Of a stretch of 64,000 nucleotides of DNA, positions 1-64,000 are shown one piece after another (the stretch's first letter is position 1; each line of letters starts with the position of its first letter). A model generated the notes under the pieces. It had not been told where the DNA came from. It made no database searches and was given only the letters and a program-made list of their open reading frames with translations. Origin of the DNA: an uncultured Verrucomicrobiota bacterium (GTDB lineage: Bacteria; Verrucomicrobiota; Kiritimatiellia; SS1-B-03-39; UBA6053); contig CAKZLZ010000111.1 in NCBI GenBank assembly GCA_937127435.1, positions 1-64,000 of the forward strand. Direction: 5' to 3'. Position numbers and translations under genes: made by a program.

Positions 1-20
1 TCGATATTCGGCTCCATTAA

Positions 21-476
21 TCGGAGCATGAAAGTTTTGAGGGCAAATTGAGTTTTGTGGCACCGCAATTGAATACCCGCACCCGCACCCTGCCAGTGAA
101 AGCGGTGGTGGCCAATCCGGAAGGACGCCTGCGTCCGGGGATGTTTGGAAAGGTGGAATTGGTGTTAAGTGAAAATGAAACTGCGATGTTTGTGCCTGAA
201 TCCGCAGTGATGCAAAAGGGAACCACCACCCAGGTGATTGTCCGCAATGCCGGATACCGTGCCGAATTCCGGGAGGTGCAGGTAGGGGTCCGCCAAGGAG
301 GCCGCATGCAAATTGTGGAAGGCGTTTCGCCCGAAGATCTGGTGGTGGCGGAGGGGACCATCAAAGTTTTTTATCCCGGCATGCTGTTGAACTTCACTGA
401 AGATTCGAATCGTTATGGGTTGGAGGCCTCCATGGCCCCGATGCCTGAACCGGCTCCTGAAGCCGAAGGAGAATAA
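21..476 (+). CDS. RND efflux periplasmic adaptor (membrane fusion protein), C-terminal part; gene truncated by window edge
   Basis: Translation ...EGKLSFVAPQLNTRTRTLPVKAVVANPEGRLRPGMFGKVEL is typical of the HlyD/AcrA MFP C-terminal domain; directly upstream of an RND permease. An in-frame TAA at 18-20 precedes this segment. Confidence 0.8.
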   Translation, partial: SEHESFEGKLSFVAPQLNTRTRTLPVKAVVANPEGRLRPGMFGKVELVLSENETAMFVPESAVMQKGTTTQVIVRNAGYRAEFREVQVGVRQGGRMQIVEGVSPEDLVVAEGTIKVFYPGMLLNFTEDSNRYGLEASMAPMPEPAPEAEGE

Positions 477-477
477 A

Positions 478-3400
478 ATGGCTTCTTTCAGTTCTCCTTT
501 TATCCGTCGTCCGGTGGCGACGATCATGTTGAATGTTTCCCTGATCGTTTTCGGAATTCTGGGACTCCAGCGTTTGCCGGTACGTGAATTGCCGGATATT
601 GATGCTCCCATTGTGAATGTGTTGGCGATTTATCCCGGTGCCAGTGCGGCGGTAGTGGAATCGGAAGTGACCGAACGCTTGGAAGATTCGATTTCGGGCG
701 TGGAGCAAATCAAAATTCTGTCATCGGTGAGCCGGGAGCAGGTTTCAAGTATCACTGTGGAGTTTAACAACAGCCACGATATCGAGATTGCGGCCCAGGA
801 TGTGCGCGATGCGGTGGCACGCTCCCGCGGAGAGTTGCCGGAAGACGTCGACGATCCCATCGTGAGTAAGCAGGATGCCAATGCACAACCGGTTATCTGG
901 ATTTCGTTTTTTAGTGATAAACTGAATACCACAGAGCTTACCCGCATTGCGGATGAGCAAGTACGGGAACGTTTGCAGAATGTACCCGGGGTCAGTTCGG
1001 TGATTATTGGCGGTGAAAAACGCCGGGCGATTCGTCTGCGTTTGGACAGTCAGTTGATGGCCGCCCGCGGGGTCACGGTGCAGGACATAGATCTGGCACT
1101 GCAAAACCAGAATGTGGAATTGCCCAGTGGACGGATGGAGAGCGTGGATCTGGAGCTGACCATTCAATCCCGGGGAGAATTAAAATCTCCTGAAGCCTTT
1201 AACCGACTGGTGATTTTACGGGATGAAGATGTATTGGTACGCTTTCAGGACGTTGGGGTGGCTGAATGGGGGGTGGAGGATGAACGGGTTACCGCCCGTT
1301 TTAAAGGGAATCAAACCGTGGGCCTGGGCGTGGTCCGTCAGTCCAAAGCCAACACCCTGGAAGTGGCCAAGGGTGTAAAAGCGATTATGGATGAACTGGC
1401 GCCCGGTTTGCCTGAAGGGATCCAATACGATTTTCCTTACGACGAATCTATTTTCGTGGAACGGGCGGTGATCGAAGTTTGGGAAACCCTGGCCATTGCT
1501 TTTGCCTTGGTGGTACTTACGATTTTCGTCTTTTTGCGCAGTCCCCGGGCGACCCTGATCCCGGCGGCGGCGATTCCGGTTTCTATTGTTGCCACTTTCG
1601 GATGCATGTATGCGCTGGGATTCAGTATTAATATTTTCACCTTGTTGGCCTTGGTGCTGGCGATTGGTTTGGTGGTGGATGATGCCATCGTGGTGCTGGA
1701 AAACATCTATCGGCATTTGGAAGAAGGGAAAAAGCCCATGGATGCCGCTTTTATGGCCATGGATGAAATTTCTTTTGCGGTGATCGCCACCACCTTGTCC
1801 CTGGTCGCGGTGTTTCTGCCTTTGGCATTTGTGGGAGGAATCACCGGACGCCTGCTGCTCGAATTTGCGGTTGCGCTTTCATTTTCGGTGATGGTTTCTT
1901 CTTTGGTGGCTTTGACCCTGGCTCCGATGATGGGGGGACGGATTCTGAAGTCCCAACATAATCAGAAACACGGAAAGATGTTTGCCTTCTTTGAGAGAGG
2001 ATTCGACCGGATTGCCGCCCGCTACGAACGTATGTTGGGTTGGGTGTTGCGCCACCGGGCGGTCATGATTGTGATCGCCCTTTTCTCGGTGGGGATTTCC
2101 GGGTATTTGTTTATGAATTTGGATCAGGAATTCCTGCCCGAAGAAGACAAAGGACGGATGTTGCTGATTGGCTTTACCCCCGAAGGCTCCACTACCGAAT
2201 TCACCGACAGAATGGTGAGGCAGACTGAACAGATTTTATCGGAAACCCCCGGAGTGGATACCTATTTTTCTGCAGTCGCCCTCCCGTTTAATGGCCCGGG
2301 CAATGCCACGCAGTTCTTTATCTTTACCCGTCTGACTGACGGGGAACGTCCGCATGTCCGGGATATGGTGGGCGGTCCTATGGGGATTGGCGCGCGTTTA
2401 TTTTCGGAGGTGGAAGGTGCCTTTACGATTCCGATTTTGCCCAAAGCGGTCGATGCACGATTTGATCAGCCTTTCCAGCTGATCCTGCAGCACCCCAATT
2501 TGGAGCGCCTGAATCAGGTCACGGCTGAGATGGCGAACCATTTGCGGGGAACCGGGGTGTTCGAAAATATCCGTCCGAGTTTTGAGCTGAATAAACCCGA
2601 GTTGGAAGTGACCTTCAATCGGGACCGGGCTTCGGCCCTGGGGGTTTCCATTCAGGAAATCAGCCGTGCCTTGCAGGTTAACTTCGGCGGAGTGGATTTA
2701 AGTGATATCAAGCTCGACGGCAAGCAGTACGAAGTGATTGCGCAGTTGGAAACGGATAAGCGGATGACCCCCGATGATCTGGAGACCCTGCAGGTGCGCA
2801 CCTCCAGCGGGGACTTGATTCCGCTGTCATCCGTGGTGTCCTTGCAGGTCATGACCGGCCCCAATCAGATTGAACGCTATCAGCGTCAGCGCGCATCCAC
2901 CTTGGGCGGCACCCCGGGCGGAGGAACTCTGGGTGCGGCCATTGAAGCGGCCGAAGCCGTGTTGGCGGAGCATTTGCCTCCGGACGTGAGTTATTCCTGG
3001 GGGGGGGAATCGCGGGACCTGCAGGAGTCGTCCGCTGACATCTACGGATTCTTTATCCTGGCCATCATTGTGGTGTACATGGTGTTGGCGGCCCAGTTCG
3101 AAAGTTTTGTGCATCCTTTCACGGTGATGCTTTCACTGCCCCTGGCTTTCCTCGGCGCCTTTGCATTGCTGTACTGGCTGGCCTGGACCAATGTGCTGGG
3201 TGAAATGTTGTTTGGCTGGGTGAATTATGCGCCTGAGCCGGCCCCTGGCTGGGCGGTAAATCTGCAAAAAATTGTGCCGCGGATCTCGTCGATGAATCTG
3301 AATATTTTCTCCCAGGTCGGATTGGTATTGCTGGTGGGACTGGTTACCAAAAACTCAATTCTATTGGTGGAATTTGCCAATCAGCTGGTTGAAAAAGGGA

Positions 3401-3648
3401 TGACCGCCAAAGAGGCGATGATGGAAGCCGGCAAGAAACGACTGCGTCCCATTTTGATGACCTCTATGGCGACCATCATGGGGATTTTACCTATTGCCAT
3501 CGGATTTGGTGACGCGGCGGAAAGCCGTCGGCCGCTCGGCGTGGTGGCAGTAGGGGGAATGATCAGTTCGACCATTCTGACCCTGCTGGTCATTCCGGTG
3601 ATTTATACCCTGTTTGCTGAATTGGCAGAGAAAGTGAAACGGAAGTAG
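478..3648 (+). CDS. RND family efflux transporter permease (AcrB/MexB-like)
   Basis: ~1056 aa starting MASFSSPFIRRPVATIMLNVSLIVFGILGL; two sets of TM helices and RND motifs (GLVVDDAIVVLENI, PIAIGFG). Internal ATG at 478 preferred over 415. Confidence 0.95.
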   Translation: MASFSSPFIRRPVATIMLNVSLIVFGILGLQRLPVRELPDIDAPIVNVLAIYPGASAAVVESEVTERLEDSISGVEQIKILSSVSREQVSSITVEFNNSHDIEIAAQDVRDAVARSRGELPEDVDDPIVSKQDANAQPVIWISFFSDKLNTTELTRIADEQVRERLQNVPGVSSVIIGGEKRRAIRLRLDSQLMAARGVTVQDIDLALQNQNVELPSGRMESVDLELTIQSRGELKSPEAFNRLVILRDEDVLVRFQDVGVAEWGVEDERVTARFKGNQTVGLGVVRQSKANTLEVAKGVKAIMDELAPGLPEGIQYDFPYDESIFVERAVIEVWETLAIAFALVVLTIFVFLRSPRATLIPAAAIPVSIVATFGCMYALGFSINIFTLLALVLAIGLVVDDAIVVLENIYRHLEEGKKPMDAAFMAMDEISFAVIATTLSLVAVFLPLAFVGGITGRLLLEFAVALSFSVMVSSLVALTLAPMMGGRILKSQHNQKHGKMFAFFERGFDRIAARYERMLGWVLRHRAVMIVIALFSVGISGYLFMNLDQEFLPEEDKGRMLLIGFTPEGSTTEFTDRMVRQTEQILSETPGVDTYFSAVALPFNGPGNATQFFIFTRLTDGERPHVRDMVGGPMGIGARLFSEVEGAFTIPILPKAVDARFDQPFQLILQHPNLERLNQVTAEMANHLRGTGVFENIRPSFELNKPELEVTFNRDRASALGVSIQEISRALQVNFGGVDLSDIKLDGKQYEVIAQLETDKRMTPDDLETLQVRTSSGDLIPLSSVVSLQVMTGPNQIERYQRQRASTLGGTPGGGTLGAAIEAAEAVLAEHLPPDVSYSWGGESRDLQESSADIYGFFILAIIVVYMVLAAQFESFVHPFTVMLSLPLAFLGAFALLYWLAWTNVLGEMLFGWVNYAPEPAPGWAVNLQKIVPRISSMNLNIFSQVGLVLLVGLVTKNSILLVEFANQLVEKGMTAKEAMMEAGKKRLRPILMTSMATIMGILPIAIGFGDAAESRRPLGVVAVGGMISSTILTLLVIPVIYTLFAELAEKVKRK

Positions 3649-3689
3649 TTTTATCGGCCTGAAAGGGAATGAAGGCTTTGGGATATGTA

Positions 3690-3752
3690 GTTCCATCGTC
3701 CCGATGGAAAACGAATGCTTCGGATTAACCTCGGGCCGCGGTTAATCTTTTT
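3690..3752 (+). terminator. Tandem hairpins downstream of RND permease; the second is a Rho-independent-like terminator
   Basis: TTCCATCG-TCC-CGATGGAA, then GATTAACC-tcgggccgc-GGTTAATC followed by TTTTT. Confidence 0.65.
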
Positions 3753-3770
3753 CGAAAGTGAATATCTGCC

Positions 3771-4760
3771 TTACAGCCAGCCACGCTGACGGTAGTCGTC
3801 GACGATATCTGAAATTTCCTGCTCCACAGAGATGGCGGGGCTAAAGCCGATCTGGTCTTTGGCTTTGGCCGAGGTGAAGGAGCGGTCCTTGGTATAAAAA
3901 TCCACCCGTCGACGATAGAGGGGGGGATTAATCTTTAAAGGAATGCAAATCGCTTCGCACAGGGAGCCGGCCCATTGCATGGGTTTCACCGGCAGACGGA
4001 GTTTGGGCGGTGGCACATTCAGCTTTTTGGCTGCGATGCTGCAGAATTCTTTCAGGGACAGTGCCCGCTCGCCGGAGATGATGTAAATCTCGGCGTTGGT
4101 TTCGGTGGCGGCCATGGCCAGCATAAAGGAGCGGGCCAAATCGCGTACATCGATAAAGTGCACCAGGTTTTGTCCTTTGCCCACGTAAAAGAAACGCTTT
4201 TTAGAGACCATGCTGAAAAGTTTGCGGGTGCGGGTGTCTCCCGGTCCGTAGATCATGGCCGGGCGGATGACCACCCCGGAGATTTCGCCCCCTTTAAAGG
4301 TTTCAATCGCCAATTGTTCCCCTTTCATTTTGGTGCGCTGGTAAATATCGCCCGGACTGTAAGGGGTATGTTCATCTCCGGGCGGATTTTCGATGTGGCC
4401 GAGCACACCCACCGTGGAGCAGTGAATCACCCGTTCGACCCCGGCTTTGATGGCCGCGTTGAGCACGTTTTCCACGCCGGTGACATTGGCGGCCACGTAA
4501 GCGTCGTCGGGTTGGTCCGCTTCCCGGAACATGGCGGCAATATGATAAACCCCTTTCACGCCCTGCATGGCTTTTGTGCAGTCCTCAAGGCTGGTAATGT
4601 TCCCCAGTACCGCTTCCGCACCTGCATCCTGCAAGGCTTGTATTTGCTCGGGTTTCCGGACCAGGGCCCGTACTGACTGACCGTCTGCGAGGAGTTGGCG
4701 TACCAATTCGGAACCGACAAAACCGGCTGCTCCGGTCACTAAATAGAGGGGTTTGTTCAT
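3771..4760 (-). CDS. NAD-dependent epimerase/dehydratase (extended SDR)
   Basis: N-terminal VTGAAGFVGSELVRQLL Rossmann motif and YQRTKMKGE (YxxxK). Confidence 0.9.
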   Translation of the reverse strand: MNKPLYLVTGAAGFVGSELVRQLLADGQSVRALVRKPEQIQALQDAGAEAVLGNITSLEDCTKAMQGVKGVYHIAAMFREADQPDDAYVAANVTGVENVLNAAIKAGVERVIHCSTVGVLGHIENPPGDEHTPYSPGDIYQRTKMKGEQLAIETFKGGEISGVVIRPAMIYGPGDTRTRKLFSMVSKKRFFYVGKGQNLVHFIDVRDLARSFMLAMAATETNAEIYIISGERALSLKEFCSIAAKKLNVPPPKLRLPVKPMQWAGSLCEAICIPLKINPPLYRRRVDFYTKDRSFTSAKAKDQIGFSPAISVEQEISDIVDDYRQRGWL

Positions 4761-4888
4761 AACAGTTTGGGGGGTAAAAGCTTGGAAGATAAATGGACGA
4801 ATCGTCTGCCACTATAAGATTGCCACGATTCGATTGCTTCATTATAGGTATTGACCCCTTTTGTCTCTAATTTTCAGGTGTAATAAAA

Positions 4889-6127
4889 ATGTCCAAACTT
4901 GAATCCATCACTTTATTAGGCTCCGCTTCCGGTCGAAATGCCGGCGATGCCGCTTTGATTGCCGCTATTATGGACGGGGTCGATGAGGCCTGCGGCCGTC
5001 GTCTGCGTTATGAAATCCCCACCATCCGTGCGGACTACATTCGGGATGAATATCCCAATGACAGTATTCCGGTCGGGATGATGCCCTGGCACGGCGCCTT
5101 GCGCATGTTGGGCATTCCCACCCTCCGTTCGATCCTGCGCACGGACGCGATCCTTATTTTTGATGCCTGTCTGTTTGACCGGTCCTTGTTTAATCCGCTG
5201 TTTAATTTTCTTTCTTCCTTTTACCTGATGCTGCCCCTGGCCAAGAAACGTGGCGTGCCGATTATCGGTTTTAACGTCGGTGTGGGTCCGGTACACACGA
5301 AATCCGGTAAGAAAATGCTGAAGAAAGTCGTGGATATGATGGATTTCATCACCGTGCGCGATCAGGATTCTTTGGATTTGCTTCGTGAAGTCGGGGTGGA
5401 AAACACCCGGGTGCAGTTGGCGGCCGATGCCGCGTTGAATGCGCCTTCCGGTGATGAAGCCGAGGCGACGGAGATTTATAAAAAAGTGGGCATCGATATC
5501 CACGAAGCCAAATTGGGCATTAACGTCAACCGTTACCTGGACACCTGGGCCTCCGCAGACCGCGAATCCATGGGTAAAGAAAAGTTTTTGGATGTTTTTT
5601 CCGCGGCTTTGATCAAAGTGCATGCTGAACTCAATGTGCCCATCGTCTTTGTGACCACCCAGCACCACGACATCGAAGTGACCCAGGATCTGATTGACCG
5701 TCTGCCTTCCGAAATCAGAACCGCCCGCATTGACAACCGGGATTATAACCACGCCAAAATCAAAGGCGTTCTGCGCCACCTCGACTTGCTTTGCGGCATG
5801 CGTCTGCATTCACTGATTATGGCTTCGGCCGAATTGGCTCCGGTGGTGGGGATCACCTATCAGCCCAAAGTGGCCTATTATTTCCGTGAATTGGAACTGC
5901 CGGAACGGACGGTTTCATTTGATGATTTCACCCCGGAAAGTCTCAGCACCCTCATGCTTGAAGGATGGCGGGACAAAGCAGATCTTTCCGCACAGTTGCA
6001 CAAACGGATTCCGGTGCTGAAAGCCAAAGCGGCTTGGAGTGCGGAGTTGATGGCCGCTTTCGATCAGGGCGGCGATCAACTGGAAACCATTTGGCAGCGT
6101 GGACCCGAACTGCCCGAAACCAAATAA
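4889..6127 (+). CDS. Polysaccharide pyruvyl transferase family protein
   Basis: 412 aa; GSASGRNAGDAALIAAI start and GMRLHSLIMASAELAPVVGITYQPKV motif. Confidence 0.85.
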   Translation: MSKLESITLLGSASGRNAGDAALIAAIMDGVDEACGRRLRYEIPTIRADYIRDEYPNDSIPVGMMPWHGALRMLGIPTLRSILRTDAILIFDACLFDRSLFNPLFNFLSSFYLMLPLAKKRGVPIIGFNVGVGPVHTKSGKKMLKKVVDMMDFITVRDQDSLDLLREVGVENTRVQLAADAALNAPSGDEAEATEIYKKVGIDIHEAKLGINVNRYLDTWASADRESMGKEKFLDVFSAALIKVHAELNVPIVFVTTQHHDIEVTQDLIDRLPSEIRTARIDNRDYNHAKIKGVLRHLDLLCGMRLHSLIMASAELAPVVGITYQPKVAYYFRELELPERTVSFDDFTPESLSTLMLEGWRDKADLSAQLHKRIPVLKAKAAWSAELMAAFDQGGDQLETIWQRGPELPETK

Positions 6128-6151
6128 TTCAAGAAACCGAATTGGAGCCCT

Positions 6152-6781
6152 ATGAAAAAGCTGAATCTTCTCCTTAAAGTTACCTCATTTTTATTGTTCA
6201 CCGGCATGATGACGTCCTGTGATTCTTCAGGGGGGGATGGCGGGGGAAGTAGCGGTCCACAAACGATATTGGTGATTGGAGACAGTATTTCAGGCAAAGT
6301 CAATTATCCCGGTGTTCCGCCATGGCCATCTTTGTTGGCAGACATGAAATCTGAATGGACGGTTGTGAATAAAGCGACCGCCGGTGAGAAAATGAGCGGG
6401 GGTCTTAGCAAGGTGGGTGGTTTGCTTGCCGAATACAGTCCCGACTCTTTGGTGATTTTTTATGGCTCCAATGATGCCATCCAGCAGGATACCGCCAATT
6501 ACGAATCCGATCTTTCCGCCGCCATTCAGGCCGGAAAAGCTGCCGGATGTAAAGTGGTGGTTTGCACGCCGCCTTATATGTATGAAGGTCGGGCCATTTA
6601 CAATGGGGGGATTGATGTCTGCGTGGCCGGCGCAAAAAGTGCGGCCGGCGCGAACGGCGCCAAAATCGCCAATATCAACGGTGAATTCGGAAGCAACAGC
6701 GGCGATCTGTTTCCGGATGGTTTGCATCCTAATTTAGACGGACAACGCATCATTGCGGTTTCAGTTCGCGAAAAACTCTAA
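6152..6781 (+). CDS. SGNH/GDSL hydrolase, predicted lipoprotein
   Basis: Lipoprotein-like N-terminus (LLFTGMMTSCDSS); ILVIGDSIS block and DGLHPN block. Confidence 0.85.
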   Translation: MKKLNLLLKVTSFLLFTGMMTSCDSSGGDGGGSSGPQTILVIGDSISGKVNYPGVPPWPSLLADMKSEWTVVNKATAGEKMSGGLSKVGGLLAEYSPDSLVIFYGSNDAIQQDTANYESDLSAAIQAGKAAGCKVVVCTPPYMYEGRAIYNGGIDVCVAGAKSAAGANGAKIANINGEFGSNSGDLFPDGLHPNLDGQRIIAVSVREKL

Positions 6782-6837
6782 AAGACACTGCTGCGAATAA
6801 AGGTCCCGTTTATCGTAAGATAACCGGAAGAGATAGA

Positions 6838-6866
6838 AGCCACCGATCGCGGATCGGTGGTTTCTT
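6838..6866 (+). terminator. Rho-independent-like terminator
   Basis: CCACCGATC-GCG-GATCGGTGG followed by TTTCTT. Confidence 0.7.
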
Positions 6867-6957
6867 ATATTTGGATATGATTGGCATCATCTATTTGAAC
6901 TATTTGAAATACAGCGTATGCTGATTCTTAAACCCAAATAAACCACAAAGGAGAATC

Positions 6958-7407
6958 ATGTCGAACGAGAGTGATCAAGTAATAGACGCCTTACGCAAAG
7001 TTGTTGCGGATTCATATGCCCTGATGGGACAAACCCATTTATGTCACTGGAATGTCCGCGGACCTTCCTTTTTTGCTTTGCATATGGCTTTTGAAGAACA
7101 ATACACAGAGCTGTTTACTGCGATTGATGAAATTGCCGAACGCCTTCGCGCCTTGGGGAAACTGGCACCCGGCGGACTGAGCAATTTGGCCGCCCTGGCC
7201 GGAACCCCGGAGTTGAACGAAGATGCCTCGGCCACCGAAATGGTGAAGCATCTCTGTAGCTTAAATAAAAATTTGGTGAAGGATCTGAATACCGCCCGCG
7301 AATGGGCCGGTTCTGCCGGAGACAATCAGACCGAAGATTTAATGATTGCCCGCTTACAGGTGCATGAAAAAACCCTGTGGATGTTGCAAAGCTTTTTAGA
7401 AGGCTGA
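6958..7407 (+). CDS. Dps/ferritin-like DNA starvation protein
   Basis: QTHLCHWNVRGPSFFALHMAFEEQYTELFTAIDEIAERLRALG is a Dps signature; RBS AAAGGAG upstream. Confidence 0.93.
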   Translation: MSNESDQVIDALRKVVADSYALMGQTHLCHWNVRGPSFFALHMAFEEQYTELFTAIDEIAERLRALGKLAPGGLSNLAALAGTPELNEDASATEMVKHLCSLNKNLVKDLNTAREWAGSAGDNQTEDLMIARLQVHEKTLWMLQSFLEG

Positions 7408-7509
7408 GGCAAAGCTATTTGATGCAGCCCACCGGCTGGCGGGGGTTCTGCTTGCCAATGGGGGGGCGTCTATGTTATAGGGCGCTCCCTTTTATTCCCA
7501 AGGCACAAT

Positions 7510-8613
7510 ATGAAAAATGTAGGATTTATCGGTTGGCGCGGTATGGTCGGTTCCGTTTTGATGGACCGCATGCGTCAGGAAAATGATTTTGAAGGCCTGA
7601 ACGCGACCTTTTTTACCACTTCGCAGGCGGGGCAACCCGGGCCTGACGGCGCGCCTTTGCAGGATGCACATGACCTGCCTTCGTTAATGAAAATGGACAT
7701 CCTGCTGTCCTGCCAAGGGGGCGATTACACCAAAGCGGTTCACCCCGGATTGCGTGAAGCCGGATGGAAAGGCTATTGGGTGGATGCGGCCAGCGCCTTG
7801 CGCATGTCAAAATCCAGTATTGTGGTTCTCGACCCGGTCAACCGTAAATTAATCGACGAAGGCCTCGAAAACGGAATCCGTGATTTCATTGGAGGAAATT
7901 GCACCGTCAGCCTGATGTTGATGGGGCTGCAGGGCCTCTACGAACAGGATTTGGTGGAATGGACCACATCCATGACTTATCAGTCTGCCTCCGGTGCGGG
8001 TGCTAAAAACATGAAAGAACTGGTGAGTCAAATGGCGGAACTGGGCGATGCCGGACGTTACTTGGCTTCTGATCCGGCTGCGGAAGTGCTGGAGCTCGAC
8101 AGATTGATTTCCGCCAAACTTAACGACGGATCTTTGCCTATCGATCAATTCGGTGCGCCCCTGGCCGCCAGTTTGATTCCCTGGATCGATTCTGCGATGG
8201 ATTGTGGCCGCACCCGCGAAGAGTGGAAGGGCATGGCCGAAACCAATCGGATTCTCGGAACCGAAGCCCATCCGATTCCCGTGGACGGTCAATGTGTACG
8301 CGTGGGAGCAATGCGTTGTCATTCCCAGGCGATTACGCTTAAACTGAAAAAAGATGTACCTCTCGAAGAAATTGAAGCGCTGATTAAAGGCGCGAACGAG
8401 TGGGTAGAATTTGTGCCCAACCAAAAAGCGGATACGTTGGCCAGACTTACGCCGGCCGCGGTTTCCGGAACTTTGAAGGTTCCGGTGGGGCGTTTGCGTA
8501 AAATGATCATGGGACCTGAATATCTGACCTGCTTCACCGTAGGCGATCAGCTCCTCTGGGGCGCGGCTGAACCCGTGCGCCGGATGCTTTTGATTTTGTT
8601 GGGAAGAATTTAA
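7510..8613 (+). CDS. asd: Aspartate-semialdehyde dehydrogenase
   Basis: MKNVGFIGWRGMVGSVLMDRM; GGNCTVSLMLMGLQGL catalytic Cys region; full-length 367 aa. Confidence 0.95.
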   Translation: MKNVGFIGWRGMVGSVLMDRMRQENDFEGLNATFFTTSQAGQPGPDGAPLQDAHDLPSLMKMDILLSCQGGDYTKAVHPGLREAGWKGYWVDAASALRMSKSSIVVLDPVNRKLIDEGLENGIRDFIGGNCTVSLMLMGLQGLYEQDLVEWTTSMTYQSASGAGAKNMKELVSQMAELGDAGRYLASDPAAEVLELDRLISAKLNDGSLPIDQFGAPLAASLIPWIDSAMDCGRTREEWKGMAETNRILGTEAHPIPVDGQCVRVGAMRCHSQAITLKLKKDVPLEEIEALIKGANEWVEFVPNQKADTLARLTPAAVSGTLKVPVGRLRKMIMGPEYLTCFTVGDQLLWGAAEPVRRMLLILLGRI

Positions 8614-8700
8614 GGAAGTCGAACATCGAACATCCAACGTTCAACACCGAACGTCGAATTTCAACGTTGAGCGTTCGATGTTGAGTGTTCAGCGTTCGAT
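8614..8700. repeat. Heptamer-periodic inverted array between convergent genes
   Basis: GGAAGTC GAACATC GAACATC CAACGTT CAACACC GAACGTC GAATTTC, then inverse-orientation heptamers (GTTGAGC GTTCGAT GTTGAGT GTTCAGC GTTCGAT); can fold into a long hairpin. Confidence 0.85.
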
Positions 8701-9486
8701 TTTTTCTTCTGTTCCCATGCCCATGCGGGTGATGGCGAAATCGTAGCGGACGGGATCTTCAGGGCAGATTCTGGCAAAAGAGGCGGTGATACGCCGGGCG
8801 GCTTCGGCATCGGGGTTTTTCCGATGGGTTAATCTCAGTTGTTTGGCGATGCGGAACATGTGGGTGTCGAGGGGAACCCACAGTTTGGCCGGATCCAGGT
8901 GTTCGGACCAAATGCCCGGATCGATTTCATCTTTGCGGGTCATCCAACGCAACCACATGGCCAGACGTTTGCAGGCGGAGCTGGCGGCGGGGTTGGGACA
9001 GAGGTGACCGGGATCTCCCTCTGCGGAACTGATTTCGTTGATAATGGGAATCAGGGCTTCGCGGTAATTTTTGGTTTCGGATTTTTGCAGACGCTGCCAA
9101 ACCGGGGTTTGAGAATTCACGCTGTGCCATCCCCGCAGGTGGGCCAACAGATGCGGGGAACGGGTCCAGCGGTAGATAAAACCTTTTAGGGCCTTTTGCT
9201 GTTCGGCTTTGGAGGCCTGGGTCAGAAAGGCGGCGGGTTGATGGTCCCAGCGACGGTTTAAATCGTTCAGGGCGTTCTGAATGGCGGCCACCCGTCCGTA
9301 GGCCAAAGCCGCGGCGGCCCAGGCGGCGATGACCTGATCTTCCTGCGACTCAAATCCCCAGACAAAGGTCAGGGGATCCGATGCGCGGAAGCGGGCGTGG
9401 TTAAAACGGTGGTAATTCCATTCCAGCGAATCCCGGCGGGCGGTCCCGTGTTGACGGCTCAGGGTCGCCACGTTGTCGGCAATCAC
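8689..9486 (-). CDS. TIGR02757/DUF2400 family protein
   Basis: NHARFRASDPLTFVWGFESQEDQVIAAWAAAALAYGRVAAIQNALNDL pattern and C-terminal helix-hairpin-like region; last codons and stop fall in the heptamer repeat. Confidence 0.8.
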   Translation of the reverse strand: MIADNVATLSRQHGTARRDSLEWNYHRFNHARFRASDPLTFVWGFESQEDQVIAAWAAAALAYGRVAAIQNALNDLNRRWDHQPAAFLTQASKAEQQKALKGFIYRWTRSPHLLAHLRGWHSVNSQTPVWQRLQKSETKNYREALIPIINEISSAEGDPGHLCPNPAASSACKRLAMWLRWMTRKDEIDPGIWSEHLDPAKLWVPLDTHMFRIAKQLRLTHRKNPDAEAARRITASFARICPEDPVRYDFAITRMGMGTEEKIER

Positions 9487-9953
9487 TTGAGACCGGAGAG
9501 AAACGCCAACACTTTTTCAGGATGGGTTTCCGCATTCGGCACTTTTTTCCAATGCTTCAGAATTTTTCCGTCCGGACCAATCACCACCGTAGAGCGAATG
9601 ATGCCGATTTTGACTTTTCCATACATCATCTTTTCGCCGTAGGCGCCGTATTTGGTCATTACCTTGCGGTCTTCATCGGAAAGCAGAGGGAAGGGGAGTT
9701 TGAACTTTTTGCTGAAGGCCTGATGATCTTCCGCGCCATCCGGGCTGACCCCCAATACCACCGCATCCAGCTTTTCGTAGTCGGCGGACAGATCTCTGAA
9801 GGTACAGGCTTCCTTGGTGCAACCGGGGGTATCGTCTTTGGGGTAAAAATAGAGGACCACGGTTTTTCCCGCGTAGTCTTTGAGGCTGTGAACCGCTCCG
9901 GTCGCGTCCGGCAGTTTAAAATCAGGGGCTTTTTTTCCTTCTTCAATGGGCAT
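9483..9953 (-). CDS. bcp: Thioredoxin-dependent thiol peroxidase (BCP-type peroxiredoxin)
   Basis: KAPDFKLPDATG...VVLYFYPKDDTPGCTKEACTFRD. Confidence 0.95.
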   Translation of the reverse strand: MPIEEGKKAPDFKLPDATGAVHSLKDYAGKTVVLYFYPKDDTPGCTKEACTFRDLSADYEKLDAVVLGVSPDGAEDHQAFSKKFKLPFPLLSDEDRKVMTKYGAYGEKMMYGKVKIGIIRSTVVIGPDGKILKHWKKVPNAETHPEKVLAFLSGLK

Positions 9954-10013
9954 GTGATCTCTCCTTATGGGGTTGCGTTTTCAGTGTACCCTGATAGCGC
10001 TTTTTCGCAAGTG

Positions 10014-10472
10014 ATGAAAGAAGCCCTCTCCACAACTTTTACCGGAATGGTCACCCTGTTGGTGGCGGCGACCCTGTCGGCGGCCATCATGGGCGGTTTT
10101 TCCATGGAAATTCCGGAAGCTCCGGCGGTGAATCCTTTTGATATGGCCTTGCAGGCGGAAGCAAAAGGAATTGAAACGGTGAGCACCGGGCAAATGCGGG
10201 AAATGGTTGAATCAGGCAGCCATCTGATTCTGGATGCCCGTGAGTCATCCGCCTACGATGAAGCGCATATCCCCACGGCCCGGTCTTTCTCCATCCATGA
10301 TTTTGAAGAGCAGTTTCCTGTCATGCTTCCGATGTTATCATCTGGAATGCCGGTGGTGGTGTATTGTACAGGTCCCTTTTGTGATGATGCCTTGCGGTTG
10401 ATTGAACGCCTGCGGGAAACTGGATTTCCCAACGCGGTTTTATATCTCGATGGCATGGAGGGCTGGGAATGA
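10014..10472 (+). CDS. Membrane-anchored rhodanese-like domain protein
   Basis: N-terminal TM; LILDARESSAYDEAHIPTARS...VVVYCTGPFCDDA rhodanese motif. Start at 10014 (or GTG 10011) preferred over 9522. Confidence 0.85.
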   Translation: MKEALSTTFTGMVTLLVAATLSAAIMGGFSMEIPEAPAVNPFDMALQAEAKGIETVSTGQMREMVESGSHLILDARESSAYDEAHIPTARSFSIHDFEEQFPVMLPMLSSGMPVVVYCTGPFCDDALRLIERLRETGFPNAVLYLDGMEGWE

Positions 10473-11002
10473 AGAGGTCGGAAGACGGAAGACGGAAGCC
10501 GGAGGTCGGAGGTCGGAAGTCGGAGGTCGGAGGCCGGAAGTCGGAAGACGGAAGTCGGAAGTCGGAGGTCGGAGGCCGGAAGTCGGAGGTCTGGGGGAGT
10601 CGGGTTTTTGTTTTGGGTCTCCGTCTGTTGATTTCCGGTCTCTTTTTGTACAGTGGCTGGATCAAGATTCTGGATTCCGAAGCTTTCATGGCCGCGGTGC
10701 AGGGCTACCAAATTTTGCCGGATGCGTTGATCGTCCCGGTGGCGGCGCTGGTTCCCTGGCTGGAAGTTTGGTGTGCGCTGGCACTGTGGATCACACCGCC
10801 TTTCCGGCGGGCGGCCTGGATGTGGATCCTCCTGATGTTGCTGGTTTTCACGGTGGCCAAGATCTCTGTTCTGCAAAGAGGCATTGCCACGTCCTGCGGT
10901 TGCAGCGGATCAGATGCGCTGATGACCTGGAAAGATGTATGGAGCAACCTGATTTGGCTGGGTCTGAGTGTTTCCGGTTGGCGCTGGGACCGTAGAGGAT
11001 AA
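10469..11002 (+). CDS. DoxX/MauE-like redox-associated membrane protein with repeat-encoded N-terminus
   Basis: ATGA overlap with rhodanese gene; GLRLLISGLFLYSGWIKILDSEAFMAAVQGYQILP is MauE/DoxX-like; residues ~4-41 come from heptamer repeats. Confidence 0.75.
   Translation: MKRSEDGRRKPEVGGRKSEVGGRKSEDGSRKSEVGGRKSEVWGSRVFVLGLRLLISGLFLYSGWIKILDSEAFMAAVQGYQILPDALIVPVAALVPWLEVWCALALWITPPFRRAAWMWILLMLLVFTVAKISVLQRGIATSCGCSGSDALMTWKDVWSNLIWLGLSVSGWRWDRRG
10478..10589. repeat. 16-unit heptanucleotide tandem repeat, consensus (T/A/C)CGGA(A/G)G
   Basis: Hand count: 16 consecutive 7-bp units (TCGGAAG ACGGAAG ACGGAAG CCGGAGG ... TCGGAGG), 112 bp. Confidence 0.95.
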
Positions 11003-11044
11003 ATAAAACAGCCCGCCGTTCAGCAGAATTAACCGCTCTGACGA

Positions 11045-11731
11045 CTATGCGCGACGACGTTTGCTGGCGACAAGCAAGGTTACACTCATCCCCAGCAACA
11101 TCATTACAACCGATGAAGGCTCAGGAACTGCAACTACACTGATATTGTCAAGATAAGCATCCTCATCGTTGGTCGATCCATTCCAAACAAAACGCATCTG
11201 GAAGGAATCAGCCGACAAAGTATCCGAGTAATAGCTGGATGGTACAATCACCGAGTAGTTTTTGAAATCGCCAGCGGTCGCACTGCCTTCAGCCCCTGTA
11301 ACTGTAATCTGAGTCCCGGTATATTCACTGGTTTGTGCAAAGCCACTTGCTATGCCCGTGCTTTTCAATACCGGTTGAAACCCAGCCCCTTGCCCGAAAT
11401 CTATGGAAAAAACGAGATTATCCGCGGTTTCAACCGAAGCAACTCCCGCAAAAAACTCAAACGAGAACTCCAAATCCTGACTCACATTCGGGATGGTGAC
11501 AGCATTCGTCAGTGTCACGGTGCGAACTCCATCCCGCATGAACAAGCTATTCGAAGGCGACGCAGAATAATCACTCGTGAGGAAAATGAGAGATGTACCT
11601 GACCCCCGAGTCCAGCCCGTGGGATAGGCACCCGCTGTTTGGCTATCGAAATCATCAAAGAAAATCGCTGCATTGAGTGAAGCTACAGTAAGCAGGGAAA
11701 CGAGGGATAGACATAGATATTTAGCTTTCAT
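11045..11731 (-). CDS. PEP-CTERM sorting domain protein
   Basis: Signal peptide plus C-terminal VPEPSSVVMMLLGMSVTLLVASKRRRA. Confidence 0.9.
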   Translation of the reverse strand: MKAKYLCLSLVSLLTVASLNAAIFFDDFDSQTAGAYPTGWTRGSGTSLIFLTSDYSASPSNSLFMRDGVRTVTLTNAVTIPNVSQDLEFSFEFFAGVASVETADNLVFSIDFGQGAGFQPVLKSTGIASGFAQTSEYTGTQITVTGAEGSATAGDFKNYSVIVPSSYYSDTLSADSFQMRFVWNGSTNDEDAYLDNISVVAVPEPSSVVMMLLGMSVTLLVASKRRRA

Positions 11732-11882
11732 AAAAAATATAGTACAAAAATAATTGACATAGTCAAATCATTTTCTTCAGCGCTATGATCGCACCTATAT
11801 GACCCGGCTGACTTTCAACGTCCGCAGTATTCGGCTTATACACCCTCAGACCGGATCTCCAGACCCCTTCCGGGGGACGGTC

Positions 11883-13670
11883 CTATTTCAGGCGGCAAAT
11901 GGCAACGCCGGAGACCGGAATCGGCAGCGAATGAACGCCGTCTAATGCAGTCGGGGAGGCGTGGTCGATTGCCTTGCCCTGACAGGTAAAGATTTGCATC
12001 TTCTCAATTTCGACTTCAGAGGTGAAGTCGACGACCAATCGGGATTCGTGACCGCCGTTCACCAGAATCAACCGCTCTGATGACAATGCTTCCGCATCGA
12101 TTCGAATTACCCGGTCGGCATAGCCCACCAGCAGGGTGTCGTTGCCGTGTTGGGCGCTGACGACCGGATACAGGTCCTGCGGGTATTGAGGATTCAGTTT
12201 ACCCGTCAGTAAAAGCTCCCGGTGTTCCATCCAGAATTCGAGATAGAAACGCAGGGTTTGCTCCTGATCCGCAGTGATCACAGATTTTCTAACCGAAATT
12301 TGCGGCACCGAAAACAAGGTTGCCCACAACTGATGTGCGACCTGTTCCGGACTTTCTTCGGGGTGCCACATGATCATGTCCGAATGCACGGCGGTGTTGC
12401 CTGCAAGCAATCTGACATCTAGGGTGCGCACCCGGTTACTCAAGGCATCATTCGGACAATCCTGCGCGCGGAAAAGGTTGCCGTATTTGCGCATGGCCGG
12501 TCCGATATATTTTTGACGGAACTCGATCAGAATATCCGGACTGATTTTTTTCAGGGAGGCCATCACGTCTGTCAGCAGACGGTCGGCCGCCGCAGGCACG
12601 GAAAGCATGTCCGCCTTTTCATCCACATCCGATCCGGGAAGTTCGGCGGTGAACTGATCGACAAAATCCAGTTTGAGTCCATCGACGCCCCATTCTTTGA
12701 CGGCGCGTTCATAACATTCGATCAGATACTCCCTGACTTCCCGGTAACGGGGATCCAGGCAGGCCGCATTGCGGAAAGGTTTCGGCAATACCCGGTTTTG
12801 AAAACGCTTCCAGGTTTCGCTTTTCAGGCCGGCATAGGGGACCGAATACCAGATCATGTACTTCATACCCATTTGCTGTATGCGTTTCACATGTCCGGCA
12901 AAGTCAGGAAATTTGGAGGTGGCGATCTCCCAGTCCCCGCAGAAGGCATAGCCTTTGTTTTCATCGTCGGTCTGCCAGCCGTCATCGAGAATCACGGTGC
13001 CGCAGCCCAGATCACGGGCCCATTGGCACTCCGCTTCGATGACTTCGGGGTTGAGCTCCTGATGATAGCTGTACCAAGTGGAATAGACCGGCTCCAGTGC
13101 GGATGCGGGCACGGATTCGGGGCGGTAGGCCTCCATGTCCGCCCACCACTGTGCAACATCGGATAAAGCCTGCTCGAAGCCGATTTTCCGTTCGTCGCGT
13201 CTGAGGGTGATTTCATAGGAATCCATCTCCGGCGTCGGTGCATCAAAAAGGATCACCCGGCAGCGGGCGGTGGCGGTTTCCTCATTTACCTGCGCCTTGA
13301 TTTTGAGCGGGTTGACCGCATCGGACAAAGCAAAGCAATGACGGTTTTCACCGCGTCCGGAAAACAGACTTATGACCGGCGCATTCAGGGTCGCGTAGCT
13401 GTTGAGATACATCGTCCAGTCGGCGGTCAGAGAACGGTTGGAGTTAATTTCAGGATGCCATTTGCCGGCAATGTCCAGCAGCGGCACCTCCCATTCCAGC
13501 AGAATGGGTTCCGGAACCACTGAGCTCCCGAATTGAAAAGTGTAACGTCCGATGGTTAACCCGTCGTCCTGCGTCAGAACCGATTCCTCCACTTTGAAAG
13601 AAAAGTCATTTTCAAAAGCTGTGATTTTAATCGAAAGCGGAGCGGATATTTCAGGTAGTTTTGTATTCAT
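11883..13670 (-). CDS. Alpha-galactosidase-like glycoside hydrolase (GH36 family)
   Basis: GTVILDDGWQTDDE and WGVDGLKLDFVDQF GH36/clan-D motifs; 595 aa. Confidence 0.9.
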   Translation of the reverse strand: MNTKLPEISAPLSIKITAFENDFSFKVEESVLTQDDGLTIGRYTFQFGSSVVPEPILLEWEVPLLDIAGKWHPEINSNRSLTADWTMYLNSYATLNAPVISLFSGRGENRHCFALSDAVNPLKIKAQVNEETATARCRVILFDAPTPEMDSYEITLRRDERKIGFEQALSDVAQWWADMEAYRPESVPASALEPVYSTWYSYHQELNPEVIEAECQWARDLGCGTVILDDGWQTDDENKGYAFCGDWEIATSKFPDFAGHVKRIQQMGMKYMIWYSVPYAGLKSETWKRFQNRVLPKPFRNAACLDPRYREVREYLIECYERAVKEWGVDGLKLDFVDQFTAELPGSDVDEKADMLSVPAAADRLLTDVMASLKKISPDILIEFRQKYIGPAMRKYGNLFRAQDCPNDALSNRVRTLDVRLLAGNTAVHSDMIMWHPEESPEQVAHQLWATLFSVPQISVRKSVITADQEQTLRFYLEFWMEHRELLLTGKLNPQYPQDLYPVVSAQHGNDTLLVGYADRVIRIDAEALSSERLILVNGGHESRLVVDFTSEVEIEKMQIFTCQGKAIDHASPTALDGVHSLPIPVSGVAICRLK

Positions 13671-13683
13671 AAAAATAAATTAA

Positions 13684-13710
13684 AGGCCGTCAGGCAAAAC
13701 CCGACGGCCA
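13684..13710 (-). promoter_or_regulatory. Terminator-like hairpin immediately upstream of the GH36 start codon
   Basis: Minus strand: GGCCGTC-gggttttgcct-GACGGCC then TTTAATTTATTTTT directly before ATG at 13670. Confidence 0.5.
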
Positions 13711-14021
13711 AAAGATGATGTTTTGGTTATCTTTTCGTCTTCATTCGGCCAAATTGAATGCTCAAAAGAATCAGAAAATAACAAGTCTGCGTTCGCTTGA
13801 ATATCTCCTATGAAAAACAATGCGATCGTGACGAGTATAGTGGAAGAGTTTAGATGATTTCATGGATATGAACAGCCTGTGACTAAGTCAATATAAAGTT
13901 TTTTACATTTCTTTGATTTTATTGACCCTCTGAGAATCTTTTTGCGCCGTCAGCTCAATTTTCTCCTATAAAACTGCCCGATCCAAACGGCAGCCATGAA
14001 CGTGCGTGTCAATATCTTGAA

Positions 14022-15194
14022 TCATAACTCCAAATAATACACCGCTCTGCGTCCTTCGTGTATGGAGTCAACGGTCACGGAAGTGCCTGTTCGGTTCCAG
14101 CGCGGATGTAAATCGCAGCGCACATCCACGGGATAATGATCCGGTTGCGTATGTGAAAAAGACCCTAACAGTTGAAGATCTCCAGTGGCGCAATCAACTC
14201 GCGCAACTTTTTGCACCCCATCAACCGCATAGGTATCCGCCAGCATGCTTTTCCCGTCAGGAGAAAAGATGAGATGCCCCATGGGTCCCATCCCTGTTGA
14301 AATCCGCTCAATATTCAGGGGGGTATCCTGCTCATCAAACACCACATATTCGCTTCCGGTTCCCTGCCAATTCGCATCCAGCAGCATTTCGTTCGGGCTG
14401 CGTCCCCATATCTGATGAGAAACCCCGTTCCACATGGCATTGTTAATAGGACAGCGCAGATCACTGCCGTCAATGTTCGCAGTATACATGAATGTTTGCC
14501 AGGGCCATGGATTCTTTTTTTCAGGTTCTGCACAATGTCTGAACAGAAACTGTATCCTGGATGAATCACAGTTGAAGCCGATATGATTCAGCCACAGATG
14601 CTTCTCTTCGGTCATGTATTTCGCAGGATGGATTTCCAAAAGATCTGAATAAGAGATGATCAGCCGGTCTTCACCCGTTTCCAGATTCACCATATAGATT
14701 CCGTCCCCATCCCCACAGGGAGATTTGTCTAGCACCGCATCCGCATAGGAGTATCCGCGTCGCGGGATTCTGGCAAAATTCAAACTTGCACCCCATTTCC
14801 CATCCGGACTTATCGCATAAAGAGGGCGTGAATACCCGCCGACCACACCGTCTTTCAATGAGACTATTCGGGCAATCAGTTTATTTTTAGATTCATCCCA
14901 GTCATTAAACACAAAGCAGTCCTGTTTATGTTCCAGCCACAGGGTCATCGCGCCCTGTTGGTGGCACCAGGCTCTGGTTGTGGTAAGCGGCGTAAACGAC
15001 TCGCTTCCTTTTTTTAAATAACCGATCTCTGCCTGTTCTCCCATTTCAGGAATGCGTTCTGCTTGCCCGACCTTTAAACAAAGGTGCAATTCATCATCTT
15101 TACTCCATGGGCAGCGGTCATAATATCCAAAGAAATAATGAGCATCTGTCGGAGAAAGACGCTTCCATTTATATTGATTGTCAATGCTTTTCAT
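14022..15194 (-). CDS. Hypothetical protein, probable beta-propeller (TolB/WD40-like)
   Basis: 390 aa with repeated blade-like SPDGK motifs (LYAISPDGKWGASLNF, LIFSPDGKSMLADTYAV). Confidence 0.6.
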   Translation of the reverse strand: MKSIDNQYKWKRLSPTDAHYFFGYYDRCPWSKDDELHLCLKVGQAERIPEMGEQAEIGYLKKGSESFTPLTTTRAWCHQQGAMTLWLEHKQDCFVFNDWDESKNKLIARIVSLKDGVVGGYSRPLYAISPDGKWGASLNFARIPRRGYSYADAVLDKSPCGDGDGIYMVNLETGEDRLIISYSDLLEIHPAKYMTEEKHLWLNHIGFNCDSSRIQFLFRHCAEPEKKNPWPWQTFMYTANIDGSDLRCPINNAMWNGVSHQIWGRSPNEMLLDANWQGTGSEYVVFDEQDTPLNIERISTGMGPMGHLIFSPDGKSMLADTYAVDGVQKVARVDCATGDLQLLGSFSHTQPDHYPVDVRCDLHPRWNRTGTSVTVDSIHEGRRAVYYLEL

Positions 15195-15518
15195 TATGGT
15201 GCTGCCCCTTAGGTTGGAGCGTTCGTTAAGTTCGTCTAACTAGGTTGGGGTTTTGGTTGAGTTGAGGCCGACTGTGTATGGTTCTGGGGTCTATTTGTTC
15301 AGCGATCGAAGCCGCATCACAGGGTTGTCAATCGTTCTCCACTTCTTCGCGGACTTCGTCAAGATCTTTGAACCCGTGTATATTCAAAAGTCTATGCCGG
15401 TTGGCGCGGGGATCGTCGCGGGCAGCACAGGCATTCTTGTCTGTGGTCCCCCAAAAGGGGCGCTTTTCTCTTTTCAATCACCCATTGGAAGCGATAGGAA
15501 CATGAGTTCAGTATAATA

Positions 15519-15844
15519 TTAGGCGAATTATGAAAAACCCACTTTTAGCATTCACATTAAATTTTTTCTTTCCAGGTGCTGGACTAGCATATCTTGGAAA
15601 GTGGAGGTGGGGTTTTATAAACTTAGGTTGCGTCTTGCTAATAGGTGTCATCCTGGCATTTGCGCTACCTGATGATTTGTTTTCTACATACAGCAACATA
15701 ATCGCTGCAGGTCTAGGAGGCGGGTCAGGTGGATTAGCGCAATCTTTGGCGACTCAAAGGAATCAGAAAATTAAACGAAATGAAGAAAAGGCCTAACGAT
15801 GCGTCCAAGCGCCCCGAGAGTACTCGGTCCGCTTGACTTGAGAG
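15519..15844 (+). mobile_element. Putative integron-like gene cassette (326 bp) with one ORF and an attC-like site
   Basis: Begins TTAGGC 11 bp before ATG; ORF stop TAA lies inside GCCTAAC of the attC-like site; ends at G|TT of GTTATCT. Confidence 0.6.
15530..15796 (+). CDS. Small membrane protein (cassette ORF)
   Basis: 88 aa, two hydrophobic segments (LLAFTLNFFFPGAGLAYLGKW, FINLGCVLLIGVILAFAL). Confidence 0.7.
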   Translation: MKNPLLAFTLNFFFPGAGLAYLGKWRWGFINLGCVLLIGVILAFALPDDLFSTYSNIIAAGLGGGSGGLAQSLATQRNQKIKRNEEKA

Positions 15845-15850
15845 TTATCT
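15791..15850 (+). other. attC-like recombination site
   Basis: GCCTAAC-GATGC-GTCCAAGCG-CC-CCGAG-AGTA-CTCGG-TC-CGCTTGAC-TTGAGA-GTTATCT: R''/L''/L'/R' architecture with an unpaired base in the L stem and 5/6-nt spacers. Confidence 0.65.
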
Positions 15851-15851
15851 C

Positions 15852-16133
15852 ATGAAGAAATTTAATAAAGCAGCTCCCGTCGCGTTCGTCCCGGGATGTC
15901 TGATTGCTTATATCTTTGCCATCATATTTGAAAATACAGATGCATTCTGGGAGATTAAATCTGATGTCTGGGGAAATTATATTTTTTTACCTTTTTGCGT
16001 GATCGGTTCGTTGTGGATGACGTACGTTCACAGGAAATCAAGATGGCTTCCATTGATGATACTGATGGCGATCCTGGTAGCAGGTGCAATCAGGCTTTTA
16101 TCTGAAATCATGTGGCGTGTATCTCTTGGATGA
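15852..16133 (+). CDS. Small hypothetical membrane protein
   Basis: 93 aa with TM segments; ATG follows the attC-like R' box. Confidence 0.6.
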   Translation: MKKFNKAAPVAFVPGCLIAYIFAIIFENTDAFWEIKSDVWGNYIFLPFCVIGSLWMTYVHRKSRWLPLMILMAILVAGAIRLLSEIMWRVSLG

Positions 16134-16269
16134 ACAGCAAGCCGCATGGAGTTTGAACTCGTAACCATACTATCACCAGAGTTCTCCTGACTTAGAGCGA
16201 ACAAACAAAAAGGATAATAATCACCGCTCAGAACGGGTCGGAGCGGGTGGACGTTTGCTGATGGGAAAA

Positions 16270-16372
16270 TTTAAACCACAGATCCACGCAGATTCACACA
16301 GAAGGTCGTATCCGCAACTTTTTGGTTTTCTAAGAATATCCGTGTTAATCTGCGTGCATCTGCGGTTTAAAA
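16270..16372. repeat. Inverted repeat of AACCACAGATNCACGCAGATTNACAC family
   Basis: TTTAAACCACAGATCCACGCAGATTCACACAGA ... TATCCGTGTTAATCTGCGTGCATCTGCGGTTTAAA; arms are near-perfect reverse complements. Confidence 0.85.
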
Positions 16373-16387
16373 TAATAAAGGGAGCTC

Positions 16388-16888
16388 ATGCCAAAATTTG
16401 AACATATTCGTCATCAGCCTCCCTTGGTTTTGGAGGAGGCGCGGCCCCTGATCATTGCCTGCAGTCCTTTAAGCAGTCATGTGAATTTATCCACCATCTT
16501 GCGGATGGCGGGTTGCTCGGGGGTTCAAGAGGTGATTGCGACAGGGAATGCGAAGATCAAAAATGCGATTGCGCGGGACAGTGCGGAAACCGTGAAGCTG
16601 ACGGTGAAAAACAGTTTGCCGCCGGTGCTCAAAAAGTTGAAGCAGCAAGGCTACATCTTGGTGGGACTGGAACAGACCACGAATTCGACGGTGTTGTCGG
16701 AATATGCTTTCCACCGGAAAACTGTGATCGTGGTGGGGTCGGAGAGGGAGGGTCTCTCCCAGGAAAATTTAGATTTACTGGATGCGGTGGTGGAGATTCC
16801 GGTGTGGGGCATGCCTTTTTCTTACAATGTTGCCACGGCCACCTCTTTGGCGATTTATGAATATTGCCGCCAATTTCCTGAAGGGTAG
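16388..16888 (+). CDS. TrmH/SpoU family RNA 2'-O-methyltransferase
   Basis: VIVVGSEREGLSQENLDLLDAVVEIPVWGMPFSYNVATATSLAIYEY SpoU motifs 2 and 3. Confidence 0.93.
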   Translation: MPKFEHIRHQPPLVLEEARPLIIACSPLSSHVNLSTILRMAGCSGVQEVIATGNAKIKNAIARDSAETVKLTVKNSLPPVLKKLKQQGYILVGLEQTTNSTVLSEYAFHRKTVIVVGSEREGLSQENLDLLDAVVEIPVWGMPFSYNVATATSLAIYEYCRQFPEG

Positions 16889-16964
16889 TTTGGGTTTTCT
16901 CCGGGAGAGGCAAAAGCCGGTCAAGGGGGCGTTGCTTTTGAGCCCTGCGGGCTGTCACAGGCAG

Positions 16965-17927
16965 TTACAGCGCCCGGGTTTTGTAGCCCTGCTCTGAAAA
17001 GTATCGTGCCACTTCCTGAGTGTATCCGTGGTCGGCCCAGATTTCTTCGGGGGCGCATTCTTTGACGGTTTGCAAAAGTTCCGGCCAGTCGACATGATCC
17101 GACACGGGGAATCCCCGGTCAAAGGAACCGCGAATTTTGTTGTTTTTGAAAAGAGTCCAGCCGGAGGCGAAGGCGCTGCGGACGGGTCCGAGCTTTGCGC
17201 GGATCGCGGGTTTGTAGGCCGCAGGTGAAATCACCAGCAGGGCCTTGCCTTGTTCCCGTTTGAAGGCATCGATTTTTAAGGTGTGGGTGAAGGGGAGTTG
17301 AATACCCGCTTCGCGGTAGAAAGGTAAAAAGGGGAGAATGGCGCCGTGAACGTAGATGGGGCCGGTTTCCGGATTGAGCATGGCCAAGAGGCGTTGGGCT
17401 TTGCCCAGACTGTATCCGATCAGCACCGAATTGATTCCCTCCGCTTGATTCTGTTTCCACCATTCATCCATCTCGTCCGCAATATCCGCCGGGTCGGGCC
17501 AGCGATAGACGGGCAGGCCGAAAGTGGTTTCGGTGACCAGGAGGTGGCAGGGGACGGGTTCAAAAGCTTCGCAGGTGGGATCGGTCCCGCGTTTATAATC
17601 TCCGGTGACCACTGCGGTTTTTCCATCCACTTCAATGCGCACCTGGGCGGAGCCCAGAAGATGCCCGGCCGGATGGAGAGAGATTTTGGCGTCCCCGATT
17701 TGTAAAGGCTCTCCAAATGGGAGGGTCTGCATTTTGGTTTTGGGTCCAATGCGTTCCCGGACAATTTTGGATCCGGAGAGGGAAGTGAGCACGGCTTTGT
17801 GTCCGCGGCGGGCGTGGTCGGCATGTCCATGGGTGATGATGGCGCGGTCGACGCGGTGACGGGGATCAATATAAACATCGGCCGCGGGACAGTAGAGTCC
17901 GGCCGGGGTGGTTTCCAACAGGGTCAT
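16965..17927 (-). CDS. Ligase-associated DNA exonuclease-like MBL-fold protein
   Basis: VDRAIITHGHADHARRGHKAVLTS; PAGHLLGSAQVRIE; VVTGDYKRGTDPTCEAFEPVPCHLLVTETTFGLP. Confidence 0.85.
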   Translation of the reverse strand: MTLLETTPAGLYCPAADVYIDPRHRVDRAIITHGHADHARRGHKAVLTSLSGSKIVRERIGPKTKMQTLPFGEPLQIGDAKISLHPAGHLLGSAQVRIEVDGKTAVVTGDYKRGTDPTCEAFEPVPCHLLVTETTFGLPVYRWPDPADIADEMDEWWKQNQAEGINSVLIGYSLGKAQRLLAMLNPETGPIYVHGAILPFLPFYREAGIQLPFTHTLKIDAFKREQGKALLVISPAAYKPAIRAKLGPVRSAFASGWTLFKNNKIRGSFDRGFPVSDHVDWPELLQTVKECAPEEIWADHGYTQEVARYFSEQGYKTRAL

Positions 17928-18325
17928 AACACATCCTGAAGTGCCAACCACGCGAGTCGAACACAGGTCATGCGCATCTGCCGGGCCCGCACAGCTCCGA
18001 GGGCGGGCAGGGCGGGGCTTCCCCATTCGGCCTGCCAGTCCTGTTGCCCTTCAAAAAAATTGAGCGCCTCGTTTATGCGGGAGCGGGCGGCTTCGGTGCT
18101 GCAGCCGTTGAGCTCCTGACAGAGTGCGGTGCAGGAGGCCACGCAGACCGCACATCCCTGGGCGTAAAATTCCAAATTCTGAACTTTCCCGTTTCCAACT
18201 TCTCCAAACAGTGCCACTTCATCTCCGCAGGCCGGGTTCCGTCTTTCGGAAAGGGGGTCGGGGGCCGTTTCCGGCTTTCGGAAACGGGTATCTTTGGATA
18301 ATTGGAGCAAGTCGTCTTTGTACAT
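17924..18325 (-). CDS. NifU/SufU-like iron-sulfur scaffold protein
   Basis: NPACGDEVALFGEVGNGKVQNLEFYAQGCAVCVASCTALCQEL. Confidence 0.85.
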   Translation of the reverse strand: MYKDDLLQLSKDTRFRKPETAPDPLSERRNPACGDEVALFGEVGNGKVQNLEFYAQGCAVCVASCTALCQELNGCSTEAARSRINEALNFFEGQQDWQAEWGSPALPALGAVRARQMRMTCVRLAWLALQDVL

Positions 18326-18612
18326 CGCTGTGCTCTCTTATCTGCCCGTCGGAGGGTGGCTTGCAGTCCGTAGCTGTGTAATTGGTGCAGGTGGAGTTCG
18401 GCCTGTTCCCGTTCCTCGGTGGCGACCAGCGATTTCCCCTGGTTATGGACCTCGAGCATGAGCTTGGTGGCCAAAGAGCGGTTATAGCCGAAAACTTTCT
18501 CCAGGACGTAGACCACGTAGGACATGAGGTTCACGGGGTCGTCCCAGACCACGATATTCCAGGGAATGTCGAGGGCGGTTTGGTTTTCAGTTTGGGTTTC
18601 GGTTTCTCCCAT
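18073..18612 (-). CDS. clpS: ClpS-like adaptor with long C-terminal extension overlapping the NifU-like gene in another frame
   Basis: IPWNIVVWDDPVNLMSYVVYVLEKVFGYNRSLATKLMLEVHNQGKSLVATEEREQAELHLHQLHSYGLQATLRRAD is the ClpS domain; no stop until 18073. Confidence 0.8.
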   Translation of the reverse strand: MGETETQTENQTALDIPWNIVVWDDPVNLMSYVVYVLEKVFGYNRSLATKLMLEVHNQGKSLVATEEREQAELHLHQLHSYGLQATLRRADKRAQRCTKTTCSNYPKIPVSESRKRPPTPFPKDGTRPAEMKWHCLEKLETGKFRIWNFTPRDVRSAWPPAPHSVRSSTAAAPKPPAPA

Positions 18613-19043
18613 CAGTTTTGCTCCTCTCCCCAGGCGGTGAGGAGTAGTTTGCGGGATCCGCCGTGATTCCGGTGTTCACAGAGATAAATGCCCTGCCAGG
18701 TTCCCAAAGCCAATCGACCTCCGGAGATGGGAAGTTGCAGGGAGGGTCCCAATAAACTGGCTTTGATGTGGGCCGGCATATCGTCAGGACCTTCGAGAGT
18801 ATGGAGGTAATAGGGTTCGTTTTCGCGTACGCTGGCATTAAAGTACGACTCAAAATCGTCCAATACTTCCGGGCTGGCATTTTCGTTGAGGGTCAGAGAG
18901 GCGGAGGTGTGCTGAATAAAGACTTGCAGCATCCCCACCTTGATTTCACGCAATTCCGGGATGGCCTCCAGAATTTCGCGGGTGACCAGATGAAAGCCCC
19001 GTGAGCGTGCCCGCAGACTGATTTGTTTTTGAATCCATTTCAT
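18612..19043 (-). CDS. YjbQ/UPF0047 family protein
   Basis: GMLQVFIQHTSASLTLNENASPEVLDDFESYFN; GRLALGTWQGIYLCEHRNHGGSRKLLLTAWGE. Confidence 0.93.
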   Translation of the reverse strand: MKWIQKQISLRARSRGFHLVTREILEAIPELREIKVGMLQVFIQHTSASLTLNENASPEVLDDFESYFNASVRENEPYYLHTLEGPDDMPAHIKASLLGPSLQLPISGGRLALGTWQGIYLCEHRNHGGSRKLLLTAWGEEQN

Positions 19044-19130
19044 AAATCCTCCCTACATTAACCGGAACACAGTTCAACTCCCTTTCAATTCCGGCTTCAC
19101 AGCGCCCTGATCCTAAGCTATGAGGTAAAG

Positions 19131-20126
19131 ATGCAAAAAACCGCACTCTTTCTTATTTTGATCCTTTCCGGCGTTACCCGGCTCTCTGCCCAGAACCGGG
19201 CACAACCGGTGGATGGCTTTGCTGCGGAGGTGGACGGCAAGATTATCACCGTGGGGGATGTGATTGAGCGGGTGCGGCCGGCATTGTCTCAGTTGAACCG
19301 GGAATATCAGGGTGCGGCTTTGGTTGAAAAACAAGCTGAACTGTTTGATGACGGATTGGAAAAGTTGATTGAACAACGCCTGATGATAGCCTTTTTTAAC
19401 AAGGTGGAAGCGCAACTGCCCGCCAGTGCGGTCAGGGAGCGCAAGGATGCCATTATGCGGGAGCGCTTTGATAACAGTGAAGAAGTCTTGATGCAGGCTT
19501 TACGGAAAGTTGGAAAAACGATTCAGGAATGGGAGGATGAGTTGCGGGATCAGATGATCAGCCAGTCCATGGTTCAGCAATTTGTCCGCGCAAAAATCAA
19601 TGTATCCCCCCGGGAAATTCGGGAAGCCTACGAGGCGCAAAAATCCGAACTGCAGCAGGATACGGAACTGAAACTCCGGTCGATCGCTTTTCGTCCCGCC
19701 CCGAAAGGCGAAGAGCAGGAGCGTTTGTCAAAAATTCAGGATACCATGCGGGCTTTGGCCGAGGGAAGGGATTTTGCTGAGACCGCGATGGAGTTTTCGG
19801 AAGGACCCAAGGCGGAACAGGGAGGAGATGAGGGGTGGATAAATTTGGATCGTTTACAGGAGGAATTAAAAATCGCGCTTCAAGATGTCGAGCCGGGAGA
19901 AATTACCCGGGTAATCGAAACGCCGGTTCAGACCTACATTTTTAAAGTGGAAGACCGGCGCGGTGGTGAAACGCAGACCCTGGCGGAAGCCCAGCCGCTC
20001 CTGCAGCGGGAAATTGAAGAAGTGAAGTATAAAGAAATTTATGAGAATTGGATGCAGGGACTGTATGATCAATTTCAGGTGCGGATGTTTAACCCGGATA
20101 TTTCCGCGGTGACCGGAGATCTCTAG
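19131..20126 (+). CDS. SurA-like peptidyl-prolyl cis-trans isomerase/chaperone
   Basis: Signal peptide, SurA_N-like AEVDGKIITVGDVIERV, parvulin-like core (KAEQGGDEGWINLDRL). Confidence 0.85.
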   Translation: MQKTALFLILILSGVTRLSAQNRAQPVDGFAAEVDGKIITVGDVIERVRPALSQLNREYQGAALVEKQAELFDDGLEKLIEQRLMIAFFNKVEAQLPASAVRERKDAIMRERFDNSEEVLMQALRKVGKTIQEWEDELRDQMISQSMVQQFVRAKINVSPREIREAYEAQKSELQQDTELKLRSIAFRPAPKGEEQERLSKIQDTMRALAEGRDFAETAMEFSEGPKAEQGGDEGWINLDRLQEELKIALQDVEPGEITRVIETPVQTYIFKVEDRRGGETQTLAEAQPLLQREIEEVKYKEIYENWMQGLYDQFQVRMFNPDISAVTGDL

Positions 20127-20127
20127 A

Positions 20128-21174
20128 ATGAAGAAGCGTGTGGGAATTTCCATAGGGGATCCCAACGGGATCGGGTTGGAAGTGGGGTTGAAGGCCATTT
20201 CGGAGCTCGGGGAGCGGAGCGCGGACACTCGTGTCCTAGCGGAAAAAAATAGAGAAAATGCGAACATTGAACATCCAACATTGAACAGTGAACATCGAAC
20301 GGATGCGGTAGAATATTGCTTTATTGGCGATCCGGATTTGATTTCTTCCACGGCAAAGCAGCTGGAAATACCGGTTCCTGAGATTTTAGAAAGTTCGGCG
20401 AGGTTTCCGAAAGCGAAGTTTGGGGAGTGCACAGTGGAAGCGGGGATTGCTTCCTCTACCTGGGTGGAAGAAGGGATTCAGGGCTGCTTAAACGGGACGT
20501 TGGATGCTTTGGTGACCGCACCCATCAATAAACAGGCCTGGGATTTAGCCGGCGTGGGTTTTCCGGGTCACACGGAATTGCTGGCGGATCGTTGCGGCAC
20601 AGACCGCTTCGGCATGCTGTTGGCGGGAAAAGGACTGCGGGTGATTCTGGCAACCCGGCATGTGCCCATTTCCAAAGTGCCTGAAGTTTTGAACGAAAAA
20701 GAAATTCGCCTGGCGGTATCGTTGCTGTGTGAGGGCTTGCCCTTGTTCGGAGTAGATGCGCCGCGGATTGCGATCTGCGGACTCAATCCGCATGCCGGCG
20801 ATGGCGGAAGCATTGGGGATGAAGAAGTTACCTGGATTACCCCCCTGATCGAAAAAATGAAAACAGAAGGGTATCCGGTGACCGGACCGCGTCCGGCCGA
20901 CACGGTTTTTCACGAAGCGGTAAACGGGGCCTACGATGCCGTGGTGGCCCTGTATCATGATCAGGGTTTGGGACCGCTGAAACTGTGGGCATTTGATGAA
21001 GGCGTCAACATCACCTTGGGGCTGCCGATCATTCGAACCTCCCCGGATCACGGCACCGCATTTGGGATTGCCGGACAGGGGATTGCCCGACCGGACAGTA
21101 TGATCGAAGCCCTCAAAGCCGCCACCCAACTTTGCAACCGGGAGAATCCATGGAAGACATCTTTCCCTGCCTGA
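20128..21174 (+). CDS. pdxA: 4-hydroxythreonine-4-phosphate dehydrogenase with in-frame repeat insertion
   Basis: VGISIGDPNGIGLEVGLKAI; GHTELLADRCGTDRFGMLLAG; CGLNPHAGDGGSIGDEE; ALYHDQGLGPLKL. Confidence 0.95.
   Translation: MKKRVGISIGDPNGIGLEVGLKAISELGERSADTRVLAEKNRENANIEHPTLNSEHRTDAVEYCFIGDPDLISSTAKQLEIPVPEILESSARFPKAKFGECTVEAGIASSTWVEEGIQGCLNGTLDALVTAPINKQAWDLAGVGFPGHTELLADRCGTDRFGMLLAGKGLRVILATRHVPISKVPEVLNEKEIRLAVSLLCEGLPLFGVDAPRIAICGLNPHAGDGGSIGDEEVTWITPLIEKMKTEGYPVTGPRPADTVFHEAVNGAYDAVVALYHDQGLGPLKLWAFDEGVNITLGLPIIRTSPDHGTAFGIAGQGIARPDSMIEALKAATQLCNRENPWKTSFPA
20234..20300. repeat. Small repeats inserted in frame within pdxA
   Basis: GGACACTCGTGTCC palindrome followed by GAACATT GAACATC CAACATT GAACAGT GAACATC GAAC (7-bp period). 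Confidence 0.8.
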
Positions 21175-21983
21175 CACGTTCACGCGAAGTGCGGCACTAT
21201 CTTTCCGATATCGGATTTTCTCCGAGCAAAAGCATGGGGCAGAACTTTTTGATTGATGCGAATATGCGCGATCTCATTCTTGATGCTTCCGGCGCGGGGG
21301 CGGATGACCGGGTGGTGGAAGTCGGGCCCGGACTTGGAGTGATGACGGAAGGGTTGATGGAGCGGGCAAAACATGTGACCGCCATCGAACTGGATTTCCG
21401 TTTGGCTGAGCATTTGCAACAGCGCTTCGAGGGAGTGAAAAATCTGACTTTGCTGAATCAGGATGCCACCAAAACCGAGTGGGCGCCATTGCTGCGTCCG
21501 GATCCGGTGCGGGTGATTTCGAATTTGCCCTATTCAGTGGGAAGCCGCATTTTGTATGATTTGGCGGATCCGCAACTGGCACCGGTTTCGGTGACGGTGA
21601 TGTTGCAGAGTGATGTGGCGGACCGGATGCTGGCGGCGCCTTCGACGGAGATGTACGGTTTGTTGACGGTGCGGATGAGTTGGGCCTTTGATATTTCCCG
21701 GGTACGCAATGTGCCGGGAAATTGTTTTTATCCACCTCCAAGAGTGGGAAGTTCGGTGGTGCATTTGGAGCGCCGGGCAGAACCTCCGGCTGAGGTAAAA
21801 GATTTTGCCACCTTCGAAAAGCTCACCCGCTTTGCTTTTACCAAGCGGCGAAAGCAGTTGCGGAGCATTCTGAAAAGTTTTGGTGCTCCGTTGGAAGATG
21901 GCCCGGTTGATCTCACCCGACGTCCTGAAACCCTGACGCTGGAAGAGTGGGCGGAGTTGAGTAATGCGGTGGGCACCTGCTGA
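21150..21983 (+). CDS. rsmA: 16S rRNA (adenine1518/1519-N6,N6)-dimethyltransferase
   Basis: PSKSMGQNFLIDANMRDLIL; VVEVGPGLGVMTEGLM; RVISNLPYSVGSRILYDL. Stop codon inside REP unit. Confidence 0.93.
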   Translation: MEDIFPCLTRSREVRHYLSDIGFSPSKSMGQNFLIDANMRDLILDASGAGADDRVVEVGPGLGVMTEGLMERAKHVTAIELDFRLAEHLQQRFEGVKNLTLLNQDATKTEWAPLLRPDPVRVISNLPYSVGSRILYDLADPQLAPVSVTVMLQSDVADRMLAAPSTEMYGLLTVRMSWAFDISRVRNVPGNCFYPPPRVGSSVVHLERRAEPPAEVKDFATFEKLTRFAFTKRRKQLRSILKSFGAPLEDGPVDLTRRPETLTLEEWAELSNAVGTC

Positions 21984-22121
21984 AGCGGGTGATGGAGCCG
22001 CGTGAACGCGGGACTCTGAAATTCTTCGGGTAGGTTCGGAGTTTCAGGTCTAGGTTGAGGGGGCACCTGCTGAAGCAGGAGATAGAACCGCGTGAACGCG
22101 GGACTCCGAAATTCTTCGGGG
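21971..22121. repeat. Two tandem REP units (~90-bp period) upstream of RAYT gene
   Basis: CACCTGC-TGAA-GCGGGTG / CCGCG-TGAA-CGCGG / CTGAAATTCTTCGGG, and second copy with CCTGC-TGAA-GCAGG. Confidence 0.9.
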
Positions 22122-22214
22122 AGGCTCTTCTGTTTAAATAAAAAAAAAAAATAATTCCGGAAATCTCGCACTTCCCTGCTTTCGGGTGATGAACCCTACA
22201 GCAAGGAGCGAAAG

Positions 22215-22808
22215 ATGTATGACTGGCAAAAGATGACGGCAGAAGAGCGGACGGCGATATTGGCGAGAAGGATTTGTGAACAAAAACCCTGGCACCGTCC
22301 AAGTATCTTTGAGGGAAATAAGTGGTTTCATGTGACGGCAAGCTGTTATCAGCATCAACCGCTGATCGGATTTTCGACTGAACGAATGATCCATTTTTCA
22401 AATGAACTTCTTCGTACGTTTAAAGAGTGTCAGGCGGAACTTTCTGCCTGGGTGCTGTTGCCGAATCACTATCATGTGTTGGCCAAGGTTTTCATGAAAG
22501 CCGGATTACAGAAGTCTCTGGGCAAACTTCATGGTCGAAACTCTCATCAGTGGAATGTGGAAGAGGAGGCATCCGGACGAAAGTGTTTTCATGGGTTGTT
22601 GATGAAACCGATAAAAAGCGAGAGCCATCGGATATCGACGATGAATTATATTCATCATAATCCGGTGAAACATGGGTATGTAGAAAAATGGGGGGATTGG
22701 ATTTTTGGCAGTGCGTTGGAATATTTGGAGAATACGCCTGTCAGTGAGGTGCGTAAATCGTGGGAGAGGTTTCCGGTGTCCAATATGGGAAAAGGGTGGG
22801 ATGATTGA
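22215..22808 (+). CDS. REP-associated tyrosine transposase (RAYT, Y1_Tnp/IS200-like)
   Basis: WFHVTASCYQHQPLIGF; LPNHYHVLAKV (HxH); TMNYIHHNPVKHGYVEKWGDWIFGSALEY (catalytic Tyr region); flanked by REP copies. Confidence 0.92.
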   Translation: MYDWQKMTAEERTAILARRICEQKPWHRPSIFEGNKWFHVTASCYQHQPLIGFSTERMIHFSNELLRTFKECQAELSAWVLLPNHYHVLAKVFMKAGLQKSLGKLHGRNSHQWNVEEEASGRKCFHGLLMKPIKSESHRISTMNYIHHNPVKHGYVEKWGDWIFGSALEYLENTPVSEVRKSWERFPVSNMGKGWDD

Positions 22809-22821
22809 AGGAGGTTGAGGA

Positions 22822-22971
22822 GATCACCCGCTGAAGCGGGTGGTGGAACCGCGTGAACGCGGGACTCCGAAATTCTTCGGGTAGGTTCGGAGTTCGGGTT
22901 TAGGTTGAGGGGGCACCTGCTGAAGCAGGAGATAGAACCACGTGAACGCGGGACTCTGAAATTCTTCGGGA
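22822..22971. repeat. Two tandem REP units (~90-bp period) downstream of RAYT gene
   Basis: CACCCGC-TGAA-GCGGGTG / CCGCG-TGAA-CGCGG / CCGAAATTCTTCGG, then CCTGC-TGAA-GCAGG copy. Confidence 0.9.
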
Positions 22972-22982
22972 AGGTTCGGAGT

Positions 22983-23003
22983 TCCACGTTTACGTGGTTT
23001 TTC
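22983..23003 (+). terminator. Rho-independent-like terminator after downstream REP array
   Basis: CCACG-TTTA-CGTGG followed by TTTTT. Confidence 0.65.
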
Positions 23004-23048
23004 CGATCCGTTTACGGTGAGGGTGCAGCAGAACCCGCGTTCCTCTCT

Positions 23049-23882
23049 TTATGTGATCGGGGGGATGTGATGAGAAAATTCGCTTAGCAGTCGGGGAACA
23101 TTTTGTAAGGCTGTGTTCAGAGCTTTGGTATCCTGATGATGCCAGGCGCTGAGAGCTTTTTGTTCGAGTTGGATGAGCCCGTTTTTCAGATGCATGACCG
23201 CTTCGTGTAGTGGTCGCAGTGGAAGCTCTTGAAGCATTTCGTCCCGTTCATCCGGCAGCAAGCCGCCGATCAGGAGGTTGGGTTCCAGCGAAAAATGTGC
23301 GCGGGCATTCCGGGTTTCCACAATCTGAAGGGTGAGGGCGAAGCGGTCGGATCCGCATAGCTGCTGATACGCTTTCGGAACCGGTTGGGGACCGAGAATG
23401 AGTTGGGCCAAGATATTATAGGCCTTGTCATTTTTGCCGTACGCTGCGAGCTGTTCGGTTTTCAGATCTTTTCCCGGGAAAATGTTAAGCGAGGTATTTT
23501 CGGTTAAGAGTTCCTGAACGGGGGCCCATTTGGGATGTCCGAAGGCATCATAGCCGGAAAAAACAGAGAGGGAAGAGGGCGGGCGTTTCGACTTTTTATC
23601 ATGAAAGTCGTACACGCATCCGTCGTGAAAGATCTCGAGAGGATTTAAATAAGCTTCTGCTTGTTCAATAACCTGGCTGCGCAGGTCGGGTTCGAAGCGG
23701 AGCTCTCCGGCTTCCGCGCAATTGATTTGCAGAGAGAGGGTGAGGGGAAGATTGAGTTCTTCCGGTTCGAGCAAAGGGAATTTTTCCAGCAGGGTATCCC
23801 GGACGAAACTGCGCAAGGCATCCGCAGCCGCTTTTTCGCGACGTTGGCTCCGGGTATTTTCTGGGGGATTAGGGTTCGACAT
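23049..23882 (-). CDS. Hypothetical protein
   Basis: ~277 aa from MSNPNPPENTRSQ; no family recognised; divergent from the HAD phosphatase gene. Confidence 0.7.
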   Translation of the reverse strand: MSNPNPPENTRSQRREKAAADALRSFVRDTLLEKFPLLEPEELNLPLTLSLQINCAEAGELRFEPDLRSQVIEQAEAYLNPLEIFHDGCVYDFHDKKSKRPPSSLSVFSGYDAFGHPKWAPVQELLTENTSLNIFPGKDLKTEQLAAYGKNDKAYNILAQLILGPQPVPKAYQQLCGSDRFALTLQIVETRNARAHFSLEPNLLIGGLLPDERDEMLQELPLRPLHEAVMHLKNGLIQLEQKALSAWHHQDTKALNTALQNVPRLLSEFSHHIPPIT

Positions 23883-23910
23883 GACTTGGAAAAGGACTAA
23901 GCCAATTGCC

Positions 23911-24582
23911 ATGATGAATAAAGGAAAAACGAAGGCCGCGCTGTTTGATTTAGATGGAACTTTGGTTGATTCCCTGCAGGACATTGCAAACGCGATGAAT
24001 GAAGTGTTGCAACATCGCCACTTCGACACGCATCCGCTGGAAGCTTATAATACCTTTGTAGGAGACGGGATGGAGGAATTGATCCGTCGGGTTTTACCGA
24101 CAGAAATTGAACCTTGTTCCCGGCTGATTGAGGCCATGGTGTTGGAAATGAAAACGGCCTATGCCTTGCACTGGCGGGAGCATGCGTTTCCTTATGCGGG
24201 GATTCGGGAGATGTTGGCCGCGCTTATTGCCTCGGACATTCGCGTGGGGATTTTAAGCAACAAGCCGGATGATTTCGTCCGTGAAATGGTGGCTTTCGTT
24301 TTTCCCGAAATCAAATTTGAAACCGTGCGCGGGGTTACGGTTGGCGGACCGATCAAGCCTTCGCCCGACGGAGCCATTGCCATTCTTGCGGATTGGGGCC
24401 TGGAGCCTTCGGAGGTCCTTTACGTTGGGGATACGAATACGGATATGGCCACCGGAAAAAATTCCGGGATGTTTACCATGGGCGTAACCTGGGGATTTCG
24501 GGACCGCGCAGAGCTCGAAAGCAGCGGGGCGGATCAGGTGGTTGAAAGCCCCGCAGAAATTGTGGAATGGCTATTAAGATAA
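23911..24582 (+). CDS. HAD family hydrolase, phosphoglycolate phosphatase-like
   Basis: AALFDLDGTLVDSLQDI; GILSNKP; VLYVGDTNTDMATGKNSGM. Confidence 0.92.
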   Translation: MMNKGKTKAALFDLDGTLVDSLQDIANAMNEVLQHRHFDTHPLEAYNTFVGDGMEELIRRVLPTEIEPCSRLIEAMVLEMKTAYALHWREHAFPYAGIREMLAALIASDIRVGILSNKPDDFVREMVAFVFPEIKFETVRGVTVGGPIKPSPDGAIAILADWGLEPSEVLYVGDTNTDMATGKNSGMFTMGVTWGFRDRAELESSGADQVVESPAEIVEWLLR

Positions 24583-24617
24583 TTTAAATCCCTCTTTAAA
24601 AGGGGGAGTGAAAGTGC

Positions 24618-27600
24618 TTATTCGGCGGCTTGTAACACAATTCGGCCAAAGCGGGGATTGCTGGGGCTGATGGGGACAGTGTCCCGCACGGTATAGGTGG
24701 TGCTTGAATTTTCGATGACCACGATTTCAGAACTGCCCGGTGTGGGGGAGGCGGGAGACCAGATACTTAAATCACCACTGAACTGGGCGCTGTACCAGGG
24801 GCCTTCCGAACCGGAAGGTTTGCTGAAGCTGATTTGCAGATACTGTTGTCCGCCGTCCTCGACAATGTTCACCCCGCCCCCTGCGTCCACGGCAAAGAGG
24901 CTTTCGGCATCGATCGTATTCGGATCCGTGCCCATGGCCAGTTCGGCAAGATTGTTGATGTCATCGTTATCGGGGTCATCATCCGGATCGGTGACGCCGG
25001 CAAGGATTTGGGCGTCCGTAAAGTTTTCTTTTACCCAGAGTTCATAAGGGCTGATGCCTCCGGCAATGCGGATCACGGGACGGGTGCTGATTCCCTGATA
25101 GCTGAAAAAGTTTCCGCCCAGCCAGAGTTGACCTCCTGAATCTTCTTCGAGGGCATAAACTCTGACAGTGTCAATGTCGGCAGGGTCTGTGCTAAAGCTC
25201 ACACCGTCCTGTTGGTAGAAGGTGGGGTCGGCGGTTCCGGAAAGATCCAAACGTTCGACGCCTCTGACCGGAGTAATGAAATTGCCGGAGATGACGAAGC
25301 GATCATTTGCCTGGATGATCAGGTTGTTAATCCGTTCCGTGCCTTCTGACGCATTGAAACCAAAAGCAGGCGGGGTAAAGGTGGCATCGAATGCACCCGT
25401 GCTGGTGATGCGGGCCATGTACTGAGCCGCATTCTCATCGTACGCGCTGAAAGTCCCTGTAATAAGGTATTTCCCGTCTGTTTGTTTCTGAATATCAAAG
25501 ACCCGACTAAGTGTACTGACGCTGCTGATATCATGCGCACCCGCATCCGGGTTAAAGCTGCCGTCTTCGGTTCCATTCGAATTCAGCCGGATGATACCTG
25601 ACTTAAATCCGGTACCGGTCGATCCAATATAAAAACTTCCACCTACCATGATCTTTCCATCGCTCTCTACCAGCATGCAACGGATTTCCGTATTCCATCC
25701 GGTATTAAAGGGGAGGTTGAGGGCGCTGGTAGTGTTGCGGGTTCCGTTTTCATTTAACCGGATGAGGCCCTCTGCATTTACTCCGTCAAAGGTGGCGAAA
25801 TCTCCTCCCACCAAAATGCCTCCATCACTTTCCCGGGCCATGGCATAGATTTCGCCCGCGGGGCCTGTGCCCAAGTTGGACACAAAGCTTGTATCTAAAA
25901 TGCCGTTTTCTGAAAGTCTTGCCAGTCCGGGGCAGGCGGTTCCGTTATACGCAGTGAAGTCGCCGGCGACCAGGAGTTTGCCGTCGCTCTGGGGGACAAT
26001 CACATTGACCGCTGCGTTAAATCCGCTGCCACTCACAAAACTGCTGTCGACAGATCCGTCGGCATTTAATCGGGCAATATGGCGGATGCTGTCAAAGTCA
26101 CCTATGCCGCTGGAAATAGATCCACCAATAATCACTTTCCCGTCTTCAAGGGGAACGATGGCACTAACGGTAGTATTAAATTGGGGGGGCGCAAAAGTGG
26201 TGTAGCGTTGACCGGGATCCAGGATCTTTAAGCTGAGGGTGTTTTTACCGGTGTCCAGTACACCGCCGACGGGATTGGAAAGAGTGAGGGTCAGGTCTTC
26301 CGTGCCCTCATTTAACAGATCCGGGCGGATGGGGATGTAGATGATTTTATCCGTACTGTCTCCGTCCGCCCAGGTGACGGTTCCGGAAGCGGCATAATAA
26401 TCCGTGGAGGCAATCGCGGTTCCGTCGCTGGTGGCGTAATCGATAGAAAGGGCACCTGCGGACTGGTAGGCTCGTTGCAAAACGACTTGGGCATGGCCGA
26501 TTTGCTCGTCGACTTCCATCACGGTATCCCGAAAAGAGACACGGGGATCAAAAGTGATTTGAACATCGATCCACTGGTCGGGCTCGCTCCCGCCTTTGGC
26601 CAGGGTTTCGAAAGTCACGCCGGCCGCGGCATCATAGTAGCTGCTTCCCACGGGGAGTCCTGCATCCTTTCTATCCTCTGTTTCGCTCCCCTTGGACTCC
26701 GGGGTCATATCAATGAGGCTGGTTTCCCGGTTTTGCGCCATATTTTCACCCACCACATAGGCGGCGTTGGACAAATTATAGCTGCTGCTGGTGTAGAGTT
26801 GGCGGAATCCCACCCAATAATTAATTTCTCCCACCATGGGCACTTTCAGGGCGAGGGTCGCGTTGTCCTTGGCATCTATATGATCAAAACGATAAATCCT
26901 CCAGGTGCCGTCGGCGTTGGCTTCCGCAACTTTATTGTCCGGGATCCATTGGAGTTGATTTTTTGCGAGGGGGTTAAAATGCCCTTCGGGCTCATCCCCA
27001 TTGCCCATGGTATCGAAGATGTCGCCGTATTCGAAGCTGCCGGGGACATCATAGTCATCAGGGTCTGCGGAAAGATCTTCTTCCGGATTATAATAATTGG
27101 CGTGGTAGAGGCCGAAATTATGTCCGAATTCGTGAAGGATGACGCCCACATTGTTTTGGCCGTTGATCCAATGATAAGCGGGGCGATTGGAAGGAGCGCC
27201 GATGTCCGCAAATCCGCCATAGTTGATTTCTGAACCCGGCACCTCACTCTCACTGATATCCGGGAAAAATACCGCCACCACATCGTAATTCTCGAGGGTG
27301 AAATCCACTGCGGCCAATTGGCGTGCATCGTAATGGAGGGTGTCGTTATAAATAAAATCAGAAGCATAGGCCGCCCCTTGAGACGGCATTCGGTAAAGGT
27401 TGTCGCTTACGGTATAAGTAATACCGGCATCCCCGTAGCTATAATTATCAAAATGTCCATCCACAGAGGCAAGAGTCGCTTCAAGATCGATTTTGCTCAC
27501 GGGTTCCCCGGGGAAATCAGAAAAGTCCACCCGGATAAACAGGACTTGCATTTGGTTGGTCTGAAAGGGGGTCGCGTCCGCATCGGTGGATCCCTGATTT

Positions 27601-28400
27601 CCCCCCTGATCTCCTGCGAGCCAACGGATGACAGAAGGTTCCTGTTTGGAAACCCGGTCTTCAATCTCCACCATCGATTCTGCCTGTGCGAAAGCAATGA
27701 TGTTCCCGCCAATAACAGTTTGGATGGATGCATTTTGTTCGCCGGTGATTGGATCGATCCCGTCAGGGTTGGCCTCCGAAAACAATGTTTTGGCGGCATC
27801 CAGTTCTTCCGAATCAAGCATCCGCACATTTTCAGAGCTTAGCAGGAGCTGGTTTCCCAGGGCCACCCCGTTGACCGCCTGATTTAAGGTTGCCGGAAAA
27901 GTTTGTCCTTTGGGTTGAATGATTTGAAAAGATTCTCCTTCCGAAGTGAAAGCATTTTGATGGGTACAAACCAGTCTGCCTGCTTCTGTTTTCGAGGTGG
28001 CCCATTGTACGTTCATGTTTCCAATGGCGCTGTAAGGGCGGTCTACATACGGTTGCAGTTCTTTGGGCAGGGCGGCGTAACTCTTCAAGGAAAGGGTGGT
28101 CGCGAGAAAGTTTTGGGGGTCTTCCCGCATGAGCTCCTGGCGCTGACTTCGAATTTTTTTCAACGATGTGAGAATTTGTTCCTGTTCCTGTGGCTGAGAG
28201 GAAGATTGTTCCCAGCGTTCTGCAAATTCCAGAATTTGCATTTCGGAATAGATCTCTTTGGACCGTGAAGAAGATCCCCTGGGTTGAGAGCTGACGGCTT
28301 CCTCAACAGGTTTCGATGCTGGCGGGGGGTTGGAGTTCTGCCAAGTCACAAGCAACAAGCCAAAGCACCCAACAAGGAGTATGGATAGGTATTTCTTCAT
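24618..28400 (-). CDS. Large secreted zinc metallopeptidase with Calx-beta and delta-60 (FxxxG) repeat regions
   Basis: Signal peptide MKKYLSILLVGCFGLLL; HEFGHNFGLYH zinc site; Calx-beta-like VVLQRAYQSAGALSIDYATSDGTA; several delta-60 repeats (GKLLVAGDFTAYNG...RLSENGILDTSF). Confidence 0.9.
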   Translation of the reverse strand: MKKYLSILLVGCFGLLLVTWQNSNPPPASKPVEEAVSSQPRGSSSRSKEIYSEMQILEFAERWEQSSSQPQEQEQILTSLKKIRSQRQELMREDPQNFLATTLSLKSYAALPKELQPYVDRPYSAIGNMNVQWATSKTEAGRLVCTHQNAFTSEGESFQIIQPKGQTFPATLNQAVNGVALGNQLLLSSENVRMLDSEELDAAKTLFSEANPDGIDPITGEQNASIQTVIGGNIIAFAQAESMVEIEDRVSKQEPSVIRWLAGDQGGNQGSTDADATPFQTNQMQVLFIRVDFSDFPGEPVSKIDLEATLASVDGHFDNYSYGDAGITYTVSDNLYRMPSQGAAYASDFIYNDTLHYDARQLAAVDFTLENYDVVAVFFPDISESEVPGSEINYGGFADIGAPSNRPAYHWINGQNNVGVILHEFGHNFGLYHANYYNPEEDLSADPDDYDVPGSFEYGDIFDTMGNGDEPEGHFNPLAKNQLQWIPDNKVAEANADGTWRIYRFDHIDAKDNATLALKVPMVGEINYWVGFRQLYTSSSYNLSNAAYVVGENMAQNRETSLIDMTPESKGSETEDRKDAGLPVGSSYYDAAAGVTFETLAKGGSEPDQWIDVQITFDPRVSFRDTVMEVDEQIGHAQVVLQRAYQSAGALSIDYATSDGTAIASTDYYAASGTVTWADGDSTDKIIYIPIRPDLLNEGTEDLTLTLSNPVGGVLDTGKNTLSLKILDPGQRYTTFAPPQFNTTVSAIVPLEDGKVIIGGSISSGIGDFDSIRHIARLNADGSVDSSFVSGSGFNAAVNVIVPQSDGKLLVAGDFTAYNGTACPGLARLSENGILDTSFVSNLGTGPAGEIYAMARESDGGILVGGDFATFDGVNAEGLIRLNENGTRNTTSALNLPFNTGWNTEIRCMLVESDGKIMVGGSFYIGSTGTGFKSGIIRLNSNGTEDGSFNPDAGAHDISSVSTLSRVFDIQKQTDGKYLITGTFSAYDENAAQYMARITSTGAFDATFTPPAFGFNASEGTERINNLIIQANDRFVISGNFITPVRGVERLDLSGTADPTFYQQDGVSFSTDPADIDTVRVYALEEDSGGQLWLGGNFFSYQGISTRPVIRIAGGISPYELWVKENFTDAQILAGVTDPDDDPDNDDINNLAELAMGTDPNTIDAESLFAVDAGGGVNIVEDGGQQYLQISFSKPSGSEGPWYSAQFSGDLSIWSPASPTPGSSEIVVIENSSTTYTVRDTVPISPSNPRFGRIVLQAAE

Positions 28401-28541
28401 TAGTTTTATTTTAAGCATACTCCGTTCCAATATCATCTGAAAGGTGAAAAATGTTAAAATATGACGTAGATTACATCCTTGCCTAATTGAATTTCGCTTT
28501 GCGGTTGAGAAATCCCCACGGGGGACTAGGGAAAAAACATT

Positions 28542-29174
28542 ATGTTTACCGGAATTATACAAAAGACAGGTGTTGTAGCAGAATTGAGAGATCGAGAAGG
28601 CGGAAAACGTCTTTGGCTGAAAACGGAAGCCTGGGAGCGGCCGTATGAGGCAGGTGAAAGTATTGCCGTTAATGGCGTCTGTTTAACCTTGGCAGATCAG
28701 CGGCCTGATGCATTGGGTTTTGATGTTTTAGAAGAAACGCTGCGTAAAACGAATCTGGGGGGGCTGACCACCGGTTCCACTGTGAATCTGGAGCGGGCAC
28801 TTCGTTATGGGGATGCATTGGGAGGTCATTTGGTTTCGGGGCACGTGGATGCCCGGGGAACGGTTCGTTCGATTCAGGCCGTCGGCCCGGATCGGCGGGT
28901 GGAAATTACAGCGCCCGCTTCGGTATTACCCAATCTGGTTCCTCAAGGGTCCATAGCCTGTGACGGCATCAGTCTGACGGTGGCGGAATTATTTGATGAT
29001 GCCTTTGCAGTCCATTTGATTCCCACGACCCTGACTGAAACCAGCTGGGGGGACATGCAGGTCGGGGATGCCATCAATTTGGAAGGAGACCTGGTGTGTA
29101 AAATTGTTCGCCGGGAAGCGGCAGAGGGGCGTTTGGCCAGCGATTGGAGCTGGGAGAAATTTCAGAACGGATAA
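28542..29174 (+). CDS. ribE: Riboflavin synthase alpha subunit
   Basis: MFTGIIQKTGVVAEL; ESIAVNGVCLTL; GHLVSGHVDARG; IACDGISLTVAEL. Confidence 0.95.
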   Translation: MFTGIIQKTGVVAELRDREGGKRLWLKTEAWERPYEAGESIAVNGVCLTLADQRPDALGFDVLEETLRKTNLGGLTTGSTVNLERALRYGDALGGHLVSGHVDARGTVRSIQAVGPDRRVEITAPASVLPNLVPQGSIACDGISLTVAELFDDAFAVHLIPTTLTETSWGDMQVGDAINLEGDLVCKIVRREAAEGRLASDWSWEKFQNG

Positions 29175-29195
29175 AGTCGCGCCTTCTAGCTTCGG

Positions 29196-30620
29196 TTATT
29201 TTCTCCGGTACAGGTGCCAGGGACCCAATACGCGGTGCAGGCTGTAGTGCTGGTGAATGAGGTTTTGGGTTTCCGGATTGAAGGTCGGGTCGGCGGCATC
29301 TTCCGCCAAGCCTTTGAGCAGTATCGCGGAAAATGCAGTGTGGTTGATGGCTTGGTGAAGGGGATCCGGAGACCATTTTCAGGCCGCTGCTGAATGTTCA
29401 AATTGGAAAGGTTGATAAACGGGATCCAAACCGGCCGGAAGCAGATACCCCAGGTCCGCACTTAATACGGGCGCAGGAAAAGTGCTCAGCTCTGCCGAGA
29501 TCAGTTTTCCAATTTCCACATCACTTTGGCCGGGGGTTAGGATGGCACTTTGTCCGGCGGGAATTTCCTGTCCATAGGTGCGGGTGAATACCGGAGCGGG
29601 CGCCACGGGATAAAACAGGGCGAGTTGCAGGAGCAGAAACAACCAGAGGGCGCGTGGATGGCTTTCGCGGATATCAGAGAATGCGCAGGCGGCGAGGATG
29701 CAGCTCGCAGCCCAAAGTTCCATGAGATAATTTTCCTGTGAACCGGTCACCCAGGCCGTCAGACTCAAGGGGAGCAAAAGCAGGGGGGCATAAAATTTCA
29801 GAGGGCCTTCGATTTTCCGGTATGATAAAATACCGAGAACCAGCAGGGGGGCATGTTGACCTGCGAAACGGGCGAACCAAATAAACAAAGCGGCACTGTC
29901 CGGGGGCAATGCTTGAAGGGTGAATAAATGTTGAATCCAGTTGTTGCCGGATTGAAGTGACATCCATGCGAGATAAATCAGAATGGGAAATACGCCACAG
30001 ATTGCCGTGCGGAAAATCTTTTTAGAATCTTTGCAGATGAATGTCACCATGCCCACGGTCATGGCGGCCGCGGCGAAACTGGGTTTTATACAAATCGCCA
30101 ATGCGGCGAGGAATGCTGCGGATTTAAGTTTCTGTCTGTCGAGAAGGTTCAGTGCCTGCAGGGAAAAGCCGAGTGCCAAACTGTCCACCCGCATCATAGG
30201 GGCAAAGCGGAGGATCATGGGGGATAACAGAAAAAGCAGACTGCCGATAAGGGCGCTGCCAAAAGTGCTTCGCCTTCGAATCAGGGCAAACATGCCACTT
30301 AGGCTGAGGAGCAGTCCCAGAAAAGATAAACGTCTTCCGGCAGCAAATGGATGTTCATTAACGCCGAGCGTTTCCAAAGCGGAAGCCAGTAGCGGGAAGA
30401 GTGGAAGGTAAGGGTTGTGAAGTTGCGGAAGGGTGTTGTCGTTTACCGGGGGGTAAAGCGGTTCTCCCTGGTTGGCCTGTTGACTCCAAAACAAATTCAC
30501 CCCTTCCCCGTATTCAATCGGATAGGGGTGATGAAGAACAGTGCTGAAATGTTGAAGTGCATGAAAGAAAAGAAAGAGGGCGAGGACCCAAAAGAAAAAA
30601 CGGGGGAGGCCGGCTTTCAT
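29196..30620 (-). pseudogene. GT39-like multi-TM protein interrupted by in-frame TGA at 29379-29381
   Basis: 413-aa ORF ends ...QFEHSAAA*; the same frame continues for 60 codons (KWSPDPLHQAINHTAFSAILLKGLAEDAADPTFNPETQNLIHQHYSLHRVLGPWHLYRRK) to TAA at 29196-29198. Confidence 0.7.
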
Positions 30621-32146
30621 TTTGAACCTCCCGCATGATGGATTTTAAATTCCCGGATGAATCCGTTTCCTTTTACGGTAATGGGGTCGGTATTTAAATG
30701 TATGCGGCCACCGGAATGGACTTCCTGTTGATTAATGAATACACTTCCTCCCTGCCAGCTTACAATATAATCTCCTTCAACCGGCAAAGTGATTTCTGTT
30801 CCGGTGCGTAACCGCGAGCGGTCTATGGTTTTACCGGGAACCCAAAGAGAGGGTGGGGTGACGGGAACATAGTGTGCTTGCAGAAAGTTGTGCAGCAGGG
30901 GCGACATCATGTCCACGCGGTAGTCCCAGAGTACATCCGGATAATTCATTTCAATTATCGCGGTCTTGGTCTGTAAGGCATGCTCTTCCGGATCGAGCAT
31001 CAGCATCAGGCCCTGATGCATCCAGGGATAGTGGCCGACATGATCCCGGTAAAATAACAGGCGACGTCCGTCGAAGATGGGGCCGGTTCCCCTTTGATCC
31101 ATTTGCCGCATGAGATCTAAATCTGCTGTGGGGGAAGCTTGAAATTCTTTCTGCAGGTTTGTGGCCGCCGGCAGGAGTGCAAAGAGGCAGAGGCAACCTC
31201 CGGCCACAAATTTTTGTTTTGGTTGTTCGAGGCTTTCTGCAAATTGCTGCCAACAAAGCGCGGCGCCCAAGGTCAGTCCGGGGTAGAGCATGAGAAAAGT
31301 TTGCCGGAAAGGGATGGGCACCAGCATGACGGCTGCAACTCCGGAGAGGAGTAAAAACAGTACGGCTCTGCGACTGGATTTTTCGCGATCGCTAAACAGT
31401 CCTAAAACTCCGGAGGAGATGAGCAGGGCGGAGGTGCTCCATAACAGCACGCCGTACATGGCGGGGGAAAAGGATTCTTTCCATGCCAAGTTTATGCGGA
31501 CCAGATCCTGGAATGCTTGCGGAAGCGCGCCCGTGAACAAAAAATAGATGCCAATCAAAAGCGGGAAGACGATTCCCCCGCCACAAAATTTCACCAGATT
31601 TTTAAACCCGTGTTCACGCCAGGCCAACAGAAAAAGACCGGCCGCCAAAAATACAAATTTTTGACTCCCCATCACCATGGCGCCACTGAGGAGTCCGGAA
31701 AGAAAATTGCGTTTGGAATTTTTAAGAAAGACCAGGGCGGTACAGGCGAGCAACAAACAAAAACCTTCCGGACGCACTTCGATCATCTTTACAAAAAATA
31801 TGGGAGAGAATGCCAGCAGTGCAAGGACGGCGGGGCTGTCGTGTCCGCTCCAAACCCGAATGGCGCGTGCCATCGCGAGCAAGGTCACCATGGCAATCAA
31901 AACGGAGAATCCGCGCAGGGCCAGAATACGTTCGGGACCGGGTTCCCCCAGCGTGAGCGGCGCGAGTAAAAAATGATAAAGGGGTAGGTGGTGTTCGAAA
32001 AAGTCCCGGTGCGGGACGTCGCCGCGGGCCAGCAGGCAGGCCATGTGTGCGTGCTGAAATTCGTCATCATCAAAGGCCAGGTGCCGGGAGGCGATACCGG
32101 CAGTCAGTCCAAAGAGTATGATGAGCAGGTAAGTTATTTTTCCCAT
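30617..32146 (-). CDS. Multi-TM glycosyltransferase-like protein (ArnT/GT39-like)
   Basis: DDDEFQHAHMACLLARGDVPHRDFFEHHLPLYHFLLAPL; many TM segments. Confidence 0.7.
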   Translation of the reverse strand: MGKITYLLIILFGLTAGIASRHLAFDDDEFQHAHMACLLARGDVPHRDFFEHHLPLYHFLLAPLTLGEPGPERILALRGFSVLIAMVTLLAMARAIRVWSGHDSPAVLALLAFSPIFFVKMIEVRPEGFCLLLACTALVFLKNSKRNFLSGLLSGAMVMGSQKFVFLAAGLFLLAWREHGFKNLVKFCGGGIVFPLLIGIYFLFTGALPQAFQDLVRINLAWKESFSPAMYGVLLWSTSALLISSGVLGLFSDREKSSRRAVLFLLLSGVAAVMLVPIPFRQTFLMLYPGLTLGAALCWQQFAESLEQPKQKFVAGGCLCLFALLPAATNLQKEFQASPTADLDLMRQMDQRGTGPIFDGRRLLFYRDHVGHYPWMHQGLMLMLDPEEHALQTKTAIIEMNYPDVLWDYRVDMMSPLLHNFLQAHYVPVTPPSLWVPGKTIDRSRLRTGTEITLPVEGDYIVSWQGGSVFINQQEVHSGGRIHLNTDPITVKGNGFIREFKIHHAGGSK

Positions 32147-34377
32147 GGAAGGTCGGTGAATATTTTGGGTTGTATGCTGAAGGTACGAACTTTTCCGTCC
32201 ACTGAAATTTCATATTCTCCGTCAGGAAGCGGAAGCATAAATCCGGAATGAGGATAAACCGTAAAGGTCATACCGTAAAAATTTGCGCGATGTGCTTTCC
32301 CATCCATGTGAGGGGGAATTCGCAAAATACCCGGTTGGGTGTCACCCCCCGCTTCAAAGGGAATAGCTTGGCTGTGCAGAAAATTTCCTTTGGCATTCTG
32401 TAATTCCAAATACAGAAAATGCAGAGGGGAGGCCGCTGCTTCGTTGACGGCCCAGCTGACTTTTCCGGCGGGAGTTGATTGAGCTTGGTCCAATGTCAGA
32501 TCTACGTTGCCTTCCTTTTTAACCGTGGTGGCGTTTCTAATTTGCCAGTGCAATTGAACTTGTTCTTCGGGGCGGGCTTCGCGGGCAAACACAAACAGCT
32601 CCGCGGCAAAAGTTCCGCCGACGGGCACCACGACATCTTCTTCTGTTCCCAGAGCGACGATGGGAGGAGACATTAAATTCATCGCGGTGTAGGCTGCAAG
32701 TTTGGGTTCTCTGTTTTTAGAGAGGATGCCATGGTTGTGGGGGTGGCCGTCCCGAACGTAATCGGACCAGGTCCAAAGTGAAATCCCGGCAAGCTCATCT
32801 GCGCGGGAAAAAATATACTGTAGACCGAACCGGGTCATTTTATCCTGATAGGTTTCCGTGCCACGGAGCTTGTCGTTAAATCCTCCGCCCAGTTTTCCGG
32901 GATTGGCCATGCCGCCCAATTCTGCAACCCAGACCGCATGACCATTTGAGTTTTCCAGGTTTTTATCTATGCCCTCCCGAAGTTTATAAACCGATCGTGA
33001 GTGATACCATCCGTAGTGAAGATTCCTGGCGGCGAAGTCGGTAATGCGGTTGATGCCGAAATCATGATGACTGGCGATAACCGCGGCCACCCCGCGGTCG
33101 GGATCCAGAGTGAGAATATGCTCGCGGGCTTTGATGATGTACGGATGGGCGTTTCCAATTTCATTGAGTACCCCCCATCCAAACAGGGAGGGATGGTTGC
33201 GATGGCGAAGGATCATTTCATTGAGTTGCGGTTCAATCCAGTTGTCCCACACCTCCGGCATTAATAATTTATTGGGATTGTTTTGCCAGACGGGAATTTC
33301 GGTAAACAGTAACAGACCCATTTCATCAGCTAGATTAAACAGATCCGGGTGATGCGGATAATGTCCGGTACGCAGGGCATTGGCCCCGTAAAGATTTTTC
33401 ATCATTTCCAAATCTGTACGCCGCTGTTCGGAAGTGAGAATGGAGGCGGCCCCGGGAAAAAATTCATGTTGGCCGAAACCCTGAAGCCAGATCGCGTTTC
33501 CATTGAGAAACAATTTTCCTTCCTTCCATTCTATCTCCCGAAATCCCACGGGGAAGCGGACCCGGTGCTTTCCCCAGGAGAGTTCAAGTTGATACAGATG
33601 GGGCTGATCGGGCGACCAGAGTTTGGGTGCGTTTACCGTCAGAGGGAGATCAATATTCAGCCCATCTGCTTTGGTGGAGCTGACGATTTGTTCCCCGTCC
33701 CATAATTTTATATTCAGGGGCGTATCCTGTTTCCCTTTGGCTTCTGCCTGGATGTGAAGTTGCCAAAGACCCTGTGGGTCCCGGTAGGTTCTGACAAAAA
33801 TATTTTCCGGGCGGTTCGCGGGGCGTTGCAGCAAATAAACTTCACGATCGATGCCCCCGTATACTTCCCAGCCGGGTCTGCGTTTGGGGATGGTTTGACC
33901 GTTCAGGCGGTTATCGACTCGGACCAGGATTTCGATTTCTTTGGTTTCGGGCGGGAGCTCCGGAAGGTCCATGAGGAAGGGCGTGTAGCCTCCCCGGTGA
34001 ACGCCCAGGTACTCTCCATTCACAAAAACATCGGCGATATATTTTACGCCTAAAAAGCAAAGTTGAAGTTCCTGATCTCGGTTCGGCTTTGGCAGGGGAA
34101 GGGTGCTGCGAAACCACCCGGCCTGTTCGGGAACGGGGGGGGGGATTTCACCCGGGGCTTTGTCCCAGATGCCCGGGACAGTGACCGTGGGCCAGTGGCT
34201 CCGGAATTCAGTAAATTCCGGCGTGGACCAATCCACTTCCTCATTCGCGGTTTCCGCCAGGAATTGCCACTCGCTGAGGAGGGTGGCCTGATCCACGGCG
34301 AGATCATGCAGGGGAAAGGCTGCGTTGAGCAGAGGGGAAAGACTGAGGATGGAAAGGAGAAACAGGCGGCAGAACAT
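32134..34377 (-). CDS. Glycoside hydrolase family 2 protein (beta-glucuronidase/beta-galactosidase-like)
   Basis: Sugar-binding N-terminal domain; NALRTGHYPHHPDLFNLADEMGLLLFTEIPVW; GWGVLNEIGN catalytic region. Confidence 0.92.
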   Translation of the reverse strand: MFCRLFLLSILSLSPLLNAAFPLHDLAVDQATLLSEWQFLAETANEEVDWSTPEFTEFRSHWPTVTVPGIWDKAPGEIPPPVPEQAGWFRSTLPLPKPNRDQELQLCFLGVKYIADVFVNGEYLGVHRGGYTPFLMDLPELPPETKEIEILVRVDNRLNGQTIPKRRPGWEVYGGIDREVYLLQRPANRPENIFVRTYRDPQGLWQLHIQAEAKGKQDTPLNIKLWDGEQIVSSTKADGLNIDLPLTVNAPKLWSPDQPHLYQLELSWGKHRVRFPVGFREIEWKEGKLFLNGNAIWLQGFGQHEFFPGAASILTSEQRRTDLEMMKNLYGANALRTGHYPHHPDLFNLADEMGLLLFTEIPVWQNNPNKLLMPEVWDNWIEPQLNEMILRHRNHPSLFGWGVLNEIGNAHPYIIKAREHILTLDPDRGVAAVIASHHDFGINRITDFAARNLHYGWYHSRSVYKLREGIDKNLENSNGHAVWVAELGGMANPGKLGGGFNDKLRGTETYQDKMTRFGLQYIFSRADELAGISLWTWSDYVRDGHPHNHGILSKNREPKLAAYTAMNLMSPPIVALGTEEDVVVPVGGTFAAELFVFAREARPEEQVQLHWQIRNATTVKKEGNVDLTLDQAQSTPAGKVSWAVNEAAASPLHFLYLELQNAKGNFLHSQAIPFEAGGDTQPGILRIPPHMDGKAHRANFYGMTFTVYPHSGFMLPLPDGEYEISVDGKVRTFSIQPKIFTDLPWEK

Positions 34378-34432
34378 GGAGATTCCCTACCACACCTTTC
34401 GGGATAGAGGGAGAAGAAATCAGATCTCCGGA

Positions 34433-35359
34433 TTAAAAGAGGTAGCGGATCCCGGCTTGTAGAGAATAGGATTCCCAGATGGCTTCATTCAAATCGATAT
34501 CCCCCTCGGGGTCGGTTTGGGTTCCGGAATTTGATTCAAAGCTGGTCTGATTAAATTCCAGCAGGAGGCGCCACTGATCGGAAAAATTATACAAATATTG
34601 AAGATCGAATGACCAGCCCATGCCATCGGCTTCATTTTCGAAATCCAAATCCCGCAGGTTCCAGTACAACTCGGCGTAGTATTCAAAATAATGAAGGCGG
34701 GCTGCGGTTCGGAATTCGCTCTGTTTACCGAAGGGAAGGCGGAGTTCCACCCCAATATGCGGACCATACCAGGTTGCATCATAGGTACTGTTTAAACCGT
34801 CAAAAGCACCGAGATCACCATCATTGGGACCGAGACCTGTGCTTTCACCGTCTAAAATGGCTTCCAGGTCGGGACGGTCAATTTCCTGCACGCCGTTGCT
34901 GTCTTCATGGTATTGGGCGGCATACTGAAATCCGATCAGGGGCAGGAGGGTTGCGCCCTGATCGGAAAGAGGAATGATGTAAGCCGCTTCAATATTGAAA
35001 TCAAAGGTACTCCCTTCGGTATCGGCGGTGGAGCGGGAAAATTCCCCCTGGCGGTCGTCATAGATATAATCAGAATCCCGGTTGGCGCCATCGATCATCG
35101 TCCCGAAGGACAGGGCGGAGCGGATGGCCCAATTGGGATATTGCAACTCGCCTTCAATTTGTAATTCGACAATTTCAAGGTCGGTCCACTCGAGGTCTGA
35201 TATAATGTTGGGCCCTTCTTCCCCGCCGCTGATGGTCCATTGGTTCGTATCGTTCCGGTACCCAAGGTCGATACCGCCTTCGATTTCTACAGCAGAGGTT
35301 CTACAGAAGGCTAACAGCAGGGTGATGGACAGAAAGGTAGTGTAGAGTCGGGTTGTCAT
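34433..35359 (-). CDS. Probable outer-membrane beta-barrel protein
   Basis: Signal peptide, alternating amphipathic strands, C-terminal ...YSLQAGIRYLF. Confidence 0.65.
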   Translation of the reverse strand: MTTRLYTTFLSITLLLAFCRTSAVEIEGGIDLGYRNDTNQWTISGGEEGPNIISDLEWTDLEIVELQIEGELQYPNWAIRSALSFGTMIDGANRDSDYIYDDRQGEFSRSTADTEGSTFDFNIEAAYIIPLSDQGATLLPLIGFQYAAQYHEDSNGVQEIDRPDLEAILDGESTGLGPNDGDLGAFDGLNSTYDATWYGPHIGVELRLPFGKQSEFRTAARLHYFEYYAELYWNLRDLDFENEADGMGWSFDLQYLYNFSDQWRLLLEFNQTSFESNSGTQTDPEGDIDLNEAIWESYSLQAGIRYLF

Positions 35360-35577
35360 GGGGGTGTCCTTTGGGATGGGAATGAATAATTGTGTCAGGG
35401 CTGAGTGACAGGATCAATTAAAAAAGAGCTACAATATAGGCCTGTCCTATCGGATGTTTCATGTGGTTTATACCGGAGCTTTATGACCGCCCTGACCCTG
35501 TTTATGCGGAAAGATGATTGAAAGGAGGGGATAGTTTGCACCTTGCCAATCCCGATTTTTGATCATAAATGACAGGT

Positions 35578-36777
35578 ATGAAAAATATTCTCATCATTGG
35601 TGCCGGCGGAGTCGGAAGAGTTGTTGCCCACAAATGCGCCCAGGTTCCGGAGGTGTTTGAAACCATTACTTTGGCCAGCCGGACGAAGTCCAAATGCGAT
35701 CAGATTGCATCTGAAATTGATCGTCCGATCCGGACCGCGGCCGTGGATGCGGATAACGTGGCTGAAACCGTCGCCCTGATCAAAGAATGTGGTGCGGAAA
35801 TGCTGTTGAATGTGGCCTTGCCGTATCAGGATCTCACTTTGATGGAGGCTTGTTTGGAGGCGGGGATTCACTATTTGGACACCGCCAACTATGAACCCAA
35901 AGACGAGGCCCGTTTTTCCTACGAATATCAATGGCCCTACCAGGAACGCTTCAAAGAAAAGGGGTTGATGGCGCTTTTGGGAAGTGGATTCGATCCGGGG
36001 GTGACCAATGTTTTTTGTGCGCATGCGGTAAAGCATCTTTTTGATGAAATCCATTACGTGGATATTCTCGACTGTAACGCCGGAGATCACGGACTTCCTT
36101 TTGCCACCAATTTTAATCCGGAAATCAACATCCGCGAAATTACCGCCAACGGCCGGTATTGGGAAGCGGGAGAATGGAAGGAAACCAAACCGTTGGAAGT
36201 TCACCGTCCCTATGAATTTCCGGTGGTGGGCGAAAAAGAAATTTATTTGTTATACCATGAAGAAATGGAGTCGCTGTGCCGCAATTTGCCCGGACTGAAA
36301 CGAATCCGCTTTTGGATGACTTTCGGTGCGTCGTATATCAATCATTTGAATGTTTTGCAGAATGTGGGGATGACCTCCATTGAACCCATCACCATTCAGG
36401 GGGTGGAAATTGCTCCTATCGAATTTCTGAAATCTGTATTGCCGGATCCGGCTTCATTGGGACCGTTAACCAAAGGCAAAACCGTGATTGGCAATGTGAT
36501 TGAAGGTGTGAAGGACGGCAAAAAGCGCAAGGTGTATGTGTACAATGTTTGTGACCACGAAGAATGTTATGCAGAAGTGAAGTCTCAGGCGATTTCCTAC
36601 ACGACCGGGGTCCCGGCAATGATCGGCGCCAAATTAATGATGAACGGTGACTGGTTGAAACCCGGTGTTTGGAACATGGAGCAACTCGATCCCGACCCCT
36701 TTATGGCCGGACTGAATCAGCATGGTCTGCCCTGGCAGGTTGTGGAGTTGGATCCGGATTCTCCACCGGTCTATTAG
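35578..36777 (+). CDS. Saccharopine dehydrogenase family protein; carboxynorspermidine (or carboxyaminopropylagmatine) dehydrogenase-like
   Basis: MKNILIIGAGGVGRVVAHKCAQ; GSGFDPGVTNVFCAHA; adjacent to speA and nspC-like genes. Confidence 0.88.
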   Translation: MKNILIIGAGGVGRVVAHKCAQVPEVFETITLASRTKSKCDQIASEIDRPIRTAAVDADNVAETVALIKECGAEMLLNVALPYQDLTLMEACLEAGIHYLDTANYEPKDEARFSYEYQWPYQERFKEKGLMALLGSGFDPGVTNVFCAHAVKHLFDEIHYVDILDCNAGDHGLPFATNFNPEINIREITANGRYWEAGEWKETKPLEVHRPYEFPVVGEKEIYLLYHEEMESLCRNLPGLKRIRFWMTFGASYINHLNVLQNVGMTSIEPITIQGVEIAPIEFLKSVLPDPASLGPLTKGKTVIGNVIEGVKDGKKRKVYVYNVCDHEECYAEVKSQAISYTTGVPAMIGAKLMMNGDWLKPGVWNMEQLDPDPFMAGLNQHGLPWQVVELDPDSPPVY

Positions 36778-36876
36778 CGGGAAGAGGGTAGACGTCTGAT
36801 ATTGTAATTTCTGTTGTTTTCTCCCTATCCCTTATTCCCCAAATTCAAAATTAAAATTTCAGAGTAAAGAACCCAT

Positions 36877-38793
36877 ATGACCCAACCATCTTCCCCTGCC
36901 TGGACTGCGTCCGATTCCGCCGAACTCTATGATCTCCCCCGCTGGGGTGCTCCCTATTACCGCGTGTCGGATTGCGGGGAAGTGGAAGTGAATCTCGGGG
37001 ATGAAAAAGTGGCTTCCTGGCATAAGATGGGTGAGATGATGGGGGAACTGGAAGAGCGCGGAATTGAAGCGCCGGTGATGTTGCGCTTTGGAAATATTCT
37101 GGAACACCGGTTGCGGCTGCTGAATGAGTCGTTTCGAAAAGTGATCCAATCGGCAGGGTACCAGGGAGAATTTAAAGGGGTTTTTCCGATCAAGGTCAAT
37201 CAGCAGCAACAGGTGATTGAGCAGATTTGTGAATATGGAAAACAGTTTCATCACGGGCTGGAGGCGGGGAGTAAACCGGAGCTGATTGCCGCGTTGAGTT
37301 ACATGCACGATCCGGAGGCCTGGATCATTTGCAACGGCTACAAAGATCAGGAATTTATCGACCTCGCCCTCTATGCGGTGCAGATGGGTTTACAGGTCAT
37401 GTTGGTGGTGGAGACGGTGGGGGAAGTGCCGCTTATTTTGGAACGGGCGGCGGCGATCGGGGTCAAACCCCGCTTGGGAGTCCGTATGAAATTGTCCACA
37501 CCCGGAAGCGGAAAGTGGGTGAATTCGGGCGGGGACAATTCGGTGTTTGGCCTGAATGCGGAACAGGTGATTCAGGTGGTGGATTTCCTGAAAGAAAAAG
37601 ACATGCTGTCTTGTTTGGAGTTGCTCCATTATCACTTGGGTTCACAGATTCCGAATATCCGAACCATACGTACAGGGGTGTCTGAAGCCACCCGGGTTTA
37701 TGTGGATCTGGTTCGGGAAGGGGCTCAAATGGGTTATCTGGATATGGGGGGCGGATTGGCGGTCGACTATGACGGCAGTCAGTCCAACACCACCAGCAGC
37801 CGGAACTATGCGGTGGAAGAATACTGTGCGGACGTGGTGGAGTCGGTGATGGAAATTTGCGACAAATCCAAAGTGCCGCATCCCACTTTAATTACCGAAT
37901 CCGGCCGGGCGACGGTGGCACATTACGGGGTATTGGTGTTTAATATTCTCGAAGTTTCCGGGGCGCCGACCAAGCTGGAGATTCCCGAGCTTCCCGATAG
38001 TATCCCGAATGAATTAAAATATCTTTCGGAAATTCCCAATCAGATCAAGCCCGTCAATTTGCAGGAATGTCTCAACGATGCGGTTTATTACCGGGATGAA
38101 ATCCGGAATCGTTTTGCGCTGGGATTGGTTTCCTTGCGTGAACGTTCTTTGGCCGAACGCTGCTTTGCGGTGATCTTGCGGAAGATTGAAAAAGCCACCA
38201 AAGATATGGAGCGGATTCCGGACAGCCTGGAAGAAATCTCTGCGGCGCGTCCGGATATCTATTATGGGAATTTCAGTTTGTTCCAGTCCTTGCCGGACAA
38301 CTGGGCAATCGATCAGCTGTTTCCCATCATGCCGATTCACCGTTTGGATGAGCAACCGTTGCATGAAGGAATCTTTGCCGACATTACCTGTGATTGTGAC
38401 GGTAAAATTGATCACTTTATAGATGACTCCGGATCTAAAAATGCTTTGCCGTTACATGATCTTAAAGCGGATGAAACCTATAATATCGGCGTCTTTCTGG
38501 TGGGAGCCTATCAGGAGACTCTGGGGGATTTACACAATCTGTTTGGGGACACCAATGTGGTGAGTGTGGAAATTGACGAAGAAGGACACCGCGTCTATGG
38601 ACATGAAGTACAGGGCGATACGGTGGCGGACGTGTTGAGCTATGTGGAGTATGACCCCAAAGAAATGACCATGAATTTCCGTAGCTTGGCCGAGCGGGCG
38701 GTTCGGAATAATCGCATCTCCGCCCCGCAACGAAAAATTATCATGCAGGCCTTTACCGAAGGCATGCAGGGTTACACCTACTTTGAAAATTAA
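36877..38793 (+). CDS. speA: Biosynthetic arginine decarboxylase
   Basis: FPIKVNQQQQVIEQI (PLP Lys region), LEAGSKPELIAAL, HYHLGSQIPN; 638 aa. Confidence 0.95.
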   Translation: MTQPSSPAWTASDSAELYDLPRWGAPYYRVSDCGEVEVNLGDEKVASWHKMGEMMGELEERGIEAPVMLRFGNILEHRLRLLNESFRKVIQSAGYQGEFKGVFPIKVNQQQQVIEQICEYGKQFHHGLEAGSKPELIAALSYMHDPEAWIICNGYKDQEFIDLALYAVQMGLQVMLVVETVGEVPLILERAAAIGVKPRLGVRMKLSTPGSGKWVNSGGDNSVFGLNAEQVIQVVDFLKEKDMLSCLELLHYHLGSQIPNIRTIRTGVSEATRVYVDLVREGAQMGYLDMGGGLAVDYDGSQSNTTSSRNYAVEEYCADVVESVMEICDKSKVPHPTLITESGRATVAHYGVLVFNILEVSGAPTKLEIPELPDSIPNELKYLSEIPNQIKPVNLQECLNDAVYYRDEIRNRFALGLVSLRERSLAERCFAVILRKIEKATKDMERIPDSLEEISAARPDIYYGNFSLFQSLPDNWAIDQLFPIMPIHRLDEQPLHEGIFADITCDCDGKIDHFIDDSGSKNALPLHDLKADETYNIGVFLVGAYQETLGDLHNLFGDTNVVSVEIDEEGHRVYGHEVQGDTVADVLSYVEYDPKEMTMNFRSLAERAVRNNRISAPQRKIIMQAFTEGMQGYTYFEN

Positions 38794-39938
38794 TGTCTAA
38801 CTCTCTGCCCTTCGATGTATTAAGCGTTCCGTCTCCCTGTTTTGTGGTGGACGGAAATCAGTTATGTGAAAACGGGAAAATTTTGGATGAGGTCCGGAAA
38901 GCATCGGGTGCCAAAATTATTCTCGCATTGAAGGCTTTCGCCATGCACCCGGCCTTTCCGCTATTGCGGCCTTACCTGAACGGGACGACCGCCAGTTCGC
39001 TGAATGAAGCCCTGTTGGGGAAACTCGAATTCGGCGGAGAGGTTCATACCTATGCGGTGGCTTATTCGGATGCGGACTTTTCCCGTTTGCAGAAAATTTC
39101 CGGTCACATCAGTTTTAATTCCCTGGCGCAGTGGCAACATTTTAAAGCGGAAGCTCAATTGCGGCCGGAGGTGAAATACGGCCTGCGTATCAATCCGCAA
39201 TACAGTGAAGTGGAAGTGGCCTTGTACAATCCCTGTATTGCCGGTTCGCGTTTCGGCATGACGGCGGATGATTTGGCCGGCGCGGATTTAACCGGAATCA
39301 CCGGACTGCATTCCCACACGCTTTGTGAGCAGGGGAGTGATACCCTGGCGCGAACAGTTGAAAAAATCGAAGAGAAATTCGGCGCGCTGTTACACAAAAT
39401 GGAATGGCTGAATTTGGGGGGCGGACATCATATTACCAAACCCGATTACGATCGGGAGTTGTTGGTGGAAACCGTGAAACATCTTCGGGAAACCTACGAC
39501 TTGGAAATCATTCTTGAACCGGGCGAAGCCAATGCGGTGGATGCGGGTTGGCTGGTGACTGAAGTGTTGGATGTGTTTGAAAGTCAGGGTGTCCAACATG
39601 CCATTTTGGATTCATCAGCCACGGCCCATATGCCGGATGTATTGGAGATGCCTTACCGTCCACATGTACTGGGAAGCGGAGAGGCGGATGAAAAAGAGTT
39701 TTCCTATAAACTGGGTGGCATCACTTGTTTGGCGGGAGACCGGATTGGAGACTACAGTTTTGATCAGCCACTCAAGCGGGGCGACCGGCTGGTGTTCACC
39801 GACATGGCGATTTACAGCATGGTCAAAACCAGTCACTTCAACGGGGTGGCGCATCCGGCAATTGCATTGTGGGACGGGGAGCAGGTGAAGGTGACCCGGG
39901 AGTTTGGTTACGCGGATTTCCGGAACCGCTTGGGGTAA
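38793..39938 (+). CDS. nspC: Carboxynorspermidine decarboxylase-like protein
   Basis: SPCFVVDGNQLCENGKIL; ILALKAFAM; LNLGGGHHITKPDYD; ILEPGEA. Confidence 0.9.
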   Translation: MSNSLPFDVLSVPSPCFVVDGNQLCENGKILDEVRKASGAKIILALKAFAMHPAFPLLRPYLNGTTASSLNEALLGKLEFGGEVHTYAVAYSDADFSRLQKISGHISFNSLAQWQHFKAEAQLRPEVKYGLRINPQYSEVEVALYNPCIAGSRFGMTADDLAGADLTGITGLHSHTLCEQGSDTLARTVEKIEEKFGALLHKMEWLNLGGGHHITKPDYDRELLVETVKHLRETYDLEIILEPGEANAVDAGWLVTEVLDVFESQGVQHAILDSSATAHMPDVLEMPYRPHVLGSGEADEKEFSYKLGGITCLAGDRIGDYSFDQPLKRGDRLVFTDMAIYSMVKTSHFNGVAHPAIALWDGEQVKVTREFGYADFRNRLG

Positions 39939-39945
39939 ATTATTA

Positions 39946-40056
39946 TGGAGCGGGGGCGCCCCCGCCACCTTGATGTTTGAGACAGGGAAGTTGTGGGGGC
40001 GGGGGCTCCCCCGGTCAGGTCTGACTGGATCGGGGACTTTCCTGTCCCCTCGAAAA
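39946..40056. repeat. G/C-rich palindromic repeats
   Basis: GCGGGGGCGCCCCCGCCAC ... GTGGGGGCGGGGGCTCCCCCG inverted pair, then GGGGAC-TTTCCT-GTCCCC. Confidence 0.75.
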
Positions 40057-40218
40057 GATTTCGGGTGATGGAAATGGTGCAATATAGGACTTCAAGTCCT
40101 GAATTACACCCCTACGGTTTAAACATGTACATTGTGGTACACAGTTGGAGCATGAGTTGATTCTCTTCGTGTCCAAACATCCCGAGGGTAAGTGCTTTAC
40201 CGGGATGGTGCAGAAGAA

Positions 40219-41124
40219 TCATGATCGCTTTCGGAACACCAGAATCGCCAGCCCGGCTCCGAGCAATAGTAAAAGGCTGGTAGGTTCGGGGATCAAGATG
40301 AAATCCGAGGCGTCGGTGGTGAAGTACACTTCATCCACGAAGACGCTATCTCCGGCCGCCAGATTGTTCATATTCAGCCGTAAATCACTCGGCCCAGCCG
40401 TGGCCGTGTTCTCAAGAAATCCGATGCCGAATCCCGTTGCGGTAAGGTCTCCTGACAGGTTTCCATCAGAAAGATCCGGGTTTACGTACAAATTCCATCG
40501 GGTATAATAAGCGTTACTGAGTGAACCATTCCCTGTCGTATCATTCGTGTATTCAACTACGACCAGATTGGTTCCAGCCATCGGTGTAAAAGTCGTACTC
40601 TGTCCACTGTTTCCTCCACTTTGAAAAGTCACTAAGGAGCCATCATAGATAAAATCATTATCACGGCTGCCGGCGGATGCGAACCCGACCCCGCCACCGG
40701 GAGCACTGTTGAAATCGATCAGGGCACTGAAATAATATTTTCCGCTGCTGTCCAGAACTGTGCTGCTAATGGGCGCCAGGCTTCGTGAAAGTACTTTTCC
40801 GGTTCCGGCGATTCCTGCATCGCGGAATGGTTCCGCCATTCCCGGGGTTCCTCCGGCATAATTGGCATATGACAGTCCACCGGATAGTGACCGGCTGTTC
40901 ACATTGGAGGAAATTCCGGCATCCGAGTCATACCAGTCACCGGTAAAACCGGTGCGGGTTTTATCTATAAACTGCAGAATGGTGTTTTCCTCATAGTTGG
41001 CTCCACTGCCAGTTGCATCTGCAGCAAAACCTTCATAAGCGAGGATATCTGCGGACAAGAGGGATCCTACACTTAGGACGAAGCCAAGAGCTGCGAATGT
41101 TAGACTATAATTTTTGTAGGTCAT
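40219..41124 (-). CDS. PEP-CTERM sorting domain protein
   Basis: C-terminal FILIPEPTSLLLLLGAGLAILVFRKRS; start MTYKNYSLTFAALGFVL with GGAG RBS. Confidence 0.9.
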   Translation of the reverse strand: MTYKNYSLTFAALGFVLSVGSLLSADILAYEGFAADATGSGANYEENTILQFIDKTRTGFTGDWYDSDAGISSNVNSRSLSGGLSYANYAGGTPGMAEPFRDAGIAGTGKVLSRSLAPISSTVLDSSGKYYFSALIDFNSAPGGGVGFASAGSRDNDFIYDGSLVTFQSGGNSGQSTTFTPMAGTNLVVVEYTNDTTGNGSLSNAYYTRWNLYVNPDLSDGNLSGDLTATGFGIGFLENTATAGPSDLRLNMNNLAAGDSVFVDEVYFTTDASDFILIPEPTSLLLLLGAGLAILVFRKRS

Positions 41125-41277
41125 CAGGCGCTCCACGTTTAAAAAAGGTTTGATGTGATTCATGTAATCGGACTTTCGGGACCTGCGCAATGATTTAGCT
41201 GAATGAATATAACACATAAACGTACAGATCTTTAACATTACTCTTGTGTGAGGTTTCAGCTCTTCTAGGTTCAGGAC

Positions 41278-42156
41278 ATGGAACAGTGCCGTTTATATTC
41301 TTGGGAGTTGGTCACCAAAAGTCTGGTGTGGGCGTACCGGGGGCCCGTCAATCCGCGTTTGCGGAAAACGTATGGACTGCTGGGTTATCCGGGCTTGTGG
41401 TACCTGCACCACGGAGATGTGGCGCTTTCCTGGGAGGGAGGAGAAATGCAGGCGGGGAGAGGAAGTTGGGTGCTGGTGCCACCGAGTCCTTTTGATCAAC
41501 ACTTTTCTGACGATACGGAAATCAGCTCTGTCCGTTTTATTCTCAACGGTTTGAGTAATTCCTGTCTGTTTGCTCTCGAGGGGCCGGTTGTATTGCGGCA
41601 AGTGGATCAGGTCATGGTGCGGAGCTGTGCAGAGTTGACCCGAAACTGCGGAAAGTATTACAAGGGCCGGAACCCCTTGGCACTGCGAATGAATCAGGCC
41701 GATATTTGCGCGCACACGGGAATTGAAATTGCTTTCCTTACTTTCCTCCGGGAATTGTTGAGGATAACGGATTTGAACGGGATTCGGTTACAGCAATTCG
41801 ACTTGCAGGACCCCCGGCTCTCCCGCTGTGTTTCCTATATCAAAAACAACCGCCTGGACCGAAGCTTCACCGAGGCGCAACTGGCAAAAGTGGCGGGGGT
41901 CAGTGTGGGGCATCTCAACCGCTTGTTTCAAAACACTTTCGGCCAGACCTCCCGGGCCTGGTATGAAGACTACCGGTTCAACGAATCTGTCCGCTTGCTG
42001 GAATCCTCCTGTTTGATTAAAGAGGCGGCGTATGCACTGGGTTTCTCCTCACCTCAACATTTTGCCAATTGGTTCCGGAATTTTACCGGGAAAAGTCCGT
42101 CCGAATGGCGGAAGCAACATGCCTGGATGAGTTATTCCGCGGGGACGGAGAGTTGA
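41278..42156 (+). CDS. AraC family transcriptional regulator
   Basis: C-terminal double HTH: FTEAQLAKVAGVSVGHLNRLFQNTFGQTSRAWYEDYRFNESVRLLESSCLIKEAAYALGFSSPQHFANWFRNFTGKSPSEWR. Confidence 0.95.
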   Translation: MEQCRLYSWELVTKSLVWAYRGPVNPRLRKTYGLLGYPGLWYLHHGDVALSWEGGEMQAGRGSWVLVPPSPFDQHFSDDTEISSVRFILNGLSNSCLFALEGPVVLRQVDQVMVRSCAELTRNCGKYYKGRNPLALRMNQADICAHTGIEIAFLTFLRELLRITDLNGIRLQQFDLQDPRLSRCVSYIKNNRLDRSFTEAQLAKVAGVSVGHLNRLFQNTFGQTSRAWYEDYRFNESVRLLESSCLIKEAAYALGFSSPQHFANWFRNFTGKSPSEWRKQHAWMSYSAGTES

Positions 42157-43067
42157 GCGGATGACCTTTTCGCATTCCGCCAAAGCACGGTGCCGACGGC
42201 GCTGAGGGTGAGCATCATTCCCAGAAGCCGGGTGGGGTTGAGCGGTTCATCTAAAAACCATTTCCCCAGCAGTACTGCTACGATGGGATTCACGTAACTG
42301 TAAGAGGAAGAGAGGATGGGGGAAGTGTGTTTGGTGATATAAATGAAGCAGGAAAACCCGATCCAGGATCCGAACACCAGCAGGTAGGCGAAGGCCCACC
42401 AGGACTGGGCGGAGGCGGCGGCCCAATTGGCATGAAAAGCTTCGCCACTGATCAGGGCGACTGCCAGGGTGACGATGCCACCACATATCATTTGCATGGA
42501 GGCAAAGGTCAGGCTTGAATCGGGTTGAGCGCAGGCTTTCCCGACCAGCGCGCCGGCTGCCCAGAGACCGGGCGCTAGCACAGAGAGAAGACAGCCTGCG
42601 ATGAGGTGTTCGCCATTGGCTTCGGGAGAGACCAGCAGACTGATACCGAAGACGCCGATCCCCAAGGCGAGCAGACTGATCCATCCCGGGCGCTTCCCCT
42701 GTCCGCTCCACCAGCCGATAAGGGTCATGTAAAAGGGGTTGATGGAGGTGAGCACAGCGATCAATCCGGAATCAATCCATTGGGCCGCTATGGAAATCAA
42801 CCCGTTCCCTCCGAGAATGAGCAGGGTTCCCCCAAGCAATGCATTCCGCCAATGGATGGGTTGGGGTTTGGCCGCTCCGCGCAAACGCAGAAAGGCGTAG
42901 AGAATAAAACCTGCAAAAATAAATCGGAAGCCGGCCAAAGTGAGGGGGGGCAAGGTCGCCACCACCATTTTGATTCCCAGGTAGGTGGAGCCCCAAATAA
43001 AGTAGACCGCCAGAAAGGCGGGGATCAGCGTTTTTTTGGTGGCTATGTGTGGCATGACGCATTTCAA
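42132..43067 (-). CDS. EamA/DMT family transporter
   Basis: Ten-TM pattern; YFIWGSTYLGIKMVVATLPPLTLAGFRF. Confidence 0.93.
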   Translation of the reverse strand: MKCVMPHIATKKTLIPAFLAVYFIWGSTYLGIKMVVATLPPLTLAGFRFIFAGFILYAFLRLRGAAKPQPIHWRNALLGGTLLILGGNGLISIAAQWIDSGLIAVLTSINPFYMTLIGWWSGQGKRPGWISLLALGIGVFGISLLVSPEANGEHLIAGCLLSVLAPGLWAAGALVGKACAQPDSSLTFASMQMICGGIVTLAVALISGEAFHANWAAASAQSWWAFAYLLVFGSWIGFSCFIYITKHTSPILSSSYSYVNPIVAVLLGKWFLDEPLNPTRLLGMMLTLSAVGTVLWRNAKRSSAQLSVPAE

Positions 43068-43276
43068 ATAGGAGAAATACTCAGGAATGCAAATGAATAT
43101 GATATTGTGGATACCCCATGGGCTTTGCGTGATTAATCCTAAACATCCTTTGTCGGGGCGGGTAGCTGTTGATTGAAATATTTCTTAAGAAAGTTTCTAA
43201 GAAGATCCTTCACGGATCGTAGTCAGGTTGAAGCCATGAAAACATTCACCCCAAATCCCAGTCCCCTGAACCGTAA

Positions 43277-43792
43277 ATGAAAGATAAAGAAAAATGGATC
43301 ACCGGGCTGGTACACCAGCATGAACAGGCGCTTTGCCGCTATGCCCGCAGTTTAGCGGGCGATGAGGCGACGGCGTTGGACGCGGTGCAGGAAACTTTTT
43401 TGCGTTTGTGCAAAGTAAAGCCTGCAAAAATACAAGGACACGAAGCCGCCTGGCTGTATCGGGTCTGCCGCTCCCGGGTGCTGGATCTCAAGAAAAAGGA
43501 AAAACCCATGCAAACCCTGACTCCCAAACACCAGGCGGTACTCCCCGCGGAAGGCATTCTTCCCGACGAATCCGCCGATCAGGGCGACACCCATCAATTG
43601 GTGAACCGCCTGATCTCCTCCCTCCCGGAACGCCAACGGGAAATTATCCGTCTTAAATTTCAACAAAACCTCAGTTACCGCGAAATTTCGGAAGTCCTCG
43701 GCCTCTCCGAAAGCAATGTAGGCTTTATCATCCACAGTGGTATCAAACAATTACGCGACCAAATGCAGCTCGCGCAAGGAGTACAATCATGA
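43277..43792 (+). CDS. RNA polymerase sigma factor, ECF-like
   Basis: ALCRYARSLAGDEATALDAVQETFLRL; LPERQREIIRLKFQQNLSYREISEVLGLSESNVGFIIHSGIKQLR. Confidence 0.93.
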   Translation: MKDKEKWITGLVHQHEQALCRYARSLAGDEATALDAVQETFLRLCKVKPAKIQGHEAAWLYRVCRSRVLDLKKKEKPMQTLTPKHQAVLPAEGILPDESADQGDTHQLVNRLISSLPERQREIIRLKFQQNLSYREISEVLGLSESNVGFIIHSGIKQLRDQMQLAQGVQS

Positions 43793-46137
43793 ATTTCGAT
43801 CCCAACGACGCAAAATGGACCGCCTATCTGCTGAACGAATTAGGCGAAGCAGACCGCAACGCGGTTGAAGCAGAACTTGCAGAAAATCCCGAAGCCCAAA
43901 AATGGCTGGAAGAGATGCGTAAGGCTTCTGCTGTTTTCGAAAGCTCTTTTAACCAAGAGAAAAAATTGTCGCTCAGTGAGGACACCCGTCAGAAAATTTT
44001 GGCGAAAAGTCGGGAGAAGCGGAAGCCGGTCATAACAATTTTACCCACCTTGGCCGCAGCCGCTGTCGTCGCCATTTCCTTGAGCGGATGGTGGATGATG
44101 GACCGGGAATTCCAGGATGATACACCCGATCTATATCAAATTCAAATCATCGAACCGATTGATGAATTTGAACCCAGGGCAATCCCGCAGGTGTCTGAAA
44201 GTGATTTTAAAAGTGTAGATGAGCTCATCGACCAAAGCCGGAGAGAAAGGGCCGTCGGAGATTATGATCAATCAGAAGCAACTTTGGAAGCGGTGCTGTC
44301 TAAAGATCGATATAATAATGATGCATTACGTGAAATAGAAAAAGTGAGTGAAGAACGATGGGAGGTTCAACGAAACGAACGTCGTGCCAGTACGAGAAAA
44401 ATGATGTCAGAAGTTGAGAAAGCCTGGTTTGTTCCTTCAGAAGCTGGTGAAAGGAACTCTGTGGGTGGCAAGGTGGATGTAAATGGCAACGGCATTGGAG
44501 GGGGGGGAAAGGCTCCGGTTGCTGGAACCGTGTTACCCCTTGATCATGCTTCCCCGGAGAAACCGCCGGCGGAACCGGAGGTTTCAAGTTTATCAGAACT
44601 GATGTCTAATGTTTCTTCACCGGTGGTGATGCCGGGTTTCATGGTGGGAAAAGGAACCGTGGGGCGTTTGGAGAAGGAGCAGGTTTCTGCACCTCCTGTT
44701 ATCAGCCCCAGTCTGGATCATTTTGATGTGATCAAAAACAATCCTTTCCGAACTGTGGTGGATCATCCGCTGTCCACGTTTTCGATTGATGTGGATACGG
44801 CCTCTTATTCGGTGGTGCGGAAATTTCTTAAGGAGGGACGCTTGCCTCCTGCGGATGCGGTGCGGGTGGAGGAAATGATCAATTATTTTCCTTATGATTA
44901 TATGCCGCCGCAAGATGGTGAAGCCTTTGCGGCCCACATGGAGCAGGCATCCTGTCCCTGGGCACCGGAACATACCCTGGTTCGGATTGCACTCAAAGGA
45001 AAAGAGATTTCCTCTGAAGAACGGCCGGCACTGAATCTGGTATATTTATTAGATGTATCGGGGTCGATGAACGCTCCCAACAAATTGACTTTGGTCAAAC
45101 GTTCTCTGGAAGCCTTGGCTCTCCAGTTGGATGAACGTGACCGGGTGGCGATTGTGGTGTACGCCGGAGCTGCGGGACTGGTGTTGCCGACCACCTCCGG
45201 GCATGACTCTCAAGCCATTATTGAATCCTTGAACCGTCTGAATGCCGGTGGAGGAACCGCCGGGGGAGCCGGAATTAAACTGGCCTATAAAATGGCCCGT
45301 GAGCAATTCGTGAAGGGTGGGGTAAACCGGGTGATTCTCTGCACCGATGGCGACTTTAACATCGGCATGACCCAAACCGGTGACATGGTAAAAATGATTG
45401 AAGAAGAAGCGAAGTCCGGAGTCTTTTTGACCGCTCTCGGATTCGGCATGGGCAACTACAAAGATTCCATGCTCGAAACCTTGTCCAACAAGGGCAACGG
45501 CAACTATGCCTACATCGATGACTTCACTGAAGCCCGCAAAGTGTTGGTGGATCAGATGCTGGGCACCATGGTGACCATTGCCAAAGATGTGAAAATTCAG
45601 GTGGAGTTTAATCCGGCACAGGTGGCAGGCTATCGGCTGATCGGCTATGAAAACCGCATGTTGAAAAAAGAAGATTTTAACAACGACAAAATCGATGCCG
45701 GTGAAATTGGCGCAGGACATACCGTGACCGCCTTTTATGAAGTGGTGCCGGTCGGCAAAGCGGTTCCGGGAGAAGTTCCCGCGGTGGACGATCTGAAATA
45801 TCAGGCCGGTACAAAAGAAAAAGATGAGGAGCTGTCCCTGGAACTGCTCACCCTGAAAGTACGTCACAAGCAACCCGATGGGGAGCATTCGGTGAAGCGG
45901 GAATATCCATTGATGCCGACTCCTATAGGGGGCGAAGTGGTGGTCAGTACAGATTTCCGTTTCGCAAGTTCAGTCGCAGCTTTTGGACTGTGGCTTCGGG
46001 ACCCTGCATTTGAAGAAGAACTTTCACTCAAAGAAATTCTGAAAAGGGCGGAAGGCAGTGTGGGTGAAGATGCTCTTGGATACCGGCGCGGGTTGCTCGA
46101 TTTGATCCGGAATGCGGCGGCGGTTTCAAGAGATTGA
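43789..46137 (+). CDS. YfbK-like VWA domain protein with anti-sigma-like N-terminus
   Basis: N-terminal WTAYLLNELGEADRNAVEAELAENPEA; FSIDVDTASYSVVRKFLKEGRLPPADAVRVEEMINYFPYDY; VYLLDVSGSMNAPNKLTLVK. Confidence 0.9.
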   Translation: MNFDPNDAKWTAYLLNELGEADRNAVEAELAENPEAQKWLEEMRKASAVFESSFNQEKKLSLSEDTRQKILAKSREKRKPVITILPTLAAAAVVAISLSGWWMMDREFQDDTPDLYQIQIIEPIDEFEPRAIPQVSESDFKSVDELIDQSRRERAVGDYDQSEATLEAVLSKDRYNNDALREIEKVSEERWEVQRNERRASTRKMMSEVEKAWFVPSEAGERNSVGGKVDVNGNGIGGGGKAPVAGTVLPLDHASPEKPPAEPEVSSLSELMSNVSSPVVMPGFMVGKGTVGRLEKEQVSAPPVISPSLDHFDVIKNNPFRTVVDHPLSTFSIDVDTASYSVVRKFLKEGRLPPADAVRVEEMINYFPYDYMPPQDGEAFAAHMEQASCPWAPEHTLVRIALKGKEISSEERPALNLVYLLDVSGSMNAPNKLTLVKRSLEALALQLDERDRVAIVVYAGAAGLVLPTTSGHDSQAIIESLNRLNAGGGTAGGAGIKLAYKMAREQFVKGGVNRVILCTDGDFNIGMTQTGDMVKMIEEEAKSGVFLTALGFGMGNYKDSMLETLSNKGNGNYAYIDDFTEARKVLVDQMLGTMVTIAKDVKIQVEFNPAQVAGYRLIGYENRMLKKEDFNNDKIDAGEIGAGHTVTAFYEVVPVGKAVPGEVPAVDDLKYQAGTKEKDEELSLELLTLKVRHKQPDGEHSVKREYPLMPTPIGGEVVVSTDFRFASSVAAFGLWLRDPAFEEELSLKEILKRAEGSVGEDALGYRRGLLDLIRNAAAVSRD

Positions 46138-46149
46138 AGAAGGGGCCTG

Positions 46150-46373
46150 TACGCCAAAGGCGTTCCGGCTTTCAGCCCAGGGTTGTTCCGAAGAATGAGG
46201 AACTACCCTGGGTTTTTAGCATTCGAATATTTCCAACACTGAAGGTGTTGTGTCAGCTCGGCAGACAGGCGCAACACCTTCAGTGTTGGATGATATATTT
46301 TACATTATCCCGGGGTAGGCTCTCGTTCCTCGAGCCAACCCCGGGCTGAAAGACGCAACACCGTTGGTGTTGG
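46150..46373. repeat. ~223-bp direct repeat copy 1 with nested palindromes
   Basis: CCCAGGGTTGTTCC...GGAACTACCCTGGG; CAACAC-TGAAG-GTGTTG; CAACAC-CTTCA-GTGTTG; CCCGGGGTAGGCTC...GAGCCAACCCCGGG; CAACACC-GTT-GGTGTTG. Confidence 0.9.
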
Positions 46374-46528
46374 GGGGAGGGATTCATTGGCATCGTAATC
46401 CTAATCGCAAAGAATATTTGTTCTGAAGTGCTTGAAGGATAATGGTTCCGAAACCGATATCGATACCGGCGTCGGTTTCGATATATAGCGGTTTAGAGGT
46501 ATGACCTTTTAGGTGTCGAGTCGCAAGC

Positions 46529-46751
46529 TACGCCAACGGCGTTGAAGCTGTCAGCCCAGGGTTGTTCCGAAGAATGAGGAACTACCCTGGGTTTTTAGCG
46601 TTCGAATATTTCCAACACTGAAGGTGTTGTGTCAGCTCGGAAGACAGGCGCAACACCTTCAGTGTTGGATGATAAATTTTACATTACCCGGGGTAGGCTC
46701 TCGTTCCTTGAGCCAACCCCGGGCTGACAGACGCAACACCTTTGGTGTTGG
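46529..46751. repeat. ~223-bp direct repeat copy 2 with nested palindromes
   Basis: Near-identical to 46150-46373, with small substitutions and at least one 1-nt indel. Confidence 0.9.
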
Positions 46752-46766
46752 CTGGAGTCTCAAGCT

Positions 46767-48473
46767 TTACACTTTCGGCCGGGTTTCCCGGGTGACTTTC
46801 TGCAGGCTGATGCAATCGACCGGACAAACTTCCACGCAGGCACCGCAGCGGATGCAGTCGTTTTGATTTAAGTGCAGGCGGTTGTAATTTTTGGTGCTGG
46901 TGCTTTCGATGAAGCCGCTGATTCGATCGGCTTCGTCATAAATGAGGTCGCTGACTTTCACGATGCATCCGTCCACCGGGGTGACTTTGAGACAACGGTC
47001 ACAGTAGATGCAGAGTTCGTTGTCGATTTCGAATTTGTAGTGACAGAGGTAACAGCGGGAAGCTTCGGTTTTGGATTCTTCTTCTGTGAGTCCACTTTCC
47101 ACTTCGTCGGTTACGCCGCGGGCGGTGGCGGAAATTTCCGGCATTTCCAGGCGGGGAAAGTCATTCATTTCGGGTGTCCGTCCGGTGGTGCTGACCTCTT
47201 CGACTTTGACCACTTCTTCAAAGCGGTCGGAACCCATCAGCGCCTGATCTACTTCCCGGGCAATTTTTTTGCCGTGACCGATCGCATCAATCAGTGAGCC
47301 CGGACCGGTTTTCGCGTCGCCGGCGATGAAGAGTCCGTCGATGTTTTTCCACCAGGAGGCGGTTTGTTGTCCGGTGCCGAGCAATACACTGTCGGCTTCC
47401 ACTTCAAATTCACTGCCGGGAATTTCCACCGGAACTGCGCGACCGTCTTCGCCGGGTTGAAGTTCGGTTTTAATAAACTGTACGGCAGCCAAGTTGCCGT
47501 CGTCGTCTGCGAGAAAAGCTTTCGGTGCGGTCAAAAATTCAGACTGTACCCCTTCGGTGGCAAATTGATGGAATTCATGATTTCCGATATACATTTCGTT
47601 TTCGGAGCGGCGGTAAACCATTTTCACGTTTTCCGCGTTGAGGCGGCTCGCCATGCGGGCGCAATCGACGGCGGTAAAGCCTCCGCCGATAACGATCACG
47701 TTTTTTCCGAGTTCGGGGCGTGCGCCCTGATTGACGGTTTTTAAAAATTCGAGTCCGTGTTGGACCTGTGGCAGTTCCGTCCCGGGGCAATCCGGCCAAC
47801 GCGGTTCGTGGGTGCCGGCGGCGAGAACCACCGCATCAAAGTCGCTTTGCAGAGCCGCGATTTTTTCCGCGTTCATGTCTTCATTGCAACGCAGGGAAAC
47901 GCCGAGGTCCAGAACCTGTTTCACTTCGCGCCTAACCATCTCGCGGGGCAGGCGGAATTCGGGAATGCCCTGAATCATGAGTCCGCCGGCTTCTTGATGT
48001 TTTTCAAACAGGGTGACCTCGTGACCCCAAAGACACAATTCGCGGGCGAGCGATAGGCCGGATGCACCGGCACCGATCACCGCCACTTTTTTTCCGGAGG
48101 CAGGGAATATTTTCTTCAGCAAAACCGGTTCCTGATTGGCACGGAAATCATCGGAGGAGCGTTTGGCAAAACAGATGGCGACCGGATCTCCCAGTCCTTC
48201 ACGTCCGTGGCGGCAGGCGGGTTCGCAGGGACGGGTACAGGTGCGGCCGAGCACGGCCGGGAAAATGTTATCGCGCAGGTTGATCTTGTAGGCCTCTTCC
48301 GGTTTTCCCTGATAGATGGCTTCCAGATATCCGGGGATGTCGGTGCCGGCCGGGCAGGCGCTGCGGCAAGGGACATTGATGTCCATCCAATCAAAATCTT
48401 TGGGGTGTTGTCCTTCTCCGGATTCAATGGAGAGGGCGTATTCCGGTTCTTGTTGCAATTCGGGCGTTTTCAT
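46767..48473 (-). CDS. GltD-like NAD(P)/FAD oxidoreductase with C-terminal 4Fe-4S ferredoxin domain
   Basis: CRSACPAGTDIPGYLEAIYQGKPEEAY; VAVIGAGASGLSLARELCLWGHEVTLFEK; CIRCGACVEVCPVDCI. Confidence 0.93.
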   Translation of the reverse strand: MKTPELQQEPEYALSIESGEGQHPKDFDWMDINVPCRSACPAGTDIPGYLEAIYQGKPEEAYKINLRDNIFPAVLGRTCTRPCEPACRHGREGLGDPVAICFAKRSSDDFRANQEPVLLKKIFPASGKKVAVIGAGASGLSLARELCLWGHEVTLFEKHQEAGGLMIQGIPEFRLPREMVRREVKQVLDLGVSLRCNEDMNAEKIAALQSDFDAVVLAAGTHEPRWPDCPGTELPQVQHGLEFLKTVNQGARPELGKNVIVIGGGFTAVDCARMASRLNAENVKMVYRRSENEMYIGNHEFHQFATEGVQSEFLTAPKAFLADDDGNLAAVQFIKTELQPGEDGRAVPVEIPGSEFEVEADSVLLGTGQQTASWWKNIDGLFIAGDAKTGPGSLIDAIGHGKKIAREVDQALMGSDRFEEVVKVEEVSTTGRTPEMNDFPRLEMPEISATARGVTDEVESGLTEEESKTEASRCYLCHYKFEIDNELCIYCDRCLKVTPVDGCIVKVSDLIYDEADRISGFIESTSTKNYNRLHLNQNDCIRCGACVEVCPVDCISLQKVTRETRPKV

Positions 48474-48519
48474 GGGGTGCGGTCTAGCAATACGGGGTGG
48501 GGAGGTCGAGGAGAAATGC

Positions 48520-48601
48520 GTGACACAGACATTCCTGTCTGTGGGCGACCCGCAGGGTCGAAGTGCCCTTCGGCTGTCACAGACAGGAATCTCTGTGTCA
48601 C
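48520..48601. repeat. 82-bp inverted repeat (GTGACACAGACATTCCTGTCTGTG family)
   Basis: Arms GTGACACAGACATTCCTGTCTGTG and CACAGACAGGAATCTCTGTGTCAC (23/24 complementary), inner CGACCC-GCA-GGGTCG hairpin. Confidence 0.9.
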
Positions 48602-49572
48602 TTTTTGAAATCCCCCGGTTCTACTTTGCGGGCGTACCAGGGGTATTGGTTTTCGTCAGCTCCTTCGGGTATGAAGCGCCAGCGTTTATACATCCAGCAC
48701 CAATACTGTGGTGTGTCGCGGATGACCCGGGTGACGGAATGGGTCATGCGCTGGGTCAGGTCCGCGACCGGATCTTCTGCATCGGGGTTTGCTTCCAGGG
48801 TGTCGTGCACGCTGACGGTATACAGACCTTTTTCATCGGGTACCGCTAAAACGGTAACGACCTTGGTCTTGGTTTTTACGGCCAGGGCGGCGGGGGCGGA
48901 ACTGACCGGTGCCTGTAGGCCGAAGACATCCACAAAAATGCCGCCGTCGCGCGGGCGGGTATTCTGGTCGAGGAGCACGGCCAGTTTTTGACGGTTTTTA
49001 AGCCCCTGCATCAGTTTCCGGGCGGCGCCTTGCTGGGGAATAATCACTTGGCCGGTCCGCTGCCGCAGCCAAATAAAGACTTTATCCGCGGACGCATTTT
49101 TCAAGGGGGCGGCGACCGAGAAGATGGGTTGACCGCGCAGGGCGAAGGATTGACCCAGGGTTTCCCAGTTTCCGTAATGGGCGGTGAGCTCTATTTGGGC
49201 TTCGTCTTCATACATCACTTGGGTGGAATCATCCCAAGTGAACCATTTCGTCAGACGTTTTTTGGGAAAGAAGGCAAACCAGATAATGTCGAGCACCAGC
49301 AGGGCAAAATGCTGATAGCATTTTCGCAGCAGGGCTTCTTTTTCTTCGGCGGACATTTCGTCAGCGAAGACAATATCCAAATTGGCGAGGCCGACCCGCT
49401 TCAGTTCGTCCGCATAGCGGAAGCCGACATTGCCGAAGAAGCGCGAGAGAGGGACCACGGCGCAACGGGGCAGGAGAGGGATCCAGCTAATCCCGAACAA
49501 CAGGGCTGCGGTTTCCGGCCAGGCGCGATACCAGGGACGGGTTTTTCTTTTAGGGGTGGAGCTTCCAGACAT
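48598..49572 (-). CDS. Lysophospholipid/lipid A acyltransferase (LpxL/HtrB-like)
   Basis: ELTAHYGNWETLGQSFALRGQPIFSVAAPLKN; DQNTRPRDGGIFVDVFG; stop codon within the inverted repeat. Confidence 0.9.
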   Translation of the reverse strand: MSGSSTPKRKTRPWYRAWPETAALLFGISWIPLLPRCAVVPLSRFFGNVGFRYADELKRVGLANLDIVFADEMSAEEKEALLRKCYQHFALLVLDIIWFAFFPKKRLTKWFTWDDSTQVMYEDEAQIELTAHYGNWETLGQSFALRGQPIFSVAAPLKNASADKVFIWLRQRTGQVIIPQQGAARKLMQGLKNRQKLAVLLDQNTRPRDGGIFVDVFGLQAPVSSAPAALAVKTKTKVVTVLAVPDEKGLYTVSVHDTLEANPDAEDPVADLTQRMTHSVTRVIRDTPQYWCWMYKRWRFIPEGADENQYPWYARKVEPGDFKK

Positions 49573-49635
49573 GCACATTCCGCTACCACAGGAAAGCGGG
49601 GAACGGAAGTGCATTTAAAAAGAGGAATTGATCCG

Positions 49636-49917
49636 TCAGCAAGTCGCTGCCATGGGGGACGTCCGAATCAGATCCATCAAATTTTTTTTCGCAAGCAGAT
49701 TCCGGATTTGCAGGGTGAGGGTGGCGTGTTGGCTACACAATTCACGGATCCGCAACAGGGCTTCCAGAGAGTTCGGAACCAGCAGGCAACCGGGGTTTAC
49801 CCCGTCCACAATATATTTTTGCAGTTCGACCGTTTCCTCACGAATCAGTTTCTGTTCGTTCTGGAGGAGAATCAGGCTCTCTTCAATAGGGCTTAGAGAA
49901 TTATTTTGCTTATGCAT
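49636..49917 (-). CDS. Small coiled-coil hypothetical protein
   Basis: 93 aa, helical heptad-like composition; no family recognised. Confidence 0.5.
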   Translation of the reverse strand: MHKQNNSLSPIEESLILLQNEQKLIREETVELQKYIVDGVNPGCLLVPNSLEALLRIRELCSQHATLTLQIRNLLAKKNLMDLIRTSPMAATC

Positions 49918-50024
49918 GTGCTTTCCTTCTGTAGGCCCCCCGGTGAGGGGGCAATTTGGTTACAGAAGGTCAGACACTTACGAATAATAATTGTTCAAAA
50001 TATTAACTAATTATTTCCGGGTGT

Positions 50025-50864
50025 CTAGAAGCGGTTTGCGGCTTTGGCGTTGCCGCGCATGCGTTTTTGTTTGGGGACCACGGGTTTTTCGAGGTAGAGG
50101 CTGTACCATTCTTCTCCCAGGCCCGCATTGGAAAATTTCTTTTCATTGCAGTTGGCGAGGTGTTCCCAGTTGCGGGTCAAGGTCTGGTTTCCAGTCACTT
50201 CTTTGCCCTTAAGCAAAATCTTGCGGGCTTTGTCGGCTTCGCCTTCTTTCATGTAAATCCAGGAAATCATGCCGTAAAGCAGGGTTGCCCGCTCTCCACG
50301 GAACCATTTCACCCGTTTTTTGAAGGTTTTCTCTGCGCCTTTAATGTCTTTGTTTTCGTATTGGCGGGCCATTTTCATGGCTGCGAGTATGGGTTCGGAC
50401 AGCATGGGCTGTTCAAAAATGTTTTTGGCTCCCAGCAGTTCATCCACCTGTTTAAATTCCTTTAATTGATAGAGGAATTGCAGGCGCATGGTGGCAATTT
50501 GCCGTCCCATCAACAGGTTCCACTTCTTGAAGGGCTCGAGTTTGGGGATAAACGCAAGGGAGTGTTTGATCATGGTCTTTTGCTCGCCTTCCAGTTCCCT
50601 TTGCATTTGGGTGGGGTTTCCGCCCGGACGGCTCTGAAACTTCTGCACTTTCAGGTTAATCCGGCTCTGGCCTTTCTGCATGATGGCTTGAAGTTCTTCC
50701 TGAACTTTCGCGATTTTTTTGCGAATCACGAAGCCAAACAGGATCATGGCCAGAAAAAATCCGGTGATCCCGTATCCGATGGCTGCGCCCATTCCCCAGT
50801 GATTGACGAAGCTGGCATAACCGCATCCGCCGCCGATAAGTAATGAAATAAGTAGTATAAGCAT
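50025..50864 (-). CDS. Hypothetical membrane protein with helical (TPR-like) region
   Basis: N-terminal TM hairpin (GCGYASFVNHWGMGAAIGYGITGFFLAMILFGFVI), then helical repeats. Confidence 0.7.
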   Translation of the reverse strand: MLILLISLLIGGGCGYASFVNHWGMGAAIGYGITGFFLAMILFGFVIRKKIAKVQEELQAIMQKGQSRINLKVQKFQSRPGGNPTQMQRELEGEQKTMIKHSLAFIPKLEPFKKWNLLMGRQIATMRLQFLYQLKEFKQVDELLGAKNIFEQPMLSEPILAAMKMARQYENKDIKGAEKTFKKRVKWFRGERATLLYGMISWIYMKEGEADKARKILLKGKEVTGNQTLTRNWEHLANCNEKKFSNAGLGEEWYSLYLEKPVVPKQKRMRGNAKAANRF

Positions 50865-51008
50865 GGTCTGCTTTCCTTTGTTTGTCCTTTTAGGTCAAAA
50901 ATCCGCCGTAAAGAGCTACAACGGTGTTGGAAGCGGTCTCTCTACTAGAGAGTCGCGGAAAAGTCACCCATTTTCCCTCTCAACCCATTTTCAGAGCCTG
51001 GAGGGCCT

Positions 51009-51776
51009 TTAGTTGGCTACGCCGGTTTTTTGGGCATATCCCTGAATGCCTTTGAGTATATCGGAGATAAATACGCCAACGGTGAGGATACTGCCGACTT
51101 GTTCCGCTTTGTTGAAGTGAATTTCTTCGCCGACTTTGATTTCGCGGGTGGAGTCTCCCACTTTCCGGGAAAGACTCAGGCTTTGGCCGGAGCCGTCGGT
51201 GGAGGGGGTTTGGACAATCTGAACCGACCGGATTTTCAGGGTGCGTTTGCCGTCGATGGCTTCTTCTTCAGTCAAAATGCCGTTTTTGGTCATCAGCGCT
51301 TTGCAAATATCCATCAGGATCAGGATGTGTTCGGAAACTTCGCAATCAATCCCGTAGGTGTCTTTCAGGTGTGCAAACTTTTCCACCAGAGGTTTTTGCA
51401 GAAATTCTGCCCGGCTTTGATTCGCAATTTTTTGCAGCTCCGCCTGATCGGTGCTGCCGGAGGCTTTGAAATCACAGAGCGCGCAAACGGTTCTGGCATC
51501 TTCAAGCAGGGGCATTACCAAGGCCAGACTATCGGATAAGGTATTGCGGAGCACCCACTGTTGGGTCGCGCGTTTGGCATTTTCAAAATCCAGGCGGTCG
51601 GTTTGGCGGGGCATCACCTGTAATTGGTTGGAAAACTCATCGTAATCCGCTTCCGTGGTTTTGCGTGAACCCGAAAGGAAGTAACTCAGCATATCATGGT
51701 TTTTCTGCAACGCTCCCAAATACTTGTTGGCGATTTCTTCAAGGCTGATTCGGGTTGTGGCGGCGCTGTCTGTCAT
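51009..51776 (-). CDS. Hypothetical protein
   Basis: ~255 aa from MTDSAATTRISLEEIANKYLG; divergent from the giant gene. Confidence 0.7.
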   Translation of the reverse strand: MTDSAATTRISLEEIANKYLGALQKNHDMLSYFLSGSRKTTEADYDEFSNQLQVMPRQTDRLDFENAKRATQQWVLRNTLSDSLALVMPLLEDARTVCALCDFKASGSTDQAELQKIANQSRAEFLQKPLVEKFAHLKDTYGIDCEVSEHILILMDICKALMTKNGILTEEEAIDGKRTLKIRSVQIVQTPSTDGSGQSLSLSRKVGDSTREIKVGEEIHFNKAEQVGSILTVGVFISDILKGIQGYAQKTGVAN

Positions 51777-51920
51777 AAAAATATACCTTTTGTCTAAATT
51801 CGAATTTGTTTTATCTAAAGTTCTCTCTGTCCACAAACAAGAATTTAAATCCATTAGATGAAACTATCTTCTTTACATGCTGTCATAGGTGTCTTTTATT
51901 GCTTAGTAAGGGTTTCAAGC

Positions 51921-54900
51921 ATGACTACAAAAAACAACCGATATCTTCCTGAGTGGAGGCGCCATCTTAGACGGGCGCCAAAAGTGAAGAAACAGTCTTC
52001 CTTTGAAATTGAAACCATGGAGCCAAGACTGCTCCTGAATGCGGCCTTGTACGATACCACGCCCACCACGCCGGATGCGGATGTACAGACACGTATCTCC
52101 ACGCAATTGTTGGAACTGTTCGACCAGTTGAGTGAACTTGGATTTGATATCAATGCCAATGATGCTTTAAATGAGCAACTCAAAGAAATTATCGCCCCTT
52201 TGCTCGGGCAGTCATTGGATGATTTACAGGAAGTGGAGATTGGGGACTTTTTTGAATTTGCGCGTAATACTGCACTTAAAACCTATTTAGAAGGAACCAA
52301 TCCGGATTCTGCAGGACTGGCGCTGGAAATTGACACCGCGATTGAGAGTATTGCCGGACTGTCCGCGAATGTCAGGGATGACTCTACCGCCAACCAGTTG
52401 GATATCTTCATCGAGATTGATACCTCGGGCAGTTCTCAGGAGGCTTTAAAGCTGGGGGATGCGGGTCAGGAATTTAACCTCGATCTGGACGAGGATGCCC
52501 TGGTCACGCTGGAGAGAAAGGAATCTTTCAGTTTCCGGATTCAGGCCGATTTATCCGACACCAGCGCAGCGGGATTGGGGGACAGCAAATTTCAGGTGGA
52601 GCTGGGCGAACTGGATGTATTGAGTGCGGAAGTACTGCACACGTCTACCAACAACCCCGTGGATGGCTGGGGCATTGAGGTGGGGTTGTTGGGAGCGGGG
52701 GAAGACGGGGTGACTTCCGGAGCCTATGTTTCCGCCAGTGACATCAGAATGAACATCACAGGGAAACTCGATTTGTCCGCCGGAGCGGGTGGCGACGGCA
52801 TTTTCTCACTGGATGAGATGAAAAGTTTTGGCGGTACATTTGATACCGCCTTTTCTTTTGATCTGCCCACCACGGCTTCCACGCCCACGGTGATTGGCCA
52901 GAATACGGCCAACATGAATTTGTCGGTGGATGTCTATAACGATGTGGCTTCCGATCAGCACATCGCCAGTCTGGACGGGGTCACGGGGATTCTCGGATTT
53001 CGGGACGACAATTTATTTGATGACCGTGCGCCCCTGGTGACCGCCGTCGATACCATGACCGCTTTTTCGCGCTTAACCACCAGTGATTTACTCGAAATGG
53101 TGAACAGTACGGTTTCGCTGATTGAAGCGATGGGAGTCTCCGGCGATTTGCAGGATTTGGTGCCGCTGCTGAATTTGTCTACCGGAGATGCCTACGCCTT
53201 TGGTGAAGCGTTCCGTACGGTGATGATGGGCCAGCTTCAAAATGAAGAGATGGTGCTGACCGCGGTGAATGCGCCCTCCACCCGTAAAGACGATGGGGGA
53301 ACCCTGGTTTCCGATCCCTTGGATTTCACCGGCGCAGCCGGATTCAATATCATGGTGGGTACCGGATCGCCGGTGGTCATTTCGCTGGCCACGGATATTG
53401 CCCGCCTCACGCTGGAAGATCTTCGCGATGATTTGAATACCGCATTGGATGCCGCTTTACCGGTAGGGCACGGGGTGGCCGCCCGCCTTTCCGCCGGAGA
53501 ATCTCCCCGGCTGGAATTGTTTGCGGATAGCGGTACTTCCTTTCTCGTGGCCGGGTTTGCCCCGGATGTAGACGGACTTTTGGATCTCGGTTTTAATACC
53601 CATGCCGAAGTCGTGCTCAGCGGGGACGGTCCATTGGGACAGCCTACCGGCACCAGCGAAGATGCCGAACGCTTTCAGTTGGACCGTTTGTTGTTTGAGT
53701 CCGCGGGGCCTTTGGATATGGCGGATTTCACCCAATCCCGACAGTTCAATGTAAGAGTAAACGGTGCAAGCGCAGTAACTGTGACTTTGGCAGGACGTTC
53801 TTATGCGGATATTTATTCCTTAACCACCTCGATTCGGAATCAGCTTATTTCCGAAGGGCTCTACAACAGCCTGGATGAAACCGGTGTGAATGTTCGGGTG
53901 ATGGGCGATGTTGGCAGTGAGGTGCTTCAATTTTACGGTGAGTCGGATGTCTACAAGTTACGGCTCACGGGTTCTGATCTCTCCAAATTCGGGTTGAGTA
54001 CCGGAACCCAAACCTCCCCCTACATGGATTTCGAGTTGAATGGGGATGGCGAAACCTACCGGGTATATTTGCCCGGAAACATGACCAACGGGGTCTTGGA
54101 TGTGGTTCCCAACTTTTCGATATCGGATTTGGTGCGGGATATCCGATTTGCTTTGAGTGAAACGACTTATCGGCAACTCGGAGGCGGAGGAGAGGAACAG
54201 GCGGGGCTGCTGGACGAATCGGCAGGAACCGGCATCGATGTGCGGGGAACCACCAACGCCGCCGGCGATCTGGATGGCGGTTTGCAGTTTTTTGCCCGCA
54301 ATCCGGGACTTGGCAGTGGCGAAGTGGCCTCGTTCGAAATTACCGGACAAACGGCATCTTTGTCGCATTTTAATTTTGATGCCGGGTTTAGAGATTCCAC
54401 TCCCTTTACCAGCGGTGAAATTTTCACCCAGGCGGCCTTCAATTCCGTTCAGGAGTTTGCGGCGATTCTGGCCAATGCGCCGACCACCCCTTTGGTGGGC
54501 ATTACCACCCCGGCCCCCAGCTTCAATACGGGCAACCTGACATTTACTTTTCCGATTGAGTTCAGCTACACGCCGGCGGATTTGACCGATGTGGAGTTGA
54601 ATCTGTCAGACAGCTACGACAAAATCAGCAATTTGCAGTCCGACAGTACGGTCACGGTTTCCCGAAGCAGCACCTCCAGTTTTGAATTCGAAGTGGCGTT
54701 AAAACCGGATACCAGCACTTCCGAAGCCTTGACGGTTGAACTCCCGGTGACGCTGATGGATTGGGACGGGGTGTTGTCGACCGATGCGGTGCTTCGCTTT
54801 ATTTTCGACGACGGGGTCGAACACGATATCCGCATCAATGAAGTGGATACATTAGCGAATGCGTCTACCCAGGATTTTGCGGACCTGGTGGCACTTGCCA

Positions 54901-57900
54901 TTGCGTCCGACGCAAATTTAGCCGGGAAAATTCTCGTGAGCGTCGAAAAAGATGCGGTGAACGATATCGAATCCATCTTTTTCACCACCGATCCGGCGAT
55001 GGTGGATACGCGGATGCTGCAATTGGTGATTCCCCCGGAAATCAGCTCGCCCGTGACCAGTACCAATGCGGCGGTGGATGTGCTCAATTTTGCTACCGGT
55101 GCGACCGCGTTTACTTCGGTGGCCGATACCCTGCATGCCACGGGAGCGCCGACTGGATTTAATACCTCGAATTACGCTTTGGTCAGCTTTGAGTTGCCGG
55201 ATGGAAGTATCGACACCATTTTGTTGGATCCGGAAGAAACCGCTGACAATACCCAGCTGGATTACCCCGGTGGCGATGGCGGGGTCGATCCTATCGGGAG
55301 TTACCCCGAAGCATTGGTGCGCGACCTCAATTTTGCCATCCAGCAGTCGTTGGAATTGACCACCTTGTATGATGCGAAAGTGGAAGCTTTTGTGGACAGC
55401 GACGGTTTTCTCGCATTCAGACTGAATGCGGATTTATTTCCGGATGATGGCTCTTTGGCCAATGAAGATTGGACGGTTACGGTTCAGGCCGATTATACGG
55501 AGGCGCAATACAATGGCTTGAATCTTGATTTAGGTTCGAAAGAACAAACCATTGCGGGCGCAACCCAGGATATTCGTCTCACTGCGGTTTCCGGTGCCTT
55601 TGGCGAAACCAATCCTTACAAACTGGATAATGGGGCGTCCTTTGATATTTCCATTAACGGGAGTGATTATGTCCGTTTGACCGTGCCGTCGAACACAGGT
55701 ACGCCTTCACAAGCAGATTTAATCGCCGCGTTTAATACCGCTTTAGCGGGAACGGCTGTCACTATTGGCGCATCCAACTTTGTGTTGTCTGATTTTCTGA
55801 AAGCCGCCACCTACGGGGACGGGAGCCGGATCAGTATTATTTCTTTAGATAATACCGCATCGGCGAATCCCGAAGTGAAAAGTTTCCGTTTGCTGCCTGC
55901 GGATGTGGCCGGGAACGAAGCGGTTTCGGTATTGGGCTTTTCGGCGGATGAGCAACTGACCGGTGCCCGCGGAGGCGAGAGTTTTATTGATGTATTGCAA
56001 TTGACCGGAACCGCAACCGTGGACGGCGTGACTGATGTTATTACTGCAACCGGCGGTTTCGGTTTTGCTGAATGGCAAGCATCCGGAGGAAATCTGGACC
56101 TGGTGGCGAGTTCCCGCACCAGTTTGGTAGAGGGTCTGAATACCCGCTTCCGCTTGAACGATTTGCTGGATACCGTTTCAGCGGGAACAATTTCCGATAT
56201 CAGTTCGACCCATGTCGATCCTTCGACCTATGCCACCCTGACCTTGGACACGCTCAGCTTTACCGATGACAGTCAGGGCGTGGCGATGTCCGGTTTGGTA
56301 TTCGGCAGCACCCCGACGATCACGATTTCCCATGCGTTAACCGGGGATTCTTTAAACAGCAGCATCAATGATTTTGCCGCTTTGCCCGATCCGGACGTCG
56401 CTTACTCAGAAACCAACGGCATGGAAAATCTCTACAAAATGGGATTTGAAGATGTGCTGGAGGGGCTTCAACGCACCGCTGATTTTGTGACCGATCAGAT
56501 GCGGATTGATCCGGATGGGGCCGGCGCGGGAAAAAATGCGTATTCCACCAAATTATTATTTGTGCGGGAGGGCATGCAGGAAATTTTTGATTTGGGTGCG
56601 GCCCTGGATGAAACCATTTCTGAACTGAACGATGCGCGTCCACGTACCTTGCAAGAGGTTCGCCGAAGTATTTCAGACCTGTTGCAGCTCAATTTCTCAG
56701 AAGTCGACGTCAGCCTTGAAACCTCTTTCCTTGCCGGGGCGCTCGACAGTGCTTCCGTGGTGATTCAGTTTCCCTTCATGCAGGCACTATCGGTTTCCCT
56801 GCCTTTATTTATTGATTTGGTGCAGTTGCGTGACCGATCCAGTGATCCGGCAATTGTCGATTTTGATTTGGCGGGTCTCAGTGCCCTGGCCAGCAGCCGC
56901 GCGAACCCCTTGGAGGTTTCCGTCAACTTGTTGGCGGAGTTGAATCTGGATATCGCGGTGCAGGCGGTAAAAGACGGGGTGGCGATTCAGCCCCGAACCC
57001 TTTTGCGGGATACCACCGAGATCCTGACGCACTTTAATATGGTGGGAGAAAACCTGAATGGCGATCTGCCGGTGGGCAACGCCCGCTTCCGGTTGACGAA
57101 TGGTCAGGTGGCGATCAATGCCCATGGGGAAGTGGCAAGTGATGATGCCAACGGCACGCCGGGTGTTTACAATAACGATGCACTGGTTGAGGGATATGTT
57201 GCCCCGGTACCGGTTACGGTTGAAGCGGCCACGACGGAGGAATTATCCGCCAGTTTCAGTGCCGGAACCCTTACCGCATCCGCGAATGGGTTGTTAAGTG
57301 TGGATGGGCATAGCGGATGGAGTGTGGGGGACCGGGTACTCATCAATCACCAGTCCGACAGCGCTGAAAACGGGGTGTACCGCATTACCCGGATCGGAAG
57401 TGCAAGCGAAGCCTGGGAGATGGAGCGGGCCACGGAAGGGGACAGTTCTGCGGAATTAAATACCACGGTATTTGAAGCGCAGCAGGGCGAAGACTATGCG
57501 GGCCGCCAGTTTGTGGTGACCGAACCCGTGGGCACCCTCAACACGGATCCTATTCGTTTTGCACGGTTGATTGATCCTGCAGTGTTTGAAATCAATCTCA
57601 ACGGGGATCAGGTTCTGGCCTATACTGTGATAGCGGCGACCACCAGTCAGTTGGATGCGGAATATGTGGAGACGGGTGATCCCACCAAGCCGAAAGCCTA
57701 TCGCGCTGAGCTGGTGGCGAACACAAACGGCTCCCTGAATTCTATTTCCACTACCCTGGCCAGTGGGCGGCAAGTGGTGGGAATTGACGGGGTGGGTTAC
57801 CTCGACATCAATGATTATGTATTGATCAAAGATCAGGTTTCAGATTCGAGTCTGGGCAATCCGGATATTCGCTATCAGAACGGCATTTACCGGGTGGCGG

Positions 57901-60900
57901 AACTGGGAGATGCGGATACGAAATGGCGCCTGGTGCGGGTGGACTGGGTGGATGAAATCAGTGAGTTTGACGAGTTGCGGGTAAAAGTCACTTCCGGCCG
58001 TGACAACATCGGGGATACCCTGATTCAGCAAACCACCACCTTAGGGGTTGAAGTTTCAGCGGGTGAGAATTTTGATTTTACCAGTGCATTGGAACGGGTG
58101 TATTCGAACTTCAACAGCTCCACTTTAGGATTTGATGCCTGGGCGGATATCAATCCCAATGGTCAGGCCCAGGCCTTGCTGCCCATGATCATTGTGGTGA
58201 CGGACAGCGATGGCAATGAAGTACTGGTGACCAAAGACACCTCTGAGTTAACCGAAGCACAGAAGCAGGACTCTGCCCTGGTGGCGGCGGCTCCTGATTT
58301 TGTTCCGGTAAACATCCGGGTGCTCAACGAACCGGTGAGTGGACGCACCGGTCTGGACCGTTTGTTTGATATTACGGTGCCGGCCAATGATCCGGGGATT
58401 GCCGCGCCGGTGGTGTTCTTCACCAATCCGGATGTTTCCGCCCGCAAACTGGAATTCCCGGCCCTGGGTCCGAATATTCCGCCGGTCGATGTGCTGAATA
58501 TTTTGCGCGATCCTTTCCTGATGGGAGAGGCGCTTGACCTCTCTTTATTCAATTTACAATTTGCGATCGACCAGGCACTCGGCAACCAGATTGCGCTGTT
58601 GGGTGGTTCCCTTCCGGACTATGTTCCCTTCATTGAAGAGTGGCGCAGTACCCTGACCAACCGGGTGCGGGATGAATTACGGGTCAATAAACTCAAGCCG
58701 ATCAATGCCATTTTAAATTCGCTGTACAGTGTGCTGGGTCCGAGTGGGGCGGGGTATTTGGCAGACAATAACGGGGACATGCTGATTACCCGGGATGATA
58801 TTCAGGTGCTGACTTTGGATGCGGCGGAGACGGCGACGGTTTGGGATCCGAATGATGCGGCCAATTATGACCGGAACGGCGCCAACGAAGAATTTGAACT
58901 CACGCCGACTTCCGCGGTAAGTCTGACCTTTGATTTTGATCTGCGGAAAACGATGTCAGACGACAGCAATGAGATCAATATTGACCGGATCGATCTCGGG
59001 GTGCCCGAACTCGGAATCACCTTTTCCAATGAAACCGCGGTTGTGAATTCCAGCGGAGACAAGGTGGACAAAACCGGCGGTATCAATTTGCGCACGGCTT
59101 TTCATTTGAATATGGGCTTCGGAGTCGATCTCCAGGACGGCTTCTTCCTTTACAACCCGGAAAACACTTCGCCGACGGATGACAATCCGTTGATGACCCT
59201 GGACATTGAAGCGGTATTGGATGGAGACCTGGCCACGCCGGGGATTCAAATTTTTGAACAGGCCAACCGCTCTTCCAGCTGGAATGAGTTAAATGTGCAG
59301 ATGGCAGACGGCATGGATGTTCCCGGTGCCGGCGATCTGGCCAGTGGATTCTACGGGACCTTTGACTTCACTTTCAATTCCGGCAGTGGCGGTTTGGACA
59401 ACCAACGCATTACCCTGGCTGATATGAACGCGCTGGCCACCCTCGGGGTGGATCAATTCGATGCGCCGGCAGAAGCGGATCCGCGTCTCTACGCACGCGG
59501 CATCATGGATTTCACTTTGAATGCCGATACCGATATCCACCTTCTGGTGGAAGGCGGCAAAGCCGGCGGAACATTTGGAAATTCCGGCATTCCGGATATC
59601 CAGTTTGAGTTTTATTATCAGGAACGTTTTGGCGACGGATACGCGTTGTTGAATTATGCGCCCATGGCGGCCCTCCAGGCCAGCGTGAATGGCGATCCGG
59701 ATATGCCGGAATTCCGTTATAACCGTCATTTAATCGATATCGTGGACATGGCCTACACCGGGCTGACCATTGATGTGGAAGGTTTCCTTGAAGGAAGTAT
59801 TTTTGAAGCCTTATTAAAATTTGAAGAAGGTTATTCCCATTTACGCCCGATTGTAGATTTTCTGTTGACCCCGGTGCCCGGCACAGAATGGATGAATGAA
59901 CCTTTCATTTTGGGAGATTTGTTTGGGAGCAGCTTTGTGACCTTCGCAAGCACAGTCAATCGTTTGTCAGATATGGTGCGGGTATTGGGGGAAGGCATTC
60001 AAGGTCCCGACCGTAAACCAAACTGGGCGAAACCCCGGATGAATTTAACGGTAGCTTCAAATTTAGGGCGGAAAACGTCTATAGTTAAGAAAATTAGAGG
60101 GAAGCTGGGGAGCGATGAGAAATACCAGAAATACTTGGACGATAATGAATTTTCGAGAGATATAAGATCTTTGGAGTCCAGTGACAGATCTGACACGATT
60201 CAATGGACAGATAACCCGCTCTACAGGGATTCGACCGTTACGGAAGAACAATCGAAAGCCCAACTTAAAGAGTCCTTTAAGGAAAAATTATTTACCCCCA
60301 ATAAATTTGCGGACCGGTTTGAGAAGTTCCGGGACAAAGGCTTTGCCATCAATCAGAAAGATGGAAAGTTGAAAAAGTTTGTTAAGAAACAAAGCAATGA
60401 AAGCTTGGCCAAGACCGATGCACGTCCGGGTTCCAAATCCCCGATTATCGGACTGACGGGTGGTGGTTTCCGCTTGGATTATGTGAAACCGGAAACCATT
60501 TTCCAGATTTTGAATGGGGAAACCGCAAATTTAACTTTCCTTGAATTGCCCCGGCTCGAGTTGGGCATTGCTTACCGTAAAAGCTTTCCGTTACCCGCTT
60601 TCCCGCCCTTGATCGCTACGGTCGGTGGACAGTTTAGTATCAACATCCATTTAAAATTCGGCTGGGATACCCAGGGGTTTTATTGGAGTACGCTTGATAC
60701 CTTTGGACAGGCGAGTCCGGCCTTTGGTCTTCAGGGCCGCTTCACGGTCGGGGTGGCATTAAGTGCCGGATTAATCGAGGCGGGGATTGAAGCCTTTTTC
60801 GAAATCGATGTCGATTTTAACTGGAACGATGTGACGGTGGACATTGCCAGTGCCAGCCGTACGACTTTCTTTACGCCGGTGGATGAAGATGCATTTCCGC

Positions 60901-63900
60901 GCCCCCCGAGTTTCGGGGATCCGGGATCTGTGGACTACGGCAAACTCCGGCAGTCTCAGATGGATTACCTCCAGTCACAGCCCGGCGCCATGGGGAATCT
61001 GTTTGACGTGACCATTACCGGTCGGGTCGGGGTTACTTTTTATGTGGATCTGACCATTCCGGTTCCCTTTGTCGGCCCGATCACCAAACGGATTTTGGCG
61101 AAAACCTTTTCCATGGAAATTTTCCAGACCACGGTCTTCGCGCTGAAGCCCTCCATCCAGTTGGGCTCGGTTTCCGGCGGAACCCTGCAGCTGCATATCG
61201 GGACCCACGCGGACCTCCGTTTGTTCGGGGATACCCGTGACCGCAATGAAGTTTTCACCATTACCAGCCGGGGGGCGGGAAGCGGCAACTCGGAGAATGT
61301 GACCGTCACCGCGGTGTTGAACAATGTGACCTTCACCCAGGATTTTTACAACATCACCCGGGTGGTCGGAACCGCAGGCGGCGGTCAGTCCCTGATCGAT
61401 GCAAGGGCGCTCACGCGGGCCACGGTGTTTTTCACCGGCGGGAGCGGCAATACGATTTTATACTCCGGCAACGGCACTGCCAACGGACTCCAAAACGAAC
61501 TGCGGGGCGGAAATGGCACCGCAACCTTAATTGGATCCACCACCCAGAGTTCCATCCTGCGGGCGGGAACTTCAAACACCGTGATTATCGGCGGGAGCGC
61601 CGGGGATGATATTTATTCCGGTGGACGCTCCGACCGGCTGGTCGGGGGCGGGGGTGGAGACACCTACTACTTTGGGGATGACTTTGGCCGTGACCGCATT
61701 GAAGTGACCGGCACCGGGAATACCGTGGACTTCTCTGCGGCAGTGAATGATATTACTTTTGATTTGGGCCGTTTGGTTCAGAGTGCAAAATCCGGTTTGA
61801 ATACGGTGTTCTTTGCGCCGGATGAATCGGGTCAGAATACCATCGACACCTGGATTGGCGGCGGCGGGAATGACCGCTTTAACACCTTCTTCTTTGCACC
61901 CGACCGTACCTTGAATATCAATGGCGGTCAGGGAAGTAATTTTTACGCCATGACCATCGGCAATCCCGCCACCCGTTATTTTGCGGATACCAACCCGGGT
62001 GCACTCTTGCTGGCTGACAAAATGTCGCCGCAGAATATTGGCCGCATTTCTTTGGTAGACCCGACGGGGAATGGCCACACGCTGATCAAGCAGACCTTCC
62101 CGGAGCGCATCAGTTACGATCGAACCTATGTCGACAACGGACGGGAACAGGCCACCATGTCCGGTATGGGACGGGTGGATCTGGATGCCGGAAACGCCAC
62201 CGTGGTGTGGGGGCAGGAAGGCGTGGAATGGATTGATTTAGGGGTTGGGGCCGAAATTACCGCGGGCACGATTGAGATGATCAGCAGCGTGGAAGCGGAA
62301 GGGCTGACCCTCAATCTGAAACGTTCTTTCAGCATTACCCAGCGGATTAATTTGCGGAACGACAGTGATATTGTGATCAATATTCAGAATCCCGATCCGC
62401 TGGGGGATTCCAGTTTGTTTATGGGGCCGGCTCCCGGCCATACTGCCCTTTGGACACCCGGCATCTACAGTTCTTCCGGCAGTGTGACTGATCTCGGGGG
62501 TGCCCAGGCGGATTCGACCATTGGAGATGGCGAAGGGAAAATTTCCATCAATACTCCCACGGGGTCGGTCTTTAATTCTGATCCTTCACGTACAGGAGTG
62601 ATTCAGGCCTTGAATGGTGAAGTGTTGATTCAGACCCGCAATTCCATTGGGCTGAGTGGCGATCCGATTAAAATCAATGCCAAGTATCTTGCCGGTCGTA
62701 CCAGCACCCCTATTGCAACCCTGTCACAAGGGATTTTCCTTACCTCTGACAGCAATCTGCATATTGCTGAAATTGACGGGGTGGACGGACTGATTACCCA
62801 GAGCGGTCGCATTGAAATCGATATGGATCCGGGCTTATTGCTCCAATACTCAAATATTTCGGCCGGGGATGGTCGGGATATCATACTTGCTTCAGACCGT
62901 ATTGAGATCTCTAACGGCAAACTGACGACGATTCAGGTTTTAGAGTCCTTTACCAATACCCGAACTGAATCCTCTACCTATTGGGTGTCGGTCCCCGTAA
63001 CCGTTCCCTACAGTTATGTTTCCTGGACAGACACTTATTATTATCACACTTTCTGGATAGCTGTAGAGGTTACCGAAACCTATGAGGTGGAATACACCGA
63101 TTACCGATATGTGGACCAGCAGATTTTGGTGGGCGCCGGCGGGCAAATTCAGACCGAAGGAAACGTCTACATACGGAATGCCAGCGATTTGATGGATATT
63201 GAAATCGGCAAGGCCACAACCTCTCCCGGTGTGCTCAGTGTCACCCGCGGATTGTTGGATACCATTGCGGCCACTGCCGCCGCCATTGTGGTGGGCCGCA
63301 ACAGCACCGAAACGATCAAGTCCGGAAAAGCGACGGTATACAATTATGCATTTGACCAAGGGTTGGTTGTGCATGGCAGCGAAGTGGATGTCCCGGGAAC
63401 GGGTGTAGGTGGAAATTTAAGTTCACTAGCCAAATTGGAATTCCACACCTACGATACGGCCGGAGGGGGAGACGGTTCCATTGTCTTCGACGCGAATGCG
63501 GATCTGGAATCTCTGAGTATTTCAGCCCGTGCTTTCCGTGACATCATCGTGAACGGATACCTGCAAGTGACCACGGACAGCGGCCTGCTTGATTTTGCTG
63601 CCGGGGTGGGTGCGTCCACCACCGGTGGTGCGAATAACAGCGGAAACCTCACGGTGAATGCCGGAGCGGTGGTCGAGGCCAATGTCAACAATGCCACTGT
63701 AAATCTGGCTGCGGGAAATTTGGCCGGAGATATACAGATCCATGCGGATATTACTTCCCGGGGAAGTATGGCGGTCAATGCCCTGGGTGGCGGGATTACG
63801 GTGGATGCCACGAAACGTTTGATGGCGGACCGTTTGGCGACGGCCTCAAAAAATACGTCCACGCTCTACACTGATGTGCGTCAACTGGACGCTGCAACCG

Positions 63901-64000
63901 TACTTGGAAGCGGATTGGGAACCGGCGCAGATTTGGTTTTGAATGAGTTAGATGGACTCGATATCCGCTTCATACAAACGGATGCGGGGTATGTTGATTT
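51921..64000 (+). CDS. Giant LEPR-XLL-type surface/secreted protein with repeated IN-like, phage-tail-like and RTX-like segments; runs off window
   Basis: Manual translation from ATG 51921: MTTKNNRYLPEWRRHLRRAPKVKKQSSFEIETMEPRLLLNAALYD...; frame read open at all points sampled to ...DIRFIQTDAGYVD at 63998; no in-frame stop seen. Confidence 0.9.
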   Translation, partial: MTTKNNRYLPEWRRHLRRAPKVKKQSSFEIETMEPRLLLNAALYDTTPTTPDADVQTRISTQLLELFDQLSELGFDINANDALNEQLKEIIAPLLGQSLDDLQEVEIGDFFEFARNTALKTYLEGTNPDSAGLALEIDTAIESIAGLSANVRDDSTANQLDIFIEIDTSGSSQEALKLGDAGQEFNLDLDEDALVTLERKESFSFRIQADLSDTSAAGLGDSKFQVELGELDVLSAEVLHTSTNNPVDGWGIEVGLLGAGEDGVTSGAYVSASDIRMNITGKLDLSAGAGGDGIFSLDEMKSFGGTFDTAFSFDLPTTASTPTVIGQNTANMNLSVDVYNDVASDQHIASLDGVTGILGFRDDNLFDDRAPLVTAVDTMTAFSRLTTSDLLEMVNSTVSLIEAMGVSGDLQDLVPLLNLSTGDAYAFGEAFRTVMMGQLQNEEMVLTAVNAPSTRKDDGGTLVSDPLDFTGAAGFNIMVGTGSPVVISLATDIARLTLEDLRDDLNTALDAALPVGHGVAARLSAGESPRLELFADSGTSFLVAGFAPDVDGLLDLGFNTHAEVVLSGDGPLGQPTGTSEDAERFQLDRLLFESAGPLDMADFTQSRQFNVRVNGASAVTVTLAGRSYADIYSLTTSIRNQLISEGLYNSLDETGVNVRVMGDVGSEVLQFYGESDVYKLRLTGSDLSKFGLSTGTQTSPYMDFELNGDGETYRVYLPGNMTNGVLDVVPNFSISDLVRDIRFALSETTYRQLGGGGEEQAGLLDESAGTGIDVRGTTNAAGDLDGGLQFFARNPGLGSGEVASFEITGQTASLSHFNFDAGFRDSTPFTSGEIFTQAAFNSVQEFAAILANAPTTPLVGITTPAPSFNTGNLTFTFPIEFSYTPADLTDVELNLSDSYDKISNLQSDSTVTVSRSSTSSFEFEVALKPDTSTSEALTVELPVTLMDWDGVLSTDAVLRFIFDDGVEHDIRINEVDTLANASTQDFADLVALAIASDANLAGKILVSVEKDAVNDIESIFFTTDPAMVDTRMLQLVIPPEISSPVTSTNAAVDVLNFATGATAFTSVADTLHATGAPTGFNTSNYALVSFELPDGSIDTILLDPEETADNTQLDYPGGDGGVDPIGSYPEALVRDLNFAIQQSLELTTLYDAKVEAFVDSDGFLAFRLNADLFPDDGSLANEDWTVTVQADYTEAQYNGLNLDLGSKEQTIAGATQDIRLTAVSGAFGETNPYKLDNGASFDISINGSDYVRLTVPSNTGTPSQADLIAAFNTALAGTAVTIGASNFVLSDFLKAATYGDGSRISIISLDNTASANPEVKSFRLLPADVAGNEAVSVLGFSADEQLTGARGGESFIDVLQLTGTATVDGVTDVITATGGFGFAEWQASGGNLDLVASSRTSLVEGLNTRFRLNDLLDTVSAGTISDISSTHVDPSTYATLTLDTLSFTDDSQGVAMSGLVFGSTPTITISHALTGDSLNSSINDFAALPDPDVAYSETNGMENLYKMGFEDVLEGLQRTADFVTDQMRIDPDGAGAGKNAYSTKLLFVREGMQEIFDLGAALDETISELNDARPRTLQEVRRSISDLLQLNFSEVDVSLETSFLAGALDSASVVIQFPFMQALSVSLPLFIDLVQLRDRSSDPAIVDFDLAGLSALASSRANPLEVSVNLLAELNLDIAVQAVKDGVAIQPRTLLRDTTEILTHFNMVGENLNGDLPVGNARFRLTNGQVAINAHGEVASDDANGTPGVYNNDALVEGYVAPVPVTVEAATTEELSASFSAGTLTASANGLLSVDGHSGWSVGDRVLINHQSDSAENGVYRITRIGSASEAWEMERATEGDSSAELNTTVFEAQQGEDYAGRQFVVTEPVGTLNTDPIRFARLIDPAVFEINLNGDQVLAYTVIAATTSQLDAEYVETGDPTKPKAYRAELVANTNGSLNSISTTLASGRQVVGIDGVGYLDINDYVLIKDQVSDSSLGNPDIRYQNGIYRVAELGDADTKWRLVRVDWVDEISEFDELRVKVTSGRDNIGDTLIQQTTTLGVEVSAGENFDFTSALERVYSNFNSSTLGFDAWADINPNGQAQALLPMIIVVTDSDGNEVLVTKDTSELTEAQKQDSALVAAAPDFVPVNIRVLNEPVSGRTGLDRLFDITVPANDPGIAAPVVFFTNPDVSARKLEFPALGPNIPPVDVLNILRDPFLMGEALDLSLFNLQFAIDQALGNQIALLGGSLPDYVPFIEEWRSTLTNRVRDELRVNKLKPINAILNSLYSVLGPSGAGYLADNNGDMLITRDDIQVLTLDAAETATVWDPNDAANYDRNGANEEFELTPTSAVSLTFDFDLRKTMSDDSNEINIDRIDLGVPELGITFSNETAVVNSSGDKVDKTGGINLRTAFHLNMGFGVDLQDGFFLYNPENTSPTDDNPLMTLDIEAVLDGDLATPGIQIFEQANRSSSWNELNVQMADGMDVPGAGDLASGFYGTFDFTFNSGSGGLDNQRITLADMNALATLGVDQFDAPAEADPRLYARGIMDFTLNADTDIHLLVEGGKAGGTFGNSGIPDIQFEFYYQERFGDGYALLNYAPMAALQASVNGDPDMPEFRYNRHLIDIVDMAYTGLTIDVEGFLEGSIFEALLKFEEGYSHLRPIVDFLLTPVPGTEWMNEPFILGDLFGSSFVTFASTVNRLSDMVRVLGEGIQGPDRKPNWAKPRMNLTVASNLGRKTSIVKKIRGKLGSDEKYQKYLDDNEFSRDIRSLESSDRSDTIQWTDNPLYRDSTVTEEQSKAQLKESFKEKLFTPNKFADRFEKFRDKGFAINQKDGKLKKFVKKQSNESLAKTDARPGSKSPIIGLTGGGFRLDYVKPETIFQILNGETANLTFLELPRLELGIAYRKSFPLPAFPPLIATVGGQFSINIHLKFGWDTQGFYWSTLDTFGQASPAFGLQGRFTVGVALSAGLIEAGIEAFFEIDVDFNWNDVTVDIASASRTTFFTPVDEDAFPRPPSFGDPGSVDYGKLRQSQMDYLQSQPGAMGNLFDVTITGRVGVTFYVDLTIPVPFVGPITKRILAKTFSMEIFQTTVFALKPSIQLGSVSGGTLQLHIGTHADLRLFGDTRDRNEVFTITSRGAGSGNSENVTVTAVLNNVTFTQDFYNITRVVGTAGGGQSLIDARALTRATVFFTGGSGNTILYSGNGTANGLQNELRGGNGTATLIGSTTQSSILRAGTSNTVIIGGSAGDDIYSGGRSDRLVGGGGGDTYYFGDDFGRDRIEVTGTGNTVDFSAAVNDITFDLGRLVQSAKSGLNTVFFAPDESGQNTIDTWIGGGGNDRFNTFFFAPDRTLNINGGQGSNFYAMTIGNPATRYFADTNPGALLLADKMSPQNIGRISLVDPTGNGHTLIKQTFPERISYDRTYVDNGREQATMSGMGRVDLDAGNATVVWGQEGVEWIDLGVGAEITAGTIEMISSVEAEGLTLNLKRSFSITQRINLRNDSDIVINIQNPDPLGDSSLFMGPAPGHTALWTPGIYSSSGSVTDLGGAQADSTIGDGEGKISINTPTGSVFNSDPSRTGVIQALNGEVLIQTRNSIGLSGDPIKINAKYLAGRTSTPIATLSQGIFLTSDSNLHIAEIDGVDGLITQSGRIEIDMDPGLLLQYSNISAGDGRDIILASDRIEISNGKLTTIQVLESFTNTRTESSTYWVSVPVTVPYSYVSWTDTYYYHTFWIAVEVTETYEVEYTDYRYVDQQILVGAGGQIQTEGNVYIRNASDLMDIEIGKATTSPGVLSVTRGLLDTIAATAAAIVVGRNSTETIKSGKATVYNYAFDQGLVVHGSEVDVPGTGVGGNLSSLAKLEFHTYDTAGGGDGSIVFDANADLESLSISARAFRDIIVNGYLQVTTDSGLLDFAAGVGASTTGGANNSGNLTVNAGAVVEANVNNATVNLAAGNLAGDIQIHADITSRGSMAVNALGGGITVDATKRLMADRLATASKNTSTLYTDVRQLDAATVLGSGLGTGADLVLNELDGLDIRFIQTDAGYVD

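Follow-up and report, generated by a model that had tools for sequence, protein, structure and literature searches.

Results

The window, meaning the whole 64-kb stretch of DNA analysed here, carries a short integron-like array on its forward strand. It consists of an attI-like attachment site (nt 15453–15518), a gene cassette (cassette 1, nt 15519–15844) and a probable second cassette (cassette 2, nt 15845–16253), and occupies the interval between a DoxX-like gene and TrmH. Cassette 1 is 326 bp long and has a GC content of 44%, compared with 52% for the window. Its 88-aa ORF (nt 15530–15796) specifies a short membrane protein that weakly resembles TM2/DUF6677 (Pfam score below cut-off). A homolog with 54% identity occurs in another class of the phylum, outside any cassette, and none of the homologs found elsewhere sits in a cassette.

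The attC site of cassette 1 (attC1, nt 15791–15850) comprises R'' (GCCTAAC, nt 15791–15797), a GATGC spacer, L'' (GTCCAAGCG, nt 15803–15811, with one unpaired base), an inner stem (CCGAG-AGTA-CTCGG, nt 15814–15827), L' (CGCTTGAC, nt 15830–15837), a TTGAGA spacer and R' (GTTATCT, nt 15844–15850). An earlier, sequence-only reading of this DNA had described this box architecture and had placed the TAA stop codon of the 88-aa ORF inside R'' and the start of the next small ORF 2 bp beyond R'; every element was recovered where that reading had put it, the stop codon at nt 15794–15796 and the next ORF at nt 15852, with R' ending at nt 15850. Integron integrases recognise the bottom strand of attC, and for attC1 this strand folds with −13.1 kcal/mol, against −5.8 ± 1.7 for shuffled sequences (z = −4.3, 0/200). 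A covariance model (R1) was trained on 22 attC sites outside the window, the window's own site being left out; it is only partly independent, since similarity to attC1 had served to recruit about half of these sites, the rest coming from a box-and-stem finder. Within the 64 kb of the window, R1 matched nt 15791–15849 and nothing else (43.4 bits, E = 3.3e-7; genome-wide E = 2.7e-5). A scan of nt 15200–16400 against Rfam gave no above-chance match at attC.

Cassette 1 begins with TTAGGC (nt 15519), the exact complement of GCCTAA in its own R'', as expected of a circle that closes at G|TT. When ATTAGGC is set against GCCTAAC there is pairing at every base contributed by the cassette, and the sole mismatch is the base supplied by attI (A for G). 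The 326-bp circle proposed in the sequence-only reading is borne out, nt 15519–15844 obeying the same R'/R'' rule as the other arrays of the genome (see below). With its attC boxes, unpaired base, bottom-strand hairpin and self-complementary boundaries, cassette 1 is by its sequence features a real mobile gene cassette, and its excision by IntI is predicted.

Cassette 2 (409 bp, 43% GC) extends from the attC1 crossover to that of a candidate second site, attC2. Its 93-aa ORF (nt 15852–16133) codes for a hydrophobic protein that could be assigned to no family: there was no NCBIfam match, no Pfam match over cut-off and no homolog among 388 genomes of the phylum. The candidate attC2 (nt 16212–16259) is degenerate, with R'' GGATAAT (two mismatches to the expected AGATAAC), a short stem (CCGCTC.../...GAGCGG, a 9-bp inverted repeat) and R' GTTTGCT. 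Model R1 missed it in the window search. An attC-like site of the sister genome G004 (L128:2287–2327) nevertheless aligns with it over 41 bp at 80% identity (E = 2e-4), and cassette 2 probably ends in the decayed attC2. Directly 3' of the cassettes is a further inverted repeat (nt 16270–16371), the 33-nt arms of which are 88% complementary (TTTAAACCACAGATCCACGCAGATTCACACAGA); similar palindromes occur on contig C199 of the window's genome (L017:9942–10039) and near an attC cluster of G004 (L128, around nt 3740).

The attI and further attC sites came to light when the draft genome to which the window belongs (5.2 Mb, 236 contigs) was searched with nt 15400–15950. The segment nt 15453–15522 matched contigs C199, C82 and C227, in two cases just upstream of a tyrosine recombinase gene. 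Over the attI, the window is 86% identical to C199:6951–7020, adjoining an intact intI, 87% to C82:34984–35043, 77% to C227:9043–9104, also adjoining intI, and 81% to a site beside a split intI in another genome of the genus (G003:C170:13841–13908). In every copy the similarity breaks off no more than about 3 bp from the G|TT crossover (between nt 15518 and 15519 in the window), the pattern expected when different cassettes enter a shared attI. The window thus has an attI at the head of its array, with the crossover G replaced by A; the capture of new cassettes at this site is probably weakened. As regards a Pc promoter, a TATAAT overlaps the end of attI in most copies, but a promoter consensus scan reported no promoter there. 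The 258 bp upstream of the window attI are unique in the genome; they gave no plasmid match, and a short translated stretch within them matched no Pfam family.

The part of the query that covers attC1 (nt 15786–15861) had nine matches on contigs other than the window's, and several of these lay in pairs separated by about 800 to 1,900 bases. Across the genome, R1 returned 52 matches at E ≤ 1, and a threshold of E ≤ 0.12 left about 45. Among 56 aligned sites, 78.7% of stem cells were paired, compared with 57.0% in shuffles and 20–46% in slid controls, and all 12 pairs showed changes on both sides, in an alignment that was fitted to the model and so leans towards structure. In an integron array, the R' following an attC is part of the cassette that comes after it, and complementarity to the R'' of that cassette is expected. 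This rule provides a test that does not rest solely on recruitment by attC1 similarity. For 42 neighbouring pairs, complementarity was exact in 23 and reached at least 6 of 7 bases in 35, while shuffled pairings gave means of 1.0 and 4.2 (maximum 11 for the latter), which shows, at the sequence level, that the arrays are made up of true cassettes. The boxes next to the other attI copies follow the rule exactly: GTTACAG (C199), GTTGGCC (C82) and GTTAGTC (C227) are complements of the first R'' boxes CTGTAAC, GGCCAAC and GACTAAC. The sequence-only reading had remarked that the R' of attC1, GTTATCT, does not match the R'' of cassette 1. As R' belongs to the following cassette in a linear array, this mismatch is expected and is no defect, TTATCT being the start of cassette 2. 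Two outcomes that the same reading had raised against itself, a covariance score below background and a want of related attC sites in the genome or clade, are contradicted by the strong R1 score and by the abundance of such sites in both genome and genus.

No credible intI or remnant was found in the 64-kb window by tblastn with the genome's own IntI sequences, and a Pfam integrase search gave no match on the window's contig (C111). The attI is therefore present in the window while the adjoining intI of a complete integron is absent. The search for IntI elsewhere in the genome, which the sequence-only reading had suggested, was productive. Contig C199 carries a full-length gene (L017:5502–6884) for a 461-aa protein scoring 453 bits on TIGR02249 (cut-off 265), apparently the one intact integron integrase of the genome. 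A second intI, on C227 (L025:9174–10585; 413 bits), has an insertion of about 23 bp before the catalytic tyrosine that shifts the reading frame. On C82 (L018:6860–7045), attI and cassettes are accompanied by an intI reduced to its first few codons and the promoter region; this attI adjoins an ORF judged by eye to encode a PrmA-like methyltransferase. Phage_integrase matches on C21 and C132 were XerC/XerD-like and under the integron-integrase cut-off; the C132 protein lies near an attC cluster, yet scores 104 bits on TIGR02249, and was not taken as IntI. An ORF on C204 was also rejected, as it matches IntI over a short C-terminal piece only. The start of contig C199 (L017:1–2500) holds a DNA polymerase I ORF whose C-terminus looks unrelated, which may reflect a chimeric join in the draft assembly.

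TrmH orthologs with 92–94% identity are present in two genomes, G004 and G002, and in both the DNA beside the gene is unrelated to the attI or cassettes of the window. The orthologs provide no clean empty site for the locus, and homologous DNA at the position of the cassettes is lacking from both genomes, which speaks against the alternative, also considered in the sequence-only reading, of an ORF ancestrally continuous with its flanks. G004 has an attC cluster of its own (C53, L128:2280–3690), which lies at a greater distance from TrmH, in the stretch bounded by that gene and the DoxX-like gene; in the window this stretch holds the cassettes. Given the unrelated DNA beside TrmH and this cluster, the locus is variable within the genus. 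The G004 cluster includes a RelE-like ORF (named by eye).

Discussion

The sequence-only reading had proposed a captured cassette or a CALIN-type remnant with no integrase in view. This is supported, but that reading overlooked the attI, the probable second cassette with its degenerate attC, and the integrases encoded on other contigs. Taken together, the data make it highly probable that a sedentary chromosomal integron in decay stands at this locus, with attI and cassettes retained and intI lost; cassette 1 may still be mobile in trans. A platform with intI, attI and array would once have stood here, and IntI would have inserted cassette circles at the G|TT crossover of attI, so that cassette 1 came to lie beside the attI, probably followed by cassette 2. 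Loss or replacement of intI and of all sequence upstream of nt 15453 would have come later, as would a G-to-A mutation at the attI crossover, leaving attI, a well-preserved cassette 1 and a cassette with a decayed attC. A parallel exists in the same genome at C82, where attI and cassettes remain and intI is a 5' scrap. Since cassette 1 has kept a foldable attC, the C199 IntI could act on it in trans, excising or rearranging it. It is conceivable, if rather unlikely, that the genome as a whole works as a distributed integron, in which the intact C199 IntI, with its predicted duplicated core-binding domain, would serve several attI loci, some without intI, cassettes being exchanged in trans.

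The attC1 hairpin lies in an intergenic gap 3' of the stop codon of a short ORF, and one alternative is a rho-independent terminator or a REP-like hairpin resembling attC by chance. No T-run follows the hairpin, however, and a terminator scan does not report it; the conserved unpaired base, the R boxes and the covariation also speak against this alternative. The covariance model, the R'/R'' rule across the arrays and the adjoining attI refute this explanation, to which we attach practically no weight. Off-target insertion is one of the routes to CALINs described by Cury et al. (PMC8618304), and an intact IntI is available in trans in the genome. The cassettes would then have been put into a secondary, non-attI site by an IntI from another locus, and the CALIN would never have been a platform. 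What lies to the left of cassette 1, however, is a 66-bp homolog of attI sequences that adjoin intI at two loci of the genome and in G003. The homology to the two intI-bearing loci favours integrase loss, and off-target insertion is very improbable.

A translocated or duplicated attI segment, moved with or without cassettes by recombination or transposition to a place that never had an intI, would account for the abrupt start of homology to the other attI copies near nt 15453, for the 258 bp upstream being found nowhere else in the genome and for the lack of any trace of intI or its promoter, in which the window differs from C82. Against this, neither transposon ends nor duplicated flanks were seen around the segment, and the C82 remnant and the frameshifted C227 gene show that intI decays in place in this genome, so that we regard translocation as improbable. 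In a draft assembly of 236 contigs a misjoin just upstream of attI is also possible, but the window attI differs by at least 13% from every other copy. Loss of intI from an integron formerly complete at this site remains the preferred reading.

Loci of this general kind are already known, from CALINs, from integrase decay in Xanthomonas and from integrons reported in Verrucomicrobiota (PMC8618304); the informative part here is the retained attI. A functional IntI acting in trans can mobilise CALINs (PMC12444791), and the default of IntegronFinder 2.0 for calling them is two or more attC sites (PMC9024848). Like CALINs, the window locus has attC-bounded cassettes and no integrase nearby (none in the 64 kb) and, in line with reports on degraded integrons, fewer attC sites than complete ones. 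It stands at the edge of the two-site threshold, with the confident attC1 counting as certain and the degenerate attC2, passed over by R1, counting on its BLAST match to G004 only. Unlike CALINs, it retains a recognisable attI, and given this attI we infer that it is more than a CALIN, namely a former complete integron. CALINs are common, and the routes proposed for them include off-target cassette insertion and intI loss; because attI is preserved in the window, integrase loss can be read from the sequence, and the locus helps to tell these two origins apart. Within one genome there are successive stages: an intact intI (C199), a frameshifted one (C227), one of which only the first codons remain (C82) and an attI alone (the window).

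A close published parallel is in the chromosomal integrons of Xanthomonas (PMC12444791), where intI is likewise frameshifted or deleted while the array persists, and separate CALINs occur elsewhere in the genome. The present case differs in belonging to another phylum and in the spread of several attI copies across a single genome, where two lack intI and another locus has an apparently intact intI. Within the genus, the sedentary chromosomal integron of G002 shares the attC family and the long IntI type, but is complete, its intI (C1:1733432) adjoining an array of at least 13 attC sites; its attI region has only the terminal ATGTT-type core in common with the window. Judging by titles and abstracts, the few papers in the literature searched that name both integrons and Kiritimatiellae are community or resistome surveys, and 'orphan attI' is a term used in none.

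The genome adds a little-studied lineage of Verrucomicrobiota with dozens of cassettes and a long form of IntI. An IntI is also carried by a genome of the same family (G006), and close full-length relatives include MAGs labelled Kiritimatiellae; the window most likely derives from a lineage of Verrucomicrobiota, perhaps of Kiritimatiellae. The integrases of the lineage (C199 and L030–L033) have an N-terminal extension of about 150 aa in which the SAM-like core-binding domain seems to be repeated: PF13495 matches at residues 42–101 (E = 2e-5, under the curated cut-off) in addition to the normal copy at 150–230, and in an AlphaFold model of the L033 relative, of low confidence, the same four-helix pattern appears twice.
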